Shown: positions 1 to 64,000 of the stretch, one piece after another
Layout: each line of letters begins with the position of its first letter
Position numbering within the stretch: the stretch's first letter is position 1
DNA from: Lachnospiraceae bacterium
Lineage (GTDB): Bacteria > Bacillota > Clostridia > Lachnospirales > Lachnospiraceae
Length of the DNA stretch: 64,000 nucleotides
Direction of reading: 5' to 3'
Assembly: GCA_022763925.1 (NCBI GenBank)
Contig: JALERW010000016.1
Span: forward strand, 1-64,000
Notes under the pieces: model-generated
What the model saw: the letters and a program-made list of their open reading frames with translations, nothing else
Databases searched by the model: none
What the model was told of the DNA's origin: nothing
Program-made: the position numbers and the translations under genes

Positions 1-360
1 CATCTGGCCGGTTCGACGATTACGCTTACCAGCTGTTCTCTGGCTGTCTGCATGATTTTTGGCCTGGAGCATGGATTTATTGGAACATATCTTCCGTTTA
101 TCCTTATGCTGGGGGTTACGATGGTGGCGGCTCCGGGAGTCCCGGGAGGAGCAGTTATGGCTGCGCTTGGACTTTTAAGCAGCATGCTTGGCTTTGATGA
201 GACGCTTTGTTCCCTCATGATTGCTTTGTATCTGGCACAGGACAGTTTCGGAACTGCCTGCAATGTGACCGGGGACGGGGCCATTGCGGTGCTGGTGGAT
301 GCGCTGACAAAAAAGAGACGGAATATAGTTGAGTCGGATTCTGAGAAAATGAATATATAA
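1..360 (+). CDS. Dicarboxylate/cation symporter (SDF family), C-terminal fragment cut by the window edge
   Basis: Frame 1 is open from base 1; translation ...MVAAPGVPGGAVMAALGLLSSMLGF...DSFGTACNVTGDGAIAVLVDAL resembles the C-terminal transport core of glutamate/dicarboxylate symporters. Confidence 0.8.
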   Translation, partial: HLAGSTITLTSCSLAVCMIFGLEHGFIGTYLPFILMLGVTMVAAPGVPGGAVMAALGLLSSMLGFDETLCSLMIALYLAQDSFGTACNVTGDGAIAVLVDALTKKRRNIVESDSEKMNI

Positions 361-384
361 AGTGAATATATGAAGAGGTTTTTA

Positions 385-421
385 ATCCCGTGCAGGAAGA
401 TTCGCTGTGCGGGATTTTTTT
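385..421 (+). terminator. Rho-independent terminator of the symporter gene
   Basis: Stem ATCCCG(TGCA)...(TGTG)CGGGAT followed by TTTTTTT. Confidence 0.75.
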
Positions 422-422
422 G

Positions 423-1748
423 GTTTGCGCGCCATGGGCGCGCTCTAACGGGTGAAAGTCCCGAATACGCCTAAGCAACGAGGAAGTATATAGCTGAACA
501 GCAAGGGTGTCTCTCGCGAAGGTAGAATCTGAAGGAAGCTGTAGGCAAACTCTTGGTCCGACGTACAGAAATCACATTTGAGGCTCAGAAATACGGATGG
601 AAATGGAGTGAAGGGGTGAACAATCAATCAGTCGAAGTACGTTCCACCTCGTAGCCAGAGAAACGTCTGTCGATAACGTCAAAGGCGGCAAAGACAAAAG
701 GGGCAGAAAGGAAACAACGCATGGACACAAGTAGTCTCATGGAGCAGATATTAAGCAACGAAAACCTCAACGCGGCATATCTGCAAGTCGTCAGAAACAA
801 AGGAGCAGCAGGCGTTGACGGAATGGAATACATCGAGTTGCAGAAACACCTTTCGGAAAACGGCGAAATCATTAAGGAACAGTTTCATAACCACGGTTAT
901 GGCTTTCGTCCAAACAGATGTGCACAGCAAGCGGTTATCAAAGCACTGGAAATGCTGAATGATGGGCACAGCTGGATTGTGGATATCGACATGGAAAGGT
1001 TCTTTGATACTGTAGACCATGAAAAGCTGATGACCATTATAGGTCGAACCATCAAAGATGGAGATGTTATTCAATGAACTGGATAAGGAGCTGGAAGCAA
1101 GGGGGCTTGATTTTGTTCGGTATGCAGACGACTGTATCATTATGGTTGGAAGCAGACAGGCGGCAGAACGAGTAATGAGGAGTATTACCCGATATATAGA
1201 GGAGAAACTCGGATTAAAAGTGAATGCGAGCAAGAGCAAAATCGATAAGCCGAAAGGTATAAAGTATCTCGGCTTTGGATTCTACTATGACTCATTTGCC
1301 AAGGAATACAGAGCAAAACCACACGCCAAAGCTGTAGAGAGATTCAAGGCAAGAATGAAAGAATTGACTTGTCGAAGTTGGGGAGTAAATAATGCCCACA
1401 AAGTCAAGAAGCTCAATGAGCTAATTCGGGGCTGGATTAATTACTTTAAAATCGGAAGCATGAAAGGCTTATGTGAGAAACTTGACGCCAACATCAGATA
1501 TCGTTTGCGGATGTGTATCTGGAAGCATTGGAAAACCCCACAGAACAGAGCGAAGAACCTTATAAAACTTGGTATCAGCTACAAAAGAAAGACTAACCCA
1601 ATTCGGATTAGTTTCCATGCTAGATTACTACGTCGAAAGACGAAGCTTAATGTTAAGTTGATTGAACCGCCGTGTACCGAACGGTACGCACGGTGGTGTG
1701 AAAGGTCGGAAATTTCTCGTTACGAGAAATTTCCTCCTACTCGATACA
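423..1748 (+). mobile_element. Group II intron (class C-like) with degraded ORF; boundaries approximate
   Basis: 5' segment ...GCGCGCCATGGGCGCGCTCTAACGGGTGAAAGTCCCGAA; RT/maturase ORF fragments; domain V/VI-like GAACCGCCGTGTACCGAACGGTACGCACGGTGGTGTGAAAGGTCGGAAATTTCTCGTTACGAGAAATTTCCTCCTACTCGAT; inserted directly after a terminator T-tract, as class C introns do. Confidence 0.8.
721..1661 (+). pseudogene. Group II intron reverse transcriptase/maturase, disrupted by deletions and frameshifts
   Basis: Fragments MDTSSLMEQILSNENLNAAYLQVVRNKGAAGVDG..., ...GYGFRPNRCAQQ...., ...FVRYADDCIIMVGS..., ...RYRLRMCIWKHWKTPQNR... in shifting frames; C-terminal ERLTQFGLVSMLDYYVERRSLMLS* is in frame 0 and ends at 1661. 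Confidence 0.85.
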
Positions 1749-1798
1749 GCTAATATTCATGAACCAAGAATGATTTGTAAAAATTGCAAAAAAAGGTA

Positions 1799-1832
1799 TT
1801 TACAAAATTCATAAATTAGTTTAATATACCAA
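1799..1832 (+). promoter_or_regulatory. Promoter of sugar operon with overlapping TATACCAA element
   Basis: TTTACA (1799-1804), 17-nt spacer, TAATAT (1822-1827); TATACCAA at 1825-1832 overlaps the -10. Confidence 0.5.
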
Positions 1833-1901
1833 TATAAGCATAAGACAATACATGACAACTAAGGACAACACAATACAAATATAAAGAAAGGGAAAAGGAA
1901 A

Positions 1902-2849
1902 ATGAAGAAAGAATATGATTTGCTGACAGTCGGTTTCCCTATGGTAGAAATAATGAGGAAAGAAAGAGGAGTAACATTTGGCGAGGTTGGAGATTTTGTC
2001 GGCCCATACCCGAGTGCAGATACATGTATTCTTCTGGATGTAGCAGCCAGGCTGGGAGCAAGATGCTGTTTCCTGGGAGTCACTGCAGAGGATACATATG
2101 GGGATGTAGTAATGAACCGTCTAAAAGCAGACGGAGTGGATGTCTCATATGTCCGTACGATTCCTCAGAAAGATACAACGATAGTGTTTGTGAGATATGA
2201 AGAAGATGGAACGAGAGAGTATCTTCCCAGCTTTGCCGATACGGTATCTATAGAGTTTTGCCCGGATGATATTGATCCTGAAGTGGTAAAAAAGGCCAGG
2301 TGCGTTCATTTTAGCGGAGAAGTTATTATGATCTGTGCGGATGATAAGAGGAGGAGAGCTCTTTTAAAACTTCTTGAAAGTATAGATGAGGATACGCTGG
2401 TAAGTCTGGATCCCAATTTTACGGAGTGGAATACAGATGTAAAAAAAATGCTGGCACCTTTTGTTGATCGGGCAAATATTTTGTTTCCCAGTGAAGGCGA
2501 GGCAAGCCGCATGATGGAAATGGATACAGATGAAGAAGCGTGCACGTTGCTGGCTGAACAGGGAAAAATCGTTGCATATAAAAGAGGTAAAAATGGATGT
2601 GAGATTTATTCCGGAAAAGAAAAACTGCATGCAGATGCTTTTGTCATTAAAGAAGTTGATCCTACAGGATGTGGAGATTCCTTCTGCGCCGGATTCCTGA
2701 CAGGTATTCTGGAGGGGCTGCCTCTGGAAAGGGCGGGGAAGCTGGCTAATGCGGCAGGAGCTCTTCAGGCAACCAGATTAGGACCAATGGAAGGGGCAAT
2801 GTATCGTAAGGATGTGGAAGATTTTATAAAGGAACGGGAATGTGAATAA
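1902..2849 (+). CDS. PfkB family carbohydrate kinase
   Basis: 315 aa; C-terminal VDPTGCGDSFCAGFLTG PfkB signature; SD upstream. Confidence 0.9.
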   Translation: MKKEYDLLTVGFPMVEIMRKERGVTFGEVGDFVGPYPSADTCILLDVAARLGARCCFLGVTAEDTYGDVVMNRLKADGVDVSYVRTIPQKDTTIVFVRYEEDGTREYLPSFADTVSIEFCPDDIDPEVVKKARCVHFSGEVIMICADDKRRRALLKLLESIDEDTLVSLDPNFTEWNTDVKKMLAPFVDRANILFPSEGEASRMMEMDTDEEACTLLAEQGKIVAYKRGKNGCEIYSGKEKLHADAFVIKEVDPTGCGDSFCAGFLTGILEGLPLERAGKLANAAGALQATRLGPMEGAMYRKDVEDFIKERECE

Positions 2850-2868
2850 AGACGAAAAGGAGAAACAT

Positions 2869-4401
2869 ATGGAAGAAGATTACATTTTGCAGGCAAAAGG
2901 CGTCATAAAAAAGTTCGGAAATATTGCAGCGCTGAAACGTGTGGATCTGAATGTCAGGCGTGGTGAAGTTCATGTTTTATGTGGAGAGAATGGCGCGGGA
3001 AAATCTACGTTGATGAATATTATCAGTGGGGTTTATCCATATGGAGAATATGAAGGGCAGCTCTTTTATGAGGGAGAAGAATGCAAATTTAAAAGTATTC
3101 GGGAAAGCGAGAGTAGAGGAATTGCAATTATTCACCAGCAGCTTGCACTGATTCCGCAGCTTTCTATTGCTGAGAATATATTTGCAGGAAATGAGAACAG
3201 CACCAGAGGCGTGATTGATTGGGGATTGACAAATCGTCGTGCAAAAGAAGTTATGGAGCGTGTTGGACTCAGAGAAGACCCGGAAACTCTTGTACAGGAT
3301 ATCGGAGTTGGAAAACAGCAGCTTGTTGAAATCTGCAAAGCTATTTCCAAAGATGTAAAACTGTTGATTCTGGATGAGCCGACAGCGGCGCTGACGGATG
3401 AAGAAAGTGACAAACTTCTGGAATTGATTAAGGTATTTCAAAAAGAAGGTATCACTTCAATTTTGATCACGCATAAGCTTAGAGAAATCAGCCGGGTATG
3501 TAATTCCATTACCATATTAAGGGATGGTGAGACGATTGTTACCTGGGATGCAAATAAGGATGAAATTACGGAAGACCATATTGTAAAAGCGATGGTTGGG
3601 CGGGAAATGACCAATCGATTTCCGCCAAGGGAATCGCACAGAGGGGATAAGATGTTTGAGATCCGTAATTGGAATGTATATAGTCCTATTGATGCATCGA
3701 AGCAGATTTTGAAGGATATTAATATCTACGTTCGTAAAGGGGAAGTTCTGGGGATTGCAGGACTTATGGGGGCTGGACGAACCGAACTGGCAATGAGTGT
3801 TTTTGGAAAAAGTTATGGAACAAACATCAGCGGAGAACTGTATAAAGAAGGGAAGCAGATTCGCATTAATGATGTTGCGGATGCAATAAAGCAAAAGATT
3901 GCGTATGTTTCAGAAGACAGGCACGCTTATGGTGCAGTTGCAAATTTGTCGATTACGAAAAATATTACGTTGCCCAGCCTGAAAAAATATGTACATGGAA
4001 TAAGTATCGATGAAAATGAAGAAACAGCAGCTGCAAACAGATGTAAAGAGATGCTGCATATCAAATGCAGGGATGTGGATCAGGCCATTTCCAATTTGTC
4101 AGGTGGAAATCAGCAAAAAGTAATCTTGAGCAAATGGGTATTATGCGATTCGGATGTACTGATTTTGGACGAGCCCACCAGAGGTATCGATGTGGGTGCG
4201 AAATATGAAATATATGAAATTGTAAATGAATTGGTAGCGAAGGGTAAATCAGTAATATTTATTTCTTCTGATATGCCGGAAATTCTTGGTATGTGTGACA
4301 GGGTATATGTACTGAACGAAGGAGAAGTTGCAGGAGAACTGGAAGGTCAGGATATTACACAGGTAAATACGATGAAGATTATTATGAGCAAGGGGGCATA
4401 A
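2869..4401 (+). CDS. Sugar ABC transporter ATP-binding protein (RbsA/XylG/MglA type, two ATPase domains)
   Basis: GENGAGKSTLMNI Walker A, LDEPTAALT, second LSGGNQQKVILSKW and LDEPTRGIDVGAK; SD AAAGGAG before ATG 2869. Confidence 0.92.
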   Translation: MEEDYILQAKGVIKKFGNIAALKRVDLNVRRGEVHVLCGENGAGKSTLMNIISGVYPYGEYEGQLFYEGEECKFKSIRESESRGIAIIHQQLALIPQLSIAENIFAGNENSTRGVIDWGLTNRRAKEVMERVGLREDPETLVQDIGVGKQQLVEICKAISKDVKLLILDEPTAALTDEESDKLLELIKVFQKEGITSILITHKLREISRVCNSITILRDGETIVTWDANKDEITEDHIVKAMVGREMTNRFPPRESHRGDKMFEIRNWNVYSPIDASKQILKDINIYVRKGEVLGIAGLMGAGRTELAMSVFGKSYGTNISGELYKEGKQIRINDVADAIKQKIAYVSEDRHAYGAVANLSITKNITLPSLKKYVHGISIDENEETAAANRCKEMLHIKCRDVDQAISNLSGGNQQKVILSKWVLCDSDVLILDEPTRGIDVGAKYEIYEIVNELVAKGKSVIFISSDMPEILGMCDRVYVLNEGEVAGELEGQDITQVNTMKIIMSKGA

Positions 4402-4406
4402 CAGAA

Positions 4407-5576
4407 ATGAAAGAAGGAAAGAGAAGTCTGTTTGGAGGGAATCTCCGTCAGATGGGCATGGTTATTGCGTTAGTGGTTATTACGATTGTATTTGGTGTTC
4501 TGACAAAAGGCACATTGTTCCGGCCAATGAATATCAGCAACATTTTTATGCAGAACAGCTTTGAGATTATTTTGGCAATAGGAATGTTTTTCTGTATGCT
4601 GACCGGAGGAAATGTGGACCTGTCAGTGGGGTCTGTTGTGGGTCTTTCCGGGGCAGTTATGGCTGTGCTGACATTGAATTACAATATTCCTACCAGCGTG
4701 GCAGTTGTAATGACGCTGCTCACCGGAATTATTGTGGGTGGAGTTCAGGCAGGATTTATTGCGTTTTTGAAAGTGCCTCCGTTTATTGCGACTCTTGCAG
4801 GAGAACTGGTATGCAGAGGCTTGTGTCAGCTGATTCTGGGTGGTCAGACACTTTCTCCTTTCAGTGAAGGCTTCCAGTTTTTTGCCAATGGATTTGTGGC
4901 GAGAAACGTAAAGGTTGGGAATTTGAATGTATTTTGCATGGTGGTTTTTGTTTTAACCTCTGCTGCACTGATTTTATCTGAACTGAACAAACGTAAAAAT
5001 CGTCAGAAGCATGGATTTATCGTATCACCGGTTTCTATCATGACCATCAAGCTTGTTTGCATTATTGCAGTAACAGCATTTATTCTGTTCAGCCTTTCTG
5101 CGTATAATGGTGTTCCGTTTATTCTTATCGTAATGGCGGCGCTGACACTCATCTACTCTTTTATTGCGGGAAAAACAACAATAGGGCGCCATATTTACAT
5201 GATGGGAGGAAATCCAAATGCAGCAAAGCTCTCTGGTGTACGTACACAATGGATGATGTTTATCGTGTATGTAAATTCAGCATTAATGGCCACTGTTGCA
5301 GGCTTGGCCGTTACAGGACGATTAAATGCGGCAACTCCAAAGGCAGGAACAGGATATGAGCTGGATGCTATTGCGGCATGTACAATCGGAGGCGTTGCCG
5401 GAGCAACAGGTAGCGTTATGGGTGCCGTGCTGGGTGCGTGTGTTATGGCAATTCTTAATAATGGAATGTCCATTCTGGGACTTGGAACTGATTTACAGCA
5501 GGTTATCAAAGGTTGCATCCTTTTGTTGGCTGTGACTTTCGATATATATCTTAAAAACAAAGCAAAAAACAATTAG
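4407..5576 (+). CDS. Sugar ABC transporter permease (RbsC/XylH type)
   Basis: Multi-TM, GGNVDLSVGSVVGLSG motif; operonic position. Confidence 0.92.
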   Translation: MKEGKRSLFGGNLRQMGMVIALVVITIVFGVLTKGTLFRPMNISNIFMQNSFEIILAIGMFFCMLTGGNVDLSVGSVVGLSGAVMAVLTLNYNIPTSVAVVMTLLTGIIVGGVQAGFIAFLKVPPFIATLAGELVCRGLCQLILGGQTLSPFSEGFQFFANGFVARNVKVGNLNVFCMVVFVLTSAALILSELNKRKNRQKHGFIVSPVSIMTIKLVCIIAVTAFILFSLSAYNGVPFILIVMAALTLIYSFIAGKTTIGRHIYMMGGNPNAAKLSGVRTQWMMFIVYVNSALMATVAGLAVTGRLNAATPKAGTGYELDAIAACTIGGVAGATGSVMGAVLGACVMAILNNGMSILGLGTDLQQVIKGCILLLAVTFDIYLKNKAKNN

Positions 5577-5587
5577 GAGGGAAAAAC

Positions 5588-6730
5588 ATGAAAAAGCTTG
5601 TAGCATTACTTTTGACAGCTGCTATGGTATTCAGCCTTGCAGCATGCGGCTCTTCCGACAGCGCATCTGATTCATCCAATGGTGGAGATTCCTCGGCAAG
5701 TGCATCTGAGGAAAAAGCGGATTCCGGAGAAAAGAAGACCATAGGAATTACTCTTCCGACCCAGGAACTGGCGCGTTGTCTGAAAGACCAGGAATATATG
5801 ACGGCATTCCTGGAAGAAAAAGGATACAATGTTGATGTACAGTTTGCAAAGGGCGATGCAGCTACGCAGGTTAATATTATTGAGAACATGATCACCAGCG
5901 GAGTGGATGGGATTATCATTTCTCCATGGGATGGAGGTGCACTGACAAAGGCTGTTGAAGAATGTCATGATGCTGGAATCCCGGTTATTGCATATGATGC
6001 AAATGTGTTGAACACACCATACATTGATTATTTTGTAACCGATGATCTGGTGGGGATCGGAAGACAGCAGGCACAATTTATTATCGATACACTGGGTGTA
6101 GAGAATAGTGATAAGAGTTTTAATATTGAATTATTCGGCGGAGACTTTGGTGATGCATCTGCTAAGCTGTTCTGGAGCGGCGCTGAGGAAGTATTGACAC
6201 CTTACATTGAGTCTGGAAAGTTGGTTGTAGTGTCTGGTCAGACAGATTATGACACCTGCGCGATTGCTGAATGGAGTGCAACAAAAGCACAGAGCCGTAT
6301 GGACACTCTGTTATCTACATATTATACAGATAAGCATATAGATGCAGTTCTTACTCAGAATGATGATCTGGCAGCAGGGGCCATTTCTGCATTGAAATCT
6401 GTTGGTTATGGAGTAGAAGATATGCCTATGCCTGTAATTACCGGAATGGATTGCACCATATCTGCATTGAAATCGATTCATGCAGGAGACCAGAGTATGA
6501 CGATTTATAAAGATATCCGTCAGCTTTCGAAACATGCATCCGATATCATTGACTGTCTTATAAAGGGAGAAGAGCCTGACTTAAGCGATGTGGAATTTAC
6601 TACCTATGATAATGGGGTAAAAGAAGTGACTGCAACCAAGGTTCCGTCCCTGGTACTTACCAATGATAATATGCAGGAATTGGTATTCGATTCTGGTTAT
6701 TATACAGAGGAAGAAGTAGGACTTGAATAA
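5588..6730 (+). CDS. Sugar ABC transporter substrate-binding lipoprotein (XylF/RbsB-like)
   Basis: Lipobox LAACGSS; periplasmic-binding-protein-like domain (DGIIISPWDGGALTKAVEECHDAGIPVIAYDA). Confidence 0.92.
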   Translation: MKKLVALLLTAAMVFSLAACGSSDSASDSSNGGDSSASASEEKADSGEKKTIGITLPTQELARCLKDQEYMTAFLEEKGYNVDVQFAKGDAATQVNIIENMITSGVDGIIISPWDGGALTKAVEECHDAGIPVIAYDANVLNTPYIDYFVTDDLVGIGRQQAQFIIDTLGVENSDKSFNIELFGGDFGDASAKLFWSGAEEVLTPYIESGKLVVVSGQTDYDTCAIAEWSATKAQSRMDTLLSTYYTDKHIDAVLTQNDDLAAGAISALKSVGYGVEDMPMPVITGMDCTISALKSIHAGDQSMTIYKDIRQLSKHASDIIDCLIKGEEPDLSDVEFTTYDNGVKEVTATKVPSLVLTNDNMQELVFDSGYYTEEEVGLE

Positions 6731-6742
6731 ATAAGAAATTAT

Positions 6743-6776
6743 TGATACAGGGCCTGCTCAGGCAGGCCCTGTATCA
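6743..6776 (+). repeat. Perfect intercistronic hairpin (15-bp stem, TCAG loop)
   Basis: TGATACAGGGCCTGC-TCAG-GCAGGCCCTGTATCA, arms perfectly complementary; no T-tract. Confidence 0.9.
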
Positions 6777-6795
6777 GGATTATGAGGGATTAGAG

Positions 6796-7617
6796 ATGAA
6801 AATAGAACAGTTTGCTGCGATGAATATGGTTTATCAGCGATATACATTTTCTTACTTTTTAGATTCCATAGAACGAATGGGAGTCAAGAATTTCGAGCTT
6901 TGGGCAGGGGCGCCTCATTTAAATAATTATATTTCTTCCCTTTCAGATGCAGCAGCTGTGCGCAGAGAAGTAGAACGAAGAAATATGCGTATTGTATGCT
7001 TTACGCCAGAACAGGTAATGTATCCGCATAATATAGCTGCGTCCAATCGGGAACTTCGTAAATTTAGTCTGGACTATTTTTTTAAGTATATTGATATGGC
7101 AGCAGAAGCAGGAGCAGATAAAATGCTTTGCTGCTCTGGCTGGGGAGATTATGATCAGCCGGTAGAAGAAGCATGGAAACGATCGGTAGACGGGTTGTAT
7201 CAAATGGCTGATCGGGCACAAAAAGCAGGGATTACGCTTGCATTTGAAATACTGCAGACTATGGAGTGTAATCTGGTATATAATCTGCCGACAACGAAAC
7301 GAATGATGGATGAAGTGGTTCATCCCAATTTTAAGTTATGTGTAGATACTGTTCCTATGAGGGTATTTCACAATACATTGAAAGATTTTTTTGAAGAATT
7401 TAAAAACCGTATCTGTCATTTGCATTTGACAGATGGAAATCCGTCTGGACACGTTCCGCTTGGGCTGGGGACAACACCGATAGCGGAGCATCTGGAATTT
7501 ATGGATCTCTACGGATATGATGGTTACGTGACTCTGGAAATAGGTGACAGTTCCTGGTGGCCGAGGCCGGAAGAGGCAACCAGAACTGCTTTTGATACAT
7601 TGAAAAAATATTTGTAA
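6796..7617 (+). CDS. Sugar phosphate isomerase/epimerase (AP-endonuclease 2 TIM barrel, FrlC-like)
   Basis: MKIEQFAAMNMVYQRYTFSYFLDSIERMGVKNFELWAGAPH; CFTPEQVMYPHN; CVDTVPMR; start moved to ATG 6796 because the longer ORF includes the hairpin. Confidence 0.85.
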   Translation: MKIEQFAAMNMVYQRYTFSYFLDSIERMGVKNFELWAGAPHLNNYISSLSDAAAVRREVERRNMRIVCFTPEQVMYPHNIAASNRELRKFSLDYFFKYIDMAAEAGADKMLCCSGWGDYDQPVEEAWKRSVDGLYQMADRAQKAGITLAFEILQTMECNLVYNLPTTKRMMDEVVHPNFKLCVDTVPMRVFHNTLKDFFEEFKNRICHLHLTDGNPSGHVPLGLGTTPIAEHLEFMDLYGYDGYVTLEIGDSSWWPRPEEATRTAFDTLKKYL

Positions 7618-7648
7618 AGGATAGAAAAGAGAAGGGTGGAGAATTTTT

Positions 7649-8527
7649 ATGGGATTGACGATCGACATCAATACACATCCATATTTGTTTTCTGATGTAT
7701 GTGATACAGAAGAAAAGGAGCGATTTGCAATTGAGATCACAGGTCTATATCACAGTGGCGTGGGTTCTATGGCTTCTCAGTTTGCACGTTTGGATTGTGC
7801 AAAAATAGACCGATGTGTGTTAAGCCCGCTGGATTTAACAACGACGCGGGGAAGATGGCTTAACACAAATGAAGAAGTGAAAACACTGGAGGAAAAATAT
7901 CCGGATCGATTTATCGGATTTGCCAGTGTGGATCCCCGAAGAGAGGATGCAGCAGAGGTACTGGAAGATGCATTCACAAGACTGGGATTAAAAGGTTTGT
8001 ATATTTTTCCGGCACTTCAGGATTTTAATCCAAAAGAAGCCTATATGAAACCGCTGTTTGAAGTGTGCTTAAAATATGACAGGCCAATTATTTCAGATTG
8101 CGGCTGCTCTCCTTATCCGGGATTGCTTACAACATATGCGCATCCCATGTTATGGGAAGAGACGGCACTTAGATATCCGAAACTTAGAATATGCCTTACA
8201 CGGTTTGGATGGCCATGGAACAGGGAAGTGTGTATGCTGATGCTGCGCTATCGGAATATTTACACAGATACTTCTATCATTTATCTGGATGATTCCAGAC
8301 AGATGTATCATCAGATGTTTGAAGTGGATATGGGACCGAAGTGGATTGATCGCGGCTTCCGGCATCAGGTAATGTTTGGATCCGGAGATCCGGGGCTGGA
8401 ACAGATACGTCAGGTTAATGCAATACGTGCATTAAATTACAGAGAATCTACACTGGAAAACATTCTTGGCAAAAATGCGCTGGAATTTATGGGGTTTGAA
8501 AAGGAGATGAGATGGGTAAATGACTAG
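7649..8527 (+). CDS. Amidohydrolase-2 family protein
   Basis: MGLTIDINTHPYLFSDV... IISDCGCSPYPG... VMFGSGDPG; TIM-barrel metal-dependent hydrolase style. Confidence 0.75.
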   Translation: MGLTIDINTHPYLFSDVCDTEEKERFAIEITGLYHSGVGSMASQFARLDCAKIDRCVLSPLDLTTTRGRWLNTNEEVKTLEEKYPDRFIGFASVDPRREDAAEVLEDAFTRLGLKGLYIFPALQDFNPKEAYMKPLFEVCLKYDRPIISDCGCSPYPGLLTTYAHPMLWEETALRYPKLRICLTRFGWPWNREVCMLMLRYRNIYTDTSIIYLDDSRQMYHQMFEVDMGPKWIDRGFRHQVMFGSGDPGLEQIRQVNAIRALNYRESTLENILGKNALEFMGFEKEMRWVND

Positions 8528-8948
8528 TGTACAGACATTTACGATACAGACAACAGAATATAATCAGTTCATTTTGATTACTGAAAAGGTTGAGGAACTG
8601 GTAAGAAAAAGTGGAATAAAAAATGGAGTGGTATTTGTTATTACCAATCATACGACAACTGGAATTACCGTAAATGAAGCGTTGGAATGTCTTGAGGATG
8701 ATTTTAAAAATTTCCTTGCCCGCCTTGCACCTGATGATGGTGATTATAACCACGCGAGGTTTTTGATGTCTTATGGTGCGATGGCAAATAATGCTCCGGG
8801 ACATTTGAAGAGCCTGTTATGTGGAAATCACTGTATTTTTAATGTGATTGAGGGGGAATTAAAGCGTCGTTTTGCACAGGAAATATATTTTTGCGAATTT
8901 GATGGTCCGCAGGAAAGAGGAATTACAGTGACTGTTATGGGAGATTAA
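8520..8948 (+). CDS. YjbQ family protein (UPF0047, secondary thiamine-phosphate synthase-like)
   Basis: VVFVITNHTTTGITVNEALE... GDYNHARFLMSYGAMANNAPGHLKSLLCG; family pattern recognised. Confidence 0.85.
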   Translation: MTSVQTFTIQTTEYNQFILITEKVEELVRKSGIKNGVVFVITNHTTTGITVNEALECLEDDFKNFLARLAPDDGDYNHARFLMSYGAMANNAPGHLKSLLCGNHCIFNVIEGELKRRFAQEIYFCEFDGPQERGITVTVMGD

Positions 8949-9038
8949 AAAGTTGCTGTGAAAGGCTGGAAAGAAACGGTAATATGATGTATAATAACTA
9001 CGTATAATTTGTTATTTATTAGAAAAGGAAGAAATCAT

Positions 9039-9755
9039 ATGAGCTCTTTCGTCAACCCCAATAGTGTACAGCCTTTATACAGGCAGGTTGCAGATATTTT
9101 ATATGGCAGAATAGAATCCCATGAGTGGAAAGAGAATGAGAGAATTCCTTCAGAAGCTATGCTGATGGAGGAATTTGCTGTAAGTAGAATTACTATTCGG
9201 AAAGCGATTTCTGAGCTGACGGATAATGGAATTCTTGTGCGTTCTCACGGAAGAGGAACGTTTGTGGCTCCTTCTCAGGCAGTTATATCCGGTCAGGGAG
9301 ATATCGGGTTTACCCGCTCCTGTCATTTGGCAGGAAAGGAAGCAAAGAATATTGTGATCGAAAGCGGAATGATGATGGCGCCGGTGCGCTGTATGCGTTT
9401 TTTTAATGTAGACGTTATGGAACCGGTAGTAACGATCCGACGTTTGCGGTTTGTTGATCGAAAGGCAACGGTGATAGAAAATCTGTATTATCATCCGAAA
9501 TACAGCAAGCTATTATCCGGGGATCTTACCATGTCTGTGACAGAACTTGTGGAGCATTTGTATGGGAATATTCTGGGAGAACAGAAACGTACTGTTGAAG
9601 CATGTGTGTCTTCTGATGAAGAGAGTAAATTGCTAAATGTGGAATCAGGTACTCCTATGTTGCTGATCAGGGATCAGCAGATGGACATTGAAGGAAATCC
9701 CATGTCAATGTCAAAGCAGATTTTTTGTACAAACCATTTAAAGCTTTACCTTTGA
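9039..9755 (+). CDS. GntR family transcriptional regulator (UTRA domain)
   Basis: VNPNSVQPLYRQVADILYGRI...SRITIRKAISELTDNGILVRSHGRGTFV HTH. Confidence 0.9.
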   Translation: MSSFVNPNSVQPLYRQVADILYGRIESHEWKENERIPSEAMLMEEFAVSRITIRKAISELTDNGILVRSHGRGTFVAPSQAVISGQGDIGFTRSCHLAGKEAKNIVIESGMMMAPVRCMRFFNVDVMEPVVTIRRLRFVDRKATVIENLYYHPKYSKLLSGDLTMSVTELVEHLYGNILGEQKRTVEACVSSDEESKLLNVESGTPMLLIRDQQMDIEGNPMSMSKQIFCTNHLKLYL

Positions 9756-9773
9756 TATCATAATATTTCAAAA

Positions 9774-9806
9774 GCGGTGAATCCAACCTGGATTTGCCGT
9801 TTTTTA
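9774..9806 (+). terminator. Rho-independent terminator
   Basis: CGGTGAATCC-AACCT-GGATTTGCCG followed by TTTTTT. Confidence 0.75.
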
Positions 9807-10667
9807 AATGCTTTTTTTCTGCTGCACCATTATCATCGAAATAAGGATCAGAAGGATTCCTGTGAGTGTGCTGAGTTTCAACCGGTCATGAAAGAAGAGA
9901 ACTCCGCAAAGCACACTGGTTACCGGCTCCAGCATGCAGGCAAATGCGGCTTTGGAAGAACCGATCTTTTTGATGCCGTATGTGAGAAGAAGAAAGGCAC
10001 TTCCATTGATTAATCCACAGACTGCTATGAGAAAAAAGTGTATAGGGGAGAAAGAAAAGGGATTAACTGGGAGAAATATTATCTGCACTGCGGATAGAAG
10101 AATGGCTCCGAGGGATTGGCACATCATTTTGAGTCCAAGATGCAGATGTGAAAAATTGGCTTTATCATTCATGATAATGTACAGGGCGTAAAAAATGCCG
10201 GATAAAAAAGATAACAGGATGCCATAGCCATTGGAAGAAAAAGAAAAATCTGTGATGAACATCATACCACATATGGATAAAATGCATGCAGCCAATATAC
10301 GCAGAGAAAAGGACTCATGGAATAAAAAAATCATCAGCAATGTGACAATGACCGGATAAGTAAAGTGGATGAGGGTAGCGGTTCCCGTGGGTATGTAATG
10401 ATAAGAGGAAGTAAGGAGGGAAGATACTAAGCCCATGCCGATTAAGCCTGAAAACAGCATAAAGAATAAAGAAGATTTTGACGAAAGGTGCTGGATTTTC
10501 TTCCGCTGTATCGTTGTAATGATGGCATAAAAAAGAAAGCTGAAGGTAAAATTCATTCCGACTAAAATCGTGTCAGGAAGACCATTGCTTTGAAGTATTT
10601 TTATAATACCGGGAAGAAAACCAAAAAGAATGGAGGCTGCAATGACAGAAAGTAATCCACAGATCAT
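9804..10667 (-). CDS. EamA/DMT superfamily transporter
   Basis: ~10 TM, two EamA-like halves (MICGLLSVIAASILFGFLPGIIKIL...). Confidence 0.85.
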   Translation of the reverse strand: MICGLLSVIAASILFGFLPGIIKILQSNGLPDTILVGMNFTFSFLFYAIITTIQRKKIQHLSSKSSLFFMLFSGLIGMGLVSSLLTSSYHYIPTGTATLIHFTYPVIVTLLMIFLFHESFSLRILAACILSICGMMFITDFSFSSNGYGILLSFLSGIFYALYIIMNDKANFSHLHLGLKMMCQSLGAILLSAVQIIFLPVNPFSFSPIHFFLIAVCGLINGSAFLLLTYGIKKIGSSKAAFACMLEPVTSVLCGVLFFHDRLKLSTLTGILLILISMIMVQQKKSI

Positions 10668-10684
10668 ATGAGAAGCTCCTTTTA

Positions 10685-10707
10685 ACCGGGAGGGAAAACC
10701 TCCCGGT
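10685..10707 (-). repeat. Intercistronic hairpin between SIS gene and EamA gene
   Basis: ACCGGGAGG-GAAAA-CCTCCCGGT perfect 9-bp stem. Confidence 0.75.
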
Positions 10708-10724
10708 CACACCAAAATGAAAGA

Positions 10725-11744
10725 TTAATAATCCAGCTGACGGTAATACCGACGGAAAGCAAGTGAATGTCCTGTGTAGAACTCATAGTATTTTGGAATA
10801 CGATCAAGAATTGTGACACAGAATGCAAGAACTGCACCAATGTCAGAAAATTCATTCTCCAGACAGTGGATGGGATATTTTGCCATGTCCAGAATCACAG
10901 CACTGTCAGTGACATTATAGTTTTTGAGAAAATCGTCTACTCTCTGATCCAGAGCACGATACTCATCAATTCCTTTTACAAGGAATACAGGGACACCGTC
11001 TTCGACCATTTCAATCGTACCATGGAAAAAGTGCTCGGATGTTACCGGACGTACGCGTATCCATTGCATTTCTTCCAATAAGCACATGGACACCATCTCA
11101 ACACAATACCACATGATCGGTCCGGAGCCAACCCAGAGACTGTAAGGTGCCTTGTGATATTTATGTACGAGTTCTTTCATGGAAAGATCCGATGTTTCGT
11201 AAATATTCAGAAGTTCATCGTATACTTTTGGAAGCTGCTCTTTCCATGCTTCATATCCTGTGCACTGTCCTGCTTTAGATAGAAGGCAGAGAAGAAACGT
11301 GTAATATTCAATATAAAAATTTTCACAGAAGTGAGTATCCAATGCAAGAAAGTGATCTAAAAGTTTCCCGAGAGGAGTTTCAGTGTTTTTGGTAAATCCG
11401 ACAATTTTAAGCCCTCTATTCAGACAGAAACGAACACCTTCTAGAATCTCTTTGGTATCACCAGACACTGAAGAGGTGATTACTAAAGTTTTATTGGATA
11501 AGTAATTTATATCTTTTTTGATCAAAAGTTCAGCAGCATTTTCCACATAAATGGGATAATTGGTTTTGTGATGAATGCAGGCAGCAACAGATTGCCATTC
11601 AAGGTAAGTTCCTCCTACGCCGAGAAGCAAAATGTTTTCATAATCTGTCAGGTTAATTTCGTCACAGGTTTTTTCAATTACCGGGAGAAGATCAAGAACA
11701 GCCTTTGCTTGAGCGTCATACGCATTTTTGTCAAAATTGTACAT
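10725..11744 (-). CDS. SIS domain protein, FrlB-like (fructosamine deglycase family)
   Basis: MYNFDKNAYDAQAKAVLDLLPVIEKTCDEI... ILLLGVGGTYLEWQSV...; paralogous to 13571..14584. Confidence 0.85.
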   Translation of the reverse strand: MYNFDKNAYDAQAKAVLDLLPVIEKTCDEINLTDYENILLLGVGGTYLEWQSVAACIHHKTNYPIYVENAAELLIKKDINYLSNKTLVITSSVSGDTKEILEGVRFCLNRGLKIVGFTKNTETPLGKLLDHFLALDTHFCENFYIEYYTFLLCLLSKAGQCTGYEAWKEQLPKVYDELLNIYETSDLSMKELVHKYHKAPYSLWVGSGPIMWYCVEMVSMCLLEEMQWIRVRPVTSEHFFHGTIEMVEDGVPVFLVKGIDEYRALDQRVDDFLKNYNVTDSAVILDMAKYPIHCLENEFSDIGAVLAFCVTILDRIPKYYEFYTGHSLAFRRYYRQLDY

Positions 11745-12005
11745 GTTTATATCCTCCTTATTCTGGAAATTAATTATACCAATTACAAAAATAAATATAC
11801 CAAAAGGAAAAGTGGTTTACAATACAGGTGAAAAGGAACCACTTTTTTTGTGCATAAAACATAAAAAAGCATAGTAATAAGTGCACATAAATGATAGAAT
11901 ATGAATGTAACTAACAATTGATTGGTATATAATCAATTAAACAAAAAAATATACCAGATAAAAAAGAAGACCAGATGGGTGAGAGACTGGCAGAAAAGGA
12001 GGATT

Positions 12006-12716
12006 ATGAGGCATAAATTACTGAATCTTGATGAAAGAGTTGCTCAGGATCTGAGAATAAAGATAGAAGAAGGAGATTATCAGCCGGGACAAATTTTGCC
12101 GGGAGAGAGAGAACTGGCACAAATATATGGCATACAGAGGAATACAATAAGAAAAGCACTGCGCCGAATGATAAATGCAGGGATGTTAAAAGTAAATAGT
12201 CGATGTGGTTATACCGTGGCGGAGCCGAGATACCAAATCTGTGTCAGTAAACTTATGGATATGGAAGACTGTATTAAAAATAAAGTGATTGTATGGAAAA
12301 ACGTCCTCGTGTCTCAATTGGTGCTGCAGGAGGAGGAGGCAGAAAAACTGCAGTTAAATAAAGGACAGGAATTAATAGAGATCAAACGTTGTGCAGAAGC
12401 GGATGGACAGCCGCTGTGTCTGGAACGCTGGCTTTTACCAAAGGATAGATTGTATAGTTGTGATTTGAGCGGAACAGAGCAGATATATGCGTGTGGAAGG
12501 TCTATGGGAAAAGGCCCGGTATATGCAAACCAGATGCTGGATATATTTTATGCGGGAAGTGAAGAATCGAAAATACTGGAAGTAGAGCTTTTGGAACCAC
12601 TGGTTTTACTGCAGGGCTATTCGTATGATGCTTCCGGGATATTGTTTGACTATCATGAGCAATTATTTCGTTCAGATCGTTTTTTGTTTGTGGCTTCTGA
12701 AGCAGATAAAAATTGA
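12006..12716 (+). CDS. GntR family transcriptional regulator
   Basis: LPGERELAQIYGIQRNTIRKALRRMINAGML HTH; SD AAAGGAGG before ATG 12006. Confidence 0.85.
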   Translation: MRHKLLNLDERVAQDLRIKIEEGDYQPGQILPGERELAQIYGIQRNTIRKALRRMINAGMLKVNSRCGYTVAEPRYQICVSKLMDMEDCIKNKVIVWKNVLVSQLVLQEEEAEKLQLNKGQELIEIKRCAEADGQPLCLERWLLPKDRLYSCDLSGTEQIYACGRSMGKGPVYANQMLDIFYAGSEESKILEVELLEPLVLLQGYSYDASGILFDYHEQLFRSDRFLFVASEADKN

Positions 12717-12727
12717 GGGGGGATTTT

Positions 12728-13474
12728 ATGAAACAGAAAAATGAAGAAACTGAAATGAAAAAGATCCGGATGTCTCAGCAGATTAGGAGCTTTTTGGAGA
12801 ATGGTACTTATCTTCCCGGATCTGCATTGCCAAGTGAAAGAGAAATGGCAGAAGAGTATGGAATCAGCAGGATGGCTGTTAAGTCCGTGTTGAAGGAATT
12901 AGCTGAGGATGGTTATATATACCGTATTCAGGGAAAAGGAACGTTTGTACAGAAACGTATTCATGAAAAAACGGCATTGGGGGTGCTTTCCTCTGATGGC
13001 AGAAGTTTTTCAGAAGTGATGAAACGCCAGGGAATTCATATTGAAAACAGGGTAATAGCAAAAGGGGAGGTGCCAATGACTTCCCTTTTGAAGAAGAGGC
13101 TTCAGTTGGAAGAACCGGATGAAATATACGGGCTATATAGAATCCGGATGGGAAATGGAATTCCATATGCTGTAGAACTTACATACTTGCCCCTGAAATA
13201 TTTTCCGGAAGTAGACAAAAGGGATTTTGCTCATGTATCTCTTTATTCTTATATGGAGGCAAAGGGTTTTGGTGTAAAGAAAGGGCCTCAAACTATGTGT
13301 GTGGTACCAGCAGATGATTATGTGGCGAATTATCTGGAATTGGAAGTGGGACAGCCAGTATACCGATTTGAATTTTGTGGAAAAACAAAGAAAGGAGAGG
13401 TTGTTGAATATACGGAAAGCTATACAAGAACAGATAGAACAGAAATTCGAATACAGGCTTCATTTAAAAGATGA
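12728..13474 (+). CDS. GntR family transcriptional regulator
   Basis: LPSEREMAEEYGISRMAVKSVLKELAEDGYIYRIQGKGTFV HTH plus UTRA domain. Confidence 0.9.
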   Translation: MKQKNEETEMKKIRMSQQIRSFLENGTYLPGSALPSEREMAEEYGISRMAVKSVLKELAEDGYIYRIQGKGTFVQKRIHEKTALGVLSSDGRSFSEVMKRQGIHIENRVIAKGEVPMTSLLKKRLQLEEPDEIYGLYRIRMGNGIPYAVELTYLPLKYFPEVDKRDFAHVSLYSYMEAKGFGVKKGPQTMCVVPADDYVANYLELEVGQPVYRFEFCGKTKKGEVVEYTESYTRTDRTEIRIQASFKR

Positions 13475-13570
13475 AAGCAAAAAAATGTCTTTACAAATAA
13501 TTAAACATGATGTAATATAATGTTATAATACATGTAGAAATGAATTATAATATAAAGGAGGATGTTATAC

Positions 13571-14584
13571 ATGTTTAATTTTGATGTTCCACGTTATGAG
13601 AAGGTAGTAGGGGATGCAATTGCTCTTCGTCCGCAGATTGAGGCTGCTGTTGATAAGATCTGCGAAGAAGGTTACAGCAATATTTTCTTCATTGGATGCG
13701 GCGGTACTTATGCGCATTCACTCCCTATGAAATACTGGCTGGATACTGCTTCTGATCTTGAAACATACAGTGTAATTGCTGCAGAATTTATGGCAGCAGG
13801 ACACAGGAAATTCTCTAAAGACTCTGTATGTGTATTTTCTACCAGAAGCGGAAATACCAAGGAGATCGTAGCAGCTGCCAAGTATTGTAAAGAAGCAGGA
13901 GCAAGAACCGTCGTTTATGTATCCAATGACAATACTCCGGTTTGTGAATACGCGGATTATAAGCTGTTCAGCTTTGCCGAGGATGACTGCTTATGTGAAG
14001 CAATCTATACATATATGATCACGCTGCTGGCAAGATTCCTGAAAAATGCAGGACAGTTTGACAAGTATGAGGAATTTATGGATCAGTATTCCAGAATCGT
14101 GCCTTATCTTATTAAGGCAAAAGAGCAGTATGAGGATCGCTGCGCAAAAATGGCAGCAGAGCATAAGGACACCGATTACCATATGGTTATTGGTTCCGGT
14201 ATGCTGTGGGGAGAAGCCTATGACTACGCAATGTGTATTCTGGAAGAAATGCAGTGGATCAAAACAAAATCTATCCATGCGGCAGAATATTTCCATGGCA
14301 CCCTGGAACTCGTGGAAGAAGATACCAGCCTGATTCTTTTCTATGGAGAAGATGAGACCAGGCCGCTGATGGATCGTGTTCTGGATTTCAGCAAGAAGAT
14401 TACCAGAGTTATCAATATATTTGATACAAAAGAAGTTGAACTTCCGTTTACAGAAGCAGAGTATCGCAAGATCGTTTCTCCGATGATCATGTACGCGATT
14501 ACAGAGAGACTGAGCTGCCATCTGGAGAAAGAAAGAAATCATCCGCTGACAACCAGAAGATACTATCGTCAGATGGAATACTAA
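13571..14584 (+). CDS. SIS domain protein, FrlB-like (fructosamine deglycase family)
   Basis: IFFIGCGGTYAHSLPMKYWLD..., VFSTRSGNTKEIVAAAKYCKEAGA; ends RRYYRQMEY as its paralog ends RRYYRQLDY. Confidence 0.88.
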   Translation: MFNFDVPRYEKVVGDAIALRPQIEAAVDKICEEGYSNIFFIGCGGTYAHSLPMKYWLDTASDLETYSVIAAEFMAAGHRKFSKDSVCVFSTRSGNTKEIVAAAKYCKEAGARTVVYVSNDNTPVCEYADYKLFSFAEDDCLCEAIYTYMITLLARFLKNAGQFDKYEEFMDQYSRIVPYLIKAKEQYEDRCAKMAAEHKDTDYHMVIGSGMLWGEAYDYAMCILEEMQWIKTKSIHAAEYFHGTLELVEEDTSLILFYGEDETRPLMDRVLDFSKKITRVINIFDTKEVELPFTEAEYRKIVSPMIMYAITERLSCHLEKERNHPLTTRRYYRQMEY

Positions 14585-14600
14585 GAAAAAGGACATTTAA

Positions 14601-14633
14601 AACAAGCTCCTGCCGGCGGCGGGAGCTTGTTTG
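14601..14633 (+). terminator. Rho-independent terminator (short T-tract)
   Basis: AACAAGCTCC...GGAGCTTGTTT stem. Confidence 0.65.
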
Positions 14634-14664
14634 ATATACGAAGAGGAAAGAGAGGAATATAAAG

Positions 14665-15504
14665 ATGGATTATCATATGGTGGTCCTGGATCTTGACGGT
14701 ACACTGACAAATTCTGAGAAGAAGGTTACAGAAAGAACCAAAAAGGCGTTAACAGACTATATGGAACATGGGGGAACTGTAGTGCTTGCATCGGGACGCC
14801 CTACTTATGGAATCATTCCCCTTGCCAGAGAACTGCACCTGGATACTTATGGCGGATATATTCTTTCCTTTAACGGCGGTCAGATTATAAGCTGTGAGAA
14901 AAATGAGGTGATCTATCAGAAGGAACTTCCATCCGGAGTGCCGAAGCTGTTGGGAGAGAAAGCGAAGGAACATGATGTCGGTATCCTGACCTATGAAGGG
15001 GATCACATTGTAACAGAGACCCCGGAGAATATTTATGCACAGAAGGAATCGTTCATCAACAAAATGCCCATTCAAAAAATTGAAGATTTTTCTTCTTATG
15101 TGAATTTCCCGGTAACGAAGTGTCTGATGGTGGCGGATGGAGATTATCTGGCCAGGGTAGAGGAGCAGCTGAAAATGGAACTGGGAAGCAGATATTCTAT
15201 TCTCCGCTCAGAACCATATTTCCTAGAGATTATGCCTGAGGGGATTGATAAAGCGCAGTCGTTGGAACGTCTTCTTGCCCATGTGGGAATAGAACGAAAA
15301 GAAATGGCGGCCTTCGGAGATGGATTTAATGATCGCTCCATGCTTGTATATGCAGGCTTGGGGGTGGCCATGGGAAATGCGCAGGAACCGGTAAAGGAAG
15401 CCGCGGATTATATTGCGCCGACAAATGATGAAGATGGTGTTGCCTGGGTGATAGAGCACATGATTATGCAGGAAGAAGCATCTGCTTCCAATTGCAGCAT
15501 GTAG
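14665..15504 (+). CDS. Cof-type HAD-IIB family hydrolase
   Basis: MVVLDLDGTLTNSEKKV; AAFGDGFNDRSMLVYAGLGVAMGNA. Confidence 0.92.
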   Translation: MDYHMVVLDLDGTLTNSEKKVTERTKKALTDYMEHGGTVVLASGRPTYGIIPLARELHLDTYGGYILSFNGGQIISCEKNEVIYQKELPSGVPKLLGEKAKEHDVGILTYEGDHIVTETPENIYAQKESFINKMPIQKIEDFSSYVNFPVTKCLMVADGDYLARVEEQLKMELGSRYSILRSEPYFLEIMPEGIDKAQSLERLLAHVGIERKEMAAFGDGFNDRSMLVYAGLGVAMGNAQEPVKEAADYIAPTNDEDGVAWVIEHMIMQEEASASNCSM

Positions 15505-15513
15505 GAACAAAAA

Positions 15514-15556
15514 AAGAGGAAACTGTAATCTCTTTTATAGAATACAGTTTCCTCTT
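15514..15556. terminator. Bidirectional terminator between convergent genes
   Basis: AAGAGGAAACTGTA ... TACAGTTTCCTCTT perfect 14-bp arms, A-tract on one side and T-rich on the other. Confidence 0.8.
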
Positions 15557-15561
15557 CTGTA

Positions 15562-16278
15562 TCAGAAATAGAATTTCAAATGTTCCGTATTATAGAGCTG
15601 TTTGGAAAGAAAAAGCGGATTTCCGGAGGCATCTTTCTGGTTGTCTTTAAACAGTAAGAGAGGGGTGCTTTTTTTAAGATTCAGTAGTCCCATCTCTTCT
15701 TTTGTCGGATAGCATATTTCCAGAGAACGCATGTCATTTACAATCTGGATATGGTATTTGTTCTGAAGCAGGTCAAAAAGGGAACCCTCCAGGTTTTCTT
15801 CCAGGAGGAATGAAAAGCGTGAAGGATAATGATTGATTTCAATCAGGGTAGGGTTATCATTTACATATCGAAGACGCTTGGTACAAATAAGCTTTTCATT
15901 TTCTGTGATACCGAAGTAATTCATTTGCTTTTGGGTAGGATATACCAGCTCAACGCTTAACACTTTGGTAGAAGGGGTTTTTCCTTCCATAATACAGGCT
16001 TTTGAGAAGCCCACCAGATCGTTGGCACGGTAGCTGGTCTTGGGTTCTGATACAAAGGTGCCTTTGCCCTGAGAACGTGCCAGTATGCCTTCCTCCACCA
16101 GTTCCGTAATTGCTGCCCGTATGGTAATCCGGCTGACTCCGTACTCTTTAATAAGAGCAGCCTCTGATGGGAGCTTGTCTCCGGGCTTTAATTCGCCGGA
16201 AGAAATTTTTTCATTGAGAATGTTAAGCACCTGCTTATACATGGGAACGACACTGTTGGGATTAATGAGTTGGGACAT
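15562..16278 (-). CDS. GntR family transcriptional regulator (paralog of 9039..9755)
   Basis: MSQLINPNSVVPMYKQVLNILNEKI...SRITIRAAITELVEEGILARSQGKGTFV. Confidence 0.9.
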   Translation of the reverse strand: MSQLINPNSVVPMYKQVLNILNEKISSGELKPGDKLPSEAALIKEYGVSRITIRAAITELVEEGILARSQGKGTFVSEPKTSYRANDLVGFSKACIMEGKTPSTKVLSVELVYPTQKQMNYFGITENEKLICTKRLRYVNDNPTLIEINHYPSRFSFLLEENLEGSLFDLLQNKYHIQIVNDMRSLEICYPTKEEMGLLNLKKSTPLLLFKDNQKDASGNPLFLSKQLYNTEHLKFYF

Positions 16279-16463
16279 ACGGTTGCCCTCCTTTTAGTAA
16301 AAGTTCTATATTATTATATAATATCATATTACCAAAAAAAGTCCAGAGATATTGGGAATGTCATGTTTTTCCTGACGTTTCATTGACTTCACACATGAAA
16401 AATGCTATCTTTTTAAATAGATTCATTTGATTATCATACAGAATGATAAATGAGGTGCTTATT

Positions 16464-17432
16464 ATGATTGATGGAAAGAAATGTATCGGAATTCTGACGA
16501 GCGGCGGAGATGCGCCGGGAATGAATGATGCGATCCGTGCAGTTGTCCGGACGGCGCTGCATAATGATATGATTCCTATGGGAATTATCAAGGGTTATAA
16601 CGGACTTCTGGAGAAAAATTACAAAATCATGGATTCGGCGTCCGTGTCCAATATCCTGAAGAAGGGCGGAACCATCCTGTTTACTGCCCGCTGTAAGGAA
16701 TTTTATGAAGCAAAATACAGAGAGATCGCGTACCAGAATGCCCTGGAGGCCGGTATGGACGGTCTGGTTGTAATCGGAGGCGACGGTTCCTACAACGGAG
16801 CAAGATACCTGTCAGAGCTCGGACTGCCGTGCATCGGTATCCCGGGAACCATTGATAACGATATTGCCTGTACGGAATATACGATCGGATTTGATACTGC
16901 AATGAATACGATTGTGGAGGCTGTTGACCGGTTGAATGATACCTCGCAGTCCCATCTGCGCTGTACGGTCGTTGAGGTTATGGGCAGACATGCAGGCCAT
17001 ATGGCGCTGAATACCGGGGTTGCCTGTGGCGCAGTGGCCATTGTAACGGAGGAAGCTCCGCTGGACATCAACCAGATCTGTGAGCGGATTTTCCATGCGA
17101 TGGAACGCGGCAAGCATCATTATATTATTATGGTGTCCGAAGGGGTCGGAGAGACGGAGCGTATGGCAAGAGATATTCAGAGCCTTACCGGAATTGATAC
17201 CCGTGCGTCGATTCTCGGGCATGTTCAGAGGGGAGGAAGTCCCACACTGCGTGATCGCGTGGTCGCAAGTGAGATGGGAAATTATGCGGTGCATCTGCTG
17301 GCTCAGGGAATTGGAAACCGTGTGGTAGCCATGAAAGACAATAAGATCGTGGATTATGATATACAGGAAGCTCTTCAGATGAAGAAAGGACTGGATATGA
17401 ATCTTTATCGTGTGATGGAAGAGATTATATAG
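16464..17432 (+). CDS. pfkA: ATP-dependent 6-phosphofructokinase
   Basis: IGILTSGGDAPGMNDAIRAVVR; VVIGGDGSYNGA; GIPGTIDNDI; LGHVQRGGSPTLRDRV. Confidence 0.95.
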   Translation: MIDGKKCIGILTSGGDAPGMNDAIRAVVRTALHNDMIPMGIIKGYNGLLEKNYKIMDSASVSNILKKGGTILFTARCKEFYEAKYREIAYQNALEAGMDGLVVIGGDGSYNGARYLSELGLPCIGIPGTIDNDIACTEYTIGFDTAMNTIVEAVDRLNDTSQSHLRCTVVEVMGRHAGHMALNTGVACGAVAIVTEEAPLDINQICERIFHAMERGKHHYIIMVSEGVGETERMARDIQSLTGIDTRASILGHVQRGGSPTLRDRVVASEMGNYAVHLLAQGIGNRVVAMKDNKIVDYDIQEALQMKKGLDMNLYRVMEEII

Positions 17433-17456
17433 ATTGGACTTAAAGGAGAATGAGTT

Positions 17457-17765
17457 ATGGGAAACAATAAGAAATCTTCAAGAAGCTCCCGGGGACGCAG
17501 CAATTATGTGAAGATGGTTCAGAGAAGTCAGCCGAAGCAGAAGCGGATCCGAAAGAAGGATGAGCCGGAGGTGACGACAGCAAAGAAGCGGAATGAACAG
17601 ACGCCTATGCTGACCGGTTTGATTTTCGGCGCTACAGTCGGTGTGTTTGTCGGAATGGTATTTGACAATGTGATACTTGGTTCTCTGATCGGTGCCGTGA
17701 TTGGCGGCTTTGTGGGCTGTATCGTGGATCTGCTCAAGACAAAGGTATTCAGTAAGAAAAAGTAA
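17457..17765 (+). CDS. Small conserved membrane protein, function unknown
   Basis: Basic N-terminus then Gly-rich two-TM hairpin (GATVGVFVGMVFDNVILGSLIGAVIGGFVGCIV). Confidence 0.6.
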   Translation: MGNNKKSSRSSRGRSNYVKMVQRSQPKQKRIRKKDEPEVTTAKKRNEQTPMLTGLIFGATVGVFVGMVFDNVILGSLIGAVIGGFVGCIVDLLKTKVFSKKK

Positions 17766-17864
17766 GATGATTTTTAATGCTTATTTTTAAAATTATTTTT
17801 TACAAATATGCCCATATGTGATATCATGGGGATTACTATATGACGAACTGTGAGGAGGAACACG

Positions 17865-19532
17865 ATGGAAAAGGAAGTTGTGTCCAAGAATTTTATTGAA
17901 CAGATTATAGACAAGGATCTGGAGGAAGGGGTATATGATACGGTCCATACCCGCTTTCCGCCGGAACCCAACGGATATCTCCATATCGGACATGCCAAGT
18001 CCATCCTGTTGAATTATGGGCTTGCTCAGAAATATCAGGGAAAATTTAACATGCGTTTTGATGATACAAACCCCACGAAGGAGAAGGTGGAGTTTGTGGA
18101 ATCCATTAAGAAGGACATTGAGTGGCTGGGAGCGGACTGGGAAGACCGTCTGTTCTTTGCATCTGACTATTTCCAGAAGATGTATGAATGCGCTGTGCTT
18201 CTGATCAAGAAGGGCAAGGCATATGTGTGTGATCTTTCTGCCGATGAGATACGGGAATACCGTGGAACGTTAAAGGAGCCGGGAAAGAACAGCCCGTATC
18301 GCGACCGGAGTGTGGAAGAGAATCTGGAGCTTTTTGAGAATATGAAGAACGGCAGATACGCGGATGGTGAGAAGGTGCTCCGGGCCAAGATCGATATGGC
18401 TTCCCCGAATATTAACATGAGAGATCCTGTTATTTATCGTGTGGCACATATGAGTCATCACAGAACCGGAGATAACTGGTGTATTTATCCGATGTATGAT
18501 TTTGCACATCCTATTGAGGATGCGATAGAAGGAATCACCCACTCCATCTGTACGTTGGAGTTTGAGGATCACCGTCCGCTGTATGACTGGGTAGTTCGGG
18601 AATGTGAATTTCCTCATCCGCCGAAGCAGATCGAGTTTGCCAAGCTGTATCTGACCAATGTGGTGACCGGAAAACGGTATATCAAGAAGCTGGTGGAAGA
18701 AGGCATTGTGGATGGCTGGGATGACCCGCGTCTCGTGTCGATTGCGGCGCTCCGCCGCAGGGGCTTTACACCGGAATCCATTAAGATGTTTGTGGAGCTG
18801 TGCGGCGTGAGCAAGAGCCAGAGCTCTGTGGATTATGCAATGCTTGAATACTGTATCCGTGAGGATCTGAAGCTGAAAAAGCCCCGTATCATGGCTGCTC
18901 TGGATCCGATTAAGCTGGTGATCGACAATTATCCGGAAGGACAGGTAGAGGAGCTTACGGTGGTGAATAATCTGGAGAATGAGGAACTGGGAACCCGTAC
19001 GGTACCATTCTGCAGAGAACTGTATATAGACCGTGAAGATTTCATGGAGGAGCCTCCGAAAAAATATTTCCGTCTGTTCCCGGGCAATGAAGTGCGTCTG
19101 ATGCAGGCATATTTCGTGAAATGTACCGGCTTTGAGAAGGATGAGAACGGAAAGGTAACCGTGGTACACTGTACCTATGATCCGGAGACGAAGAGCGGTT
19201 CCGGCTTTACGGGGAGAAAGGTTAAGGGAACCATTCACTGGGTCCCTGCCCCCTATGCGGTAAAGGCAGAGGTACGGCTGTATGAGAATATCATTGATGA
19301 GGAGAAGGGGGTTTACAATGAGGACGGAAGTCTGAATCTGAATCCTAATTCTCTTACGGTGCTGAAGGACTGTTATATTGAACCGGCGATCAGGGGAGCA
19401 GAGGCTTACGAACGCTTCCAGTTTGTACGTCAGGGCTATTTCTGCGTGGATGCAAAGGATTCCAGGCCGGATGCCCTTGTGTTTAACCGGATTGTTTCTC
19501 TGAAGAGCTCTTTCAAGCTTCCGAAAGCATAA
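17865..19532 (+). CDS. glnS: Glutaminyl-tRNA synthetase
   Basis: [19 protein letters not shown] class I aaRS signature; [16 protein letters not shown] before ATG 17865. Confidence 0.95.
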
Positions 19533-19572
19533 CCATGTGATATAAAAGAAACAGGATAAAGGTGTACGCTGT

Positions 19573-20973
19573 ATGAATGAGCTTACGATGGAGTTGGATG
19601 TTCAGAGCAAAACACCACTCTATGAGCAAATATACAATTACATTAAGAGAGACATTCAGAGCGGGAAGATCCAGTCAAAAGAGAAGCTGCCTTCGACCCG
19701 CTCTCTTTCTGTATTTCTGCAGGTGAGCAGAAGCACGGTGGAGCTGGCATACGAACAGCTTCTGTCTGAGGGATATATTGAATCGGTACCATACAGAGGA
19801 TATTATGTGTGTGAGATCGAAGCTTTGTGCAGCAGTCTGCCGCTGCAGGCTCCGATTCAGAGGGAAGCACCGTTAAAGAAGGTGGAGTATGAGTTTGATT
19901 TTTCTCCCAATGGGATCGATCTGGAGCATTTTCCTTTTAATACCTGGAGAAAAATTACGAAGAACACGCTGATGGATGACAAGAAGGATATGTTTCAGCT
20001 GGGGGATTCCCGGGGGGATCCGAAGCTTCGGGAGGCAATCTGCAATTATCTGTATCAGTCCAGAGGGGTGAAGTGTACGGCAGAGCAGGTGATTATTGGT
20101 GCAGGAAATGACTATCTGCTGATGCTTCTTCGAAGCTTTCTTGGAAATGATTATCTGGTGGCAATGGAAAATCCGACCTATAAGCAGGCATACCGGATGT
20201 TCGAAGGCCTGGGCTTTTCGGTTACGACCGTCAATATGGATAAGAACGGGATGGATGTGGAGAAACTGAAGGAAAGCCGGGCAGATATCGTCTATGTCAT
20301 GCCGTCTCATCAGTATCCGCTGGGAATTGTTATGCCGATGAAACGAAGGATGGAGCTTCTGGCCTGGGCGGATGCATCAGAGAACCGTTATATTATTGAG
20401 GATGATTATGACAGTGAATTCCGGTATGTGGGAAAACCGATACCGGCATTGCAGGGCTATGACAAAAATGGAAAGGTGATCTACATAGGTACCTTTTCCA
20501 AATCCATCGCTCCTGCGATCCGTGTCAGCTATATGGTTCTGCCCAAGCGTCTGATGGAAGTGTATCGTCAGTACGGCAGCTTTATTTCCTCCACCGTGTC
20601 CCGCATTGATCAGCGGATCCTGGAGGAGTTTATCCGGGGAGGCTATTTTGAACGGCATCTGAACCGGATGCGTGCAGTATATAAAGGAAAGCATGATGTG
20701 CTGATGGAGGAAATGAAAAAGCTTTCTTCCATCTGTGAGGTTTCCGGCGACCGGGCTGGGGTTCACATCCTGGTGAGATTTAAAAATGGAATGACGGAGA
20801 AAGAGATCATCAGCCAGGCAGCCGAAGCGAAGGTCAAAGTATACGGACTGTCGGAGTATTATATCCGGCCAATGAAGGGGAGCGGGAATGCCACGATTCT
20901 GATGGGATATGCGAATCTTACAGAATCCCAGATCCGTACAGCGGTGGAGCGTCTTAGAGAGGCCTGGAAATGA
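19573..20973 (+). CDS. MocR/PdxR-type regulator (GntR HTH fused to PLP aminotransferase-like domain)
   Basis: N-terminal LPSTRSLSVFLQVSRSTVELAYEQLLSEGYI; C-terminal YVMPSHQYPLG...GTFSKSIAPAIRVSYMVLP. Confidence 0.92.
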   Translation: MNELTMELDVQSKTPLYEQIYNYIKRDIQSGKIQSKEKLPSTRSLSVFLQVSRSTVELAYEQLLSEGYIESVPYRGYYVCEIEALCSSLPLQAPIQREAPLKKVEYEFDFSPNGIDLEHFPFNTWRKITKNTLMDDKKDMFQLGDSRGDPKLREAICNYLYQSRGVKCTAEQVIIGAGNDYLLMLLRSFLGNDYLVAMENPTYKQAYRMFEGLGFSVTTVNMDKNGMDVEKLKESRADIVYVMPSHQYPLGIVMPMKRRMELLAWADASENRYIIEDDYDSEFRYVGKPIPALQGYDKNGKVIYIGTFSKSIAPAIRVSYMVLPKRLMEVYRQYGSFISSTVSRIDQRILEEFIRGGYFERHLNRMRAVYKGKHDVLMEEMKKLSSICEVSGDRAGVHILVRFKNGMTEKEIISQAAEAKVKVYGLSEYYIRPMKGSGNATILMGYANLTESQIRTAVERLREAWK

Positions 20974-21008
20974 AATTTTAAGGACTTATTTTACAGACCC
21001 TTTCATTC

Positions 21009-22373
21009 CTATTGGTATTCTTCCCGGCACAGCTCTTTGACGATCAGAATAATGGCTACCATGCCGGCGGCGAAATCTGCAATGGGGCCGGCATACATGA
21101 GTCCGTCAATTCCGAAAATCAGCGGCAGGATCAAAAGCAGAGGGAGAAGGAACAGGATCTGTCGGGTCAGAGACAGGAACATACCCCGCTTCGGCTTGCC
21201 GATGGCAGTAAAGAAATTGGAAGTAATAGGCTGCATACAATTCAGGAAAGTGAAGAACAGGAATATGCGGAAATAGTTCACTGCAAAACGGAAATATTCT
21301 TCGCTTCCGTCGCCGAAAATGGAGATGATCTGTCTGGGGGCAAACTGGAATAGGAAAAAAGCTCCCAGCGCAAGAACAAAGCCCGCGGAAATGGCCTGAA
21401 GATAGGCCTTTTTTACACGGTCATATTTTTCCGCTCCGTAGTTGAAGCTGATAATAGGCTGGACTCCCTGGGAAATACCGATAATAAAGGACATAAATAC
21501 CTGATTGATCTTCGTGATAATACCGGCGCAGGCAATGGGGATGGCTTCGCCGTACGAGGACAGGGCGCCGTAATGCTTCAGGGAATTGTTCATGACGATC
21601 TGAACAATCATCATGGAAAGCTGATTGCTGCACGGAGCTGCACCCAGAGCGGCAATACGTTTTACACTCTTCTTTTTCAGCCTCAGATGTTCCCGTTTGA
21701 TGGAAACACTCTGACAGTGTGCCAGATACCAGAGGATCAGACTGCCGGAGAAGATCTGACCGATGATGGTGGCATAAGCGGCTCCTGCGATGCCCCAGTG
21801 AAAACCGAATACAAACAGCGCATCCAGAAAGGTATTGATGATGGCTCCGCTCAAATTACATGCCATGGAAATTTTGGGTCGTCCGTCCGCACGTACCAGA
21901 TGTCCGCCGCCTGAGGTGAGAATCAGAAACGGAAACCCCAGAGCGGTGATTCTTGTGTAGGTTTTGGCATATTCCAGCACATCTGCAGGTGAACCGAAAA
22001 AGCGCAGCAGGGGCTCCAGAAATATCTGTGTGACGATACACAGGAAGATTCCGCAGCCAAAGAGCATGACTGCAGCATTTGCCATATACCGGACCGCTTC
22101 CCTTGGTTCGCCCTGGCCCATGGCGATATTGAAGGAGGAGGCGCCGCCGATTCCGAAAAGAAGAGCGATCGCAATACAGGAAATGGTGAGAGGAAAAGCG
22201 ATATTCGTTGCGGCATTTCCCAGGGGGCCTACACTCTGGCCAATGAAAAACTGATCGACAATGTTATAGAGAGAGCTGACCAGCATGGCGATGATGCTCG
22301 GTATTGCAAACTGGCGCAGAAGGGTACCCGTAGGCTTTTGCCCCAGAGGATTTTTACTTGTTTCTGTTATCAT
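21009..22373 (-). CDS. MATE family efflux transporter
   Basis: 12-TM; TLLRQFAIPSIIAMLVSSLYNIVDQFFIGQSVGPLGNAA. Confidence 0.92.
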   Translation of the reverse strand: MITETSKNPLGQKPTGTLLRQFAIPSIIAMLVSSLYNIVDQFFIGQSVGPLGNAATNIAFPLTISCIAIALLFGIGGASSFNIAMGQGEPREAVRYMANAAVMLFGCGIFLCIVTQIFLEPLLRFFGSPADVLEYAKTYTRITALGFPFLILTSGGGHLVRADGRPKISMACNLSGAIINTFLDALFVFGFHWGIAGAAYATIIGQIFSGSLILWYLAHCQSVSIKREHLRLKKKSVKRIAALGAAPCSNQLSMMIVQIVMNNSLKHYGALSSYGEAIPIACAGIITKINQVFMSFIIGISQGVQPIISFNYGAEKYDRVKKAYLQAISAGFVLALGAFFLFQFAPRQIISIFGDGSEEYFRFAVNYFRIFLFFTFLNCMQPITSNFFTAIGKPKRGMFLSLTRQILFLLPLLLILPLIFGIDGLMYAGPIADFAAGMVAIILIVKELCREEYQ

Positions 22374-22389
22374 TTGTTATCATTCTCCT

Positions 22390-22815
22390 TTATAAAGTTT
22401 CTTCTTTTATACTTTCGGCAGCTTTTTCCAGAAGAAGGAAAAACAGCTTCTGCTCTTCTTCACTCATCTGCTGCTGCAGAATCTGATTCCACTGAAGCTG
22501 TATCTGTTTTATATTTTCCCGCTGGGCATTTGCCAGGCTGGTCAGGAAGATCCGGTTGCAGCGCCGGTCCTTTTCATCTTTTCTGCGCTCGACCAATCCC
22601 TTGTCCAGGAGCGTCTGTATGACCCGGGTGACAGCAGATTTATCAACAGAAAGATCTCTTGTGATCTCCTCCTGGGTAAGGCCGTCTCCGCGGTAGAGGC
22701 GAAGCAGGACCGGATATTCCGCGGCTCCGATTTTTTGTTCTTTTAATGCTCTGGTCCAGAAAATCTGCCCTTTTCTGTACAGCAGACCGATTAGCCTGCC
22801 GGGACTGTCATACAT
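22390..22815 (-). CDS. MarR family transcriptional regulator
   Basis: LTQEEITRDLSVDKSAVTRVIQTLLDKGLVERRKDEKDRR. Confidence 0.92.
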   Translation of the reverse strand: MYDSPGRLIGLLYRKGQIFWTRALKEQKIGAAEYPVLLRLYRGDGLTQEEITRDLSVDKSAVTRVIQTLLDKGLVERRKDEKDRRCNRIFLTSLANAQRENIKQIQLQWNQILQQQMSEEEQKLFFLLLEKAAESIKEETL

Positions 22816-22925
22816 AAATATTCATTCCTCCCGTCAAAAAATGTTTCACAGAAGTTGACAACTCAACTTTTAAAGTATATCCCTGAATAGTTGAAATGTC
22901 AACGGATAGAAAGGTAATATTTTTC

Positions 22926-22984
22926 TTGACATATATAGATAATCTATATATAATAAACACAAAGATATATAGATTATCTATATA
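22926..22984 (+). promoter_or_regulatory. PadR-gene promoter with two identical-arm palindromic operators
   Basis: TTGACA (22926-22931)-N17-TATAAT (22949-22954); palindromes ATATATAGAT-A-ATCTATATAT (22931-22951) and TATATAGAT-T-ATCTATATA (22966-22984). Confidence 0.85.
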
Positions 22985-23011
22985 ATTAAGGGCAGGAAAG
23001 GAGGAGCAGAG

Positions 23012-23377
23012 TTGTCAGTTGATAAAAGTCTGATTTCAGGAAGTACGACACTTCTCATTATGAAGCTGTTGGAGGAGAAGGATATGTATGGATATGAGAT
23101 GATAGAGAATCTGAAGCAGAGATCGAATCATGTGTTTGATCTGAAGGCAGGCACCCTTTATCCGATCCTTCATGGACTGGAAGATAAGAATTACCTGATC
23201 TCTTATGAGCAGGCGGCCGGAGGGAAGCTTCGAAAATATTACAGTCTGACGAAATCCGGCAGAGGGTTTCTGGAGATGAAGAAGACAGAGTGGAGAGAGT
23301 ATGCGGATGCGGTGAACCGGGTGCTGGAGAAGAAGGAGCAGCCGATGCTGGGAGGGAATGCTTATGCAGGAATATAA
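23012..23377 (+). CDS. PadR family transcriptional regulator (TTG start)
   Basis: YGYEMIENLKQRSNHVFDLKAGTLYPILHGLEDKNYL; SD AAAGGAGG. Confidence 0.92.
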   Translation: MSVDKSLISGSTTLLIMKLLEEKDMYGYEMIENLKQRSNHVFDLKAGTLYPILHGLEDKNYLISYEQAAGGKLRKYYSLTKSGRGFLEMKKTEWREYADAVNRVLEKKEQPMLGGNAYAGI

Positions 23378-24731
23378 TAAGCAGCAGTATGTGGATATCC
23401 TGACGGAACAGATTCGATGCAGACGCGCCAGGAGCCTGGTGTCAGAGGAGATCGGACAGCATATTGAGGATCAGGAGCAGGCATATCTTCGGGAAGGCAT
23501 GGAGGCAGAGGCGGCGTCCAGGGAAGCTGTGCGTCAGATGGGAGATCCGGTGGAGACCGGGCTGGCCCTGGATCGGATTCATCGGCCGAAAACGGACTGG
23601 AGGATCCTGGCCCTTGTGGGGATTATTACATTTCTGGGACTTCTGGTGCAGTATCTGATTGCGGGAAGCATGGAGGTATCATGGTTTTCCCGTCAGGTCA
23701 TCTGTACGGAAATCGGCATTGCCATAATGATTGCAGTTTGTTTTGCAGATTATACGCTGATTGGAAAATATCCACTGGCCCTGTGGTGCGGCTTTGTGAG
23801 CTTCCTGTTCATTGGGATTTCTGTGAGCAGAGGAAATACGGGGCTCAGCTTCTTTCCCCAGGTGCACGGACAGCTTCGGATCTATCCCCTGCTGATTCTT
23901 CTGGTCCCCCTGTATGGCGGAGTGCTTTACCGGTTCCGGGGCAGCGGGAGGATGGGGCTTCTGTTTTGCGGCGGAGCTGCTGTGACCGGACTTGTGTTGA
24001 CCTATATGACGCCGAACCGGACGGCCATGGCGGAGCTGCTGGTGATTTTTATTGCCATGCTGCTTCTGGCCGTGAAAAGGGGCTGGTTCCGGGTGAGAAA
24101 GGGTGTTGGCTATCTGATGGTTCTGGCACCTGCTGCGGCAGCACTGTTTCTCCTGATTCTTGGAGGCGGCCTTCTGGCATCCAGGAGAGGCTATGCTTTG
24201 ATCCGGATGGATGCGGCCCTACACCCGGGAAAATATGGGGACAGCTGGGGCTATATGGGAACACAGCTTCGGAACGTGCTGGAGCAGGCAGCATTGCTGG
24301 GAGGCTCGGATGCCCGCGCGGCAGCCGGAGACTTCTGGAATACCGGTAATATATCTGATCTGCTGTACAGCTATGTGATTGCAGCTTACGGAATTCTTGC
24401 AGGAGTGGTTCTGCTGCTGCTCCTTGGCGGGATGATCGCGCGGATCTTTTCCATGGCTTTTCGGCAGAAAAATCAGCTGGGCTGTATGCTGGGATTTGGC
24501 TGCGCCTGTCTGTTTCTGACCCAGACGACGGTCTATGTAATGTACAATATGGGTTATACGTTTTTCTCGCCCATGTATCTGCCGTTTTTTTCCTGCGCGG
24601 GGACGGGAACCATTTCCCTGTATCTGCTGATCGGGCTTGTGCTGTCGGTATACCGGAATACGAATCTGGTGAAGGATCCGCCCCCAAAAAGGATCCCCCG
24701 TTATCGGCTGCGGCTGGAGCGGATCAGCTGA
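23358..24731 (+). CDS. FtsW/RodA/SpoVE-like (SEDS) membrane protein with N-terminal permease-prefix/HAAS-like domain
   Basis: N-term QYVDILTEQIRCRRARSLVSEEIGQHIEDQ...; C-term GYMGTQLRNVLEQAALLGG...NISDLLYSYVIAAYGILAGVVLL...; overlaps PadR stop. Confidence 0.7.
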   Translation: MLMQEYNKQQYVDILTEQIRCRRARSLVSEEIGQHIEDQEQAYLREGMEAEAASREAVRQMGDPVETGLALDRIHRPKTDWRILALVGIITFLGLLVQYLIAGSMEVSWFSRQVICTEIGIAIMIAVCFADYTLIGKYPLALWCGFVSFLFIGISVSRGNTGLSFFPQVHGQLRIYPLLILLVPLYGGVLYRFRGSGRMGLLFCGGAAVTGLVLTYMTPNRTAMAELLVIFIAMLLLAVKRGWFRVRKGVGYLMVLAPAAAALFLLILGGGLLASRRGYALIRMDAALHPGKYGDSWGYMGTQLRNVLEQAALLGGSDARAAAGDFWNTGNISDLLYSYVIAAYGILAGVVLLLLLGGMIARIFSMAFRQKNQLGCMLGFGCACLFLTQTTVYVMYNMGYTFFSPMYLPFFSCAGTGTISLYLLIGLVLSVYRNTNLVKDPPPKRIPRYRLRLERIS

Positions 24732-25347
24732 GATCTTCGGAAGCCACAGCTTGTTCCTCCTTGGAAAGTGTCAGTTCATCCAGTGTTTTTCCGAAGGAGG
24801 AGAGGAATTCTTCCATGAAAATCGTAACCTCCGGCAGGTCCATGGCGTTCAGAATGGTGCGGGTAGCTTGCTGGGCGCTCAGAAATTCGCTGTTGCCGGT
24901 GGTGGCTTCTTCAATGCATTTAATATAGGCGGACAGCTTGTCGGCGGCTTTTACCAGCTTCCAGAGATAGGCATCGGCTTCCTCCGGGCAGAAAAGGCTC
25001 TGATAGTAAGGCTGCATATCTTTGGGAAGCATACAGAGGAGCCGCTGATTGGCTGCATCTTCCAGCGCCTTGAAGGCTCCCTGGATTTCCGGATTGCGGT
25101 ATTTTACTGGTGTGGGCATGTCTCCGGTGATGATTTCCGAGGCATCATGGTACATGCCCATAAGAGCTGCCTTGGACGGGTCCAGCTGCCGGTGGCAGCG
25201 GGTGTTGCTGATTACGGCCAGGGCATGGGCGATCATACCGACCTGGAGAGAATGCTCGCTTAGATTTTCCTGCCGGGTATTTCTCATCAGTGCCCAGCGT
25301 TCAATGTGCTTCATTCGTGACATCATTGCAAAAAAGGAACTGTTCAT
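24724..25347 (-). CDS. yfbR: HD-domain 5'-deoxynucleotidase (YfbR-like)
   Basis: MSRMKHIERWALMRNTRQENLSEHSLQVGMIAHALA...MYHDASEIITGDMPTPVKY; start reassigned to 25347. Confidence 0.88.
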   Translation of the reverse strand: MNSSFFAMMSRMKHIERWALMRNTRQENLSEHSLQVGMIAHALAVISNTRCHRQLDPSKAALMGMYHDASEIITGDMPTPVKYRNPEIQGAFKALEDAANQRLLCMLPKDMQPYYQSLFCPEEADAYLWKLVKAADKLSAYIKCIEEATTGNSEFLSAQQATRTILNAMDLPEVTIFMEEFLSSFGKTLDELTLSKEEQAVASEDLS

Positions 25348-25450
25348 AATAGGATTCCGCCTTTCTGTATCACATGTTCTGTGATTTTTACTCTTTTTTC
25401 CCCGGTTTGCGCATAGAAATAGAAAAACAAAGTGATTTCCGGAGATCAGT

Positions 25451-26494
25451 ATGAAACGTGAAAAAAGGATTGTGCGGCTTTTGCCTGTGTCTGCTGTGGC
25501 TGTTCTGGCCGCGGCTTTTTTCTCTTTCTCTATCATAGCAGATTCTGAGAGTAATAATAAGGACTCTGAAAAGAAAAATGATTTTATTAAATGGGTAGAG
25601 TTTCAGGTTTCCTCTGAGATGCTTGGGAAGGCCTATGAGCTGGACCGGGATTCCTATGGGACAGAGACCCATATCGATTGGGTGGAGCTTCTGGCCTGTA
25701 CGGCTTCCAGATTCGGAGGAGAATTTTCGAAGGAGCAGAAGGTACTTAGGTATATGGATGAAACCGCAAAGGGGCTTCTGGAGGGAACACCGATGGAGGA
25801 ATATACACAGGGGCTGGAATATTACGATTACTTTCAGGAGGCGTATTCGGCAGTGCTGGGAGGGATGGTGGGAGAATTTGAAGCGGAGACCGGGGAAGGT
25901 ATCTGGGAGAAAGTATACGGGCTGAAAGCCTTTTCTCCCATTGCAAAAGGCTTTCCATACAGTGATTATGACGATTTCGGTGTATCTCGTTCCTACGGAT
26001 ATCAGAGAAATCATCTTGGGCATGATCTCATGGGACAGATCGGAACTCCCATCATCTGTGTGGAGTCCGGATACGTGGAGGCCCTGGGATGGAATCAGTA
26101 CGGCGGCTGGAGAATCGGGATTCGAAGCTTTGACGGGAAACGCTATTATTACTATGCGCATCTGAGGCAGAATTATCCTTATGCGGAGGGGCTTGCAGAG
26201 GGAAGCGTTGTTTTGGCGGGGGATGTCATTGGATATATGGGACATACGGGCTACAGCGCCAAAGAAAATGTGAACAACATAGACACGACCCATCTGCATT
26301 TCGGAATCCAGCTGATCTTTGATGAATCCCAGAAGGAAGGGACAAATGAAATATGGATCGACGGTTACCAGATCGTAAAATTCCTTTCCCGTCACCGAAG
26401 CGAAGCGGTGAAGGTTGGGGATACCCGGGAATGGGTTCGCAGATATGGTATAAAAGACCCTGAGGCAGAAGCATATCAGCGAAAAATGAAATAA
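25451..26494 (+). CDS. M23 family metallopeptidase, membrane anchored
   Basis: HDLMGQIGTPI...YYYAHLRQ...HLHFGIQ. Confidence 0.88.
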   Translation: MKREKRIVRLLPVSAVAVLAAAFFSFSIIADSESNNKDSEKKNDFIKWVEFQVSSEMLGKAYELDRDSYGTETHIDWVELLACTASRFGGEFSKEQKVLRYMDETAKGLLEGTPMEEYTQGLEYYDYFQEAYSAVLGGMVGEFEAETGEGIWEKVYGLKAFSPIAKGFPYSDYDDFGVSRSYGYQRNHLGHDLMGQIGTPIICVESGYVEALGWNQYGGWRIGIRSFDGKRYYYYAHLRQNYPYAEGLAEGSVVLAGDVIGYMGHTGYSAKENVNNIDTTHLHFGIQLIFDESQKEGTNEIWIDGYQIVKFLSRHRSEAVKVGDTREWVRRYGIKDPEAEAYQRKMK

Positions 26495-26525
26495 AAATAC
26501 CCTGCCGTTTTCAGACGGCAGGGCA
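26492..26525 (-). terminator. Terminator of the minus-strand Cys-motif protein gene
   Basis: CCCTGCCGT...ACGGCAGGG hairpin with T-tract on the minus strand. Confidence 0.65.
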
Positions 26526-26537
26526 GTACAGAGCCTG

Positions 26538-26933
26538 TCAGCCAAGCTTCTGGCATTGGGGCGTTTTCCGGGAGGCCTTTGGCCAGGTTTCTCCTTCAAA
26601 AGGAGGAATGCCCAGCAGATCCAGCGCTTTCTTTTCCTCGGATTTCTTCACAAATATGTTGTAAATATCATAATCCTCCTTGGCATTGAGAAGATCATCG
26701 GAACAGCCCCGGCCCAGCTTCTTATAGCCCAGCTCCTCATCTTCCTTCTCGTTCTGGACGGCCATGCAGGTGGCGCAGTTGCCGCTGCATTTTGGGGTAC
26801 GCTGATTCACGGTAAATGCCTGAATTTTCATGCCGGCCTTTTTAAGATCCTTACAGTAGGACTCATAGAGCGCAAGGTCCGAACCCTCCCAGATCTTTAC
26901 TTTTTCTTCAAATATATCTCTTAAGATTCCCAT
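26538..26933 (-). CDS. Hypothetical protein with CX3CX2C motif
   Basis: 131 aa; TPKCSGNCATCMAVQ; ATG 26933 preceded by GAGAGGA; terminator follows. Confidence 0.65.
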   Translation of the reverse strand: MGILRDIFEEKVKIWEGSDLALYESYCKDLKKAGMKIQAFTVNQRTPKCSGNCATCMAVQNEKEDEELGYKKLGRGCSDDLLNAKEDYDIYNIFVKKSEEKKALDLLGIPPFEGETWPKASRKTPQCQKLG

Positions 26934-26960
26934 AGAATCCTCTCCTTTCCTCTGTGAGAT

Positions 26961-29249
26961 TTATTGTAACAGCTTTGGCCCGAATAGGGAAGAGAAAAAT
27001 TTCCCCCGGGGGCGCTTTTCGGTGAGAAGCAGCACGGACAGTCCCAAAAGGAAAAGAATAAGAATCGTAGACGCTGCCATATATCTGGCAGGGGTGGTAT
27101 AGGGACCGTTATAGCTGTAATCCACAAGAAAAATCAGATCCCTGTGAAGGCTCTGTCCGTCGATACAAAGCTCAGCGCCGGAAATATAATCATATGTATC
27201 GAAATCAAAATAAATAAAATTCAAACAGTCAGAGATACCGGATCCGATACCGGACAATTCAATGGTATATTCGGTAGGACCGGAAGGCGTCACCGCCTCA
27301 AAGCCAAACAGTTTATAGTATTTGCCGCTGCCCTCCGCGCCGAACAGCTCTTCAGCCAGTACTGTGCCGTCCGGGCCGAGGAGGCGGAATCGGTAGGGCT
27401 GTTCTGATTTTTGATCTTCGGACCATTCCCGGCTGCCGTTATAGGAGCAGTATATGCCGACTTCGCTGAAGGTGTGATCGGTGGTGAAGGTCTGGGTCAG
27501 GATACTTCCGGTTTCCAGGAGATTTCCCACAGCATTTTCGTGATAGGAGCGTCCTACTGTAATGACACTGTAGTCTACCTTTGGAATAAAGGTCTGGGTG
27601 TAAGCCGGAAACTGGCGGTACATGGCATACAGACATGGCAAAAGGACGCCTGCAGCCATAAGGATTCCTGAAAAACGTCTTGCCAGCAGGCGAAACCGGA
27701 CTGTCTTTTCCGGAGTGAAAAATCTGTTTATACAGTCAGAGGACCATGCTTCCAGCATTCCTTCCATGCCATGAAACGCCAGCATGCAAAGCACAAGGGT
27801 CAGACAGATGGCATAACGGCAGTTGGCTTCCCAGATCAGATAGAAGAGAAAGAAACCAAACAGTGTCAGGATGTAGGGATAGGCACCGGTGGGCTGACGG
27901 GAAAAGAGCTCACGCAGAAGCCCCACCATGCAGAAGAAATACAGCATTACTTTAAAAAACTGATAATAATACAGAAGCAGGTCATTTTTAAAGCCGAACA
28001 GGTATTTCTGCAGTGGATTGTATGCTTGCATGCGGCCGGTCTCCAGATAAAGACCGTCCATCTCCGATGCCCAGGTGGTCGTAATTTTTCCGAAGATAAA
28101 ATCCCGGATGCCGGAAGGGCCAAGATCCTTCAGAGCCTCCAGCCGAAAACGGATTTCTTCCAGATTGGCCTGAACCTTGTCTGCTTTCTCCGGAATACTG
28201 TAGGTGAAATCCTCATCCGGAGAGAAGTAACCGCCGTTACCCTGAAGGCCCATCATGACCCAGTGGGTGACAGGAAAATTTGCCTCCCGGAGCTCCTGGG
28301 GAACATGGTTTCTGATCAGAGTCTGACAGCCGAAAAACAGCAGAAGAAAGACTGAGGCGAAGACAAGGAGATGAGGAAGCTTTTTGGAAATACGCTCCGC
28401 CGGCTGCTGTTTTTCTTTGAAAGAAAAGTTCAGAAGAAAGAAGATTCCAAGGGCGATCACGGGAATGATCGTGGTTACCCGGATCTGGAAGCCGACTGCG
28501 ATAAGGAAAGCTTCCAGAGCGGCATAAAAAAACTGAAAATGCGGTCTCCTTTCCCGGGAAAGAAGGACTGCAGTGCAGAAAATTCCCATGGTGAACGGAA
28601 TGCTGATCGTATTTGTATAAACGAACGGGATAAATACATACAGCAGGGGATTCAGAAGACACAGGAAACAAAGAAGCATGCCTTTTCCCGGACCGTAAAG
28701 CTTCCGTACCGTGAGAATGCAGAAAAGGACGCCAAGGTCCATTGCCAGGGTATTGAGAAAAAGTGCTTCTGTCCAGTAGGAAGTAAGGCCGAAGAAACGG
28801 AAAAATTTAAAGAAATAGCATAAAACAATTGTAAAGAAGTAATTGTTTCCGTACATCTCGAAGTATCTCCCGGCGGAACTGATCCGGGGAGAGGAGGAAG
28901 CGGACATGGAGATCGCCTCATTGATTACACTCAGACTGTCTGCCCAGGGAAGATAATGCCGGAAAGCGATGAAAATCAGAGCAAACTGTATCAGCACCAT
29001 CAGTCCGAACAGAAATACGGTCCCGCGGGAAGCCTTCCGGTCAGAAAGACTAAGGCATCTGCCGCCGAAAAGCAGAAGGACCGCGGCAAGAACAAACGCG
29101 GCGGCGATCAGGATATAGCTGATATGTCTGGTGGAACCGGACAGGTAACAGAAATACATATCTGTTGCGGAACGGTAGAAAACATAACCGACCATCAGAA
29201 GCGTCAGTCCTGCGGTCAGCTTTCGGAATATATTTTTGCAGAGCTCCAT
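26961..29249 (-). CDS. Large polytopic membrane protein, GT39/PMT-like glycosyltransferase style
   Basis: ~12 TM plus C-terminal soluble domain; start assigned to MELCKNIFRKL at 29249. Confidence 0.6.
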   Translation of the reverse strand: MELCKNIFRKLTAGLTLLMVGYVFYRSATDMYFCYLSGSTRHISYILIAAAFVLAAVLLLFGGRCLSLSDRKASRGTVFLFGLMVLIQFALIFIAFRHYLPWADSLSVINEAISMSASSSPRISSAGRYFEMYGNNYFFTIVLCYFFKFFRFFGLTSYWTEALFLNTLAMDLGVLFCILTVRKLYGPGKGMLLCFLCLLNPLLYVFIPFVYTNTISIPFTMGIFCTAVLLSRERRPHFQFFYAALEAFLIAVGFQIRVTTIIPVIALGIFFLLNFSFKEKQQPAERISKKLPHLLVFASVFLLLFFGCQTLIRNHVPQELREANFPVTHWVMMGLQGNGGYFSPDEDFTYSIPEKADKVQANLEEIRFRLEALKDLGPSGIRDFIFGKITTTWASEMDGLYLETGRMQAYNPLQKYLFGFKNDLLLYYYQFFKVMLYFFCMVGLLRELFSRQPTGAYPYILTLFGFFLFYLIWEANCRYAICLTLVLCMLAFHGMEGMLEAWSSDCINRFFTPEKTVRFRLLARRFSGILMAAGVLLPCLYAMYRQFPAYTQTFIPKVDYSVITVGRSYHENAVGNLLETGSILTQTFTTDHTFSEVGIYCSYNGSREWSEDQKSEQPYRFRLLGPDGTVLAEELFGAEGSGKYYKLFGFEAVTPSGPTEYTIELSGIGSGISDCLNFIYFDFDTYDYISGAELCIDGQSLHRDLIFLVDYSYNGPYTTPARYMAASTILILFLLGLSVLLLTEKRPRGKFFSSLFGPKLLQ

Positions 29250-29404
29250 GTATTTGATACCTCCATATGACAGGAATGTAACTGCTTTGCACATATCCGG
29301 TATGGCAAAGCTGCTACACAGGAATTATAGCATGGCCCGGAAAGTATAGTCAAATAGAACGGTCTCGTGTATAATAGGAAGAACAGGGAAAGGCAGGGAT
29401 TGGT

Positions 29405-31261
29405 ATGAACATATGCCATTTGAAGATACGGAATTTTAAATCCATAAAGGAACTGGAAATCCGGGATATGGAACAGGCCATGATCCTTGTGGGAAGAAAC
29501 AGCGCGGGCAAGACGGTAGTATTGGACGCAATTCTGGCTGTGACCGGAAACTATACAATACAGGAATCGGATTTTCGCCCGGAAGGTCAGAATATTGAGA
29601 TCGAAATGGGACTTTCCATAGAAGAAAAGGAGCTTGTCATGCTCTGCAGTCAGGGAAAGGTGAGCAAATACAAGAGGTATGAGGTGTGGTACCGGGATTT
29701 CTGCTCCAAGCTGCCTTCCTATTCGGAGGGAATACTTACCTTCACCTTCGTGGCAGGGAAAAATGGCAAGATCCGTTATGAGGACGGGGTAAAAAAGAAT
29801 AACAGCTTTATTCCGGCAGTGCTTCCGAAGGTGCATTATATCGATCATTCCAGAAATATCCGGGAGATTCAGAGAGATATATTCAATATTCAGGGCGGGC
29901 AGGAGCTGGAGGCTCTGAGAGAAAACAGATGTATTTTTGACAGGGCCAGAAGCTGCGATAACTGTTTTGAATGTATCGGACTGATCGAACAGAAGAAGGC
30001 CTCGGAGCTTACCATACTGGAGACGGAAAAGCTTTTGGATTATAAGCTGTTTCATCTGAATATGGATTCCTTTATGGAGAAGCTGAATGATTATTACCGG
30101 CAGAACAGCGGGCGGCAGGTGGAATTCCTGCTTTATCGGGATTCCCACGTGGGTGAGTCCTTTTCCATGGATACGGTGATGTATCATCCGGAGCAGAAGC
30201 GGACGTATGCGATGGATGAGATGAGCGAAGGAATGAGGAGCATTTATATTCTGTCTCTGCTGGAAGCGTATGCGGATGAGGATTCCAGTATTTTGTCGAT
30301 CATTCTTATTGAAGATCCTGAAATTTTCCTGCATCCGAGTCTCCAGAAAACAGCCGGCGAGGTGCTGTACCGGCTGTCAAAGAAGAATCAGGTAATTTTC
30401 TGCACGCATTCTCCGACCATGATTTTTAATTTCAATTCCAGGCAGATCCGACAGATCCGTCTGGATGAGAACGGCTATACGGTGGCCGATGAACATACGG
30501 ATATTGACGAGGTGCTGGATAACCTGGGGTATTCGGCCAATGATCTGATGAATGTGAATTTTGTCTTTATCGTGGAAGGTAAGCAGGACAGCAGCAGACT
30601 TCCACTGCTTCTGGAAAAGTATTATTCTGAAATTTACACGGAAGATAATCGCCTGCAGCGTATTGCCATTATTCCTACCAACAGCTGTACAAATATCAAA
30701 ACCTATGCAAACCTGAAATATATAAATAAGCTGTATCTGAAAGATCAGTTTCTTATGATACGGGATTCCGACGGCAAGGATCCGAAGCAGCTGGTAAAGC
30801 AGCTCTGCGGATATTACAGGGACCGGGAGCGGCAGGATAAGGGAAATCTTCCACGGGTACAGCCGAGAAATATCCTGATATTGAAATATTATTCTTTTGA
30901 AAATTACTTCCTGGACCCTGCGGTTATGGCCCGGATCGGTGTTGTAAAATCGGAGGAGGATTTTTACCGGATTCTGTATGAGAAGTTCCGGGAATATTTG
31001 AACAAGCTGACCAGTGTGAAGCATATGACTGCCGTTACGGGAGTCCGGATCCGAAGTGTCGAAGATGTAAAGGCTCATATGGAAGAAATCCGTACATATG
31101 TCCGCGGCCATAATCTGTATGATATTTTTTACGGCCGATATAAAGGAGAAAAAGAGACGGAAATACTGACCCGGTACATCGATGAGGCACCAAGGGAGAC
31201 CTTTGCAGATATCCTGGAGGCGATAGACGGCTTCGTATATTTTGAAAATCGTAAAAAATAA
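29405..31261 (+). CDS. OLD family ATP-dependent endonuclease (AAA ATPase plus TOPRIM)
   Basis: LKIRNFKSIKELEI...VGRNSAGKTVVLDAI; LIEDPEIFLHPSLQ; TOPRIM-like FIVEGKQDSSRLP and IRDSDGKD. Confidence 0.85.
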   Translation: MNICHLKIRNFKSIKELEIRDMEQAMILVGRNSAGKTVVLDAILAVTGNYTIQESDFRPEGQNIEIEMGLSIEEKELVMLCSQGKVSKYKRYEVWYRDFCSKLPSYSEGILTFTFVAGKNGKIRYEDGVKKNNSFIPAVLPKVHYIDHSRNIREIQRDIFNIQGGQELEALRENRCIFDRARSCDNCFECIGLIEQKKASELTILETEKLLDYKLFHLNMDSFMEKLNDYYRQNSGRQVEFLLYRDSHVGESFSMDTVMYHPEQKRTYAMDEMSEGMRSIYILSLLEAYADEDSSILSIILIEDPEIFLHPSLQKTAGEVLYRLSKKNQVIFCTHSPTMIFNFNSRQIRQIRLDENGYTVADEHTDIDEVLDNLGYSANDLMNVNFVFIVEGKQDSSRLPLLLEKYYSEIYTEDNRLQRIAIIPTNSCTNIKTYANLKYINKLYLKDQFLMIRDSDGKDPKQLVKQLCGYYRDRERQDKGNLPRVQPRNILILKYYSFENYFLDPAVMARIGVVKSEEDFYRILYEKFREYLNKLTSVKHMTAVTGVRIRSVEDVKAHMEEIRTYVRGHNLYDIFYGRYKGEKETEILTRYIDEAPRETFADILEAIDGFVYFENRKK

Positions 31262-31302
31262 GAAAGGGACACACCGTGCTTGAAACGGTGTGCCCTTTTA
31301 AA
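31262..31302 (+). terminator. Rho-independent terminator
   Basis: GGGACACACCGT-GCTTGAA-ACGGTGTGCCCTTTT. Confidence 0.7.
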
Positions 31303-31308
31303 AATAGT

Positions 31309-32418
31309 TTATTTGACTTCGATCAGTTCATATTGGTCGGTGCCGATGCCGAGCTTTACAGCGTGCTCGATGGCGCTGTGCCAGTTTGTGGCAGGCCCGA
31401 TGTCTGTGAAATGATCGTGGTGCGTATGTTCACATTCATCCAGCATGCTTCCGGCCAGAATGGGCTGGCGGTTTGCAGCATCCGCGCAGGCCACATCCAG
31501 GGCCACCGGATCAAAGGAAGCGAACATTCCCACATCCGGAATGATGGCGGTATCATTTTCCCCATGGCAGTCGCAGTACGGGGAAACGTCAATGACCAGA
31601 CTGATGTGGAAATTGGGCCGTCCGCTGATGACTGCTTTGGTATATTCGGCAATCTTGCAGTTTAAAATGTTGTTGGACTCATCAGAAGCGGGCTCCACGG
31701 CATCTGCAGGACAGACCCCGATGCAGCGGCCGCAGCCTGCGCACTTATTATGGTCGATGGAAGCTTTTCGGTCAGCCAGAGTGATAGCGTCATGGGCGCA
31801 GACCTTTGTACACATTTTGCAGCCGATGCAGCATTCCCGGTTTACATGAGGTTTTCCGGCTGAGTGCATTTCCATCTTGCCTGCACGGGAGCCGCAGCCC
31901 ATGCCCAGATTTTTCAGAGCCCCCCCGAAGCCGGTGGCTTCGTGCCCTTTGAAATGGTTCAGGGAAATGATGATATCGGCATCCATGATGGCCCGGCCGA
32001 TCTTGGCCTCTTTCACATATTCGCCGCCCTCAACGGGAACGAGTGCCTCGTCAGTTCCCTTCAGGCCGTCTGCGATGATTACATGGCAGCCAGTGGAAAA
32101 TGGGGTATAGCCATTCAGATAGGCGCTGTCGATATGATCCAGGGCATTTTTTCTGCCGCCCACATATAAGGTGTTGCAGTCAGTGAGAAAAGGTCTGCCT
32201 CCAAGTTCCTTGACCACATCTGCCACAACCTTTGCATAATTGGGTCTTAGGAAGGCGAGATTTCCGGGCTCGCCGAAGTGTATCTTGATGGCGGCATATT
32301 TTTTATTAAAATCAATGTCAGATATGCCGGCCTTTTTGATCAGCCGTTCCAGCTTGGCAAGAAGACTGTCTCCAGGCAGTGCCCGCATATTGGTGAAGTA
32401 GACTTTTGCTTTTTCCAT
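31309..32418 (-). CDS. DUF362 domain-containing 4Fe-4S protein
   Basis: CCIGCKMCTKVCAHDAI and CAGCGRCIGVCPADAV ferredoxin motifs in a DUF362-like frame; start reassigned to 32418. Confidence 0.88.
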   Translation of the reverse strand: MEKAKVYFTNMRALPGDSLLAKLERLIKKAGISDIDFNKKYAAIKIHFGEPGNLAFLRPNYAKVVADVVKELGGRPFLTDCNTLYVGGRKNALDHIDSAYLNGYTPFSTGCHVIIADGLKGTDEALVPVEGGEYVKEAKIGRAIMDADIIISLNHFKGHEATGFGGALKNLGMGCGSRAGKMEMHSAGKPHVNRECCIGCKMCTKVCAHDAITLADRKASIDHNKCAGCGRCIGVCPADAVEPASDESNNILNCKIAEYTKAVISGRPNFHISLVIDVSPYCDCHGENDTAIIPDVGMFASFDPVALDVACADAANRQPILAGSMLDECEHTHHDHFTDIGPATNWHSAIEHAVKLGIGTDQYELIEVK

Positions 32419-32575
32419 ATACATGTCCTCCGTATTGTGATGAATTCCTGTATGTTTTATACTGAGGGTATCAATAAAAAAATATAAGAGAAGAATGTTC
32501 ATCTGTCAATCATTTTATGGAAAATCTTTCATAAATTCCCGGAAAATTTTTGCTTTAGCGTAATAAAATTTCCTC

Positions 32576-32604
32576 TTGACATTTTCGCAGAAAAGGATTA
32601 TTCT
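32576..32604 (+). promoter_or_regulatory. SigmaA promoter of the T-box transcript
   Basis: TTGACA (32576-32581)-N17-TATTCT (32599-32604). Confidence 0.7.
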
Positions 32605-32610
32605 AACCAC

Positions 32611-32902
32611 AACAGAATGAAGAGGAAACCGAAGAGAGAGAGTAGTAGATCAGTGTAAGAAGGTTCAGAGAGCCGCCGGTGGTGTGAGTGCGGTACGGAT
32701 TCCTGATTGAATGGACTCTTGAGGACAGCCTGAAAGGCAGTATAACATTACTGCATAGTAGGCGCTGGCGGGAACCGAACCCGTTATCAATCAGGCATGT
32801 ATGTTTGTACATGAGAGAGTGGACTATAAGTCAATTTGAGTGGTACCGCGATAATGATCAGATTATTACCGCCTCAGAATTTTTTCTGAGGCGGTTTTTG
32901 TT
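32611..32902 (+). ncRNA. T-box leader, specifier predicted UGG (tryptophan)
   Basis: Specifier context TGATTGAATGGACTCTTGAG (TGG 32712-32714); T-box core TTGAGTGGTACCGCG (32836-32850); terminator ACCGCCTCAG...CTGAGGCGGTTTTT (32868-32900). Confidence 0.9.
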
Positions 32903-33055
32903 TTGTGATCCGAAGAAAGGAATCGCCGTCCCGGCCATACGGCATTCCTGGTCAGAGTACCCTCCGCCCTTGCAGAAGGAATCGGAATCTTTATCTTGTA
33001 TCTGTAGAAAAGAAAATGAAAATCAGACAGGAAACAGAAAAAGGAGAAGAAGATT

Positions 33056-34105
33056 ATGAAGAAGAAAGTTATGGCATTACTTTTAACCGCAGCATTATTT
33101 GCATCCCTGACCGGATGCGGAAGCAAGACAACAGAGGAAGCAGCGGACACGAAAGGAACGGAGGCGGCAGAAGAGAGCAGTGAGAGCACCGCAGAGGAAG
33201 GAAAGGATACATATAAGATTGCTGTGATCAAGCAGATGGATCATGCATCCCTGGATGAAATCGCAGACGCGATCTGCGCAGAGCTGGACGCTGTCGCAGA
33301 GGATCAGGGAGTTACCGTTGAATATGAGGTATATTCCGGACAGAATGATCAGACGACCTTAAAGCAGATCGGAGATCAGGCAGTTGCCGACGGAGTGGAT
33401 GCCATTATTCCCATTGCCACCCTTGCGGCGCAGGTTGCCACCGTATGTGCGGAAGAGACAAAGACTCCTGTGATTTATGCGGCAATCTCTGATCCGAAAG
33501 CTGCAGAGCTGACCGGTATTGATTATGTGACCGGAACAAGTGATGCATTAAATACTTCCTTTATTCTGGATATGATGCTGGCACAGAATCCGGATGTGAA
33601 AAATGTAGGTTTGCTGTATTCTCTGTCCGAGACCAATTCCGCAACGCCGATCGCAGAGGCAAAGGCATATCTGGATGAGAAGAAAATTGCATATACCGAG
33701 CAGACAGCCAACACCAATGACGAGGTGGTTGCAGCTGCTTCTTCCCTGATTGCATCCGGTGTGGATGCGGTATTCACCCCTACCGATAATGTGATCATGG
33801 CAGCAGAGCTGGCAATTTATGAGGAACTGGCACAGGCAGGGATTCCTCATTATACCGGAGCAGATTCCTTCGTACGAAACGGCGCATTTGCAACCTGCGG
33901 AGTAAACTATACGGATCTCGGAACGAAGACGGCGGATCTGGCATTTACATCCATTACCGAGGGTATGGACGGACTGGAAGACTGCTATCTGATGGACGGC
34001 GGTATCATTACCGTGAACACCGAGACGGCAGCAGCACTTGGAATTGACCCTGCCGTATTTGCGGATATGGGCGAGCTGGTTGAGGTTGAGACAACGGAAG
34101 AATAG
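33056..34105 (+). CDS. trpX: ABC transporter substrate-binding lipoprotein (TrpX-like)
   Basis: Lipobox LTGCGS; ABC_sub_bind-type sequence; downstream of Trp T-box. Confidence 0.8.
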   Translation: MKKKVMALLLTAALFASLTGCGSKTTEEAADTKGTEAAEESSESTAEEGKDTYKIAVIKQMDHASLDEIADAICAELDAVAEDQGVTVEYEVYSGQNDQTTLKQIGDQAVADGVDAIIPIATLAAQVATVCAEETKTPVIYAAISDPKAAELTGIDYVTGTSDALNTSFILDMMLAQNPDVKNVGLLYSLSETNSATPIAEAKAYLDEKKIAYTEQTANTNDEVVAAASSLIASGVDAVFTPTDNVIMAAELAIYEELAQAGIPHYTGADSFVRNGAFATCGVNYTDLGTKTADLAFTSITEGMDGLEDCYLMDGGIITVNTETAAALGIDPAVFADMGELVEVETTEE

Positions 34106-34206
34106 GAACGTTTGCCGTTCAGGAAAGGATGCCCGGAAAAAGGACTGACCGGGCATTCTTTCCTGTTTTCTGCGTTTTATCCCAAGGAGAGAAAGGAGAA
34201 GTTCCC

Positions 34207-35130
34207 TTGCTTTACATAATACAGACAGCCCTGGAACTGGGCTTCCTCTATGCGCTGGTGCCCATGGCACTGTTTCTCAGTTACCGTGTGCTGGACATTG
34301 CGGATCTGACGACGGACGGCTGCTTTGTGCTTGGCACGGCTGTTTCCGTAACCCTCGCAGCATCCGGACATCCGTTTCTGGCGATCCCGGCGGCTATGGC
34401 GGCAGGGGCAGCTGCAGGCTTTGTTACAGCATTTTTGAATACCCGGCTGGGGGTACCGCCGATTCTGGCAGGAATCGTGACGAATACCGGGCTGTATACG
34501 GTCAACCTGATGGTTATGGGCTGGAGTGCCAATGTAAGCCTTCTGAAAACACCGACCATTTTTTCCTTATTTAAGAAGACCGGGATCGGAGGAAACTGGT
34601 ATGAAGCGCTTCTTGCCGGCGCGGTTACCGTGCTGATGGGGGTTCTCCTCATATGGTTTCTGGGGACCCGTCTGGGACTTTCCATCCGGGCAACCGGGAA
34701 TAATATTGATATGGTGAAGGCTTCCTCCATCAATCCCTCTTTTACCATCACGGTGGGCCTGTGTATTTCCAATGCCCTGACGGCACTGTCGGGGGCAATG
34801 GTGGGACAGTATCAGAATACGGCTGATATCAATGGGGGAACCGGTATCGTGGTCATCGGTCTTGCATGCCTGATCATCGGGGAAACCGTGCTGGGACAGA
34901 GAACTGTGGTCAAGGGAGCCATTGCCGCTTTGGTAGGATCTGTCATTTACCGTCTGATCTATGCAGTGATCCTTTATACAAAGGTTGTTCCCGTGCAGGG
35001 ACTAAAGCTGATTACCGCCATTGTGGTGGCGCTGGCAATTGCGTTCCCCACGATAAAAAGCTGGGCGGCCTTCCGGAAGAAGAAAATGGCTGCCGGACGG
35101 AAAGGAGGAGATTCCTGTGCTGGACGTTAA
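34207..35130 (+). CDS. trpY: ABC transporter permease (TrpY-like; TTG start)
   Basis: LYALVPMALFLSYRVLDIADLTTDGCFVLG; multi-TM; SD AGAAAGGAGAAG upstream. Confidence 0.8.
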   Translation: MLYIIQTALELGFLYALVPMALFLSYRVLDIADLTTDGCFVLGTAVSVTLAASGHPFLAIPAAMAAGAAAGFVTAFLNTRLGVPPILAGIVTNTGLYTVNLMVMGWSANVSLLKTPTIFSLFKKTGIGGNWYEALLAGAVTVLMGVLLIWFLGTRLGLSIRATGNNIDMVKASSINPSFTITVGLCISNALTALSGAMVGQYQNTADINGGTGIVVIGLACLIIGETVLGQRTVVKGAIAALVGSVIYRLIYAVILYTKVVPVQGLKLITAIVVALAIAFPTIKSWAAFRKKKMAAGRKGGDSCAGR

Positions 35131-35917
35131 AAATATTACCAAAACCTTTTATCCCGGGACTCCCAACGCCAAAACGGCCGTTTCGGATCTTTCTCTTCAC
35201 CTGGACCGGGGGGATTTTGTGACGATCATCGGTTCCAACGGAGCCGGAAAATCTACCCTGTTCAATGCCATTGCGGGAAGCTTTTATGTGGATGAGGGAA
35301 GTATTTTTCTGGACGGAACGGATGTAACCTATATGCCGGAGCATAAGAGAAGCCTGGTGATCGGAAGACTGTTTCAGGACCCGTTAAAGGGTACGGCGCC
35401 CGGAATGACGATCGAGGAGAATCTGGCACTTTCCTACCTTCGGACAGCAAAGGGCAGCGCCCCCTTCTCCAGAATTTCCAAAAAGGATAAGGAATTGTTC
35501 CGGGAGCGTCTGAAAGTGCTGGATATGGGGCTGGAGAATCGGATGAAAAGTCCGGTGGGACTTCTTTCCGGCGGACAGCGTCAGGCACTTACCCTGCTGA
35601 TGGCTACCATGGTGACACCGAAGCTTCTGCTTCTGGATGAGCACACGGCAGCTCTGGATCCGGGCACAGCGGAAAAGGTGCTGAAGATGACGAAGGAGAT
35701 TGTTGCGAGGGATCAGATCACCTGCCTGATGATTACGCATAATATGCAGCAGGCACTGGATATGGGAAACCGGACGCTGCTGATGAATGACGGAAATATT
35801 GTCCTGGACATCCGCGGGAAGGAGCGGGAGGGCATGACCGTGGAAGATCTGTTGATCCGTTTTAAAGCCGGAACCGGTCATCAGCTGGACAATGACCGGA
35901 TGATGCTTTCCAGATGA
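35117..35917 (+). CDS. trpZ: ABC transporter ATP-binding protein (TrpZ-like)
   Basis: GSNGAGKSTLFNAIAG; LSGGQRQALTLLMA; LLLDEHTAALDPGTA. Confidence 0.85.
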   Translation: MLDVKNITKTFYPGTPNAKTAVSDLSLHLDRGDFVTIIGSNGAGKSTLFNAIAGSFYVDEGSIFLDGTDVTYMPEHKRSLVIGRLFQDPLKGTAPGMTIEENLALSYLRTAKGSAPFSRISKKDKELFRERLKVLDMGLENRMKSPVGLLSGGQRQALTLLMATMVTPKLLLLDEHTAALDPGTAEKVLKMTKEIVARDQITCLMITHNMQQALDMGNRTLLMNDGNIVLDIRGKEREGMTVEDLLIRFKAGTGHQLDNDRMMLSR

Positions 35918-35952
35918 AAATGCGGACATATCCCGGTTTATAAAAGCTGATA

Positions 35953-36003
35953 TTGCCGGAAGAACAGGAATGGGAAAAGAAACCTGTTCTTCCGGTAATT
36001 TTT
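35953..36003 (+). terminator. Rho-independent terminator
   Basis: TTGCCGGAAGAACAGG...CCTGTTCTTCCGGTAATTTTT. Confidence 0.85.
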
Positions 36004-36069
36004 CTGTCTTTCCCATGTGCAGGGTATGGTATACTGGAAAAAAAGCAGAAAAGAAACGGAGGAACCGGT

Positions 36070-37044
36070 ATGAAAATCGGGATTACAGGAAATGGAATGA
36101 TTGTAGAGCGGATGCTGGAGGATATCGCAGAGCTGCCTGTGGCGGAGGGAAAAGCGATCTGTGTCCGTCCCCGGAGCAGGGAAAAAGGGGAGATTCTGGC
36201 AGAAAGACATGGTTTAAAGCTGTATACGGATTATGAGGCTTTCCTTCAGAGCGAAGCATTTGATACTGTCTATATCGGAATCGTCAACAGCGAGCATTAC
36301 CGGTATGCGAAGCTGGCACTGGAGGCGGGAAAGCATGTGATCTGTGAGAAGCCGTTTACGGTAAGTGCAGATGAGACAAAGGAGCTGGTGCGGATGGCCA
36401 GGGAGCGGAAGCTGTTTCTCTGGGAGGCCTTCAAGATCCCTTATTCTCCGATTTTTCAGGCAGTTCAAGGACAGCTGGATAAGATCGGGGAGATAAAGCT
36501 TGTACAGTGCAATTATTCCAGAGTATCCAGCCGTTTCCGTCAGTATCAGGAGAAAATGGTGCTCCCGGCTTTTGATCCGAAGCAGGCGGGAGGATGCCTT
36601 TATGATATTAATATTTATAATCTGCATTTTGTGACCGGCCTGTTCGGACGGCCGAAGAAGGTTCATTATTATGCGAATAAAGGATTTAACGGAATTGACA
36701 CATCGGGAACGGTGGTGCTGGAATATGAGAGATTTTGGGCCATATGTACCGGAGCCAAGGATTCCACCAGTCCCAGCTATGCTGTGATCCAGGGAACCGA
36801 AGGCTGTATCCGGGCAGAGGGGCCCATCAGCTCTGCCAGGACAGTGGAGCTGCTTGTGGGAGACCGGACCAGGGTGCTTGCCCGGGATGAGGAATCCGGT
36901 ACGCTGAAAGGAGAGCTGAAGGCCTTTGCCGCTCAGTATGATGCAAAGGATCTGGAAGGCTGCTATGAGATGCTGGAGCACAGCATTCTGGTGATGGAGG
37001 TGCTGGAGACGGCACGGAAGGATGCCGGAGTGGAATTTTCCTGA
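36070..37044 (+). CDS. Gfo/Idh/MocA family oxidoreductase
   Basis: MKIGITGNGMIVERML...; KHVICEKPFTVSADET; GGCLYDINIYNLHF. Confidence 0.9.
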   Translation: MKIGITGNGMIVERMLEDIAELPVAEGKAICVRPRSREKGEILAERHGLKLYTDYEAFLQSEAFDTVYIGIVNSEHYRYAKLALEAGKHVICEKPFTVSADETKELVRMARERKLFLWEAFKIPYSPIFQAVQGQLDKIGEIKLVQCNYSRVSSRFRQYQEKMVLPAFDPKQAGGCLYDINIYNLHFVTGLFGRPKKVHYYANKGFNGIDTSGTVVLEYERFWAICTGAKDSTSPSYAVIQGTEGCIRAEGPISSARTVELLVGDRTRVLARDEESGTLKGELKAFAAQYDAKDLEGCYEMLEHSILVMEVLETARKDAGVEFS

Positions 37045-37180
37045 CCGGAAGAATCCATTGACATAATTTGTGCCAATAGCGTATAATTATAAAATATTAA
37101 TGCTTTCTGTGTTTAAACAGAAGACAAATGAACGCCATACGGGGAAAGAGGACTGTGTGGGAGGACGTGGAGGAATACAT

Positions 37181-38098
37181 ATGATTCGTTATTTCGCAAA
37201 ACGGCTTGGAATGATGCTGGTTGCTCTTTTTATGATTATACTTCTGACCTTTGTAATTATGCATGCCGTTCCTGGAGGACCGTTTACCAGTGACCGTAAT
37301 GTAAGTGAAGAGGTGGAGGAGGCTCTGAATGAGAAATACCATCTGAATGATCCTTTGCCGAAGCAGTTTTTTGATTATCTGGGAGGACTTCTTCACGGTG
37401 ATTTCGGTCCTTCTTATAAATATACGGGAAAGACCGTGAATGACTTTATTGCCAACGGTTTTCCGGTTTCCGCAAAGCTGGGCGGTATTACGATCATTTT
37501 TGTGATTCTTGCTTCGATTCCCATGGGAATCCTTGCTGCCGTGAAGAACGGAAAGTGGCAGGACATGGCGGTGATGGCAGCAGCTACCATCGGGGTGACC
37601 ATTCCTTCCTTTGTGATCGCCTCTCTTCTGATCTATGTTTTTTCGTTCCGTATGGGGGTTCTGCCCAGCTTTGGACTGGATTCCTGGAAGGGATATATTC
37701 TGCCGGTTATTACGCTGGGCGGCTATTCCGTCAGTTATCTGGCCAGGCAGATGCGTTCCAGCCTTCTGGAGGTTATGGGACAGGATTACATAAGAACGGC
37801 CCGGGCCAAGGGACTGTCAGAGCCTAAAGTGATTGTTAAGCACGCACTGCGAAATGCCATGATACCGGTAATTACCGTCCTGGGACCGACGGTGGCAAAT
37901 CTTCTGACCGGAAGCTTTGTTGTGGAAAAAATCTTTGCAGTTCCCGGCCTGGGAGTACATTTTGTCAACAGTGTTTCCCAGAGAGATTATACGACCATCA
38001 TGGGTGTGACGATTTTCTATGCCACGTTCCTGCTGGCCATGGTGTTTATTGTGGACGTATTCTACTGCCTGATTGACCCGAGAATCAAATACGACTAA
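37181..38098 (+). CDS. oppB: Oligopeptide ABC transporter permease OppB
   Basis: MIRYFAKRLGMMLVALFMIILLTFVIMHAVPGGPF; DPP/OPP permease signature. Confidence 0.92.
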   Translation: MIRYFAKRLGMMLVALFMIILLTFVIMHAVPGGPFTSDRNVSEEVEEALNEKYHLNDPLPKQFFDYLGGLLHGDFGPSYKYTGKTVNDFIANGFPVSAKLGGITIIFVILASIPMGILAAVKNGKWQDMAVMAAATIGVTIPSFVIASLLIYVFSFRMGVLPSFGLDSWKGYILPVITLGGYSVSYLARQMRSSLLEVMGQDYIRTARAKGLSEPKVIVKHALRNAMIPVITVLGPTVANLLTGSFVVEKIFAVPGLGVHFVNSVSQRDYTTIMGVTIFYATFLLAMVFIVDVFYCLIDPRIKYD

Positions 38099-38121
38099 AG
38101 ACGGAGGAGAATGGAAGAACG

Positions 38122-39273
38122 ATGGAAAATAAATGGGAAATGCTTGAATCCTCCAATGAGGAACGTGAGAAAATATGGAAGAAGAACCGGACCTTTGCAG
38201 GAGATGTGTGGTTCCGCTTCCGTCATAAGCCTACGGCTATTGCCGGTCTGGTGATCATTCTGCTGCTGCTGGTGTTTGCACTGGCGGGACCGATGTTCAC
38301 CGATTACAGCTATTCGAAACAGAATCTGGAGGTGGTGAATATTCCGCCTCTCATGAAGGTGTTCTGTGCGCCGGATGAGGATGGATATCTGTATATTACC
38401 CAGTCTCTGAAGGTTGTATGGGTCAACAGGGACGGCACTCTCGGAACACAGCTGAAAAAGGTACGGGAGGACAGCGCCTCTTCCATGACGATCTTTGACT
38501 GCAATGGGAAGGAAGTAGGCCTTTATTATGGGAAGAAGCCGTATGTTCTGGCAGATCCGAATACCAGGGTGCTGTATTCTACCGAAAAAATATGGAATAA
38601 ATCCTACATTCTTGGAACGGACAGCCTGGGAAGAGATATTCTGACCCGTCTGATGTACGGGACAAGGGTATCCCTGATGGTGGCATTTGTTGCTGTTCTT
38701 GTGAATATGATCATCGGAATTATTTTCGGAGGAATTTCCGGCTATGCCGGCGGCATGGTGGATACGGTGATGATGCGTATTGTGGATATCATCAGCACGA
38801 TCCCGCTGACCCTGTATGTCATTCTGATCATGGTCATTATGGGAAGCGGACTGAAGAGCATTATTGTGGCACTGGGAACGGTATATTGGGTGGACATGGC
38901 ACGGGTAGTCCGGGGACAGGTCCTGAGTCTTAAGGGTCAGGAATTTGTTCTGGCGGCCAGAACCATCGGATCTTCCACAAAGTCGATCCTGATGCAGCAT
39001 CTGATTCCGAACGCCATGGGCTCTATTCTGGTTACGGTGACTATGCTGATTCCATCCGCTATCTTCATGGAAGCTTTCCTGGGCTTTCTCGGTATCGGGC
39101 TTCAGCCTCCGCTTGCAAGCCTTGGAACCATGTGCAACGATGCAACGGAAAATCTTCGTTCCTGTCCGCACCAGCTCTTTATCCCGGCTCTGGTCATCTG
39201 TCTGATCATGTTTGCCTTTAACTTTGTGGGAGACGGACTGCGAGACGCGCTGGATCCGAAGCTGAAGAAGTAG
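38122..39273 (+). CDS. oppC: Oligopeptide ABC transporter permease OppC
   Basis: LGTDSLGRDILTRLMYGTRVSL; operonic. Confidence 0.92.
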   Translation: MENKWEMLESSNEEREKIWKKNRTFAGDVWFRFRHKPTAIAGLVIILLLLVFALAGPMFTDYSYSKQNLEVVNIPPLMKVFCAPDEDGYLYITQSLKVVWVNRDGTLGTQLKKVREDSASSMTIFDCNGKEVGLYYGKKPYVLADPNTRVLYSTEKIWNKSYILGTDSLGRDILTRLMYGTRVSLMVAFVAVLVNMIIGIIFGGISGYAGGMVDTVMMRIVDIISTIPLTLYVILIMVIMGSGLKSIIVALGTVYWVDMARVVRGQVLSLKGQEFVLAARTIGSSTKSILMQHLIPNAMGSILVTVTMLIPSAIFMEAFLGFLGIGLQPPLASLGTMCNDATENLRSCPHQLFIPALVICLIMFAFNFVGDGLRDALDPKLKK

Positions 39274-39281
39274 GAGGATAG

Positions 39282-40301
39282 ATGGAAACCATGGAACCGA
39301 TTTTAAAGATAGATAATCTGAAAACTTCATTTATGACAAGCAACGGGGAAGTACAGGCTGTCCGCGGCGTGAGCTTTTCCGTAAATAAAGGTGAGATTCT
39401 GGGTATTGTGGGAGAGTCCGGAAGCGGAAAGAGCGTAACCTCCATGTCTATTCTGAGACTTTTGGCCGATACGGCCAAAATCAAGGAGGGAACCATATCC
39501 TTTGGGGGAGAGAATCTGATCGAGGTATCCAAGAAACGGATGCGGCAGATCCGGGGAGAAAAAATCTCCATGATTTTCCAGGATCCCATGTCCTCCTTAA
39601 ATCCCTTGATTCCTGTTGGAAAGCAGGTGGAGGAAATGATCCGGGAGCATCATCCGGATCGGAGCAGAGAGGATGCAAAAAAGGAGGTTCTGGAGCTGTT
39701 TGAGAAGGTGCGTATTCCGGAGCCGGAGAAACGCTACAAATGCTTCCCGCATGAGTTTTCCGGCGGGATGCGCCAGAGAGTGATGATTGCCATGGCACTT
39801 GCCAATAAGCCGGAGCTGCTTATTGCGGACGAGCCGACTACGGCACTGGACGTGACGATTCAGGATCAGATCCTGAAGCAGCTGCGGGAGCTGGAAAAGG
39901 AATATGGTACCAGTATCATTTTTATCACCCATGATCTGGGTGTGGTGGCAGAGCTGTGTGACCGCGTCATTGTCATGTATGGTGGCCTTATCATGGAAGA
40001 GGCTTCCATTTTCGATATATTTGAACATCCGGGCCATCCGTATACGATGGGACTTCTTGCCTCTATCCCGGATGTGGAGCAGGATAAGAGCGTGCGGCTC
40101 ATGCCCATTCCCGGATCTCCGCCGGACATGACCAATCCGCCCAAGGGCTGCCCGTTTGCACCCAGATGTCCATACGCGAGAAAGGTCTGTGCTCAGGAGC
40201 TGCCGGAGTTCGTACAGGTAGGGGAAGCACATAAGACCAGATGTTTCCTGCAGTATCCAGATGCCCCGGCGGATGAACATAATCCGTTCCGGAAGCAGTA
40301 G
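39282..40301 (+). CDS. oppD: Oligopeptide ABC transporter ATP-binding protein OppD
   Basis: [34 protein letters not shown]-terminal oligo_HPY Cys motif. Confidence 0.92.
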
Positions 40302-40324
40302 GAAGCCGGAAATAGGAGGAAATC

Positions 40325-41287
40325 ATGAGCAATCAGAATATACTGGAGGTCAGAGACCTCACAAAACATTTTAAAGCAGGGAGCAAGCAGGTGGTCCATG
40401 CGGTGGACGGCGTCAGCTTTACCCTGGCAAGAGGAAAGACTCTGGGACTGGTGGGAGAGTCGGGCTGCGGTAAATCCAGCTGTGCCCGCACGATTATCCG
40501 GATGTACGACGTGACCTCCGGACAGGTGATCCTGGACGGAATCGATATTACCCATATGAACCAGCGGGAGCTGAAGCCTCTGCGAAAGAAGATGCAGATG
40601 ATCTTTCAGGACCCGTATGCATCCCTGAATGCCAGAATGACCGTTCGTGATATTATCGCGGAGCCTCTTCTGGCGCATGGAATCGTGAAATCAAAGGAGG
40701 AGGCCAATGAACTGGTGTACCCCATTCTGGACCGGGTCGGCCTCACCAAAGAGCATGCCAACCGGTATGCCCACGAGTTTTCCGGAGGACAGAGACAGAG
40801 AGTGGGAATTGCCCGTGCACTGGTGCTTCAGCCGGACCTGATTATCTGCGATGAGCCGATTTCTGCATTGGATGTGTCCATTCAGGCACAGGTCATCAAT
40901 CTTCTGAAGGATTATCAGGATGAGAAGGGCATTTCCTATCTGTTTATCGCCCATGACCTTTCCATGGTCCGCTATGTGTCGGATGAGGTAGGTGTCATGT
41001 ATCTGGGACAGCTGGTGGAGGTGTGTGAATCCAATGAGATTTACAAAAATCCGCTGCATCCTTATACCAAAGGGCTTCTGGGAAGTATTCCCATTGCAAA
41101 TCCCAGACTGGCGCGGCAGAAGGTAAAGAGCAGTATTGAGGGAGATATTCCCAGCCCCATTCATCCGCCTGAAGGATGCCGGTTCCATACCAGGTGTCCG
41201 TATGCAAGGCCGGAATGCTCCATGGAAAAACCTCAGATGAAGGATGTCGGGGGAGGACACCTGGTAGCCTGTCATCTGTATGGATAA
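40325..41287 (+). CDS. oppF: Oligopeptide ABC transporter ATP-binding protein OppF
   Basis: GESGCGKSSCARTIIRM; FSGGQRQRVGIARAL; oligo_HPY C-terminus. Confidence 0.92.
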   Translation: MSNQNILEVRDLTKHFKAGSKQVVHAVDGVSFTLARGKTLGLVGESGCGKSSCARTIIRMYDVTSGQVILDGIDITHMNQRELKPLRKKMQMIFQDPYASLNARMTVRDIIAEPLLAHGIVKSKEEANELVYPILDRVGLTKEHANRYAHEFSGGQRQRVGIARALVLQPDLIICDEPISALDVSIQAQVINLLKDYQDEKGISYLFIAHDLSMVRYVSDEVGVMYLGQLVEVCESNEIYKNPLHPYTKGLLGSIPIANPRLARQKVKSSIEGDIPSPIHPPEGCRFHTRCPYARPECSMEKPQMKDVGGGHLVACHLYG

Positions 41288-41367
41288 CGGTTTTTCGGCA
41301 TACAAAACGATGGTGTGCCTGAAACATATATTTTTCAAATCTATTTTATAAGGAGGAGAACATCGTT

Positions 41368-43065
41368 ATGAAAAAGAAGTTAACGCTTCTTCTGGCACTC
41401 TGCCTGGTATGCACCGGCGTGTTTGCAGGCTGTGGTTCCAAGGAAGAAAAAGCAGAAGCACCTCAGACCATCGATGATATTGAGGGGGAAGAGGCAGAGG
41501 CTCCGGCAGAGGAAGCAGGGGAAGCAGCTCTGGCGGATGCGCAGGAAATGGTATTTGTTCTGAACAATGAGCCGGATACCATTGACCCTACCATCACAAA
41601 CAATTCCTTTGCAACTCCGTTCCTGATCAACTGCTTCGAGGGTCTTGTGACCTATGATGAGAACGGTGAGGTTGTTCCCGGCAATGCGGAGAGCTGGGAA
41701 TGCAACGATGACCTGACCGTGTACACCTTCCATTTAAGAGACGGTCTGAAATGGAGTGACGGAAGCCCGCTGACGGCAAATGATTATGTGTATTCCGCTC
41801 TCCGTGTTCTTGATCCGGCGACCGGTGCACAGTATGTAAACATGATCTCTGATTATGTTGTAAACGGAACCGAGTACTATGCCGGAACCGCTTCCGCAGA
41901 AGAGGTAGGTATCAAGGCGCTGGATGACCTGACACTGGAATTTACTCTCGTAGCTCCCTGTCCGTATTTCGTTGACCTGGTAAGTATGTGGGTATACTTC
42001 CCGGTTCAGGAAGCAACGGTTGAGGCAAACGGTGACAAGTGGACGGCTTCCGCAGATACTTATATCGGAAACGGACCGTTCAAGGTAACCGAGATCAAGA
42101 TGGGCGAAAGCTATGTTCTGGAGAAAAACGAGAACTACTGGGATGCAGAAAATGTTACGCTGGATAAACTGACCTACCGTTATATCCTGGATGTATCCAC
42201 TGCTCTGACTGCTTATGAGAACGGTGAGGTTGACGGTGTAAGAACCATTCCGTCCAGCGATATGGCACGCCTGAAGGCCGAGAATGCCGGTGTTCAGACA
42301 GTAGGAAGCTATGGTACCGTTTACTATGACATTAACTGCAGCAAAGAGCCCTACGACAATCCTCTGGTAAGAAAGGCGCTCTGCCTGGCGATTGACCGTG
42401 AAGCCCTGATCAACAACGTGGCACAGTTGGATGCACAGCCTGCATTCAGCTTCTATGCACCGGGTTATGTGGTAGACGGCAAGGATCTGACAGAGGGACG
42501 TTCTGATTTCGGCCTTTCTGCAAATGCGGATGTGGAGGCTGCACAGGCAGCTCTGGCGGAAGCAGGATATCCCAACGGAGAGGGCTTCCCTACCGTTCAG
42601 CTTTCCTTCTACTCGGATGATAACGTAAAGAAGATCGCAGAGGCTATCAAAGAGATGTGGGAGCAGAATCTTGGAATCAAGGTGGAAGTAAGCTCTGCAG
42701 ACTGGGCGGTATTCTATGATGCAGTACAGAACGGAAATTATGAAGTGGCAGCTATGGGGTGGAGTGCAGATTATGTAAATCCGATGAGCTTCCTGCCGCT
42801 GCTTTATACGGATGATGTAACCAACAACAGCTTTTACAGCAATCCGGACTATGATGCAATTGTAGATCAGGTAAAGGCAGAGAAGGATCCTTCCAAGTTT
42901 GCCGAGCTTGTAAAACAGGCAGATGAGCTGGTATCTGCGGATTATCCGGTACTGCCTCTGTACTATAAGTCCAATAACTATCTGATAAAGGACTACATCC
43001 AGGGTGTATATATGACCTCTTCCTCCAATCTGTATTTCAAGAACGCAAAGGTTCTTGCAAAATAG
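41368..43065 (+). CDS. oppA: Oligopeptide ABC transporter substrate-binding lipoprotein OppA
   Basis: Lipobox FAGCGSK; SBP_bac_5 sequence (FVLNNEPDTIDPTITNNSFATPFLINCFEGLV). Confidence 0.93.
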   Translation: MKKKLTLLLALCLVCTGVFAGCGSKEEKAEAPQTIDDIEGEEAEAPAEEAGEAALADAQEMVFVLNNEPDTIDPTITNNSFATPFLINCFEGLVTYDENGEVVPGNAESWECNDDLTVYTFHLRDGLKWSDGSPLTANDYVYSALRVLDPATGAQYVNMISDYVVNGTEYYAGTASAEEVGIKALDDLTLEFTLVAPCPYFVDLVSMWVYFPVQEATVEANGDKWTASADTYIGNGPFKVTEIKMGESYVLEKNENYWDAENVTLDKLTYRYILDVSTALTAYENGEVDGVRTIPSSDMARLKAENAGVQTVGSYGTVYYDINCSKEPYDNPLVRKALCLAIDREALINNVAQLDAQPAFSFYAPGYVVDGKDLTEGRSDFGLSANADVEAAQAALAEAGYPNGEGFPTVQLSFYSDDNVKKIAEAIKEMWEQNLGIKVEVSSADWAVFYDAVQNGNYEVAAMGWSADYVNPMSFLPLLYTDDVTNNSFYSNPDYDAIVDQVKAEKDPSKFAELVKQADELVSADYPVLPLYYKSNNYLIKDYIQGVYMTSSSNLYFKNAKVLAK

Positions 43066-43075
43066 GGAGAAGGCT

Positions 43076-43561
43076 TTGAGATGTATTATTTCGACGGAGG
43101 GCTTCGGGGACATGGTCTTTGACCTGTTCCCGGACCTTGCGCCGATCACTGTAAAAAATTTTGCGGATACCGTAAGGTCCGGCTTCTATGACGGACTTGC
43201 CTGGTGCCGAATCGTTAAGGATTACGTTATTCAGGCGGGTTCTCCGGATAATGACATCATGACGGACAGCGACTGGCATATCAAAGGAGAATTTGAGGAA
43301 AACGGGATCCATAATCCGGTGCAGCACATCCGCGGCGCTCTTTCCATGGCCCGGGATGACGGTTTTGATACAGCGGGAACTCAGTTTTTTGTCGTGCATA
43401 AGGACGCACATAAGCTGGACGGCCGCTATGCCGCATTCGGACAGCTGGTATCAGGCTTTGAAGTGCTGGACGCCATTGCACAGCTTCCCACTTCAGGAGC
43501 TGAAACATGGAATAAGCCGGTGCATATGCCGGTGATGACAAAGGTGATCATTGAAGAATAG
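43076..43561 (+). CDS. Cyclophilin-type peptidyl-prolyl cis-trans isomerase (TTG start proposed)
   Basis: APITVKNFADTVRSGFYDGLAWCRIVKDYVIQAGSPDND; GTQFFVVHKDAHKLDGRYAAFGQLVSG; SD GGGAGAAGG. Confidence 0.85.
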   Translation: MRCIISTEGFGDMVFDLFPDLAPITVKNFADTVRSGFYDGLAWCRIVKDYVIQAGSPDNDIMTDSDWHIKGEFEENGIHNPVQHIRGALSMARDDGFDTAGTQFFVVHKDAHKLDGRYAAFGQLVSGFEVLDAIAQLPTSGAETWNKPVHMPVMTKVIIEE

Positions 43562-43782
43562 CACCTTCGTATGCTGATTTTGAAAATATGTGAAAAAATG
43601 ACGGGCCGGGTACCGCTTGTGCGGTTTCCGGCCTGTCGGTCTGTGCGGCCCGATTCCCGGGCTCGATTGAAAAGCAGTGCCTCCTGTGTTAGAATAAAAA
43701 TCAGAAAAAGAACGGACACTGTTAAAAACTGCCGTAGGAATCGGCGGCAGAAATGGAAATGGAAAGGGAAATGGAGACGACT

Positions 43783-44307
43783 ATGAGAAAAAAGATCATC
43801 TGTGCCATAATGATATTTGCGCTGGCAGCATTGTCTGCCTGCGGAGCGCGTAAGGACACGGACAACGGGAAAGAACAGGGACTGGCAGGATTTACCGAAC
43901 CGGAGGAAGACAGTACAGGAAAGCTTCTTCTGGATGATTTCGGAGAGAGGATGGGAAAGGACCCGGATCAGACGGCACTTAAGCTGGCAGAAGGAATTAT
44001 TTCCAATGAGGCGATTCCTTTTATGGGTATGGCCATGGAAGCGGAGTCCGGATTCCTCAGTGGCTTCACAGAGGAGATCACCGGCTTTCGTGAGGCAGCC
44101 GTGTTCGGGCCGCAGATCAGCACCATTCCGTTTGTGGGATATATCTTTGTGCTGGAGGAAGGCTCGGACGTAGCATCCTTTGCGGAAAATCTGAAAGAAA
44201 AATCGGATCCGGCATGGAATATCTGTACGGAGGCGGATCAGACCGTCATTGATTATTACGGAAATACCGTATTCTTCCTCATGTGTCCCGAATCACTGGA
44301 AGGATAG
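43783..44307 (+). CDS. DUF4358-like lipoprotein
   Basis: Lipobox LSACGA; located directly upstream of MBOAT/DHHW genes, as DUF4358 genes often are. Confidence 0.65.
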   Translation: MRKKIICAIMIFALAALSACGARKDTDNGKEQGLAGFTEPEEDSTGKLLLDDFGERMGKDPDQTALKLAEGIISNEAIPFMGMAMEAESGFLSGFTEEITGFREAAVFGPQISTIPFVGYIFVLEEGSDVASFAENLKEKSDPAWNICTEADQTVIDYYGNTVFFLMCPESLEG

Positions 44308-44322
44308 GAGAAGAGAACGGTT

Positions 44323-45723
44323 ATGCTGTTTTCCGGTATTACATTTTTATATTATTTTCTACCCTTGTTTCTGCTGGTGTATTTTTTGACTCCGAAGCAG
44401 TTCAGAAATGGAGTTCTGCTGACTGCCAGCCTGATTTTTTATGCCTGGAAAGAGCCGCAGAACGTCATCTGGCTGATACTTCTGGCCCTGGCCGGATACG
44501 GGTTCGGGCTTGGCCTTGCATGGCTGCGCGGCAGCCGGCAGAGCAGGCGGCTTCTGGTGCTTTCTGTATGTATATGCGCAGCACCGCTTGTCTTTTTTAA
44601 ATATGCGGATTTTTTTATTTCCGGTTTCCATGCCGTCACGGGATGGCCTTTGCCTTATATTTCGCAGACACTCCCTGCCGGCATCAGTTTTTATACCTTT
44701 CAAATGATTGGATATCTTGCGGATGTCTACCGGGGAGAGGCGGCAGCGCAGAAAAACCCGGTCCGTTTTGCTGCCTATGCGGCAATGTTTCCCCAGCTGA
44801 TTGCGGGGCCGATTGTCCGCTATACGGATATTGCCTTGCAGCTTTCCTGCCGTACCCTTGGATTTGACCGGGCGGCATCCGGAATCGAACGATTCGTAGT
44901 GGGGCTTGCCAAAAAGGTGCTGCTCGCGGATGTATTGGGAGAGCTCTGCGCAAAATTTCAGGCCTCGGATGACCGGTCTGTTCTGTTTTACTGGCTGTAT
45001 GCAGCTGCCTTTACCCTCCGGATTTATTTTGATTTTTCCGGATACAGTGATATGGCGATCGGACTTGGAAGGCTTCTGGGATTTGATTTTAAAGAAAACT
45101 TCAATTATCCGTATATTTCCCGGAGTATTACGGAGTTCTGGAGACGGTGGCATATTTCGCTGGGGTCCTGGTTTCGGGATTATGTATATATACCGCTGGG
45201 AGGAAACAGGGTATCTCTTGGACGGTGGCTTGGGAATGTGAGTCTTGTCTGGATACTGACCGGCTTCTGGCACGGAGCCTCCTGGAATTTTATTGTGTGG
45301 GGGCTTTTTTTTGCACTGCTTCTGATTGCAGAGAAATGCTTTCTTCGAAAGTATCTGGAGAGGCATCCTATAGTCAGTCATCTGTATGTACTTTTTTTTG
45401 TCATCGTTGGCTTTGTGATTTTTCAGGCCGGGGACTTGGGAGAGGCTGTCCGGTATCTGCGGGCGATGTTCGGCGCGGGGGGACTTTCTCTTGTATCTGA
45501 AGAGTTCCTCTATGCGATTCGAAGCTATGGAATGGTACTGCTTCTGGCCGCAGCTGCATCGACGCCCCTGGGAAAAGCAGTCCTTGCTTCTGTAAAGAGA
45601 AAAGAGAAAGGAGAGCAGCTGATCCATCTTGCAGAGCCTGCTGCTGCAGCTGTTCTGCTTCTGCTTTCCACCGCCTATCTGGTAGACGGTTCCTTTTCCC
45701 CGTTTCTTTATTTCAGATTCTAG
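44323..45723 (+). CDS. MBOAT family O-acyltransferase (AlgI/DltB-like)
   Basis: FSGYSDMAIGLGRLLGFDFKENFNYPYISRSITEFWRRWHISLGSWFRDYVYIPLGGNR. Confidence 0.95.
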   Translation: MLFSGITFLYYFLPLFLLVYFLTPKQFRNGVLLTASLIFYAWKEPQNVIWLILLALAGYGFGLGLAWLRGSRQSRRLLVLSVCICAAPLVFFKYADFFISGFHAVTGWPLPYISQTLPAGISFYTFQMIGYLADVYRGEAAAQKNPVRFAAYAAMFPQLIAGPIVRYTDIALQLSCRTLGFDRAASGIERFVVGLAKKVLLADVLGELCAKFQASDDRSVLFYWLYAAAFTLRIYFDFSGYSDMAIGLGRLLGFDFKENFNYPYISRSITEFWRRWHISLGSWFRDYVYIPLGGNRVSLGRWLGNVSLVWILTGFWHGASWNFIVWGLFFALLLIAEKCFLRKYLERHPIVSHLYVLFFVIVGFVIFQAGDLGEAVRYLRAMFGAGGLSLVSEEFLYAIRSYGMVLLLAAAASTPLGKAVLASVKRKEKGEQLIHLAEPAAAAVLLLLSTAYLVDGSFSPFLYFRF

Positions 45724-45766
45724 GTGTATATAAAGCTTGATGCTTTTGTTTCAGGGAGAGATGTAT

Positions 45767-46885
45767 ATGCAGGCAGAGAAAAAAAACCGGGTACTTACCA
45801 TTGGAATGGCAGTTCTTCTGTTCGTGCTTTCTGTATGCTGCTGGCTGAAAAAGGCAGATGCGTATTCAGCCAGCGAGAGAAGGGCACTTGCGCAGTGTCC
45901 CCGTCTGACAGCAGATGCCGTATGGTCCGGCTCCTTTATGGATGCATTTGATGACTATGCGGCGGATCAGTTTCCTTTTCGGGACCGGTTCCGTTCCGGA
46001 AAAGCTGCGGCAGTGACCGGCCTTTTTGCACAGAAGGATTACAATGGCCTGTATATGGAGGACGGATATATATGCAGGATGGAGTATCCGCTGAAGGAAG
46101 AGATGCTGAAAAATACCGCAGATCATATTTCCCGATTGTATGAGAGATACATGAAGGATACGGATGTTTCAGTCTATATTTCTGTTGTTCCGGATAAAAA
46201 TTACTTTCTTGCCCGAAAGCACGGCGCGCTGTCGATGAATTATGATGCACTGACCGGAATTTTGTACAGTTCTGTTATGGAAACGGTGGAAAACTGTGAA
46301 TATATCGATCTTTTTCCGCTGCTTTCCATCGAGGACTATTATCGGACGGATGCGCACTGGAGGCAGGAAAAGCTCACGGATGTTGCTGCTGCACTGGCAG
46401 AAGCGATGGGGACCGCAGTCTGTGCAGATTATGAGGTCATGAAGCTGGAGCAGCCGTTTTACGGTGTATATTACGGACAGCTTGCGCTGCCAGCAGAGCC
46501 GGATACGATCTGTTATCTGACCAGCTCTGCACTGAAAAACTGCACGGTCACCGGCTATGGTACCGGGAAAGCAAAGCCTCTTGAGCTGTATGACTTAAAA
46601 AAAGCCGAAGGCAGGGATGCCTATGAGCTGTTCCTGTCCGGCAGCCAGCCGTTTATCATCATCGAACGCGCGGACGCAGATACACAGAAGGAGCTGGTTT
46701 TGTTCCGGGATTCCTTCGGAAGCAGTCTGGCCCCCCTTCTTGTGGAAGGCTACAAAAAAATTACCGTGGTGGATACCCGTTACCTGTCCCCGGAGCTCCT
46801 GGGAGATCTTCTTACGTTTGGGGATCAGGATGTACTGTTTCTGTACAGCACCACACTGGTGAACAACAGCCTTTCTCTTCGATGA
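45767..46885 (+). CDS. DHHW family protein (AlgJ/AlgX-like)
   Basis: YRTDAHWRQE and LVLFRDSFGSSLAPLL motifs; immediately downstream of MBOAT gene. Confidence 0.85.
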   Translation: MQAEKKNRVLTIGMAVLLFVLSVCCWLKKADAYSASERRALAQCPRLTADAVWSGSFMDAFDDYAADQFPFRDRFRSGKAAAVTGLFAQKDYNGLYMEDGYICRMEYPLKEEMLKNTADHISRLYERYMKDTDVSVYISVVPDKNYFLARKHGALSMNYDALTGILYSSVMETVENCEYIDLFPLLSIEDYYRTDAHWRQEKLTDVAAALAEAMGTAVCADYEVMKLEQPFYGVYYGQLALPAEPDTICYLTSSALKNCTVTGYGTGKAKPLELYDLKKAEGRDAYELFLSGSQPFIIIERADADTQKELVLFRDSFGSSLAPLLVEGYKKITVVDTRYLSPELLGDLLTFGDQDVLFLYSTTLVNNSLSLR

Positions 46886-46989
46886 GTTAAGAAAGTGTAA
46901 AGAAAAACAAGAAAATTTGAACATTTAACCGTAAATCTGATGATATGGCCAAAAAAATGACAAAAAAAATATAAAATCAGGGAAATACA

Positions 46990-46996
46990 TGTCGAA
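46990..46996 (+). promoter_or_regulatory. Spo0A box upstream of spo0A
   Basis: TGTCGAA, exact match to the 0A-box consensus. Confidence 0.55.
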
Positions 46997-47108
46997 AATG
47001 GTTGATGTTTTTTCGTTGCCTGAGCAATTAGCGATTATTATAATAAAAAAAAGATCCTTCCCGCGAAAGGACACAGAAACAGTAGCTGTAAGTGAAAGGA
47101 GTAACAAT

Positions 47109-47909
47109 ATGGAAAAGCTGAATGTAGCGATTGCTGATGATAACGAAAGAATGCTGGAACTACTTGACGAAATTATCAGTCAGGATCAGGAGCTGGAAAT
47201 TGTCGGAAAAGCGGTGAACGGAGAGGAAGCATATCAGCTGATCAAGTCCAAGCATCCGGATGTGGTGCTTCTGGATATCATTATGCCGAAGCTGGACGGT
47301 CTGAGTGTTATGGATAAGATCAACCATGACAGCGAGCTGACAAAGCATCCGACCTTTATTGTGATCACCGCGATCGGGCAGGAAAAGATTACGGAGAATG
47401 CCTTTGCAATGGGCGCGGATTACTATATTATGAAACCGTTTGATAACGAGATGATCATCAACCGGATCAAACAGATGAAAAACGGACTGCGCAGAAAGGG
47501 AACACAGGAGCAGCGGGGGCCAAAAGCCTGTGAGAGCAAGGAAACCTATCTGGATTATAATCTGGAGACCGATGTGACTGACATGATCCATGAGATCGGT
47601 GTTCCTGCTCATATAAAGGGCTATCAGTATCTGAGAGATGCCATTATCATGTCGGTGAAGGATATGGATATGCTGAATTCCATTACCAAAATTCTGTATC
47701 CGACAATCGCGAAAATGCATCAGACGACGCCGAGCCGGGTGGAACGTGCAATCCGTCATGCCATCGAGGTGGCATGGAGCAGAGGGAAAATGGATACGAT
47801 TGATGAACTGTTCGGCTATACGGTGAGCAATGGAAAAGGGAAACCGACCAATTCGGAGTTCATTGCCCTGATTGCCGACCGGATCCGTCTGGAATATAAA
47901 AACCGTTGA
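47109..47909 (+). CDS. spo0A: Sporulation transcription factor Spo0A
   Basis: Receiver domain ([17 protein letters not shown]) plus C-terminal HTH ([30 protein letters not shown]); start at ATG 47109 after AAAGGAG. Confidence 0.96.
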
Positions 47910-48038
47910 TAAAAATACTGCCAAAGTTGTGAGAAATATTGGCAAAGCTTTGAGATAACACTTTTAAAAGCCCCTGTTCTTTGATATAATAAATACATAT
48001 TAAGGAAGACTGGGAAACCAGACAGGGAGGGTTAACGC

Positions 48039-49481
48039 ATGAAGAAGGTGTTGTTTGTCGCATCGGAAGCGGTTCCGTTTATTAAGACCGGAGGCCTGGC
48101 TGACGTTGTAGGTTCTTTGCCTAAATGCTTTGACAAGGAAGAATATGACGTCAGGGTTATTATACCGAAATATATGTGCATGAAAGAGGAATGGAAGAGC
48201 CAGCTGAAGTATCTGGGACATTTTTATATGGATCTGTCCTGGAGAAGTCAGTATGTGGGTATACTGGAATTGAAGTATAACGGGATCCAGTACTATTTCA
48301 TTGACAATGAGTATTACTTTGCCGGACCGAAGCCATACGGCAATATTTATGAAGATATCGAGAAGTTTGCATTCTTCTCCAAGGCAGCACTTTCTGCCCT
48401 TCCGGTGATCGGCTTCCAGCCGGACGTGGTACACTGCCATGACTGGCAGACCGGACTGATACCGGTATTTCTTAAGGACCGCTTCCATGAGGGACAGTTT
48501 TTTGCCAACATGAAGTCTGTAATCACGATTCACAATCTGAAATTCCAGGGAGTATGGGATGTGAAGACGGTGAAGGATATCACGGGACTTCCTTCTTATT
48601 ACTTTACGCCGGACAAGCTGGAAGCCTACGGAGATGCCAATTACCTGAAGGGCGGAATTGTATATGCGGATGCGATCACAACGGTCAGCCGCACCTATGC
48701 GGAGGAGATCAAGACACCGTTCTACGGGGAGAAGCTGAATGGACTGTTATGTGCGAGAGCTAATTCTCTGCGCGGCATTGTAAACGGTATTGATTACGAG
48801 GAGTATAATCCGGAGACGGATCAGTTCCTGGAGAAGAATTATTCCATTGAGAACTGGCGTCGTCAGAAGGTGAAGAATAAGCTGGCCCTGCAGAGAGAAC
48901 TCGGACTTCAGGAAGACAGGAAGATCATGACGATCGGCATTGTATCCCGTTTGACCGATCAGAAAGGCTTTGATCTGATTGCCTATATCATGGATGAGCT
49001 CTGTCAGGATGAAGTGCAGCTGATTGTCCTTGGTACCGGTGAAGAGAAATATGAGAATATGTTCCGGCATTTTGACTGGAAGTATCATGACAAGGTGTCT
49101 GCAAACATTTTCTATTCCGAGGCGCTGTCTCATAAGATTTACGGATCCTGTGATGCATTCCTTATGCCGTCTCTGTTTGAGCCGTGCGGACTCAGCCAGC
49201 TGATGAGCCTTCGTTACGGAACGGTGCCGATCGTCCGGGAGACCGGAGGGCTGAAGGATACGGTGGAGCCTTATAACGAGTATGAGGGGACCGGAACCGG
49301 TTTCAGCTTCAGAAATTACAATGCACACGAGATGCTTGCCACGATCCGCTATGCCGAGAAGATTTTCTATGACAACAAGCGGGACTGGAACAAGATCGTT
49401 GACCGTGCCATGGCTGCAGATTTCTCCTGGGATGCCTCTGCCGCCCAGTATAAAGAGATGTATGACTGGCTGATCGGATAA
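48039..49481 (+). CDS. glgA: Glycogen synthase
   Basis: KKVLFVASEAVPFIKTGGLADVVGSLPK; SLFEPCGLSQLMSLRYGTVPIVRETGGLKDTV. Confidence 0.96.
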   Translation: MKKVLFVASEAVPFIKTGGLADVVGSLPKCFDKEEYDVRVIIPKYMCMKEEWKSQLKYLGHFYMDLSWRSQYVGILELKYNGIQYYFIDNEYYFAGPKPYGNIYEDIEKFAFFSKAALSALPVIGFQPDVVHCHDWQTGLIPVFLKDRFHEGQFFANMKSVITIHNLKFQGVWDVKTVKDITGLPSYYFTPDKLEAYGDANYLKGGIVYADAITTVSRTYAEEIKTPFYGEKLNGLLCARANSLRGIVNGIDYEEYNPETDQFLEKNYSIENWRRQKVKNKLALQRELGLQEDRKIMTIGIVSRLTDQKGFDLIAYIMDELCQDEVQLIVLGTGEEKYENMFRHFDWKYHDKVSANIFYSEALSHKIYGSCDAFLMPSLFEPCGLSQLMSLRYGTVPIVRETGGLKDTVEPYNEYEGTGTGFSFRNYNAHEMLATIRYAEKIFYDNKRDWNKIVDRAMAADFSWDASAAQYKEMYDWLIG

Positions 49482-49528
49482 TTTTCATAAAAATTCATGC
49501 GCGGTGTACAGGGAATGGCCGGCGTCTG

Positions 49529-49559
49529 AGAATAAAAACCCTCCTTCTTTGTCATACTA
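49529..49559 (+). promoter_or_regulatory. SigmaG-like promoter of coat-protein genes
   Basis: AGAATA (49529-49534)-N18-CATACTA (49553-49559), near TGAATA-N17/18-CATACTA. Confidence 0.5.
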
Positions 49560-49584
49560 AGGGTGCGTAAGGCAAAGAAGGAGG
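49540..49584 (+). repeat. Inverted repeat containing the coat-gene Shine-Dalgarno
   Basis: CCTCCTTCTTTG (49540-49551) / CAAAGAAGGAGG (49573-49584), perfect 12 bp. Confidence 0.9.
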
Positions 49585-49591
49585 TATTTTT

Positions 49592-49780
49592 ATGACAGCA
49601 CAGTTATCGGAAATCGATCTGCAGCATTTAAGACACCTGATCATCGGTTATGATACCTGCAGCAGCAAGATGCAGGCCTATGCCAATGAGGCACAGGATC
49701 CGCAGGTAAAACAGTATTTTCAGAAATCCGCACAGTCTGCCCGGGAGAACAAGCAGCAGCTGATGCAGTTTCTGGGGTAG
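49592..49780 (+). CDS. Small CotF-like spore coat protein (N-terminal-type half)
   Basis: LSEIDLQHLRHLIIGYDTCSSKMQAYANEAQDPQVKQYFQKSAQSARENKQQLMQFL resembles coat/CotF-type helical proteins. Confidence 0.65.
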   Translation: MTAQLSEIDLQHLRHLIIGYDTCSSKMQAYANEAQDPQVKQYFQKSAQSARENKQQLMQFLG

Positions 49781-49804
49781 GATTTCAGGTAAGGAGGCAG
49801 AACG

Positions 49805-50056
49805 ATGGAAGAAAAGGTAATGGTATCGGATGCCCTGACGGGCGTCAAGGCCGAGACAAAAATGCTCGGAGAAATGATTCTGGAGACCGGCTGCAGGGAA
49901 CTGAAACAGACTCTGAAGCAGCTGCGCAACCAGAGTGAAATGGCCCAGGAGGAGATTTTTCAGATTGCCCGGGCGAAGGAATATTATGTGCCTGCAGCCC
50001 AGGCAACGGCTGAAGAAATAAAGCACGTAAAAACAGTTCTGGAAAAGCTTTCCTGA
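49805..50056 (+). CDS. CotF-like spore coat protein
   Basis: EEKVMVSDALTGVKAETKMLGEMILETGCRELKQTLKQLRNQSEMAQEEIFQIARAKEYYVPA; SD AAGGAGG. Confidence 0.7.
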   Translation: MEEKVMVSDALTGVKAETKMLGEMILETGCRELKQTLKQLRNQSEMAQEEIFQIARAKEYYVPAAQATAEEIKHVKTVLEKLS

Positions 50057-50096
50057 CCCCTTCGCCGGGATGGCGTATACGGGAAAAAAGGAAAAC

Positions 50097-50134
50097 AAAA
50101 AGGCGGAAGATTTTGGGGGATCTTCCGCCTTTTT
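50097..50134 (+). terminator. Rho-independent terminator
   Basis: AAAAGGCGGAAGAT...ATCTTCCGCCTTTTT. Confidence 0.85.
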
Positions 50135-50266
50135 GATGAAAATAATCAGAAGCCGTTCCGGGATGAGCCATTATGCACAAAGCCGGGATTGTCAAATTTG
50201 GGAAAAATGCGGGAAGAATTTGATTGACAACCGAGGGAAAGTATAATAGTATTGTATTAGAAAAAA

Positions 50267-50280
50267 CGAACATGAGTTCG
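50267..50280 (+). promoter_or_regulatory. LexA/SOS box upstream of recA
   Basis: CGAACATGAGTTCG matches CGAAC-N4-GTTCG. Confidence 0.85.
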
Positions 50281-50301
50281 AACTTAAGAAGGAGAATTAT
50301 T

Positions 50302-51336
50302 ATGGCAAACGAAGATAAATTGAAAGCGCTGGATGCGGCGCTGGGACAGATCGAGAAGCAGTATGGGGCGGGCACGGTTATGAAGCTGGGAGATTCCAGT
50401 GCCCATATGCAGGTAGAGACTGTTCCTACCGGTTCCCTGAGTCTGGATATTGCACTTGGACTTGGCGGAGTGCCGAAGGGAAGAGTGATTGAGATTTACG
50501 GACCGGAATCTTCCGGTAAGACCACGGTGGCTCTCCATGTGGTTGCAGAGGTGCAGAAGCGGGGCGGCATTGCCGGATTTATTGATGCGGAGCATGCGCT
50601 GGACCCGGTCTATGCGAAGAATATCGGTGTAGACATTGATAATTTATACATATCTCAGCCTGACAACGGAGAGCAGGCGCTGGAGATTACTGAGACTATG
50701 GTGCGTTCCGGAGCGATTGATGTAATTATTGTGGATTCAGTTGCGGCTCTGGTTCCGAAAGCAGAGATTGATGGGGATATGGGGGACTCCCATGTGGGAC
50801 TGCAGGCGCGTCTGATGTCCCAGGCGCTCCGGAAGCTGACAGCAGCCATCAGCAAATCCAACTGTATCGTAATTTTTATCAATCAGCTTCGAGAGAAGGT
50901 TGGTGTCATGTTCGGAAATCCGGAGACGACCACAGGAGGAAGAGCGCTGAAGTTCTATTCTTCTGTTCGTATGGATGTTCGAAGGATAGAGACGCTTAAG
51001 CAGGGCGGAGAGATGGTGGGCAACCGTACCAGAATCAAGGTCGTAAAGAACAAGGTGGCTCCGCCGTTTAAGGAAGCGGAATTTGATATTATGTTCGGTA
51101 AGGGCATTTCGAAAGAAGGAGATATTCTGGATCTTGCAGCCAACTGCGGCGTCGTGAACAAGAGCGGTGCATGGTATGCATATCAGGGCAGCAAGATCGG
51201 GCAGGGACGGGAGAATGCCAAGCAGTATCTTGGAGATAATCCTGCGATCATGGAAGAGATTGAGCAGAAGGTACGTGCTCATTACGGACTGCCCGGAGCA
51301 GAGAATGCTGATGGTGAGCCGGAAGGAAAAGAATAG
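50302..51336 (+). CDS. recA: Recombinase RecA
   Basis: [42 protein letters not shown]; start ATG 50302. Confidence 0.97.
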
Positions 51337-51365
51337 AAAATCATAAGTGAACAGGAGCGGTCAGG

Positions 51366-51971
51366 GTGACAGTTACTCAGATAGAGCCGGTGACAAAGGC
51401 AAAGAGCAGAATATATGTGGATAACAAGCCGGAATTTCTTCTGTACAGCAGAGAACTGAGCCGTTATCAGATCCGGGAGGGGAAGGACCTCCCGGAGGAG
51501 ACTTTCCGGGTGATCGTGGAAGAAGTACTGACGAAGCGGGCGAAGCAGAGGGCAATGTATCTTCTGAAATCCATGGACCGGACGGAGTATCAGCTTCGGC
51601 TGAAGCTGGAGGAGGGAGAGTATCCCCGTGAGGCTATTGATCAGGCGATCGCCTATGTACAGAGCTTTCATTATCTGGATGATCGGAGATATGCAGAGAA
51701 TTACGTGGAAAGCCGGAAAGGCAGTATGAGCAGAAGAGAGCTTCAGCAGAAGCTGTATCAGAGGGGAATTCCAAAAGCTCTGATTCAGGAGGCGCTGGAG
51801 GGGTGTGAACCTGATCAGGAAAAGGCATCCATTCAGGAATGGATGAGGAAGAAGCATTATAATCCACAGGAGGCTACATTGGAGGAGCAGAGACGGATGT
51901 ATGGCTTTCTTCTTCGCAAGGGTTTTCGGACAGGTGATGTGCTCGCATGTATGCATATGGAGTGGGAATAG
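51366..51971 (+). CDS. recX: Regulatory protein RecX (GTG start)
   Basis: AKQRAMYLLKSMDRTEYQLRLKLEEGEYPREAIDQAIAYVQSFHYLDDRRYAENYV; immediately after recA. Confidence 0.92.
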   Translation: MTVTQIEPVTKAKSRIYVDNKPEFLLYSRELSRYQIREGKDLPEETFRVIVEEVLTKRAKQRAMYLLKSMDRTEYQLRLKLEEGEYPREAIDQAIAYVQSFHYLDDRRYAENYVESRKGSMSRRELQQKLYQRGIPKALIQEALEGCEPDQEKASIQEWMRKKHYNPQEATLEEQRRMYGFLLRKGFRTGDVLACMHMEWE

Positions 51972-51973
51972 GA

Positions 51974-52009
51974 GAGCCGCTTTTCGGGAAATGAGAAAGC
52001 GGCTTTTTA
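51974..52009 (+). terminator. Rho-independent terminator
   Basis: AGCCGCTTTT...GAAAGCGGCTTTTT. Confidence 0.8.
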
Positions 52010-52096
52010 GCTTGACATAATATTAAAAAAAGTATAAAATTTAACTGTTGTATTTATAGATGTACAATGAAAATTTAATAAGGAGGAGGTGCTCCT

Positions 52097-53647
52097 GTGC
52101 CAGCAGAAATCATCATTGCTGTGTTGGTTACGCTTGTTGTGGCGATCCCGGTGACTTATATGCTGACGGTTTCTTACCGCAGGAAGGTTGCGGAAGCGAA
52201 GATCGGAAATGCAGAGGATAAGGCGAGGGAAATCATAGATGAAGCTGTGAAGACTGCAGAGACGAAGAAACGTGAGGCGTTGCTGGAAGTAAAGGAAGAG
52301 TCCATTAAGACCAGAAATGAACTCGAAAAGGAAACCAAGGAACGCAGGGCAGAAGTACAGCGGATGGAACGCAGAGTTTTGTCCAAGGAAGAATCACTGG
52401 ACAGAAAACTGGAAGCCATTGAGAAGCGCGAAGCCAGCTACACGGCAAAGGAAGAAGATCTTAAACGGAAGAAATCCGAGATAGAGAAGCTTCACGAGCA
52501 GAGTGTACGGGAACTGGAGAGAATCTCAGGTCTTACCTCCGACCAGGCAAAAGAATATCTTTTAAAGACAGTTGAAGATGAAGTTAAGTCTGACACCGCG
52601 AAACTAATCAAAGAATTAGAAAGCAGAGCCAAAGAAGAAGCAGGCAAGAAAGCGAAAGAATATGTAGTAACAGCCATTCAGAGATGTGCGGCGGATCATG
52701 TGGCCGAGACAACGATCTCTGTGGTACAGCTTCCAAACGATGAAATGAAAGGAAGAATCATAGGACGAGAGGGACGGAATATACGGACACTCGAGACTAT
52801 GACCGGTGTGGATCTGATTATTGATGATACACCGGAAGCAGTTATTTTATCAGGCTTTGATCCGATCCGAAGAGAAGTTGCGAGAATCGCACTTGAGAAG
52901 CTGATTGTTGATGGACGTATCCATCCGGCGAGAATCGAGGAGATGGTTGAGAAAGCACAAAAAGAAGTTGAAACTATGATTCGTGAAGAGGGAGAAGCTG
53001 CCGTCTTGGAAGTGGGCGTGCATGGCATTCATCCCGAGCTTGTCAAACTGCTTGGCAGAATGAAATTCAGAACAAGTTATGGTCAGAACGCATTAAAGCA
53101 TTCCATCGAGGTTGCCCATTTGGCCGGCCTTCTCGCAGGAGAGATCGGACTGGATGTGCGTGTAGCCAAGAGGGCCGGTCTTCTGCATGATATCGGTAAA
53201 TCCATTGATCATGATGTGGAAGGATCCCATATCCAGATTGGTGCGGACTTATGCAAGAAGTACAAGGAGTCCAAGGTGGTTATCAATGCGGTGGAATCTC
53301 ACCATGGCGATGTGGAACCGGAGTCTCTGATCGCATGTATCGTTCAGGCAGCGGATACGATTTCCGCAGCAAGACCGGGCGCAAGAAGAGAGACACTGGA
53401 AACATACACAAACAGACTGAAACAACTGGAAGATATAACAAATTCGTTCAAAGGTGTGGACAAATCTTTTGCTATTCAGGCGGGTAGAGAGATTCGTATT
53501 ATGGTAGTTCCAGAGCAGGTTAGTGATGCAGATATGGTATTGTTAGCACGAGATGTTTCAAAACAGATCGAAGCTGAATTGGAATATCCTGGACAGATAA
53601 AGGTAAATGTAATACGGGAAAGCCGTGTTACCGATTACGCCAAATAG
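52097..53647 (+). CDS. rny: Ribonuclease Y
   Basis: N-terminal TM and coiled coil, KH domain ([29 protein letters not shown]), HD domain ([20 protein letters not shown]). Confidence 0.97.
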
Positions 53648-53655
53648 GAAAGAGG

Positions 53656-53705
53656 ATGCCGAAGTCCCCGGACAGAAATGTTCGAAGGACTTCGGCATTT
53701 TTTAT
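53656..53705 (+). terminator. Rho-independent terminator
   Basis: ATGCCGAAGTCC...GGACTTCGGCATTTTTT. Confidence 0.85.
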
Positions 53706-53775
53706 TTCATAGGAAATTCCTTAAATCAGTCCCAGGCAGCCGAATGAAAAAATGGATATTTTTATAAAAACAGTA

Positions 53776-53826
53776 TTGACAGGATAAATGTCCGGTGCTA
53801 ATATACTACTAAACCGATAGGAAATA
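53776..53826 (+). promoter_or_regulatory. cysK leader promoter and putative operator
   Basis: TTGACA (53776-53781)-N17-TAATAT (53799-53804); CCGATAGGAAATA (53814-53826) near the predicted +1; same block at 60633-60684. Confidence 0.8.
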
Positions 53827-53845
53827 TATGAAAGGAGAAGACAAG

Positions 53846-53905
53846 ATGACAGTAAGAAAAACAAATATGAGGAAGAGCGGACGAATGTGCTGTTGTCTTC
53901 CCTAA
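53846..53905 (+). CDS. Leader peptide [19 protein letters not shown] (putative Cys-responsive uORF)
   Basis: SD AAAGGAG then ATG 53846; three consecutive Cys codons just before LP-stop; upstream of cysK; absent from ORF track. Confidence 0.7.
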
Positions 53906-53991
53906 AGAGAAAGCATTTACAGATACAAACAAAAAGTAAGAAAAGGAACACGGACGAAACAATATTTGAATCATGTAAGGAGGAAAAGAAA

Positions 53992-54924
53992 ATGGCAAAT
54001 ATTTATAAAGGAACTCTTGGACTGATCGGGAATACCCCCCTGGTGGAAGTGGTGAATATTGAGAAGGAGCTTGGACTGGAAGCTTCGGTGCTGGCGAAGC
54101 TGGAATATTTCAATCCGGCCGGAAGTGTAAAGGACCGTATCGCAAAGGCAATGATTGAGGATGCTGAGCAGAGAGGAGTTCTGAAGGAAGGCTCCGTAAT
54201 TATCGAACCCACATCCGGGAATACAGGCATCGGCCTTGCTTCTATTGCAGCTGCCAAGGGATACCGGATTATTCTTACCATGCCGGAGACGATGAGCGTG
54301 GAGAGAAGAAATATTTTACGGGCATACGGTGCAGAACTGGTTCTGACAGACGGAACCAAGGGAATGAAGGGAGCCATTGCCAAGGCAGAGGAGCTGGCGG
54401 CAGAGATTCCCGGAAGTTTTATCCCGGGCCAGTTTGTTAACCCGGCGAATCCGGCGATACACAGAAGCACTACCGGTCCTGAGATCTGGAAGGATACCGA
54501 CGGAGCCGTGGATATTTTTGTCGCAGGCGTAGGAACCGGCGGAACGCTGACCGGTGTCGGTGAGTATCTGAAAGCACAGAACCCGGACGTGAAGATCGTG
54601 GCGGTTGAGCCGGCAGGTTCTCCGGTTCTTTCCGAAGGCAAGGGAGGCCCGCACAAGATCCAGGGTATCGGTGCAGGATTTGTACCGGATGTGCTGAATA
54701 CGAAGGTTTATGATGAGATTATTAAAGTAGAGAATGAGGATGCATTTGCAACGGGCAAGCTGATCGCGAAGAAGGAGGGCGTCCTGGTGGGAATCTCTTC
54801 CGGAGCAGCGCTGTTTGCAGCGATTCAGCTGGCGAAGCGGCCGGAGAATAAAGGCAAGACCATTGTGGCACTGCTGCCGGATAACGGAGACCGGTATTAT
54901 TCCACCCCACTCTTTGCAGAGTAA
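53992..54924 (+). CDS. cysK: Cysteine synthase A (O-acetylserine sulfhydrylase)
   Basis: [50 protein letters not shown]. Confidence 0.95.
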
Positions 54925-54972
54925 AAGGAACAACAGAACAGAAAAAACACAGAAAGAATGAGGAATCCCGAT

Positions 54973-56283
54973 ATGAGCGAGAAAATCACAAGAGAAAACA
55001 GAAAATTCAAATTTGAAACATTACAGCTTCACGTAGGACAGGAAAAACCGGATCCGGTTACGGATGCGAGAGCGGTTCCGATTTACCAGACATCCTCTTA
55101 TGTATTCCGCAACTGCGATCATGCTGCGGCGAGGTTTGGCCTTTCGGATGCCGGAAATATTTATGGGCGTCTTACCAATCCCACCGAGGATGTGTTTGAA
55201 CAGAGAATTGCAGCTTTGGAAGGCGGTGTGGCGGCGCTGGCCGTTGCATCCGGAGCAGCAGCCATCACCTATACGATTGAGAATCTCGCTCAGAATGGTG
55301 ATCACATTGTATCTGCCAAAAATATTTACGGCGGATCTTATAACCTTCTTGCCCATACGCTTCCGCAGTATGGAATTACCACCACCTTTGTGGATGTTTT
55401 TGATCTTGATGCGGTGGAAGCTGCGATTCAGGATAATACGAAGGCTGTTTATATTGAGACACTTGGAAATCCCAACTCGGATGTGGTGGACATTGAGGCG
55501 GTGGCAAAGATCGCCCATGCCCACAAGATCCCTCTGGTGATCGACAATACATTTGCTACCCCGTATCTGGTAAGACCCATTGAATACGGCGCAGATATTG
55601 TCGTACATTCTGCAACCAAGTTTATCGGAGGACACGGAACCAGCATCGGCGGTGTAATCATCGACAGCGGCAAATTCGACTGGGAGGCATCGGGCAAATT
55701 CCCGTCCCTTACGGAACCGAACCCGAGCTATCATGGCATCAGCTTTACAAAAGCGGTCGGTCCTGCGGCGTTTGTAACAAAAATCCGGGCGATTCTTCTC
55801 AGAGATACAGGAGCAACCATTTCTCCGTTTAATTCCTTCCTGTTCTTACAGGGGCTGGAGACTCTGTCCCTTCGTGTGGAGAGACATGTGGAGAATGCAT
55901 TGAAGGTTGTGGATTATCTGAAAAATCATCCTCAGGTGGAGGCGGTTCATCATCCGTCTGTATCTGAAGATGAAAGTCAGAAGGGACTTTATGCAAAATA
56001 TTTCCCCAATGGCGGCGGATCCATTTTTACGTTTGAAATCAAAGGGGATGCAAAGAAGGCAAAGGATTTCATTGATAATCTGGAATTGTTCTCTCTGCTG
56101 GCCAACGTGGCAGATGTGAAGTCTCTTGTGATCCATCCGGCAACGACGACTCACAGCCAGTGCACCGAGGAGGAACTGCTGGATCAGGGTATTAAGCCGA
56201 ATACGATCCGTCTGTCCATCGGAACGGAGAATATTGATGACATCATTCAGGATCTGGATGAGGCATTTAAGGCAGTAGAGTAA
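54973..56283 (+). CDS. metY: O-acetylhomoserine aminocarboxypropyltransferase/cysteine synthase family
   Basis: FETLQLHVGQEKPDPVTDARAVPIYQTSSYVF; YGRLTNPTEDVFEQRIAALEGG; VVHSATKFIGGHGTSIGGVIID. Confidence 0.93.
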   Translation: MSEKITRENRKFKFETLQLHVGQEKPDPVTDARAVPIYQTSSYVFRNCDHAAARFGLSDAGNIYGRLTNPTEDVFEQRIAALEGGVAALAVASGAAAITYTIENLAQNGDHIVSAKNIYGGSYNLLAHTLPQYGITTTFVDVFDLDAVEAAIQDNTKAVYIETLGNPNSDVVDIEAVAKIAHAHKIPLVIDNTFATPYLVRPIEYGADIVVHSATKFIGGHGTSIGGVIIDSGKFDWEASGKFPSLTEPNPSYHGISFTKAVGPAAFVTKIRAILLRDTGATISPFNSFLFLQGLETLSLRVERHVENALKVVDYLKNHPQVEAVHHPSVSEDESQKGLYAKYFPNGGGSIFTFEIKGDAKKAKDFIDNLELFSLLANVADVKSLVIHPATTTHSQCTEEELLDQGIKPNTIRLSIGTENIDDIIQDLDEAFKAVE

Positions 56284-56293
56284 ATGAGACGCT

Positions 56294-56443
56294 ATGGAAC
56301 AGACAAAAATAACCAGGGAAGATCTTCTGAAGATCAAGGCGTTCATTGAGTCTGTGCGGTTCGGTTCTGTCAGCGTTATCATACAGGATGGAAAAATTGT
56401 TCAGATTGAAAAGAATGAAAAAATGCGATTGAATAATTTATAA
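56294..56443 (+). CDS. YezD/DUF2292 family small protein
   Basis: MEQTKITREDLLKIKAFIESVRFGSVSVIIQDGKIVQIEKNEKMRLNNL (49 aa), not in supplied ORF track. Confidence 0.75.
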   Translation: MEQTKITREDLLKIKAFIESVRFGSVSVIIQDGKIVQIEKNEKMRLNNL

Positions 56444-56456
56444 ACAGGCTGACCGG

Positions 56457-56521
56457 AAAACCGGAGGTTTTTAGTAAAGTTGAAGGAGAAAATCCTCAAC
56501 TCTGGAACCTCCGGTTTTTTT
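56457..56521 (+). terminator. Rho-independent terminator with nested hairpin
   Basis: AAAACCGGAGGTT...AACCTCCGGTTTTTTT. Confidence 0.8.
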
Positions 56522-56579
56522 GCGCCATGAAACCGCAGGAATGCATGAAGCAAAAATAAGACAAAAGGATGGATTTGTG

Positions 56580-57383
56580 ATGAAAAACAGAAAAACAGCA
56601 GCAATATTGGGAACGATAATGATAACCGCAGGCCTTCTGGCAGGATGCACAAAGGAGAAGGCAGAAGCGGATGTACAGCCGGAGGAAAGTCAGGAGGAAG
56701 CTGTGCAGGATACGTCTGAAAAGACACAGACCGGTAATGTGACGGTGGTGGAAGCCGCATTGGAGGAAGGCTCCAAGCCGCTCAGCTATGAAGATGAGAA
56801 TGGAAATCAGGTGGGCTATGAGGTAGATGTTCTGAATGCGGTGGATGATCTGATCGAGGAGTATGATTTTGATGTGGAATTTGTAAGCGGAGAGGCTGCT
56901 TCCATCGGACTGGATACCGGAAAATATGCTCTGATCGGAGGGGGACTTTATAAAACAGCAGAACGGGAAGAAAAATATCTGCTTCCCGAACATGTAAACG
57001 GTGTGAGCCTGATCTATATTTATGTGAGGGAGGATGACGATTCCATTCACAGCCTGGATGATCTGGTGGGAAAGAAGATATCTCCGGTAACTCCGAACGG
57101 AGGAATTTATAATCTTCTGACGTCCTATAATGAGGAACATCCGGATGTGCCCCTTACCTTTGAAACCTCAGAGGATATTGCCGTGGCGGAACGCTTTGCT
57201 TCTCTGGATGCGGGAGAGTGCGATGCGGTAGTGCTTCCCAATAATCTCGGCTTCGAGGAGATTAAAGAGCAGCTTGGGCTGAAGCTGAAGGCTGTACAGC
57301 CTCCGGTAAAGATCAACGGAACCTTATCAGAGCTGAATGAAAAATGGTATGGCGAGGATACCCTTGTTTATCTGGACGAATAA
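56580..57383 (+). CDS. Amino-acid-type ABC transporter substrate-binding lipoprotein
   Basis: Lipobox LLAGCTK; SBP_bac_3-like sequence (LSYEDENGNQVGYEVDVLNAV). Confidence 0.85.
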   Translation: MKNRKTAAILGTIMITAGLLAGCTKEKAEADVQPEESQEEAVQDTSEKTQTGNVTVVEAALEEGSKPLSYEDENGNQVGYEVDVLNAVDDLIEEYDFDVEFVSGEAASIGLDTGKYALIGGGLYKTAEREEKYLLPEHVNGVSLIYIYVREDDDSIHSLDDLVGKKISPVTPNGGIYNLLTSYNEEHPDVPLTFETSEDIAVAERFASLDAGECDAVVLPNNLGFEEIKEQLGLKLKAVQPPVKINGTLSELNEKWYGEDTLVYLDE

Positions 57384-57395
57384 GGAGCGTCGGTT

Positions 57396-58441
57396 ATGGA
57401 ATATATGAATAAAAAGGAACGGATACAGGCGGCGCTTGAGGGACAGGAGACCGACCGGGTGCCGGTGAGTCTGTGGATGCATTTTTCAGCGGCAGATCAG
57501 GACTCAGAAGCCTGGCAGAGGCACAGACAGCTTTTGTGGATAAATATGATTTTGATTTTCTGAAGCTGATGCCCTTCGGACTGTACGGGGTTCAGGATTA
57601 TGGAGTAAAGGTAAAGATTTTTCACCAGGTAAATCATCCGCCGGTGGTGGAGGATTACGCCATTCATGATGTAAAGGACTGGGAGCGGGTGGAACCGCTC
57701 CCGGGATATTACGGAAGTTACGGAAAGCAGGTTCAGGCTGCCGCCTGGGCAGTCAGGCTGGCAAATGGCCGCTATCCGGTGATTCAGACAATTTTCAGTC
57801 CGCTCACAACTGCAAGAAAGATGGCCGGTGACCGGATCCTGGTGGATATGCTGGAACATCCGAAGCTTTTCGAACAGGCACTGCAGGCGATTACGGAGAC
57901 GACCATTCACTTTGTAAATGCCAATATAGCGGCAGGTGCGGACGGATTTTTCTTTGCTACCCAGTGTGCCAATACGGATTATATGAGCGAGGAGGCATAT
58001 CGGAATTTCGGAAGCATCTATGATTTTCAGGTAATCAACTCCTACAGAAATCTCACTTGGTTTCATGTGGCCCATATTCATGGGGATAACGGAATGTTTG
58101 ATCTGATCAGTCATTATCCGGTAAACTGTATAAACTGGCATGATCGGTGGAGCAGTCCTTCGCTTAAGGAAGCAAGGTAGCGTACGGATAAGTGTCTGAT
58201 GGGAGGAATTCGGGAACGGGGCTGGTATGATGCGAGTGGACAAAAGCAAAAGGATGCCATATTGAATACAGGAAGTGTCGATGAGGTGGAGGCCCATGTC
58301 CTGGAGGCTGTTGCAGAGACGGATGGAAAGGGTCTGATCCTCGGTCCGGGATGTGTGGCAGACCAGCTGGTACCTGAGAAAAATATCTATGCGGTGAGAA
58401 GGGCTGCTTCCCGGTATCAGCGCTACCTCGATGCGGGCTGA
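57396..58441 (+). pseudogene. Uroporphyrinogen decarboxylase (UroD/MtaA-like) family protein, frameshift and in-frame stop
   Basis: MEYMNKKERIQAALEGQETDRVPVSLWMHFSAADQDSEA | LAEAQTAFVDKYDFDFLK... in two frames (break near 57510); in-frame TAG at 58178-58180 between SLKEAR and RTDKCLMGG. Confidence 0.85.
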
Positions 58442-58453
58442 GGGGGAAGGATT

Positions 58454-59205
58454 ATGCTTAAGGTAAGTCATATCAGAAAGTCCTTCGGGGAGAAAGAAGT
58501 CCTGAAGGACGTAAGCCTCGAAGTGGATAAAGGGGATGTGGTAGCGATCATTGGCCCGAGCGGAACCGGGAAACCCACCCTGCTTCGCTGCATGAACTGC
58601 CTGGAGAAGGCGGACGGCGGGAGTATTGCGATTCAGGATGCAAAGTATACATTTCCAAAATCTCCCAGAAAGGAACTGCTGAGGCTGCGCAGAAAGACGG
58701 CAATGGTATTTCAGCATTTTATCTGTTTCGGAATATGACAGCACTGGAAAATGTGATGGAGGGACTGGTCACGGTACAGCATATTCCGAAAAACCAGGCC
58801 AGGGAAGCGGCAATGGAAGAGCTGAAACGGGTAGGGCTCCAGGAGGAAGCAGATCAGTATCCAAGCCGGCTTTCCGGAGGGCAGCAGCAGCGGGTGGCCA
58901 TTGCCCGGGCACTGACATTAAAGCCTCAGGTCATTCTGTTTGATGAGCCGACCTCCGCCCTGGATCCCGAGCTGGTGGGGGAAGTGCTGGATACCATGAA
59001 GAAGATTGCCGGAACGGGAATCACGATGATTGTTGTCACCCATGAGATGAGTTTCGCCAGGACCGTGGCAAACCGTGTGGTGTTTATGTCAGAGGGACGA
59101 ATTGTGGAGCAGGGGAAGCCGGAGGAAATTTTCAGAAATCCGAAAGAGGAGGCCACGAGAAAGTTCCTGAACCGGATTCTGGAACAGTTTGTATATCAGA
59201 TCTGA
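58454..59205 (+). pseudogene. Amino-acid ABC transporter ATP-binding protein, frameshifted and Walker A altered
   Basis: [13 protein letters not shown] (Walker A K-P-T); frame break at [10 protein letters not shown] versus [11 protein letters not shown] near 58722. Confidence 0.88.
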
Positions 59206-59219
59206 CAAAGGAGAATATC

Positions 59220-59893
59220 ATGCAGATTCAATTTGCCTATATAGGAAAAATGCTCCGGATAATCGGAGGGGCCGTACCGTATACTCTTTTTATTACGGCG
59301 GTTTCCGGCATTCTGGGGCTTTTGCTGGCCGTGGCAAGAGGAAGAGGAAAAGGAGTGCTTTATCATGTGCTCGGAGTATATGTATCCTTTTTCAGGAGCA
59401 CTCCATGTATCACTCATATTTTCCTGGCCTATTACGGAGTCCCTCTGCTGATGAAGCTTCTGATTCCGGGATGGGAGGATACGAACGGCCGTACATTTTA
59501 TGCGATTCTGGCGTTGTCCCTGTTTAACGGCTCCCATATGTCTGAATTTATACGTCCGGCTTATCTGTCTGTGGAGAAGGGACAGCTGGATGCGGCAGAC
59601 AGTATTGGCATGGGCGCTGGAAGCGGTTTGTCCGGGTGATCTTTCCGCAGATGCTTCCGGTAGCGATGCCCAATCTGGAAAATGCCATGATCGAGCTTGT
59701 AAAGGACACATCCGTATTATATATGATCGGGCTGACGGATATTATGGGGAAAGCGAAAAAACTGATCACCAATGATTACGGAGTAAGAAAGCTGGAGGTG
59801 TATCTTGCGGCGGCCTGTCTCTATTGGGTGATTACATTCGTTGTATCGAAAGCCTTTCGGCAGCTTTCCAGAAAATGCATCAGGGAGTGGTAA
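59220..59893 (+). pseudogene. Amino-acid ABC transporter permease, frameshifted
   Basis: ...DAADSIGMG | RWKRFVRVIFPQMLPVAMPNLENAMIELVKDTS... spans two frames, break near 59614. Confidence 0.88.
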
Positions 59894-59895
59894 AC

Positions 59896-60564
59896 ATGAT
59901 ACATATGGAGTACATTTTGGAAGATATTGTAAGAATTCTTACGGTAGTTCCCTTTACGCTGCTGTCCGCCGTACTCATTCTGGCTGTGGGTGTTGCGCTT
60001 GGAATGGTTTGGGCGCTGATTCAGCTCTATCGTATTCCGGTATTGTCCGGAGCCGTGAAGGGGCTGATTGCATGTATCCGGGGAGTTCCCCTTCTGATTC
60101 ATCTGTATCTGGCTTATTGCTTTCTTCCGGGAGTGATTCAGGCCCTGTTCGGACCAGAGACGGAGGTACCGGCCCTTGCGGTTATGCTTGCGGCATATGG
60201 AATTTATATATCGGCAGGCCAGTCGGAGAATATGAAGGGAGCCTTTACTGCGGTAGAGCAGGGGCAGTGGGATGCAGCCGCTTCCATCGGCATGGGAAGA
60301 TGGCAGACTCTAAAAAGAGTCGTTTTCCCACAGATGGTGCGGATTGTGACTCCGGTTATATTTAACAGCTATCTGGGAGTGGTGAAAGGGATGTCTCTGG
60401 CATTCACCATCGGAGTACAGGATATTATGGCGGTTGCCAAGCTGTGCTCTCTGGAAAATTACGGTTATCTGGAATCCTATATTGCAGCCGGGCTTGTGTA
60501 CTGGGCTCTTTGTCAGATGATGGGAACAGGCTTTAAAAAGCTGGAGACGGCAATACCCTATTAG
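59896..60564 (+). CDS. Amino-acid ABC transporter permease (intact)
   Basis: IRGVPLLIHLYLAYC; EQGQWDAAASIGMGRWQTLKRVVFPQ. Confidence 0.88.
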   Translation: MIHMEYILEDIVRILTVVPFTLLSAVLILAVGVALGMVWALIQLYRIPVLSGAVKGLIACIRGVPLLIHLYLAYCFLPGVIQALFGPETEVPALAVMLAAYGIYISAGQSENMKGAFTAVEQGQWDAAASIGMGRWQTLKRVVFPQMVRIVTPVIFNSYLGVVKGMSLAFTIGVQDIMAVAKLCSLENYGYLESYIAAGLVYWALCQMMGTGFKKLETAIPY

Positions 60565-60632
60565 TGTTTCGAGGGATAATTTATGTGTGGATTATTCGGG
60601 CAGAAAAGTGTAAGAAAAAGTGAAAAAAGCAG

Positions 60633-60684
60633 TTGACAAACCTTTGGGAAGGTGCTAATATTCCTATAAAGCCGATAGGAAATA
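60633..60684 (+). promoter_or_regulatory. metQ leader promoter and putative operator
   Basis: TTGACA (60633-60638)-N17-TAATAT (60656-60661); TTCCTAT-AAAGCCG-ATAGGAA inverted repeat (60661-60681); CCGATAGGAAATA (60672-60684). Confidence 0.8.
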
Positions 60685-60729
60685 AGAAAAAGAAAGATGT
60701 ATTTTTTTCAGATGAGAGGAGGAAAAGGC

Positions 60730-60903
60730 ATGAGCAGCAGAAGAATTCGGAGCGGAAAAGCTATAGACTGGAAAACCGTCATGTGTTATGATATGTGCAT
60801 GTGCTGCGATATGGACATGTGTTTTGGTATGTGCATGTGCCGCATCATGAAGGATCAGACGCCTTTTGCCTCTGACGGACACATTGACTTCGATTTGTCG
60901 TAG
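60730..60903 (+). CDS. Met/Cys-rich leader peptide (57 aa)
   Basis: MSSRRIRSGKAIDWKTVMCYDMCMCCDMDMCFGMCMCRIMKDQTPFASDGHIDFDLS; SD AGAGGAGG; 15 of 23 residues in the core are Met or Cys. Confidence 0.75.
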   Translation: MSSRRIRSGKAIDWKTVMCYDMCMCCDMDMCFGMCMCRIMKDQTPFASDGHIDFDLS

Positions 60904-60954
60904 GGTGTCCGGCTCATTGCTGAAGTTACCCGCCGGGTTATATCAGATATGTAA

Positions 60955-60990
60955 GAAGCAGGAGGCAGAACGCTTCCTGTTTTTTATTTT
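60955..60990 (+). terminator. Rho-independent terminator in metQ leader
   Basis: CAGGAGG-CAGAACG-CTTCCTG followed by TTTTTTATTTT. Confidence 0.8.
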
Positions 60991-61080
60991 CCGGGAGGGA
61001 CTTGCGTAAAGATGGTAATTCCGATCGAGCACATCGGATTTGCATATTATTTATATTTCAAAAGAAAGAAGGATGAAATT

Positions 61081-61965
61081 ATGAAAAAGTTTATTGCATT
61101 ACTGTTGACCGGCGCTCTGGCTGTATCTGCACTGACCGGATGCGGTTCCAAGGAAGAGAGCGCAGCTCCTGCAGCGGAAGTGCAGGAGGAGACGAAGGAT
61201 GAGGCAGAGGAAGCAGAAGCTCCCGCAGAGGAAAAAGGAACCATTACAGTGGCTGCATCCGCAACGCCCCATGCAGAGATTCTGGAGCAGGCAAAGCCGA
61301 TCCTTGCGGAAGAGGGATGGGATCTGCAGGTAACCGTATTTGATGATTATGTACAGCCGAACCTGGTAGTGGAGAGCGGAGATTTTGATGCCAACTATTT
61401 CCAGCATATCCCATATCTGGAGAACTTCAATGAAGAGCAGGGAACCCACCTGGTAAATGCAGGCGGCATTCACTATGAGCCCTTTGGAATTTATCCGGGA
61501 ACAAAGGCAAGTCTGGACGAGCTTGCTGAGGGAGATGTGATCGCAGTTCCCAATGATACCACCAATGAGGCAAGAGCCCTTCTTCTTCTGGAGGCAAACG
61601 GTGTTATCAAGATAAAAGAGGGTGCAGGACTTACTGCTACTGTTCTGGATATCGAGGAGAACCCGAAGAACATCCAGATCCAGGAGCTTGAAGCTGCGCA
61701 GGTATCCCGCGTAAAGGATGAGGTTGCATTTGTTGTTCTGAACGGTAATTACGCACTGGAAGCAGGCTTCTCCGTAGCAAAGGATTCCATCGCATATGAG
61801 TCCGCAGACTCCGAAGCAGCCAAGACCTATGTGAATGTGATTGCTGTCAAGGAAGGCAATGAGACCAGTGAGGCAATCAAGGCTCTCGTGGCAGCATTGA
61901 CCTCTGATGAGATCGTAACCTATATCGAAGATACCTATGACGGAGCGGTTGTTCCGTTTAAATAG
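61081..61965 (+). CDS. metQ: Methionine ABC transporter substrate-binding lipoprotein (MetQ/NlpA family)
   Basis: ITVAASATPHAEILEQAKPILAEEGWDLQV; DANYFQHIPYLENFNEE; lipobox LTGCGS. Confidence 0.93.
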   Translation: MKKFIALLLTGALAVSALTGCGSKEESAAPAAEVQEETKDEAEEAEAPAEEKGTITVAASATPHAEILEQAKPILAEEGWDLQVTVFDDYVQPNLVVESGDFDANYFQHIPYLENFNEEQGTHLVNAGGIHYEPFGIYPGTKASLDELAEGDVIAVPNDTTNEARALLLLEANGVIKIKEGAGLTATVLDIEENPKNIQIQELEAAQVSRVKDEVAFVVLNGNYALEAGFSVAKDSIAYESADSEAAKTYVNVIAVKEGNETSEAIKALVAALTSDEIVTYIEDTYDGAVVPFK

Positions 61966-62111
61966 GAAATGTACACGGACGCGGAATGAAGCGTTGAAAT
62001 GAACAGACCGGCAGAAAATGTGCTCGTTCTCTGCCGCCGGGAGGGTGCCTCCGAGGAAACAGGATTTTCTCCGGGGACACCCTTGTGATGAATTTACAGG
62101 AGGATATAACT

Positions 62112-63119
62112 ATGGAACCGATTATCCAGGTGGAACATGTGAGCAAGACGTTCCAGTCCACGACAGGGCCGGTGTCTGCCTTAAATGACGTAAGCTTCAC
62201 CATCGACAAGGGAGAGATTTTCGGAATCATCGGTCTGTCCGGAGCGGGAAAGAGTACGCTGGTGCGCTGTCTGAACCTGCTGGAGCGGCCCACACAGGGA
62301 GATGTGATCGTAAACGGCAGCAATCTGTGTGCCATGACGGAAAAACAGCTGCGGGAGAGCAGAAGAAAGATCGGCATGATTTTTCAGCATTTCAATCTTC
62401 TCATGCAGCGCAATGTGCTGGACAATGTATGCTTTCCGATGGAGATTGCAGGTGTCAGCCGTAGAAAGGCCAGAGAACGGGCATTGGAGCTGTTGAGGAC
62501 CGTGGGACTGGAGGATAAGGCCAGATCGTATCCGGTACAGCTTTCCGGCGGACAGAAGCAGCGCGTGGCCATCGCCAGGGTGCTGGCGGGAGATCCCGAG
62601 ATTCTGCTCTGCGATGAGGCAACCAGTGCTTTGGATCCCCAGACCACCAAGTCTATTCTGGAGCTTTTGCAGAACATCAACCGTACCTATGGAATTACGA
62701 TTGTTGTGATCACTCATGAAATGAGTGTTATCCAGCAGATCTGCAATCGGGTTGTGGTGCTGGATCACGGAGAGCTTGCAGAGAGCGGAACGGTGGAAGC
62801 ATTGTTCCGGGCGCCGAAGACAGAGGCGGCAAGACGGCTTATTATCACAGGAATGGAGCAGGTAGAGCAGATGAAGGGGGCAAGGCTGATCCGTCTTACC
62901 TTTGATAATCATTCTTCCTTTGAACCGGTGATCGGAAATCTTGTACTTCAGTATAAGACTCCGGTAAATATCATGTATGCCAATACCCGGGATGTGGGAG
63001 GCATGGCCCAGGGAGAAATGATCCTGCAGCTTCCGGACGGTGAGATCGGAGACCGTATGATCGATTATCTGCGGGAAAAATCTCTTGGAGTGGAGGTGCT
63101 GAAGGATTATGTGGAGTAA
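62112..63119 (+). CDS. metN: Methionine ABC transporter ATP-binding protein
   Basis: GLSGAGKSTLVRCLNLLERPT; LSGGQKQRVAIARVLAG; C-terminal NIL-type domain. Confidence 0.94.
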   Translation: MEPIIQVEHVSKTFQSTTGPVSALNDVSFTIDKGEIFGIIGLSGAGKSTLVRCLNLLERPTQGDVIVNGSNLCAMTEKQLRESRRKIGMIFQHFNLLMQRNVLDNVCFPMEIAGVSRRKARERALELLRTVGLEDKARSYPVQLSGGQKQRVAIARVLAGDPEILLCDEATSALDPQTTKSILELLQNINRTYGITIVVITHEMSVIQQICNRVVVLDHGELAESGTVEALFRAPKTEAARRLIITGMEQVEQMKGARLIRLTFDNHSSFEPVIGNLVLQYKTPVNIMYANTRDVGGMAQGEMILQLPDGEIGDRMIDYLREKSLGVEVLKDYVE

Positions 63120-63771
63120 AGATATGATTATGATGCTGGTGGAGGGAACCGGGGATACCCTGTATATGACCCTGATGTCTACACTTTTCGGATATATTCT
63201 CGGCCTGCCTATGGGAATCATTCTGACCATAACGGATAAGGACGGGATCCGCCCTCATGCGGCGGTATACAAGGTTCTGGATTTTATTGTAAATCTGGTA
63301 AGAAGTATTCCGTTTCTGATTCTCCTGATTCTGGTAATTCCTCTGACAAGAGCGATCGTCGGGAAAAGCTATGGCTCCACGGCTACGATTGTGCCGCTCG
63401 TGATTGCGGCAGCTCCGTTTATCGCGCGTATGGTAGAGTCTTCTCTGAAGGAAGTGGATAAAGGAGTGATCGAGGCGGCTCAGAGTATGGGAGCCGGTAC
63501 CTTTACCATTATATGGAAGGTGCTTCTGGCAGAAGCCCGTACTTCCCTTCTGGTTGGTGTTACCATTGCTACGGGAACCATTCTGGGATATTCCGCCATG
63601 GCAGGAACCGTAGGAGGAGGAGGTCTGGGAGACATTGCGATCCGCTATGGCTATTACCGGTATCAGTCGGATGTCATGATCGTTACGATCGTGATTCTGG
63701 TTGTGCTGGTGCAGATCCTTCAGGGGCTGGGGATGATGATCTCCAAAAAGATCGACCGGAGACGGGCGTAA
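63109..63771 (+). CDS. metI: Methionine ABC transporter permease
   Basis: GTGDTLYMTLMSTLFGYILGLPMGIIL; IWKVLLAEARTSLLVGVTIATGTILGYSAMAGTVGGGGLGDIAIRYGYYRYQ. Confidence 0.95.
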   Translation: MWSKDMIMMLVEGTGDTLYMTLMSTLFGYILGLPMGIILTITDKDGIRPHAAVYKVLDFIVNLVRSIPFLILLILVIPLTRAIVGKSYGSTATIVPLVIAAAPFIARMVESSLKEVDKGVIEAAQSMGAGTFTIIWKVLLAEARTSLLVGVTIATGTILGYSAMAGTVGGGGLGDIAIRYGYYRYQSDVMIVTIVILVVLVQILQGLGMMISKKIDRRRA

Positions 63772-63797
63772 GATATGTAAATGCAATACGGAATAGG

Positions 63798-63847
63798 GCG
63801 CTGCTTTCCGGATGAGTAATCATCCGGAAAGCAGCGCTGTATTTTTA
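63798..63847 (+). terminator. Terminator of met operon
   Basis: GCGCTGCTTTCCGGATGA-GTAA-TCATCCGGAAAGCAGCGC (18-bp perfect stem) followed by TGTATTTTTA. Confidence 0.85.
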
Positions 63848-63945
63848 TGTGGGGATATGGTTCTTCTGGAGTTTAGATTTTCTTAAGTTGCCAAATACTT
63901 TAAATTAGAATATATTGTAAGTAATATCTGGAAAGGAAGAGGTTT

Positions 63946-64000
63946 ATGGACAAATCTTCTTGGAAACGGCCGATCCTTCTTTTGACTTACGGACTGGTGC
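63946..64000 (+). CDS. Start of an unidentified CDS truncated by the window edge
   Basis: ATG after GGAAAGGAAGAGG; MDKSSWKRPILLLTYGLV. Confidence 0.45.
   Translation, partial: MDKSSWKRPILLLTYGLV

Follow-up and report, generated by a model that had tools for sequence, protein, structure and literature searches.

A hairpin between glgA and a small spore-type gene in Lachnospiraceae as a probable terminator, Shine-Dalgarno lock and forespore promoter in one element

We analysed a 64,000-nt stretch of DNA from a Lachnospiraceae gut bacterium (hereafter the window), in which a perfect 12-bp inverted repeat precedes a small spore-type gene located behind glgA, with the Shine-Dalgarno sequence (SD) of that gene inside the 3' arm. 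Judged from the sequence, this repeat most likely forms the intrinsic terminator of glgA, with the SD of the next gene acting as 3' stem and the U-tract as spacer between SD and AUG, to which is added a forespore promoter whose start would skip the 5' arm. The explanation that we favour, and hold to be probable, is that terminator, SD lock and threaded forespore promoter are combined in a single compact DNA element.

Results

The hairpin lies between glgA and two small spore-type genes

The genes that surround the hairpin are the following.

46989-47909, upstream, before glgA: spo0A
48039-49481, + strand: glgA, glycogen synthase, from which read-through into the spore gene would come (NCBIfam NF001898, 668.9 bits against a cut-off of 603; Pfam Glyco_transf_5)
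49592-49780, + strand: 62-aa small spore-type protein, a distant Coat_F relative (20.3 bits), conserved in Lachnospiraceae
49805-50056, + strand: 83-aa Coat_F protein, encoded by the second gene of what is presumed to be one unit (Pfam PF07875, 59.7 bits against a cut-off of 25.7)

The two small spore-type ORFs are followed by recA. The original prediction had called the gene at 49592 a coat gene; this label clearly suits the next ORF (49805-50056), whereas ORF 49592 stays below the curated Pfam Coat_F cut-off (20.3 against 25.7 bits), and a Coat_F match at E 0.01 was obtained for only six of twelve relatives. The gap from the Coat_F ORF to recA holds another hairpin (50096-50135), strong and palindromic, with runs of A and T; listed on the - strand, it resembles a bidirectional terminator.

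From the glgA stop to the hairpin, a terminator scan of the + strand returned no terminator-like site; the hairpin itself is missing from the scan list because its loop exceeds the 3-8 nt that the scan admits. No known RNA family was found at the hairpin with Rfam; elsewhere in the window, a T-box leader (32623-32879) and a group II intron fragment (510-624) reached the Rfam gathering score.

A promoter-like sequence is embedded in the hairpin

Re-reading the sequence, we found every predicted coordinate and letter of the repeat, the SD and the promoter to be correct. The features, all on the + strand, are arranged as follows.

49530-49534, + strand: -35-like GAATA of the sigmaG/sigmaF type (AGAATA from 49529), read from the sequence and recurring in relatives
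49535-49552, + strand: 18-nt promoter spacer with the whole left arm inside
49540-49551, + strand: left (5') arm CCTCCTTCTTTG, complementary to the SD region
49553-49559, + strand: -10-like CATACTA in the hairpin loop region, kept in relatives; here with T and A flanks that follow a sigmaG-like rule
49565-49568, + strand: predicted transcription start zone, 3' of the left arm, placed from the position of the -10
49573-49584, + strand: right (3') arm CAAAGAAGGAGG, from sequence and fold
49579-49584, + strand: Shine-Dalgarno AGGAGG within the right arm, read from the sequence
49585-49591, + strand: TATTTTT, terminator U-tract and SD-AUG spacer in one, a T-tract that is kept at glgA-adjacent loci

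The coordinates thus agree with the proposed layout, in which the left arm sits wholly within the spacer and the -10, beginning two bases past this arm, falls in the loop. In RNA, the stem continues inward beyond the 12 bp with a G-U and a C-G pair, one mismatch and three more pairs closing a 9-nt loop, and A5/U5 lengthens it at its outer end. For the whole region the predicted free energy is -29.3 kcal/mol (z = -5.6), which none of 200 shuffles equalled. In an RNA starting at 49563, the hairpin is absent and the fold is not better than that of shuffles. The predicted probability that the SD is unpaired is ~0.002 in the read-through RNA and 0.59 in the short RNA, so that the release of the SD anticipated for the short transcript is indeed predicted by the folds. 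When the upstream DNA was dinucleotide-shuffled 2000 times, complements of the SD region never exceeded 9 nt, compared with the 12 observed, and an occlusion of the SD matching that of the real sequence was reached in 3 of 500 shuffles.

The promoter letters, GAATA-N18-tCATACTAa, fit the sigmaG type (GNATR, 17-18 nt, CATANTA, with an A after and no G before the -10). By a flank rule that separates sigmaG from sigmaF promoters in C. difficile (PMC3789822), the letters of this promoter are closer to the sigmaG than to the sigmaF type. Among the relatives, the flanks of the -10 are mixed, and some have GATACTA or CATACTG. The genome of the window carries SASP genes and a sigG-like gene that scores 417 bits, the best of its family, under the curated cut-off of 457. 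Note that C. difficile cotF is under sigmaK, in the mother cell (PMC3789822), so the compartment of its relative at 49592 is not certain.

Predicted SD occlusion and the T-tract follow glgA

Relatives of the 62-aa protein were collected from whole genomes and the GTDB species set and grouped by position: in the glgA-adjacent group (27 loci) the gene follows glgA on the same strand at a distance of up to 170 nt, and in the comparison group (55 loci) no glgA was found upstream. The short transcript was approximated as the 32 nt preceding the ATG. The search for the hairpin upstream of the same gene in relatives, proposed as a check in the original prediction, was positive: the SD is predicted to be occluded at 25 of the 27 loci behind glgA versus 26 of the 55 without it, weakly (<0.25) in the latter (Fisher p = 6.5e-5), and a T-tract separates SD and ATG at 26/27 versus 1/55. 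Since the loci have a common ancestry, these counts should be read as a pattern and not as independent trials. The lone T-tract locus of the comparison group (L101) begins close to the end of a contig and could in fact be adjacent to glgA. With a threshold chosen afterwards (<0.03), occlusion is near-complete at 22/27 versus 1/55 loci. Within the glgA-adjacent group, the median predicted accessibility of the SD is 0.0006 in the read-through RNA versus 0.56 in the short RNA; L102 and L069 are glgA-adjacent, yet their SD is not strongly occluded. At eight further loci where glgA is farther away, two have an occluded SD and four a T-tract. Lachnoclostridium sp. An131 is one culturable relative that has the layout.

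The distribution of the T-tract bears on one rival explanation, namely that the hairpin is just the intrinsic terminator of glgA, compaction having placed its 3' stem on the SD, and that occlusion carries no regulatory weight since termination stops nearly all read-through. The near-restriction of the T-tract to the glgA-adjacent group speaks for it, as does the lack of any other terminator-like site after glgA; moreover, a distinct hairpin belongs to glgA at three loci (L005, L080, L087), and the coat-type gene there has a free or less occluded SD. A plain terminator, however, has no need of the SD as a stem, and the SD is nevertheless used in this way in 25 of 27 cases. Three other loci (L056, L059, L060) retain the SD-pairing arm across a long loop even though glgA has its own hairpin, and two loci chosen by pattern, L146 (thrS followed by DUF1540) and L136 (asparaginase followed by spoVT), have a paired SD and no T-tract. 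We consider a terminator without regulatory consequence to be unlikely, if still a serious competitor. In L056, L059 and L060, the loop between the SD-pairing arms exceeds 100 nt, enlarged by inserts, that of L060 being a direct repeat of ~110 nt.

Intrinsic termination is suggested by the U-tract, by the location where glgA ends and by the absence of another terminator-like site. The arm retained in L056, L059 and L060 and the pairing without a T-tract in L146 and L136, in turn, make two functions in one element the best reading. The lock put forward by the original prediction is thus supported as a plausible mechanism by its layout, by the freeing of the SD that the folds predict and by its recurrence; the hairpin would, however, be no less a terminator of glgA than a translational lock, and termination would be an equal, perhaps the primary, function. 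The simple terminator named as the main alternative would, on this reading, be one of two roles.

The arms change together and the promoter-like motif keeps its register

The arm sequences diverge strongly among species while their complementarity is maintained, and the stem positions just inside the SD each show several standard pair types. Swapping arms between species weakened the mean pairing from -21.4 to -13.5 kcal/mol, and none of 20000 permutations equalled the true pairing. When the SD was masked the contrast was weak (1363/20000), partly because masking cuts the helix. The consensus that RNAalifold drew from the sequence-based alignment was weak (8 pairs, -0.6 kcal/mol), owing to shifts in the register of the left arms, and we relied instead on arm swaps and on folds of the individual sequences.

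The register of -35, spacer, -10 and arm is kept. A -10-like site is present in 24 of 28 glgA-adjacent relatives, and a full -35 match 17-18 nt from it in 21 of 28, compared with 0.2 expected from mononucleotide shuffles. The left arm coincides with the promoter-like spacer in 23/23 representatives, for which the best-pairing candidate was chosen by motif search with a looser motif allowed.

A near-perfect palindrome located at a promoter could also be a DNA element, such as a protein-binding operator or a cruciform. The arms differ among species and change together, the distance between them varies widely, and the T-tract and the tie to glgA point to RNA; we rejected an operator on the co-variation and variable spacing of the arms, and regard a DNA element of any such kind as very improbable.

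The same layout occurs behind other housekeeping genes

Searching by pattern, we found the same layout at a small lipoprotein gene behind dapB in ~10 genomes, at GerA-family genes (L171, directly behind the dUTPase gene dut, L172 and L173) and, with a paired SD and no T-tract, at the thrS and asparaginase loci described above. Among dapB loci that were not selected by pattern, the layout is present in L185, partly present in L194, and absent from L192 and L201. The lipoproteins behind dapB (L036, L037, L040, L162-L165) are small and rich in Ser, Thr, Gly and Asn, with a sigmaG-like -10 inside the SD-pairing hairpin; for L036, the one scanned, no Pfam or NCBIfam match was found. The SD lock was found in none of 28 SASP genes, which are also expressed in the forespore, and a lock common to all forespore genes was rejected on this ground. 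The mixed dapB sample, the negative SASP genes and the cases outside glgA indicate that the layout is not shared by all forespore genes and not limited to glgA.

The raw number of arm-pattern matches did not rise above a reversed-pattern control. Since the arms are complementary in the reversed pattern too, we followed this control, which had failed to separate, with a second one using a scrambled -10, and the search matched 12 of 250 genomes with CATACTA versus 2 with the scrambled -10. These controls address the last explanation, that a strong SD finds complementary stretches upstream by chance, in favour of which are the weak pairing (<0.25) at 26 of 55 loci without glgA and the raw counts equal to the reversed control; it is rejected by the shuffles, in which 12 bp was reached in 0/2000, and by the controls, with near-complete occlusion (at the <0.03 set afterwards) in 22/27 versus 1/55 loci, 0/28 SASP genes below 0.05 and the 2 versus 12 genomes, so that chance is disfavoured computationally and hardly credible.

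Discussion

What the sequences directly provide is the anatomy of the element, the way it is conserved while its arms change in a complementary manner, its link with an adjacent glgA, and the predicted exposure and occlusion of the SD. At the end of glgA, a stable stem is followed directly by a U-tract, as in intrinsic terminators; and in the folds of the long and short RNAs, the SD is held in a helix that requires a 5' arm present only in the read-through RNA, as in control of the T4 gene e type.

We propose that an RNA derived from glgA would contain both arms, whose strong hairpin and trailing U's would act as an intrinsic terminator and end the message near the AUG of the spore gene. In RNA that reads through, the SD would be held in the 3' stem and the spore gene would not be translated from it. 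A forespore promoter of the sigmaG type would be threaded through the same DNA, its spacer being the 5' arm and its -10 lying just past it; because of this arrangement, the forespore transcript would start after the 5' arm and lack the terminator, leaving the SD free and the U-tract to serve as spacer to the AUG. Termination, repression, the use of sigmaG and a need for silence outside the forespore are what we infer from these features.

Several known systems resemble this arrangement. In IS10, read-through RNA hides the ribosome binding site (RBS) of the transposase and the element's own RNA does not; IS10 differs from the present case in being a mobile element, with a different purpose. Ordinary intrinsic terminators share with the window a stable stem directly followed by a U-tract, here at the end of glgA; in the window, by contrast, the next gene's SD forms the 3' stem, and the hairpin encloses a predicted promoter. 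For phage T4 gene e (lysozyme) and I-TevI, the cited sections describe longer early transcripts that sequester the RBS in a helix (PMC3014915; PMC2988022); RNAs made from late promoters, which lie in the DNA encoding the 5' strand, lack the helix and are translated efficiently, gene e showing a 100-fold effect (PMC3014915). As in the window, the RBS is hidden in the long RNA and open in the RNA from a promoter within the 5' strand; unlike the window, where the gene is bacterial and developmental and the arm is the promoter spacer, T4 is a phage with the late sigma factor gp55, and these sections describe no terminator U-tract. In B. subtilis, a hairpin of 20+ bp is proposed, in the cited portion of the source, to block translation of spoIIG read-through into sigG (spoIIIG), and cannot form in RNA from the forespore sigG promoter (PMC5942855). 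There too a read-through hairpin is missing from the forespore transcript; the genes and the organism are different, and that portion describes a translation block rather than a shared terminator. The principle is therefore already known, established for T4 gene e and proposed for B. subtilis sigG, and what is new is the fusion with a terminator, the layout with the spacer as arm, and the spread across Lachnospiraceae.

Tentatively, and at slightly less than even chances, this family may use the layout as a standard composite part that insulates late spore genes behind housekeeping genes, with multiple origins (glgA/coat-type, dapB/lipoprotein, dut/GerA, thrS/DUF1540 and asparaginase/spoVT). 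If so, a single choice of start site would set both termination and translation.

Overall, the element would provide a minimal, protein-free silencing of a late developmental gene behind a housekeeping gene, in which promoter choice alone would decide whether the same DNA signals a stop or an open start. On this account, a sigma-factor promoter can carry a second code in its sequence-neutral spacer, and the conserved layout offers a search pattern for forespore genes. It also makes a directly testable case of how leakage of sporulation genes is controlled outside the Bacillus models.

Follow-up and report, generated by a model that had tools for sequence, protein, structure and literature searches.

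A Met/Cys-codon leader upstream of metQNI in a Lachnospiraceae bacterium, a probable ribosome-mediated transcription attenuator with counterparts before sulfur genes across the family

The metQNI operon of a Lachnospiraceae bacterium is preceded by a short open reading frame (ORF) crowded with Met and Cys codons, and folding and comparison with relatives make it very probable that this leader is a ribosome-mediated transcription attenuator of the classical kind. The operon lies in a stretch of 64,000 nucleotides (JALERW010000016.1, positions 1 to 64,000), the whole of which is called the window hereafter. The parts of the element, their mutual exclusivity, the stall geometry, and the recurrence of such leaders before sulfur genes across Lachnospiraceae were all computed, and it is likely that the leader in the window senses two inputs, Met and Cys. 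Several hallmarks of an attenuator are found here, namely a promoter, a ribosome-binding site and a short ORF, a cluster of control codons, a terminator before the first gene, and an antiterminator exclusive of that terminator (in the window, from folding only).

The metQNI leader and its alternative RNA structures

The features of the leader and the operon are as follows.

60633-60661, + strand: promoter of the metQNI leader, sigma-70-type, TTGACA-17-TAATAT with an extended -10
60661-60681, + strand: operator-like inverted repeat TTCCTAT-N7-ATAGGAA, overlapping the transcription start at the metQ leader
60718-60729, + strand: Shine-Dalgarno region, "region 1", forming 12 bp with region 2 with a 1-nt bulge
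60730-60903, + strand: leader peptide ORF of 57 codons, translated as MSSRRIRSGKAIDWKTVMCYDMCMCCDMDMCFGMCMCRIMKDQTPFASDGHIDFDLS*
60781-60849, + strand: core of the leader ORF, 23 codons with the control codons for 8 Met and 7 Cys
60861-60873, + strand: region 2, with the antiterminator 5' arm at 60864-60873
60876-60911, + strand: hairpin over the leader stop codon, inside the antiterminator loop (folding)
60952-60966, + strand: terminator 5' arm, "region 3"; the antiterminator joins 60961-60970 to 60864-60873
60972-60986, + strand: terminator 3' arm and U-run, "region 4" (folding)
61081-61965, + strand: metQ, NlpA-type methionine-binding lipoprotein (Pfam/NCBIfam matches)
62112-63119, + strand: metN, ABC ATPase with a NIL domain (Pfam/NCBIfam matches)
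63109-63771, + strand: metI, permease (MetI above the NCBIfam cut-off)

The Shine-Dalgarno sequence GGAGG itself occupies 60718-60722, 7 nt 5' of the leader ATG. A first-pass annotation of this DNA had reported a 57-codon ORF at 60730-60903 whose centre counts 8 Met and 7 Cys among 23 residues, and exact counting agrees. When the 1057 short ORFs on both strands of the window were scored for Met plus Cys in their densest 16-residue stretch, the leader reached 12 and the runner-up 6; none of the 232,734 ORFs in windows simulated with a second-order Markov model attained the score of 12. The Met/Cys density of the leader ORF is far beyond chance.

The terminator, placed by the same annotation about 50 nt past the ORF and before metQ, was overlooked by a simple scanner and found by folding as a 15-bp hairpin with the loop AGAAC, followed by a U-run. 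It starts 49 nt past the leader stop, and the local hairpin has a dG of -19.4 kcal/mol. Counting from the first base of the last Met codon (60847), region 2 begins 14 nt downstream. It has two complementary partners: the 3' half of the terminator left arm with the loop, and the Shine-Dalgarno region of the leader. With the former it can form an antiterminator of ten continuous pairs (60864-60873 with 60961-60970; dG -16.4; z -2.57 for the terminator left arm against region 2), the core of which is a match of GCCTCTG (60868-60874) to the terminator left arm that had been put forward tentatively. A stem also suggested near the leader stop, GTCCGGC with GCCGGGT (60907-60913 with 60932-60938), appeared in no predicted fold and was rejected; the hairpin at 60876-60911 is found there instead, with a separate small hairpin 3' of it.

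Nascent RNA was then folded with the terminator right arm absent and with the ribosome masking everything as far as 15 nt past the first nucleotide of its A-site codon. All ten antiterminator pairs formed for every tested A-site codon through the last Met (60847), four were left with the A site at 60856, three codons past that Met, and none from 60868 onward. The cluster of control codons therefore ends where a stall barely frees region 2. The antiterminator and the terminator exclude each other in this folding, which is the kind of mutually exclusive structure that the first-pass annotation had proposed to look for. In ribosome-free RNA, region 2 was held by the Shine-Dalgarno region with a mean pairing probability ranging from 0.57, with the terminator 3' arm not yet transcribed, to 0.75, so that an untranslated leader should terminate. 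Furthermore, between the completed terminator state (-54.5) and the antiterminator state (-45.9) there is a difference of about 8.6 kcal/mol in favor of the terminator, and the switch must hence be kinetic, as is usual for attenuators.

We infer that the leader is translated in the cell and that ribosomes stall on it. RNA polymerase would make the leader while a ribosome behind it translates the 57-codon peptide. When Met-tRNA or Cys-tRNA is scarce, the ribosome would stall somewhere among the 15 Met/Cys codons, leaving region 2 (60864-60873) free to pair with 60961-60970 of the terminator left arm; this antiterminator pairing would block the terminator and let metQNI be transcribed. When both amino acids are plentiful, the ribosome would run on and mask region 2, and the terminator (60952-60986) would form. 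The terminator would form too in a leader that is not translated, where the Shine-Dalgarno region (60718-60729) would sequester region 2.

Met/Cys leaders across Lachnospiraceae

A tblastn search with the 57-residue leader against 98 relatives gave chance matches only. Low-complexity leaders need to be found by position, and metQ and MetI loci were therefore gathered instead, as a set of 80 metQ loci and a set of 100 MetI loci with one per genus. At the MetI loci, Met/Cys-dense ORFs (at least 8 Met/Cys in 16 residues) made up 25 of the 1106 short ORFs whose stop falls in the 450 nt 5' of met genes. In other places, the opposite strand included, they were 6 of 12,341 (odds ratio 47, p = 3e-22), and four of these six are candidate leaders lying farther upstream of met genes on the same strand. 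In terms of genera, 29 of the 100 with MetI have a Met/Cys-dense short ORF at a met operon. A terminator was present within 130 nt past the stop in 29 of 30 Met/Cys ORFs, the one in the window included, as against 75 of 1028 (7%) control short ORFs in the same place. Examples of the leaders are VMCMMDKEMRMCMCMSMS in Blautia (L048, L053), DMMMCSCGIMCGMHM in Coprococcus catus (L047), EDMMMCCFSCMCM in Anaerobium (L092), and MNMCMMNDMCMMMCRM (L171). The first-pass annotation had proposed to look upstream of metQ and metN in relatives, and Met/Cys-dense leaders with a terminator do recur there across the family; together with the stall geometry, they support its claim of a classical leader-peptide attenuator architecture.

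The leader in the window is tied to this family by design, not by sequence. It has no sequence-level orthologue among three genomes of its genus, two of which are without metQ; in the third, which carries metNIQ, the 3.2 kb retrieved upstream contained no leader. Also, many metQ loci and met operons of the family are without a leader. At four loci (L094, L097, L098, and L109), a strong hairpin upstream of metN was considered as a leader and rejected, since there is no Met/Cys ORF there. This conserved hairpin, GGCCGGTTATAGGTTT...CTATAACCGGCC and then ATATTTTTTATATATTTG, lies about 140 nt upstream of metN, suggesting another, candidate control element before metNIQ.

Antiterminator pairing was also examined beyond the window. 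Among 42 leaders with a terminator, complementarity between the terminator left arm and the leader sequence 3' of the core exceeded that of dinucleotide shuffles (mean z -1.35, p = 2.5e-5), whereas the right arm, taken as a control, showed no such excess (z -0.05). One subfamily, R1, comprises alignable leaders with the peptide MC(C)CRMxxS[RQ]A (MCCRMLNSRA), in which TCCC[GA]GGCA of the leader pairs with TGCC[CT]GGGA of the terminator. In its founding set of 12 sequences, aligned by sequence alone, 95.4% of cells pair, with three double-change pairs. A covariance model built on R1 matched 46 of 397 family genomes, in 42 genera; over 50 distinct sequences, in an alignment that was fitted to the model and thus leans towards structure, 96.2% of the helix cells were paired, compensatory changes occurred in five of the nine pairs, and there were 26 double-change cells versus 5.5 in shuffles (0 of 500). 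Sliding the partner destroyed this covariation signal. The model had no match in the window or in the rest of this genome, which places the window leader outside R1. In the metNIQ-type leaders (MQMNMxMMNGM), the candidate for region 2 is weak, G-U-rich, and located around the stop codon; a simple region 2 was without statistical support in these leaders and was rejected.

R1 leaders precede metY (O-acetylhomoserine sulfhydrylase; the largest group), cystathionine gamma-synthase/lyase, cysK, SBP3-MetQ fusions, and metNIQ, and those before metY are found in other families of the order as well. At L243:1501-1651, an R1-type leader precedes a glycyl-radical enzyme whose nearest match is (2S)-3-sulfopropanediol dehydratase, and organosulfonate use may belong to the regulon of the Met/Cys leaders.

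One amino acid or two, and the second leader

The window holds a second leader, which is followed by two genes of sulfur assimilation.

53846-53905, + strand: second leader, with Cys-only clustered control codons and a good Shine-Dalgarno sequence, upstream of cysK-metY
53992-54924, + strand: cysK, 86% identical to a cysteine synthase A
54958-56283, + strand: metY-like O-acetylhomoserine aminocarboxypropyltransferase (sequence comparison)

No terminator was found for this Cys-only leader, and its mechanism may differ from that of the metQNI leader, being Rho-dependent or translational. The second copies of cysK and metY in this genome (C18, C69) have no Met/Cys leader. The promoter before the cysK leader resembles that of the metQNI leader, and the two have CCGATAGGAAATA in common (53814-53826 and 60672-60684), in a start-proximal position and, at metQ, as part of TTCCTAT-N7-ATAGGAA. 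Among the promoter-like places of this genome, CCGATAGGAAATA occurs only at the metQ and cysK leaders, where a putative DNA-binding sulfur regulator might possibly act on both promoters. As a genome-wide operator, CCGATAGGAAATA was rejected, since its remaining matches in this genome appear to fall in coding DNA. Similar CCTA(Y)...GTAGG palindromes are seen near leaders at L048, L053, L062, L072, L087, L123, L141, and L166.

Across loci, the median fraction Met/(Met+Cys) of the leader core is 0.78 for metNIQ (n = 26), 0.56 for metQNI (n = 5), 0.50 for fusion/cystine operons (n = 19), and 0.37 for cysK (n = 6), and the p value of 7e-8 between metNIQ and thiol-assimilation genes is optimistic as the sequences are related. 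This tracking of the regulated genes by the composition of the leader is indirect evidence, drawn from codon counts, yet it offers the strongest sign that both amino acids matter. In the fusions (e.g., L034:3125-4744 and similar QNI loci; about 540 amino acids), MetQ is fused behind an SBP_bac_3 domain of the polar amino acid/cystine type, and the operons contain cystine-type permeases, which suggests a combined cystine/methionine importer.

It is possible, though we think it rather unlikely, that the leader in the window is an attenuator that senses a single amino acid, most probably Met, with the Cys codons being neutral or tuning the stall. The decisive codon by geometry is indeed the last Met (60847), 14 nt 5' of region 2, and metQNI is a Met transporter operon; in R1 leaders, by contrast with the window, it is the last Cys that appears from the alignment to be the codon leaving region 2 just clear. 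In the window, however, region 2 was free with a stall at every tested control codon, the Met:Cys ratio tracks the downstream genes across loci, and a further leader in the window, the one at cysK-metY, has Cys codons alone in its cluster, all of which argue against a single input.

The remaining explanations fare worse. It is very improbable that the element is an arrest peptide, or an RNA bound by a small molecule as in an undescribed riboswitch, with incidental Met/Cys codons; the motif CRMxxS[RQ]A and the nucleotides CGAATG are conserved in R1 leaders, as such a mechanism would have it, but Met/Cys density recurs among leaders with no other shared sequence, the composition tracks the regulated gene, and no Rfam family was found. 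Still less credible is a small peptide, rich in Met and Cys, that has a function of its own (in redox or in binding metals or thiols) and is cotranscribed with metQNI by coincidence. While dense Met/Cys can bind copper or other metals, the peptides are mostly unconserved between genera beyond their Met/Cys codons, RNA pairing, with its compensatory changes, accounts for the conserved S[RQ]A of R1, almost all Met/Cys ORFs have a terminator behind them, and the peptide in the window has no Pfam or NCBIfam match. Chance, i.e., a random Met/Cys-rich ORF beside an unrelated terminator, can practically be set aside: short tandem duplication can yield ATGTGC repeats, but this reading is already refuted by the simulated ORFs, the family-wide enrichment, and the association with terminators.

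Taken beyond the window, attenuation by Met/Cys leaders leads us to lean towards a broader reading, namely that Lachnospiraceae and some other families of the order have a sulfur-amino-acid regulon under leader-peptide attenuators, spanning metNIQ, metQNI, SBP3-MetQ fusions, metY, cystathionine enzymes, cysK, and possibly organosulfonate genes. The mix of Met and Cys codons would encode the signal of each operon, with true two-input leaders at mixed operons, and the regulon would replace an S-box regulon that has shrunk to metK.

Relation to known regulators and other features of the window

In Firmicutes, Met genes are thought to be controlled by S-box riboswitches, T-boxes, or repressors, and Met is not among the amino acids that, to our knowledge, are read by leader-peptide attenuators. 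No known RNA was detected at the leaders with Rfam at gathering and permissive thresholds. The only SAM riboswitch (RF00162) of this genome is at metK, with none upstream of metQ, and across 61 sampled relatives the Lachnospiraceae genomes with a SAM riboswitch all have exactly one. None of the 14 T-boxes (RF00230) of this genome is at metQNI, and searches of 35 loci, either with a leader or taken for comparison, revealed neither a SAM riboswitch nor a T-box.

Classical leader attenuators are those of trp, his, thr, and ilv in Proteobacteria, with which the metQNI leader has in common the clustered control codons, regions 1 to 4, an exclusive antiterminator and terminator, and termination by default; for dual sensing, the nearest parallel is thrL, which has Thr and Ile codons. 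The metQNI leader differs from them in its predicted reading of Met and/or Cys, in its occurrence in Lachnospiraceae, in the use of the Shine-Dalgarno region as region 1, and in its targets of transport and sulfur assimilation.

Leaders with Cys codons have been described elsewhere. In Actinobacteria, cys genes are preceded by a short leader in which runs of Cys codons lie close to the stop, and no terminator was seen (PMC1262725). These resemble the cysK leader of the window in their Cys codons and in being without a terminator, but they belong to another phylum and have no Met codons and neither the terminator nor the antiterminator, both of which are present in the metQNI element. The uORFC-8-2 motif before cysS in Rhodobacterales has tandem Cys codons in an upstream ORF and a stem plus U-run terminator; unlike the metQNI leader, it has only two Cys codons and is confined to cysS and alphaproteobacteria (PMC8632094). 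Within Firmicutes, ribosome-mediated attenuation is shared by the His leader of hisZ/hisS* (PMC2965389) and the ilv leaders of Listeria (PMC5864092) and Staphylococcus (PMC5794164), which have His or branched-chain codons and occur in Bacilli; none of them senses Met or Met and Cys. The S-box riboswitch and the Met/Cys T-boxes of Firmicutes (for clostridia, PMC2940859) act on the same sulfur genes and also by premature termination, but they sense SAM or uncharged tRNA directly by RNA and are absent from the leader loci. In the literature consulted, which was largely without subscription papers and preprints, the leaders found in Firmicutes were those for His and branched-chain amino acids, Cys leaders came from outside Firmicutes, and there were none for Met or for Met and Cys; the class of Met/Cys leaders before sulfur genes has apparently not been described before.

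Widespread Met/Cys leaders in a dominant gut family would explain how sulfur amino acid uptake is controlled with one SAM riboswitch per genome. The ratio of Met to Cys codons, set against the function of the operon, would furthermore offer a ready code, and Lachnospiraceae would be a place where leader peptides may have replaced riboswitches.

Some other features of the window are worth recording. At 32623-32879, a T-box leader (RF00230) precedes an ABC substrate-binding protein (33056-34105) and a permease. A cystine-type ABC ATPase and its first permease (58454-59205 and 59220-59893) are each split into two overlapping ORFs in different frames, reflecting either assembly errors or pseudogenes. 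A group II intron fragment (group-II-D1D4-3) is located at 510-624.
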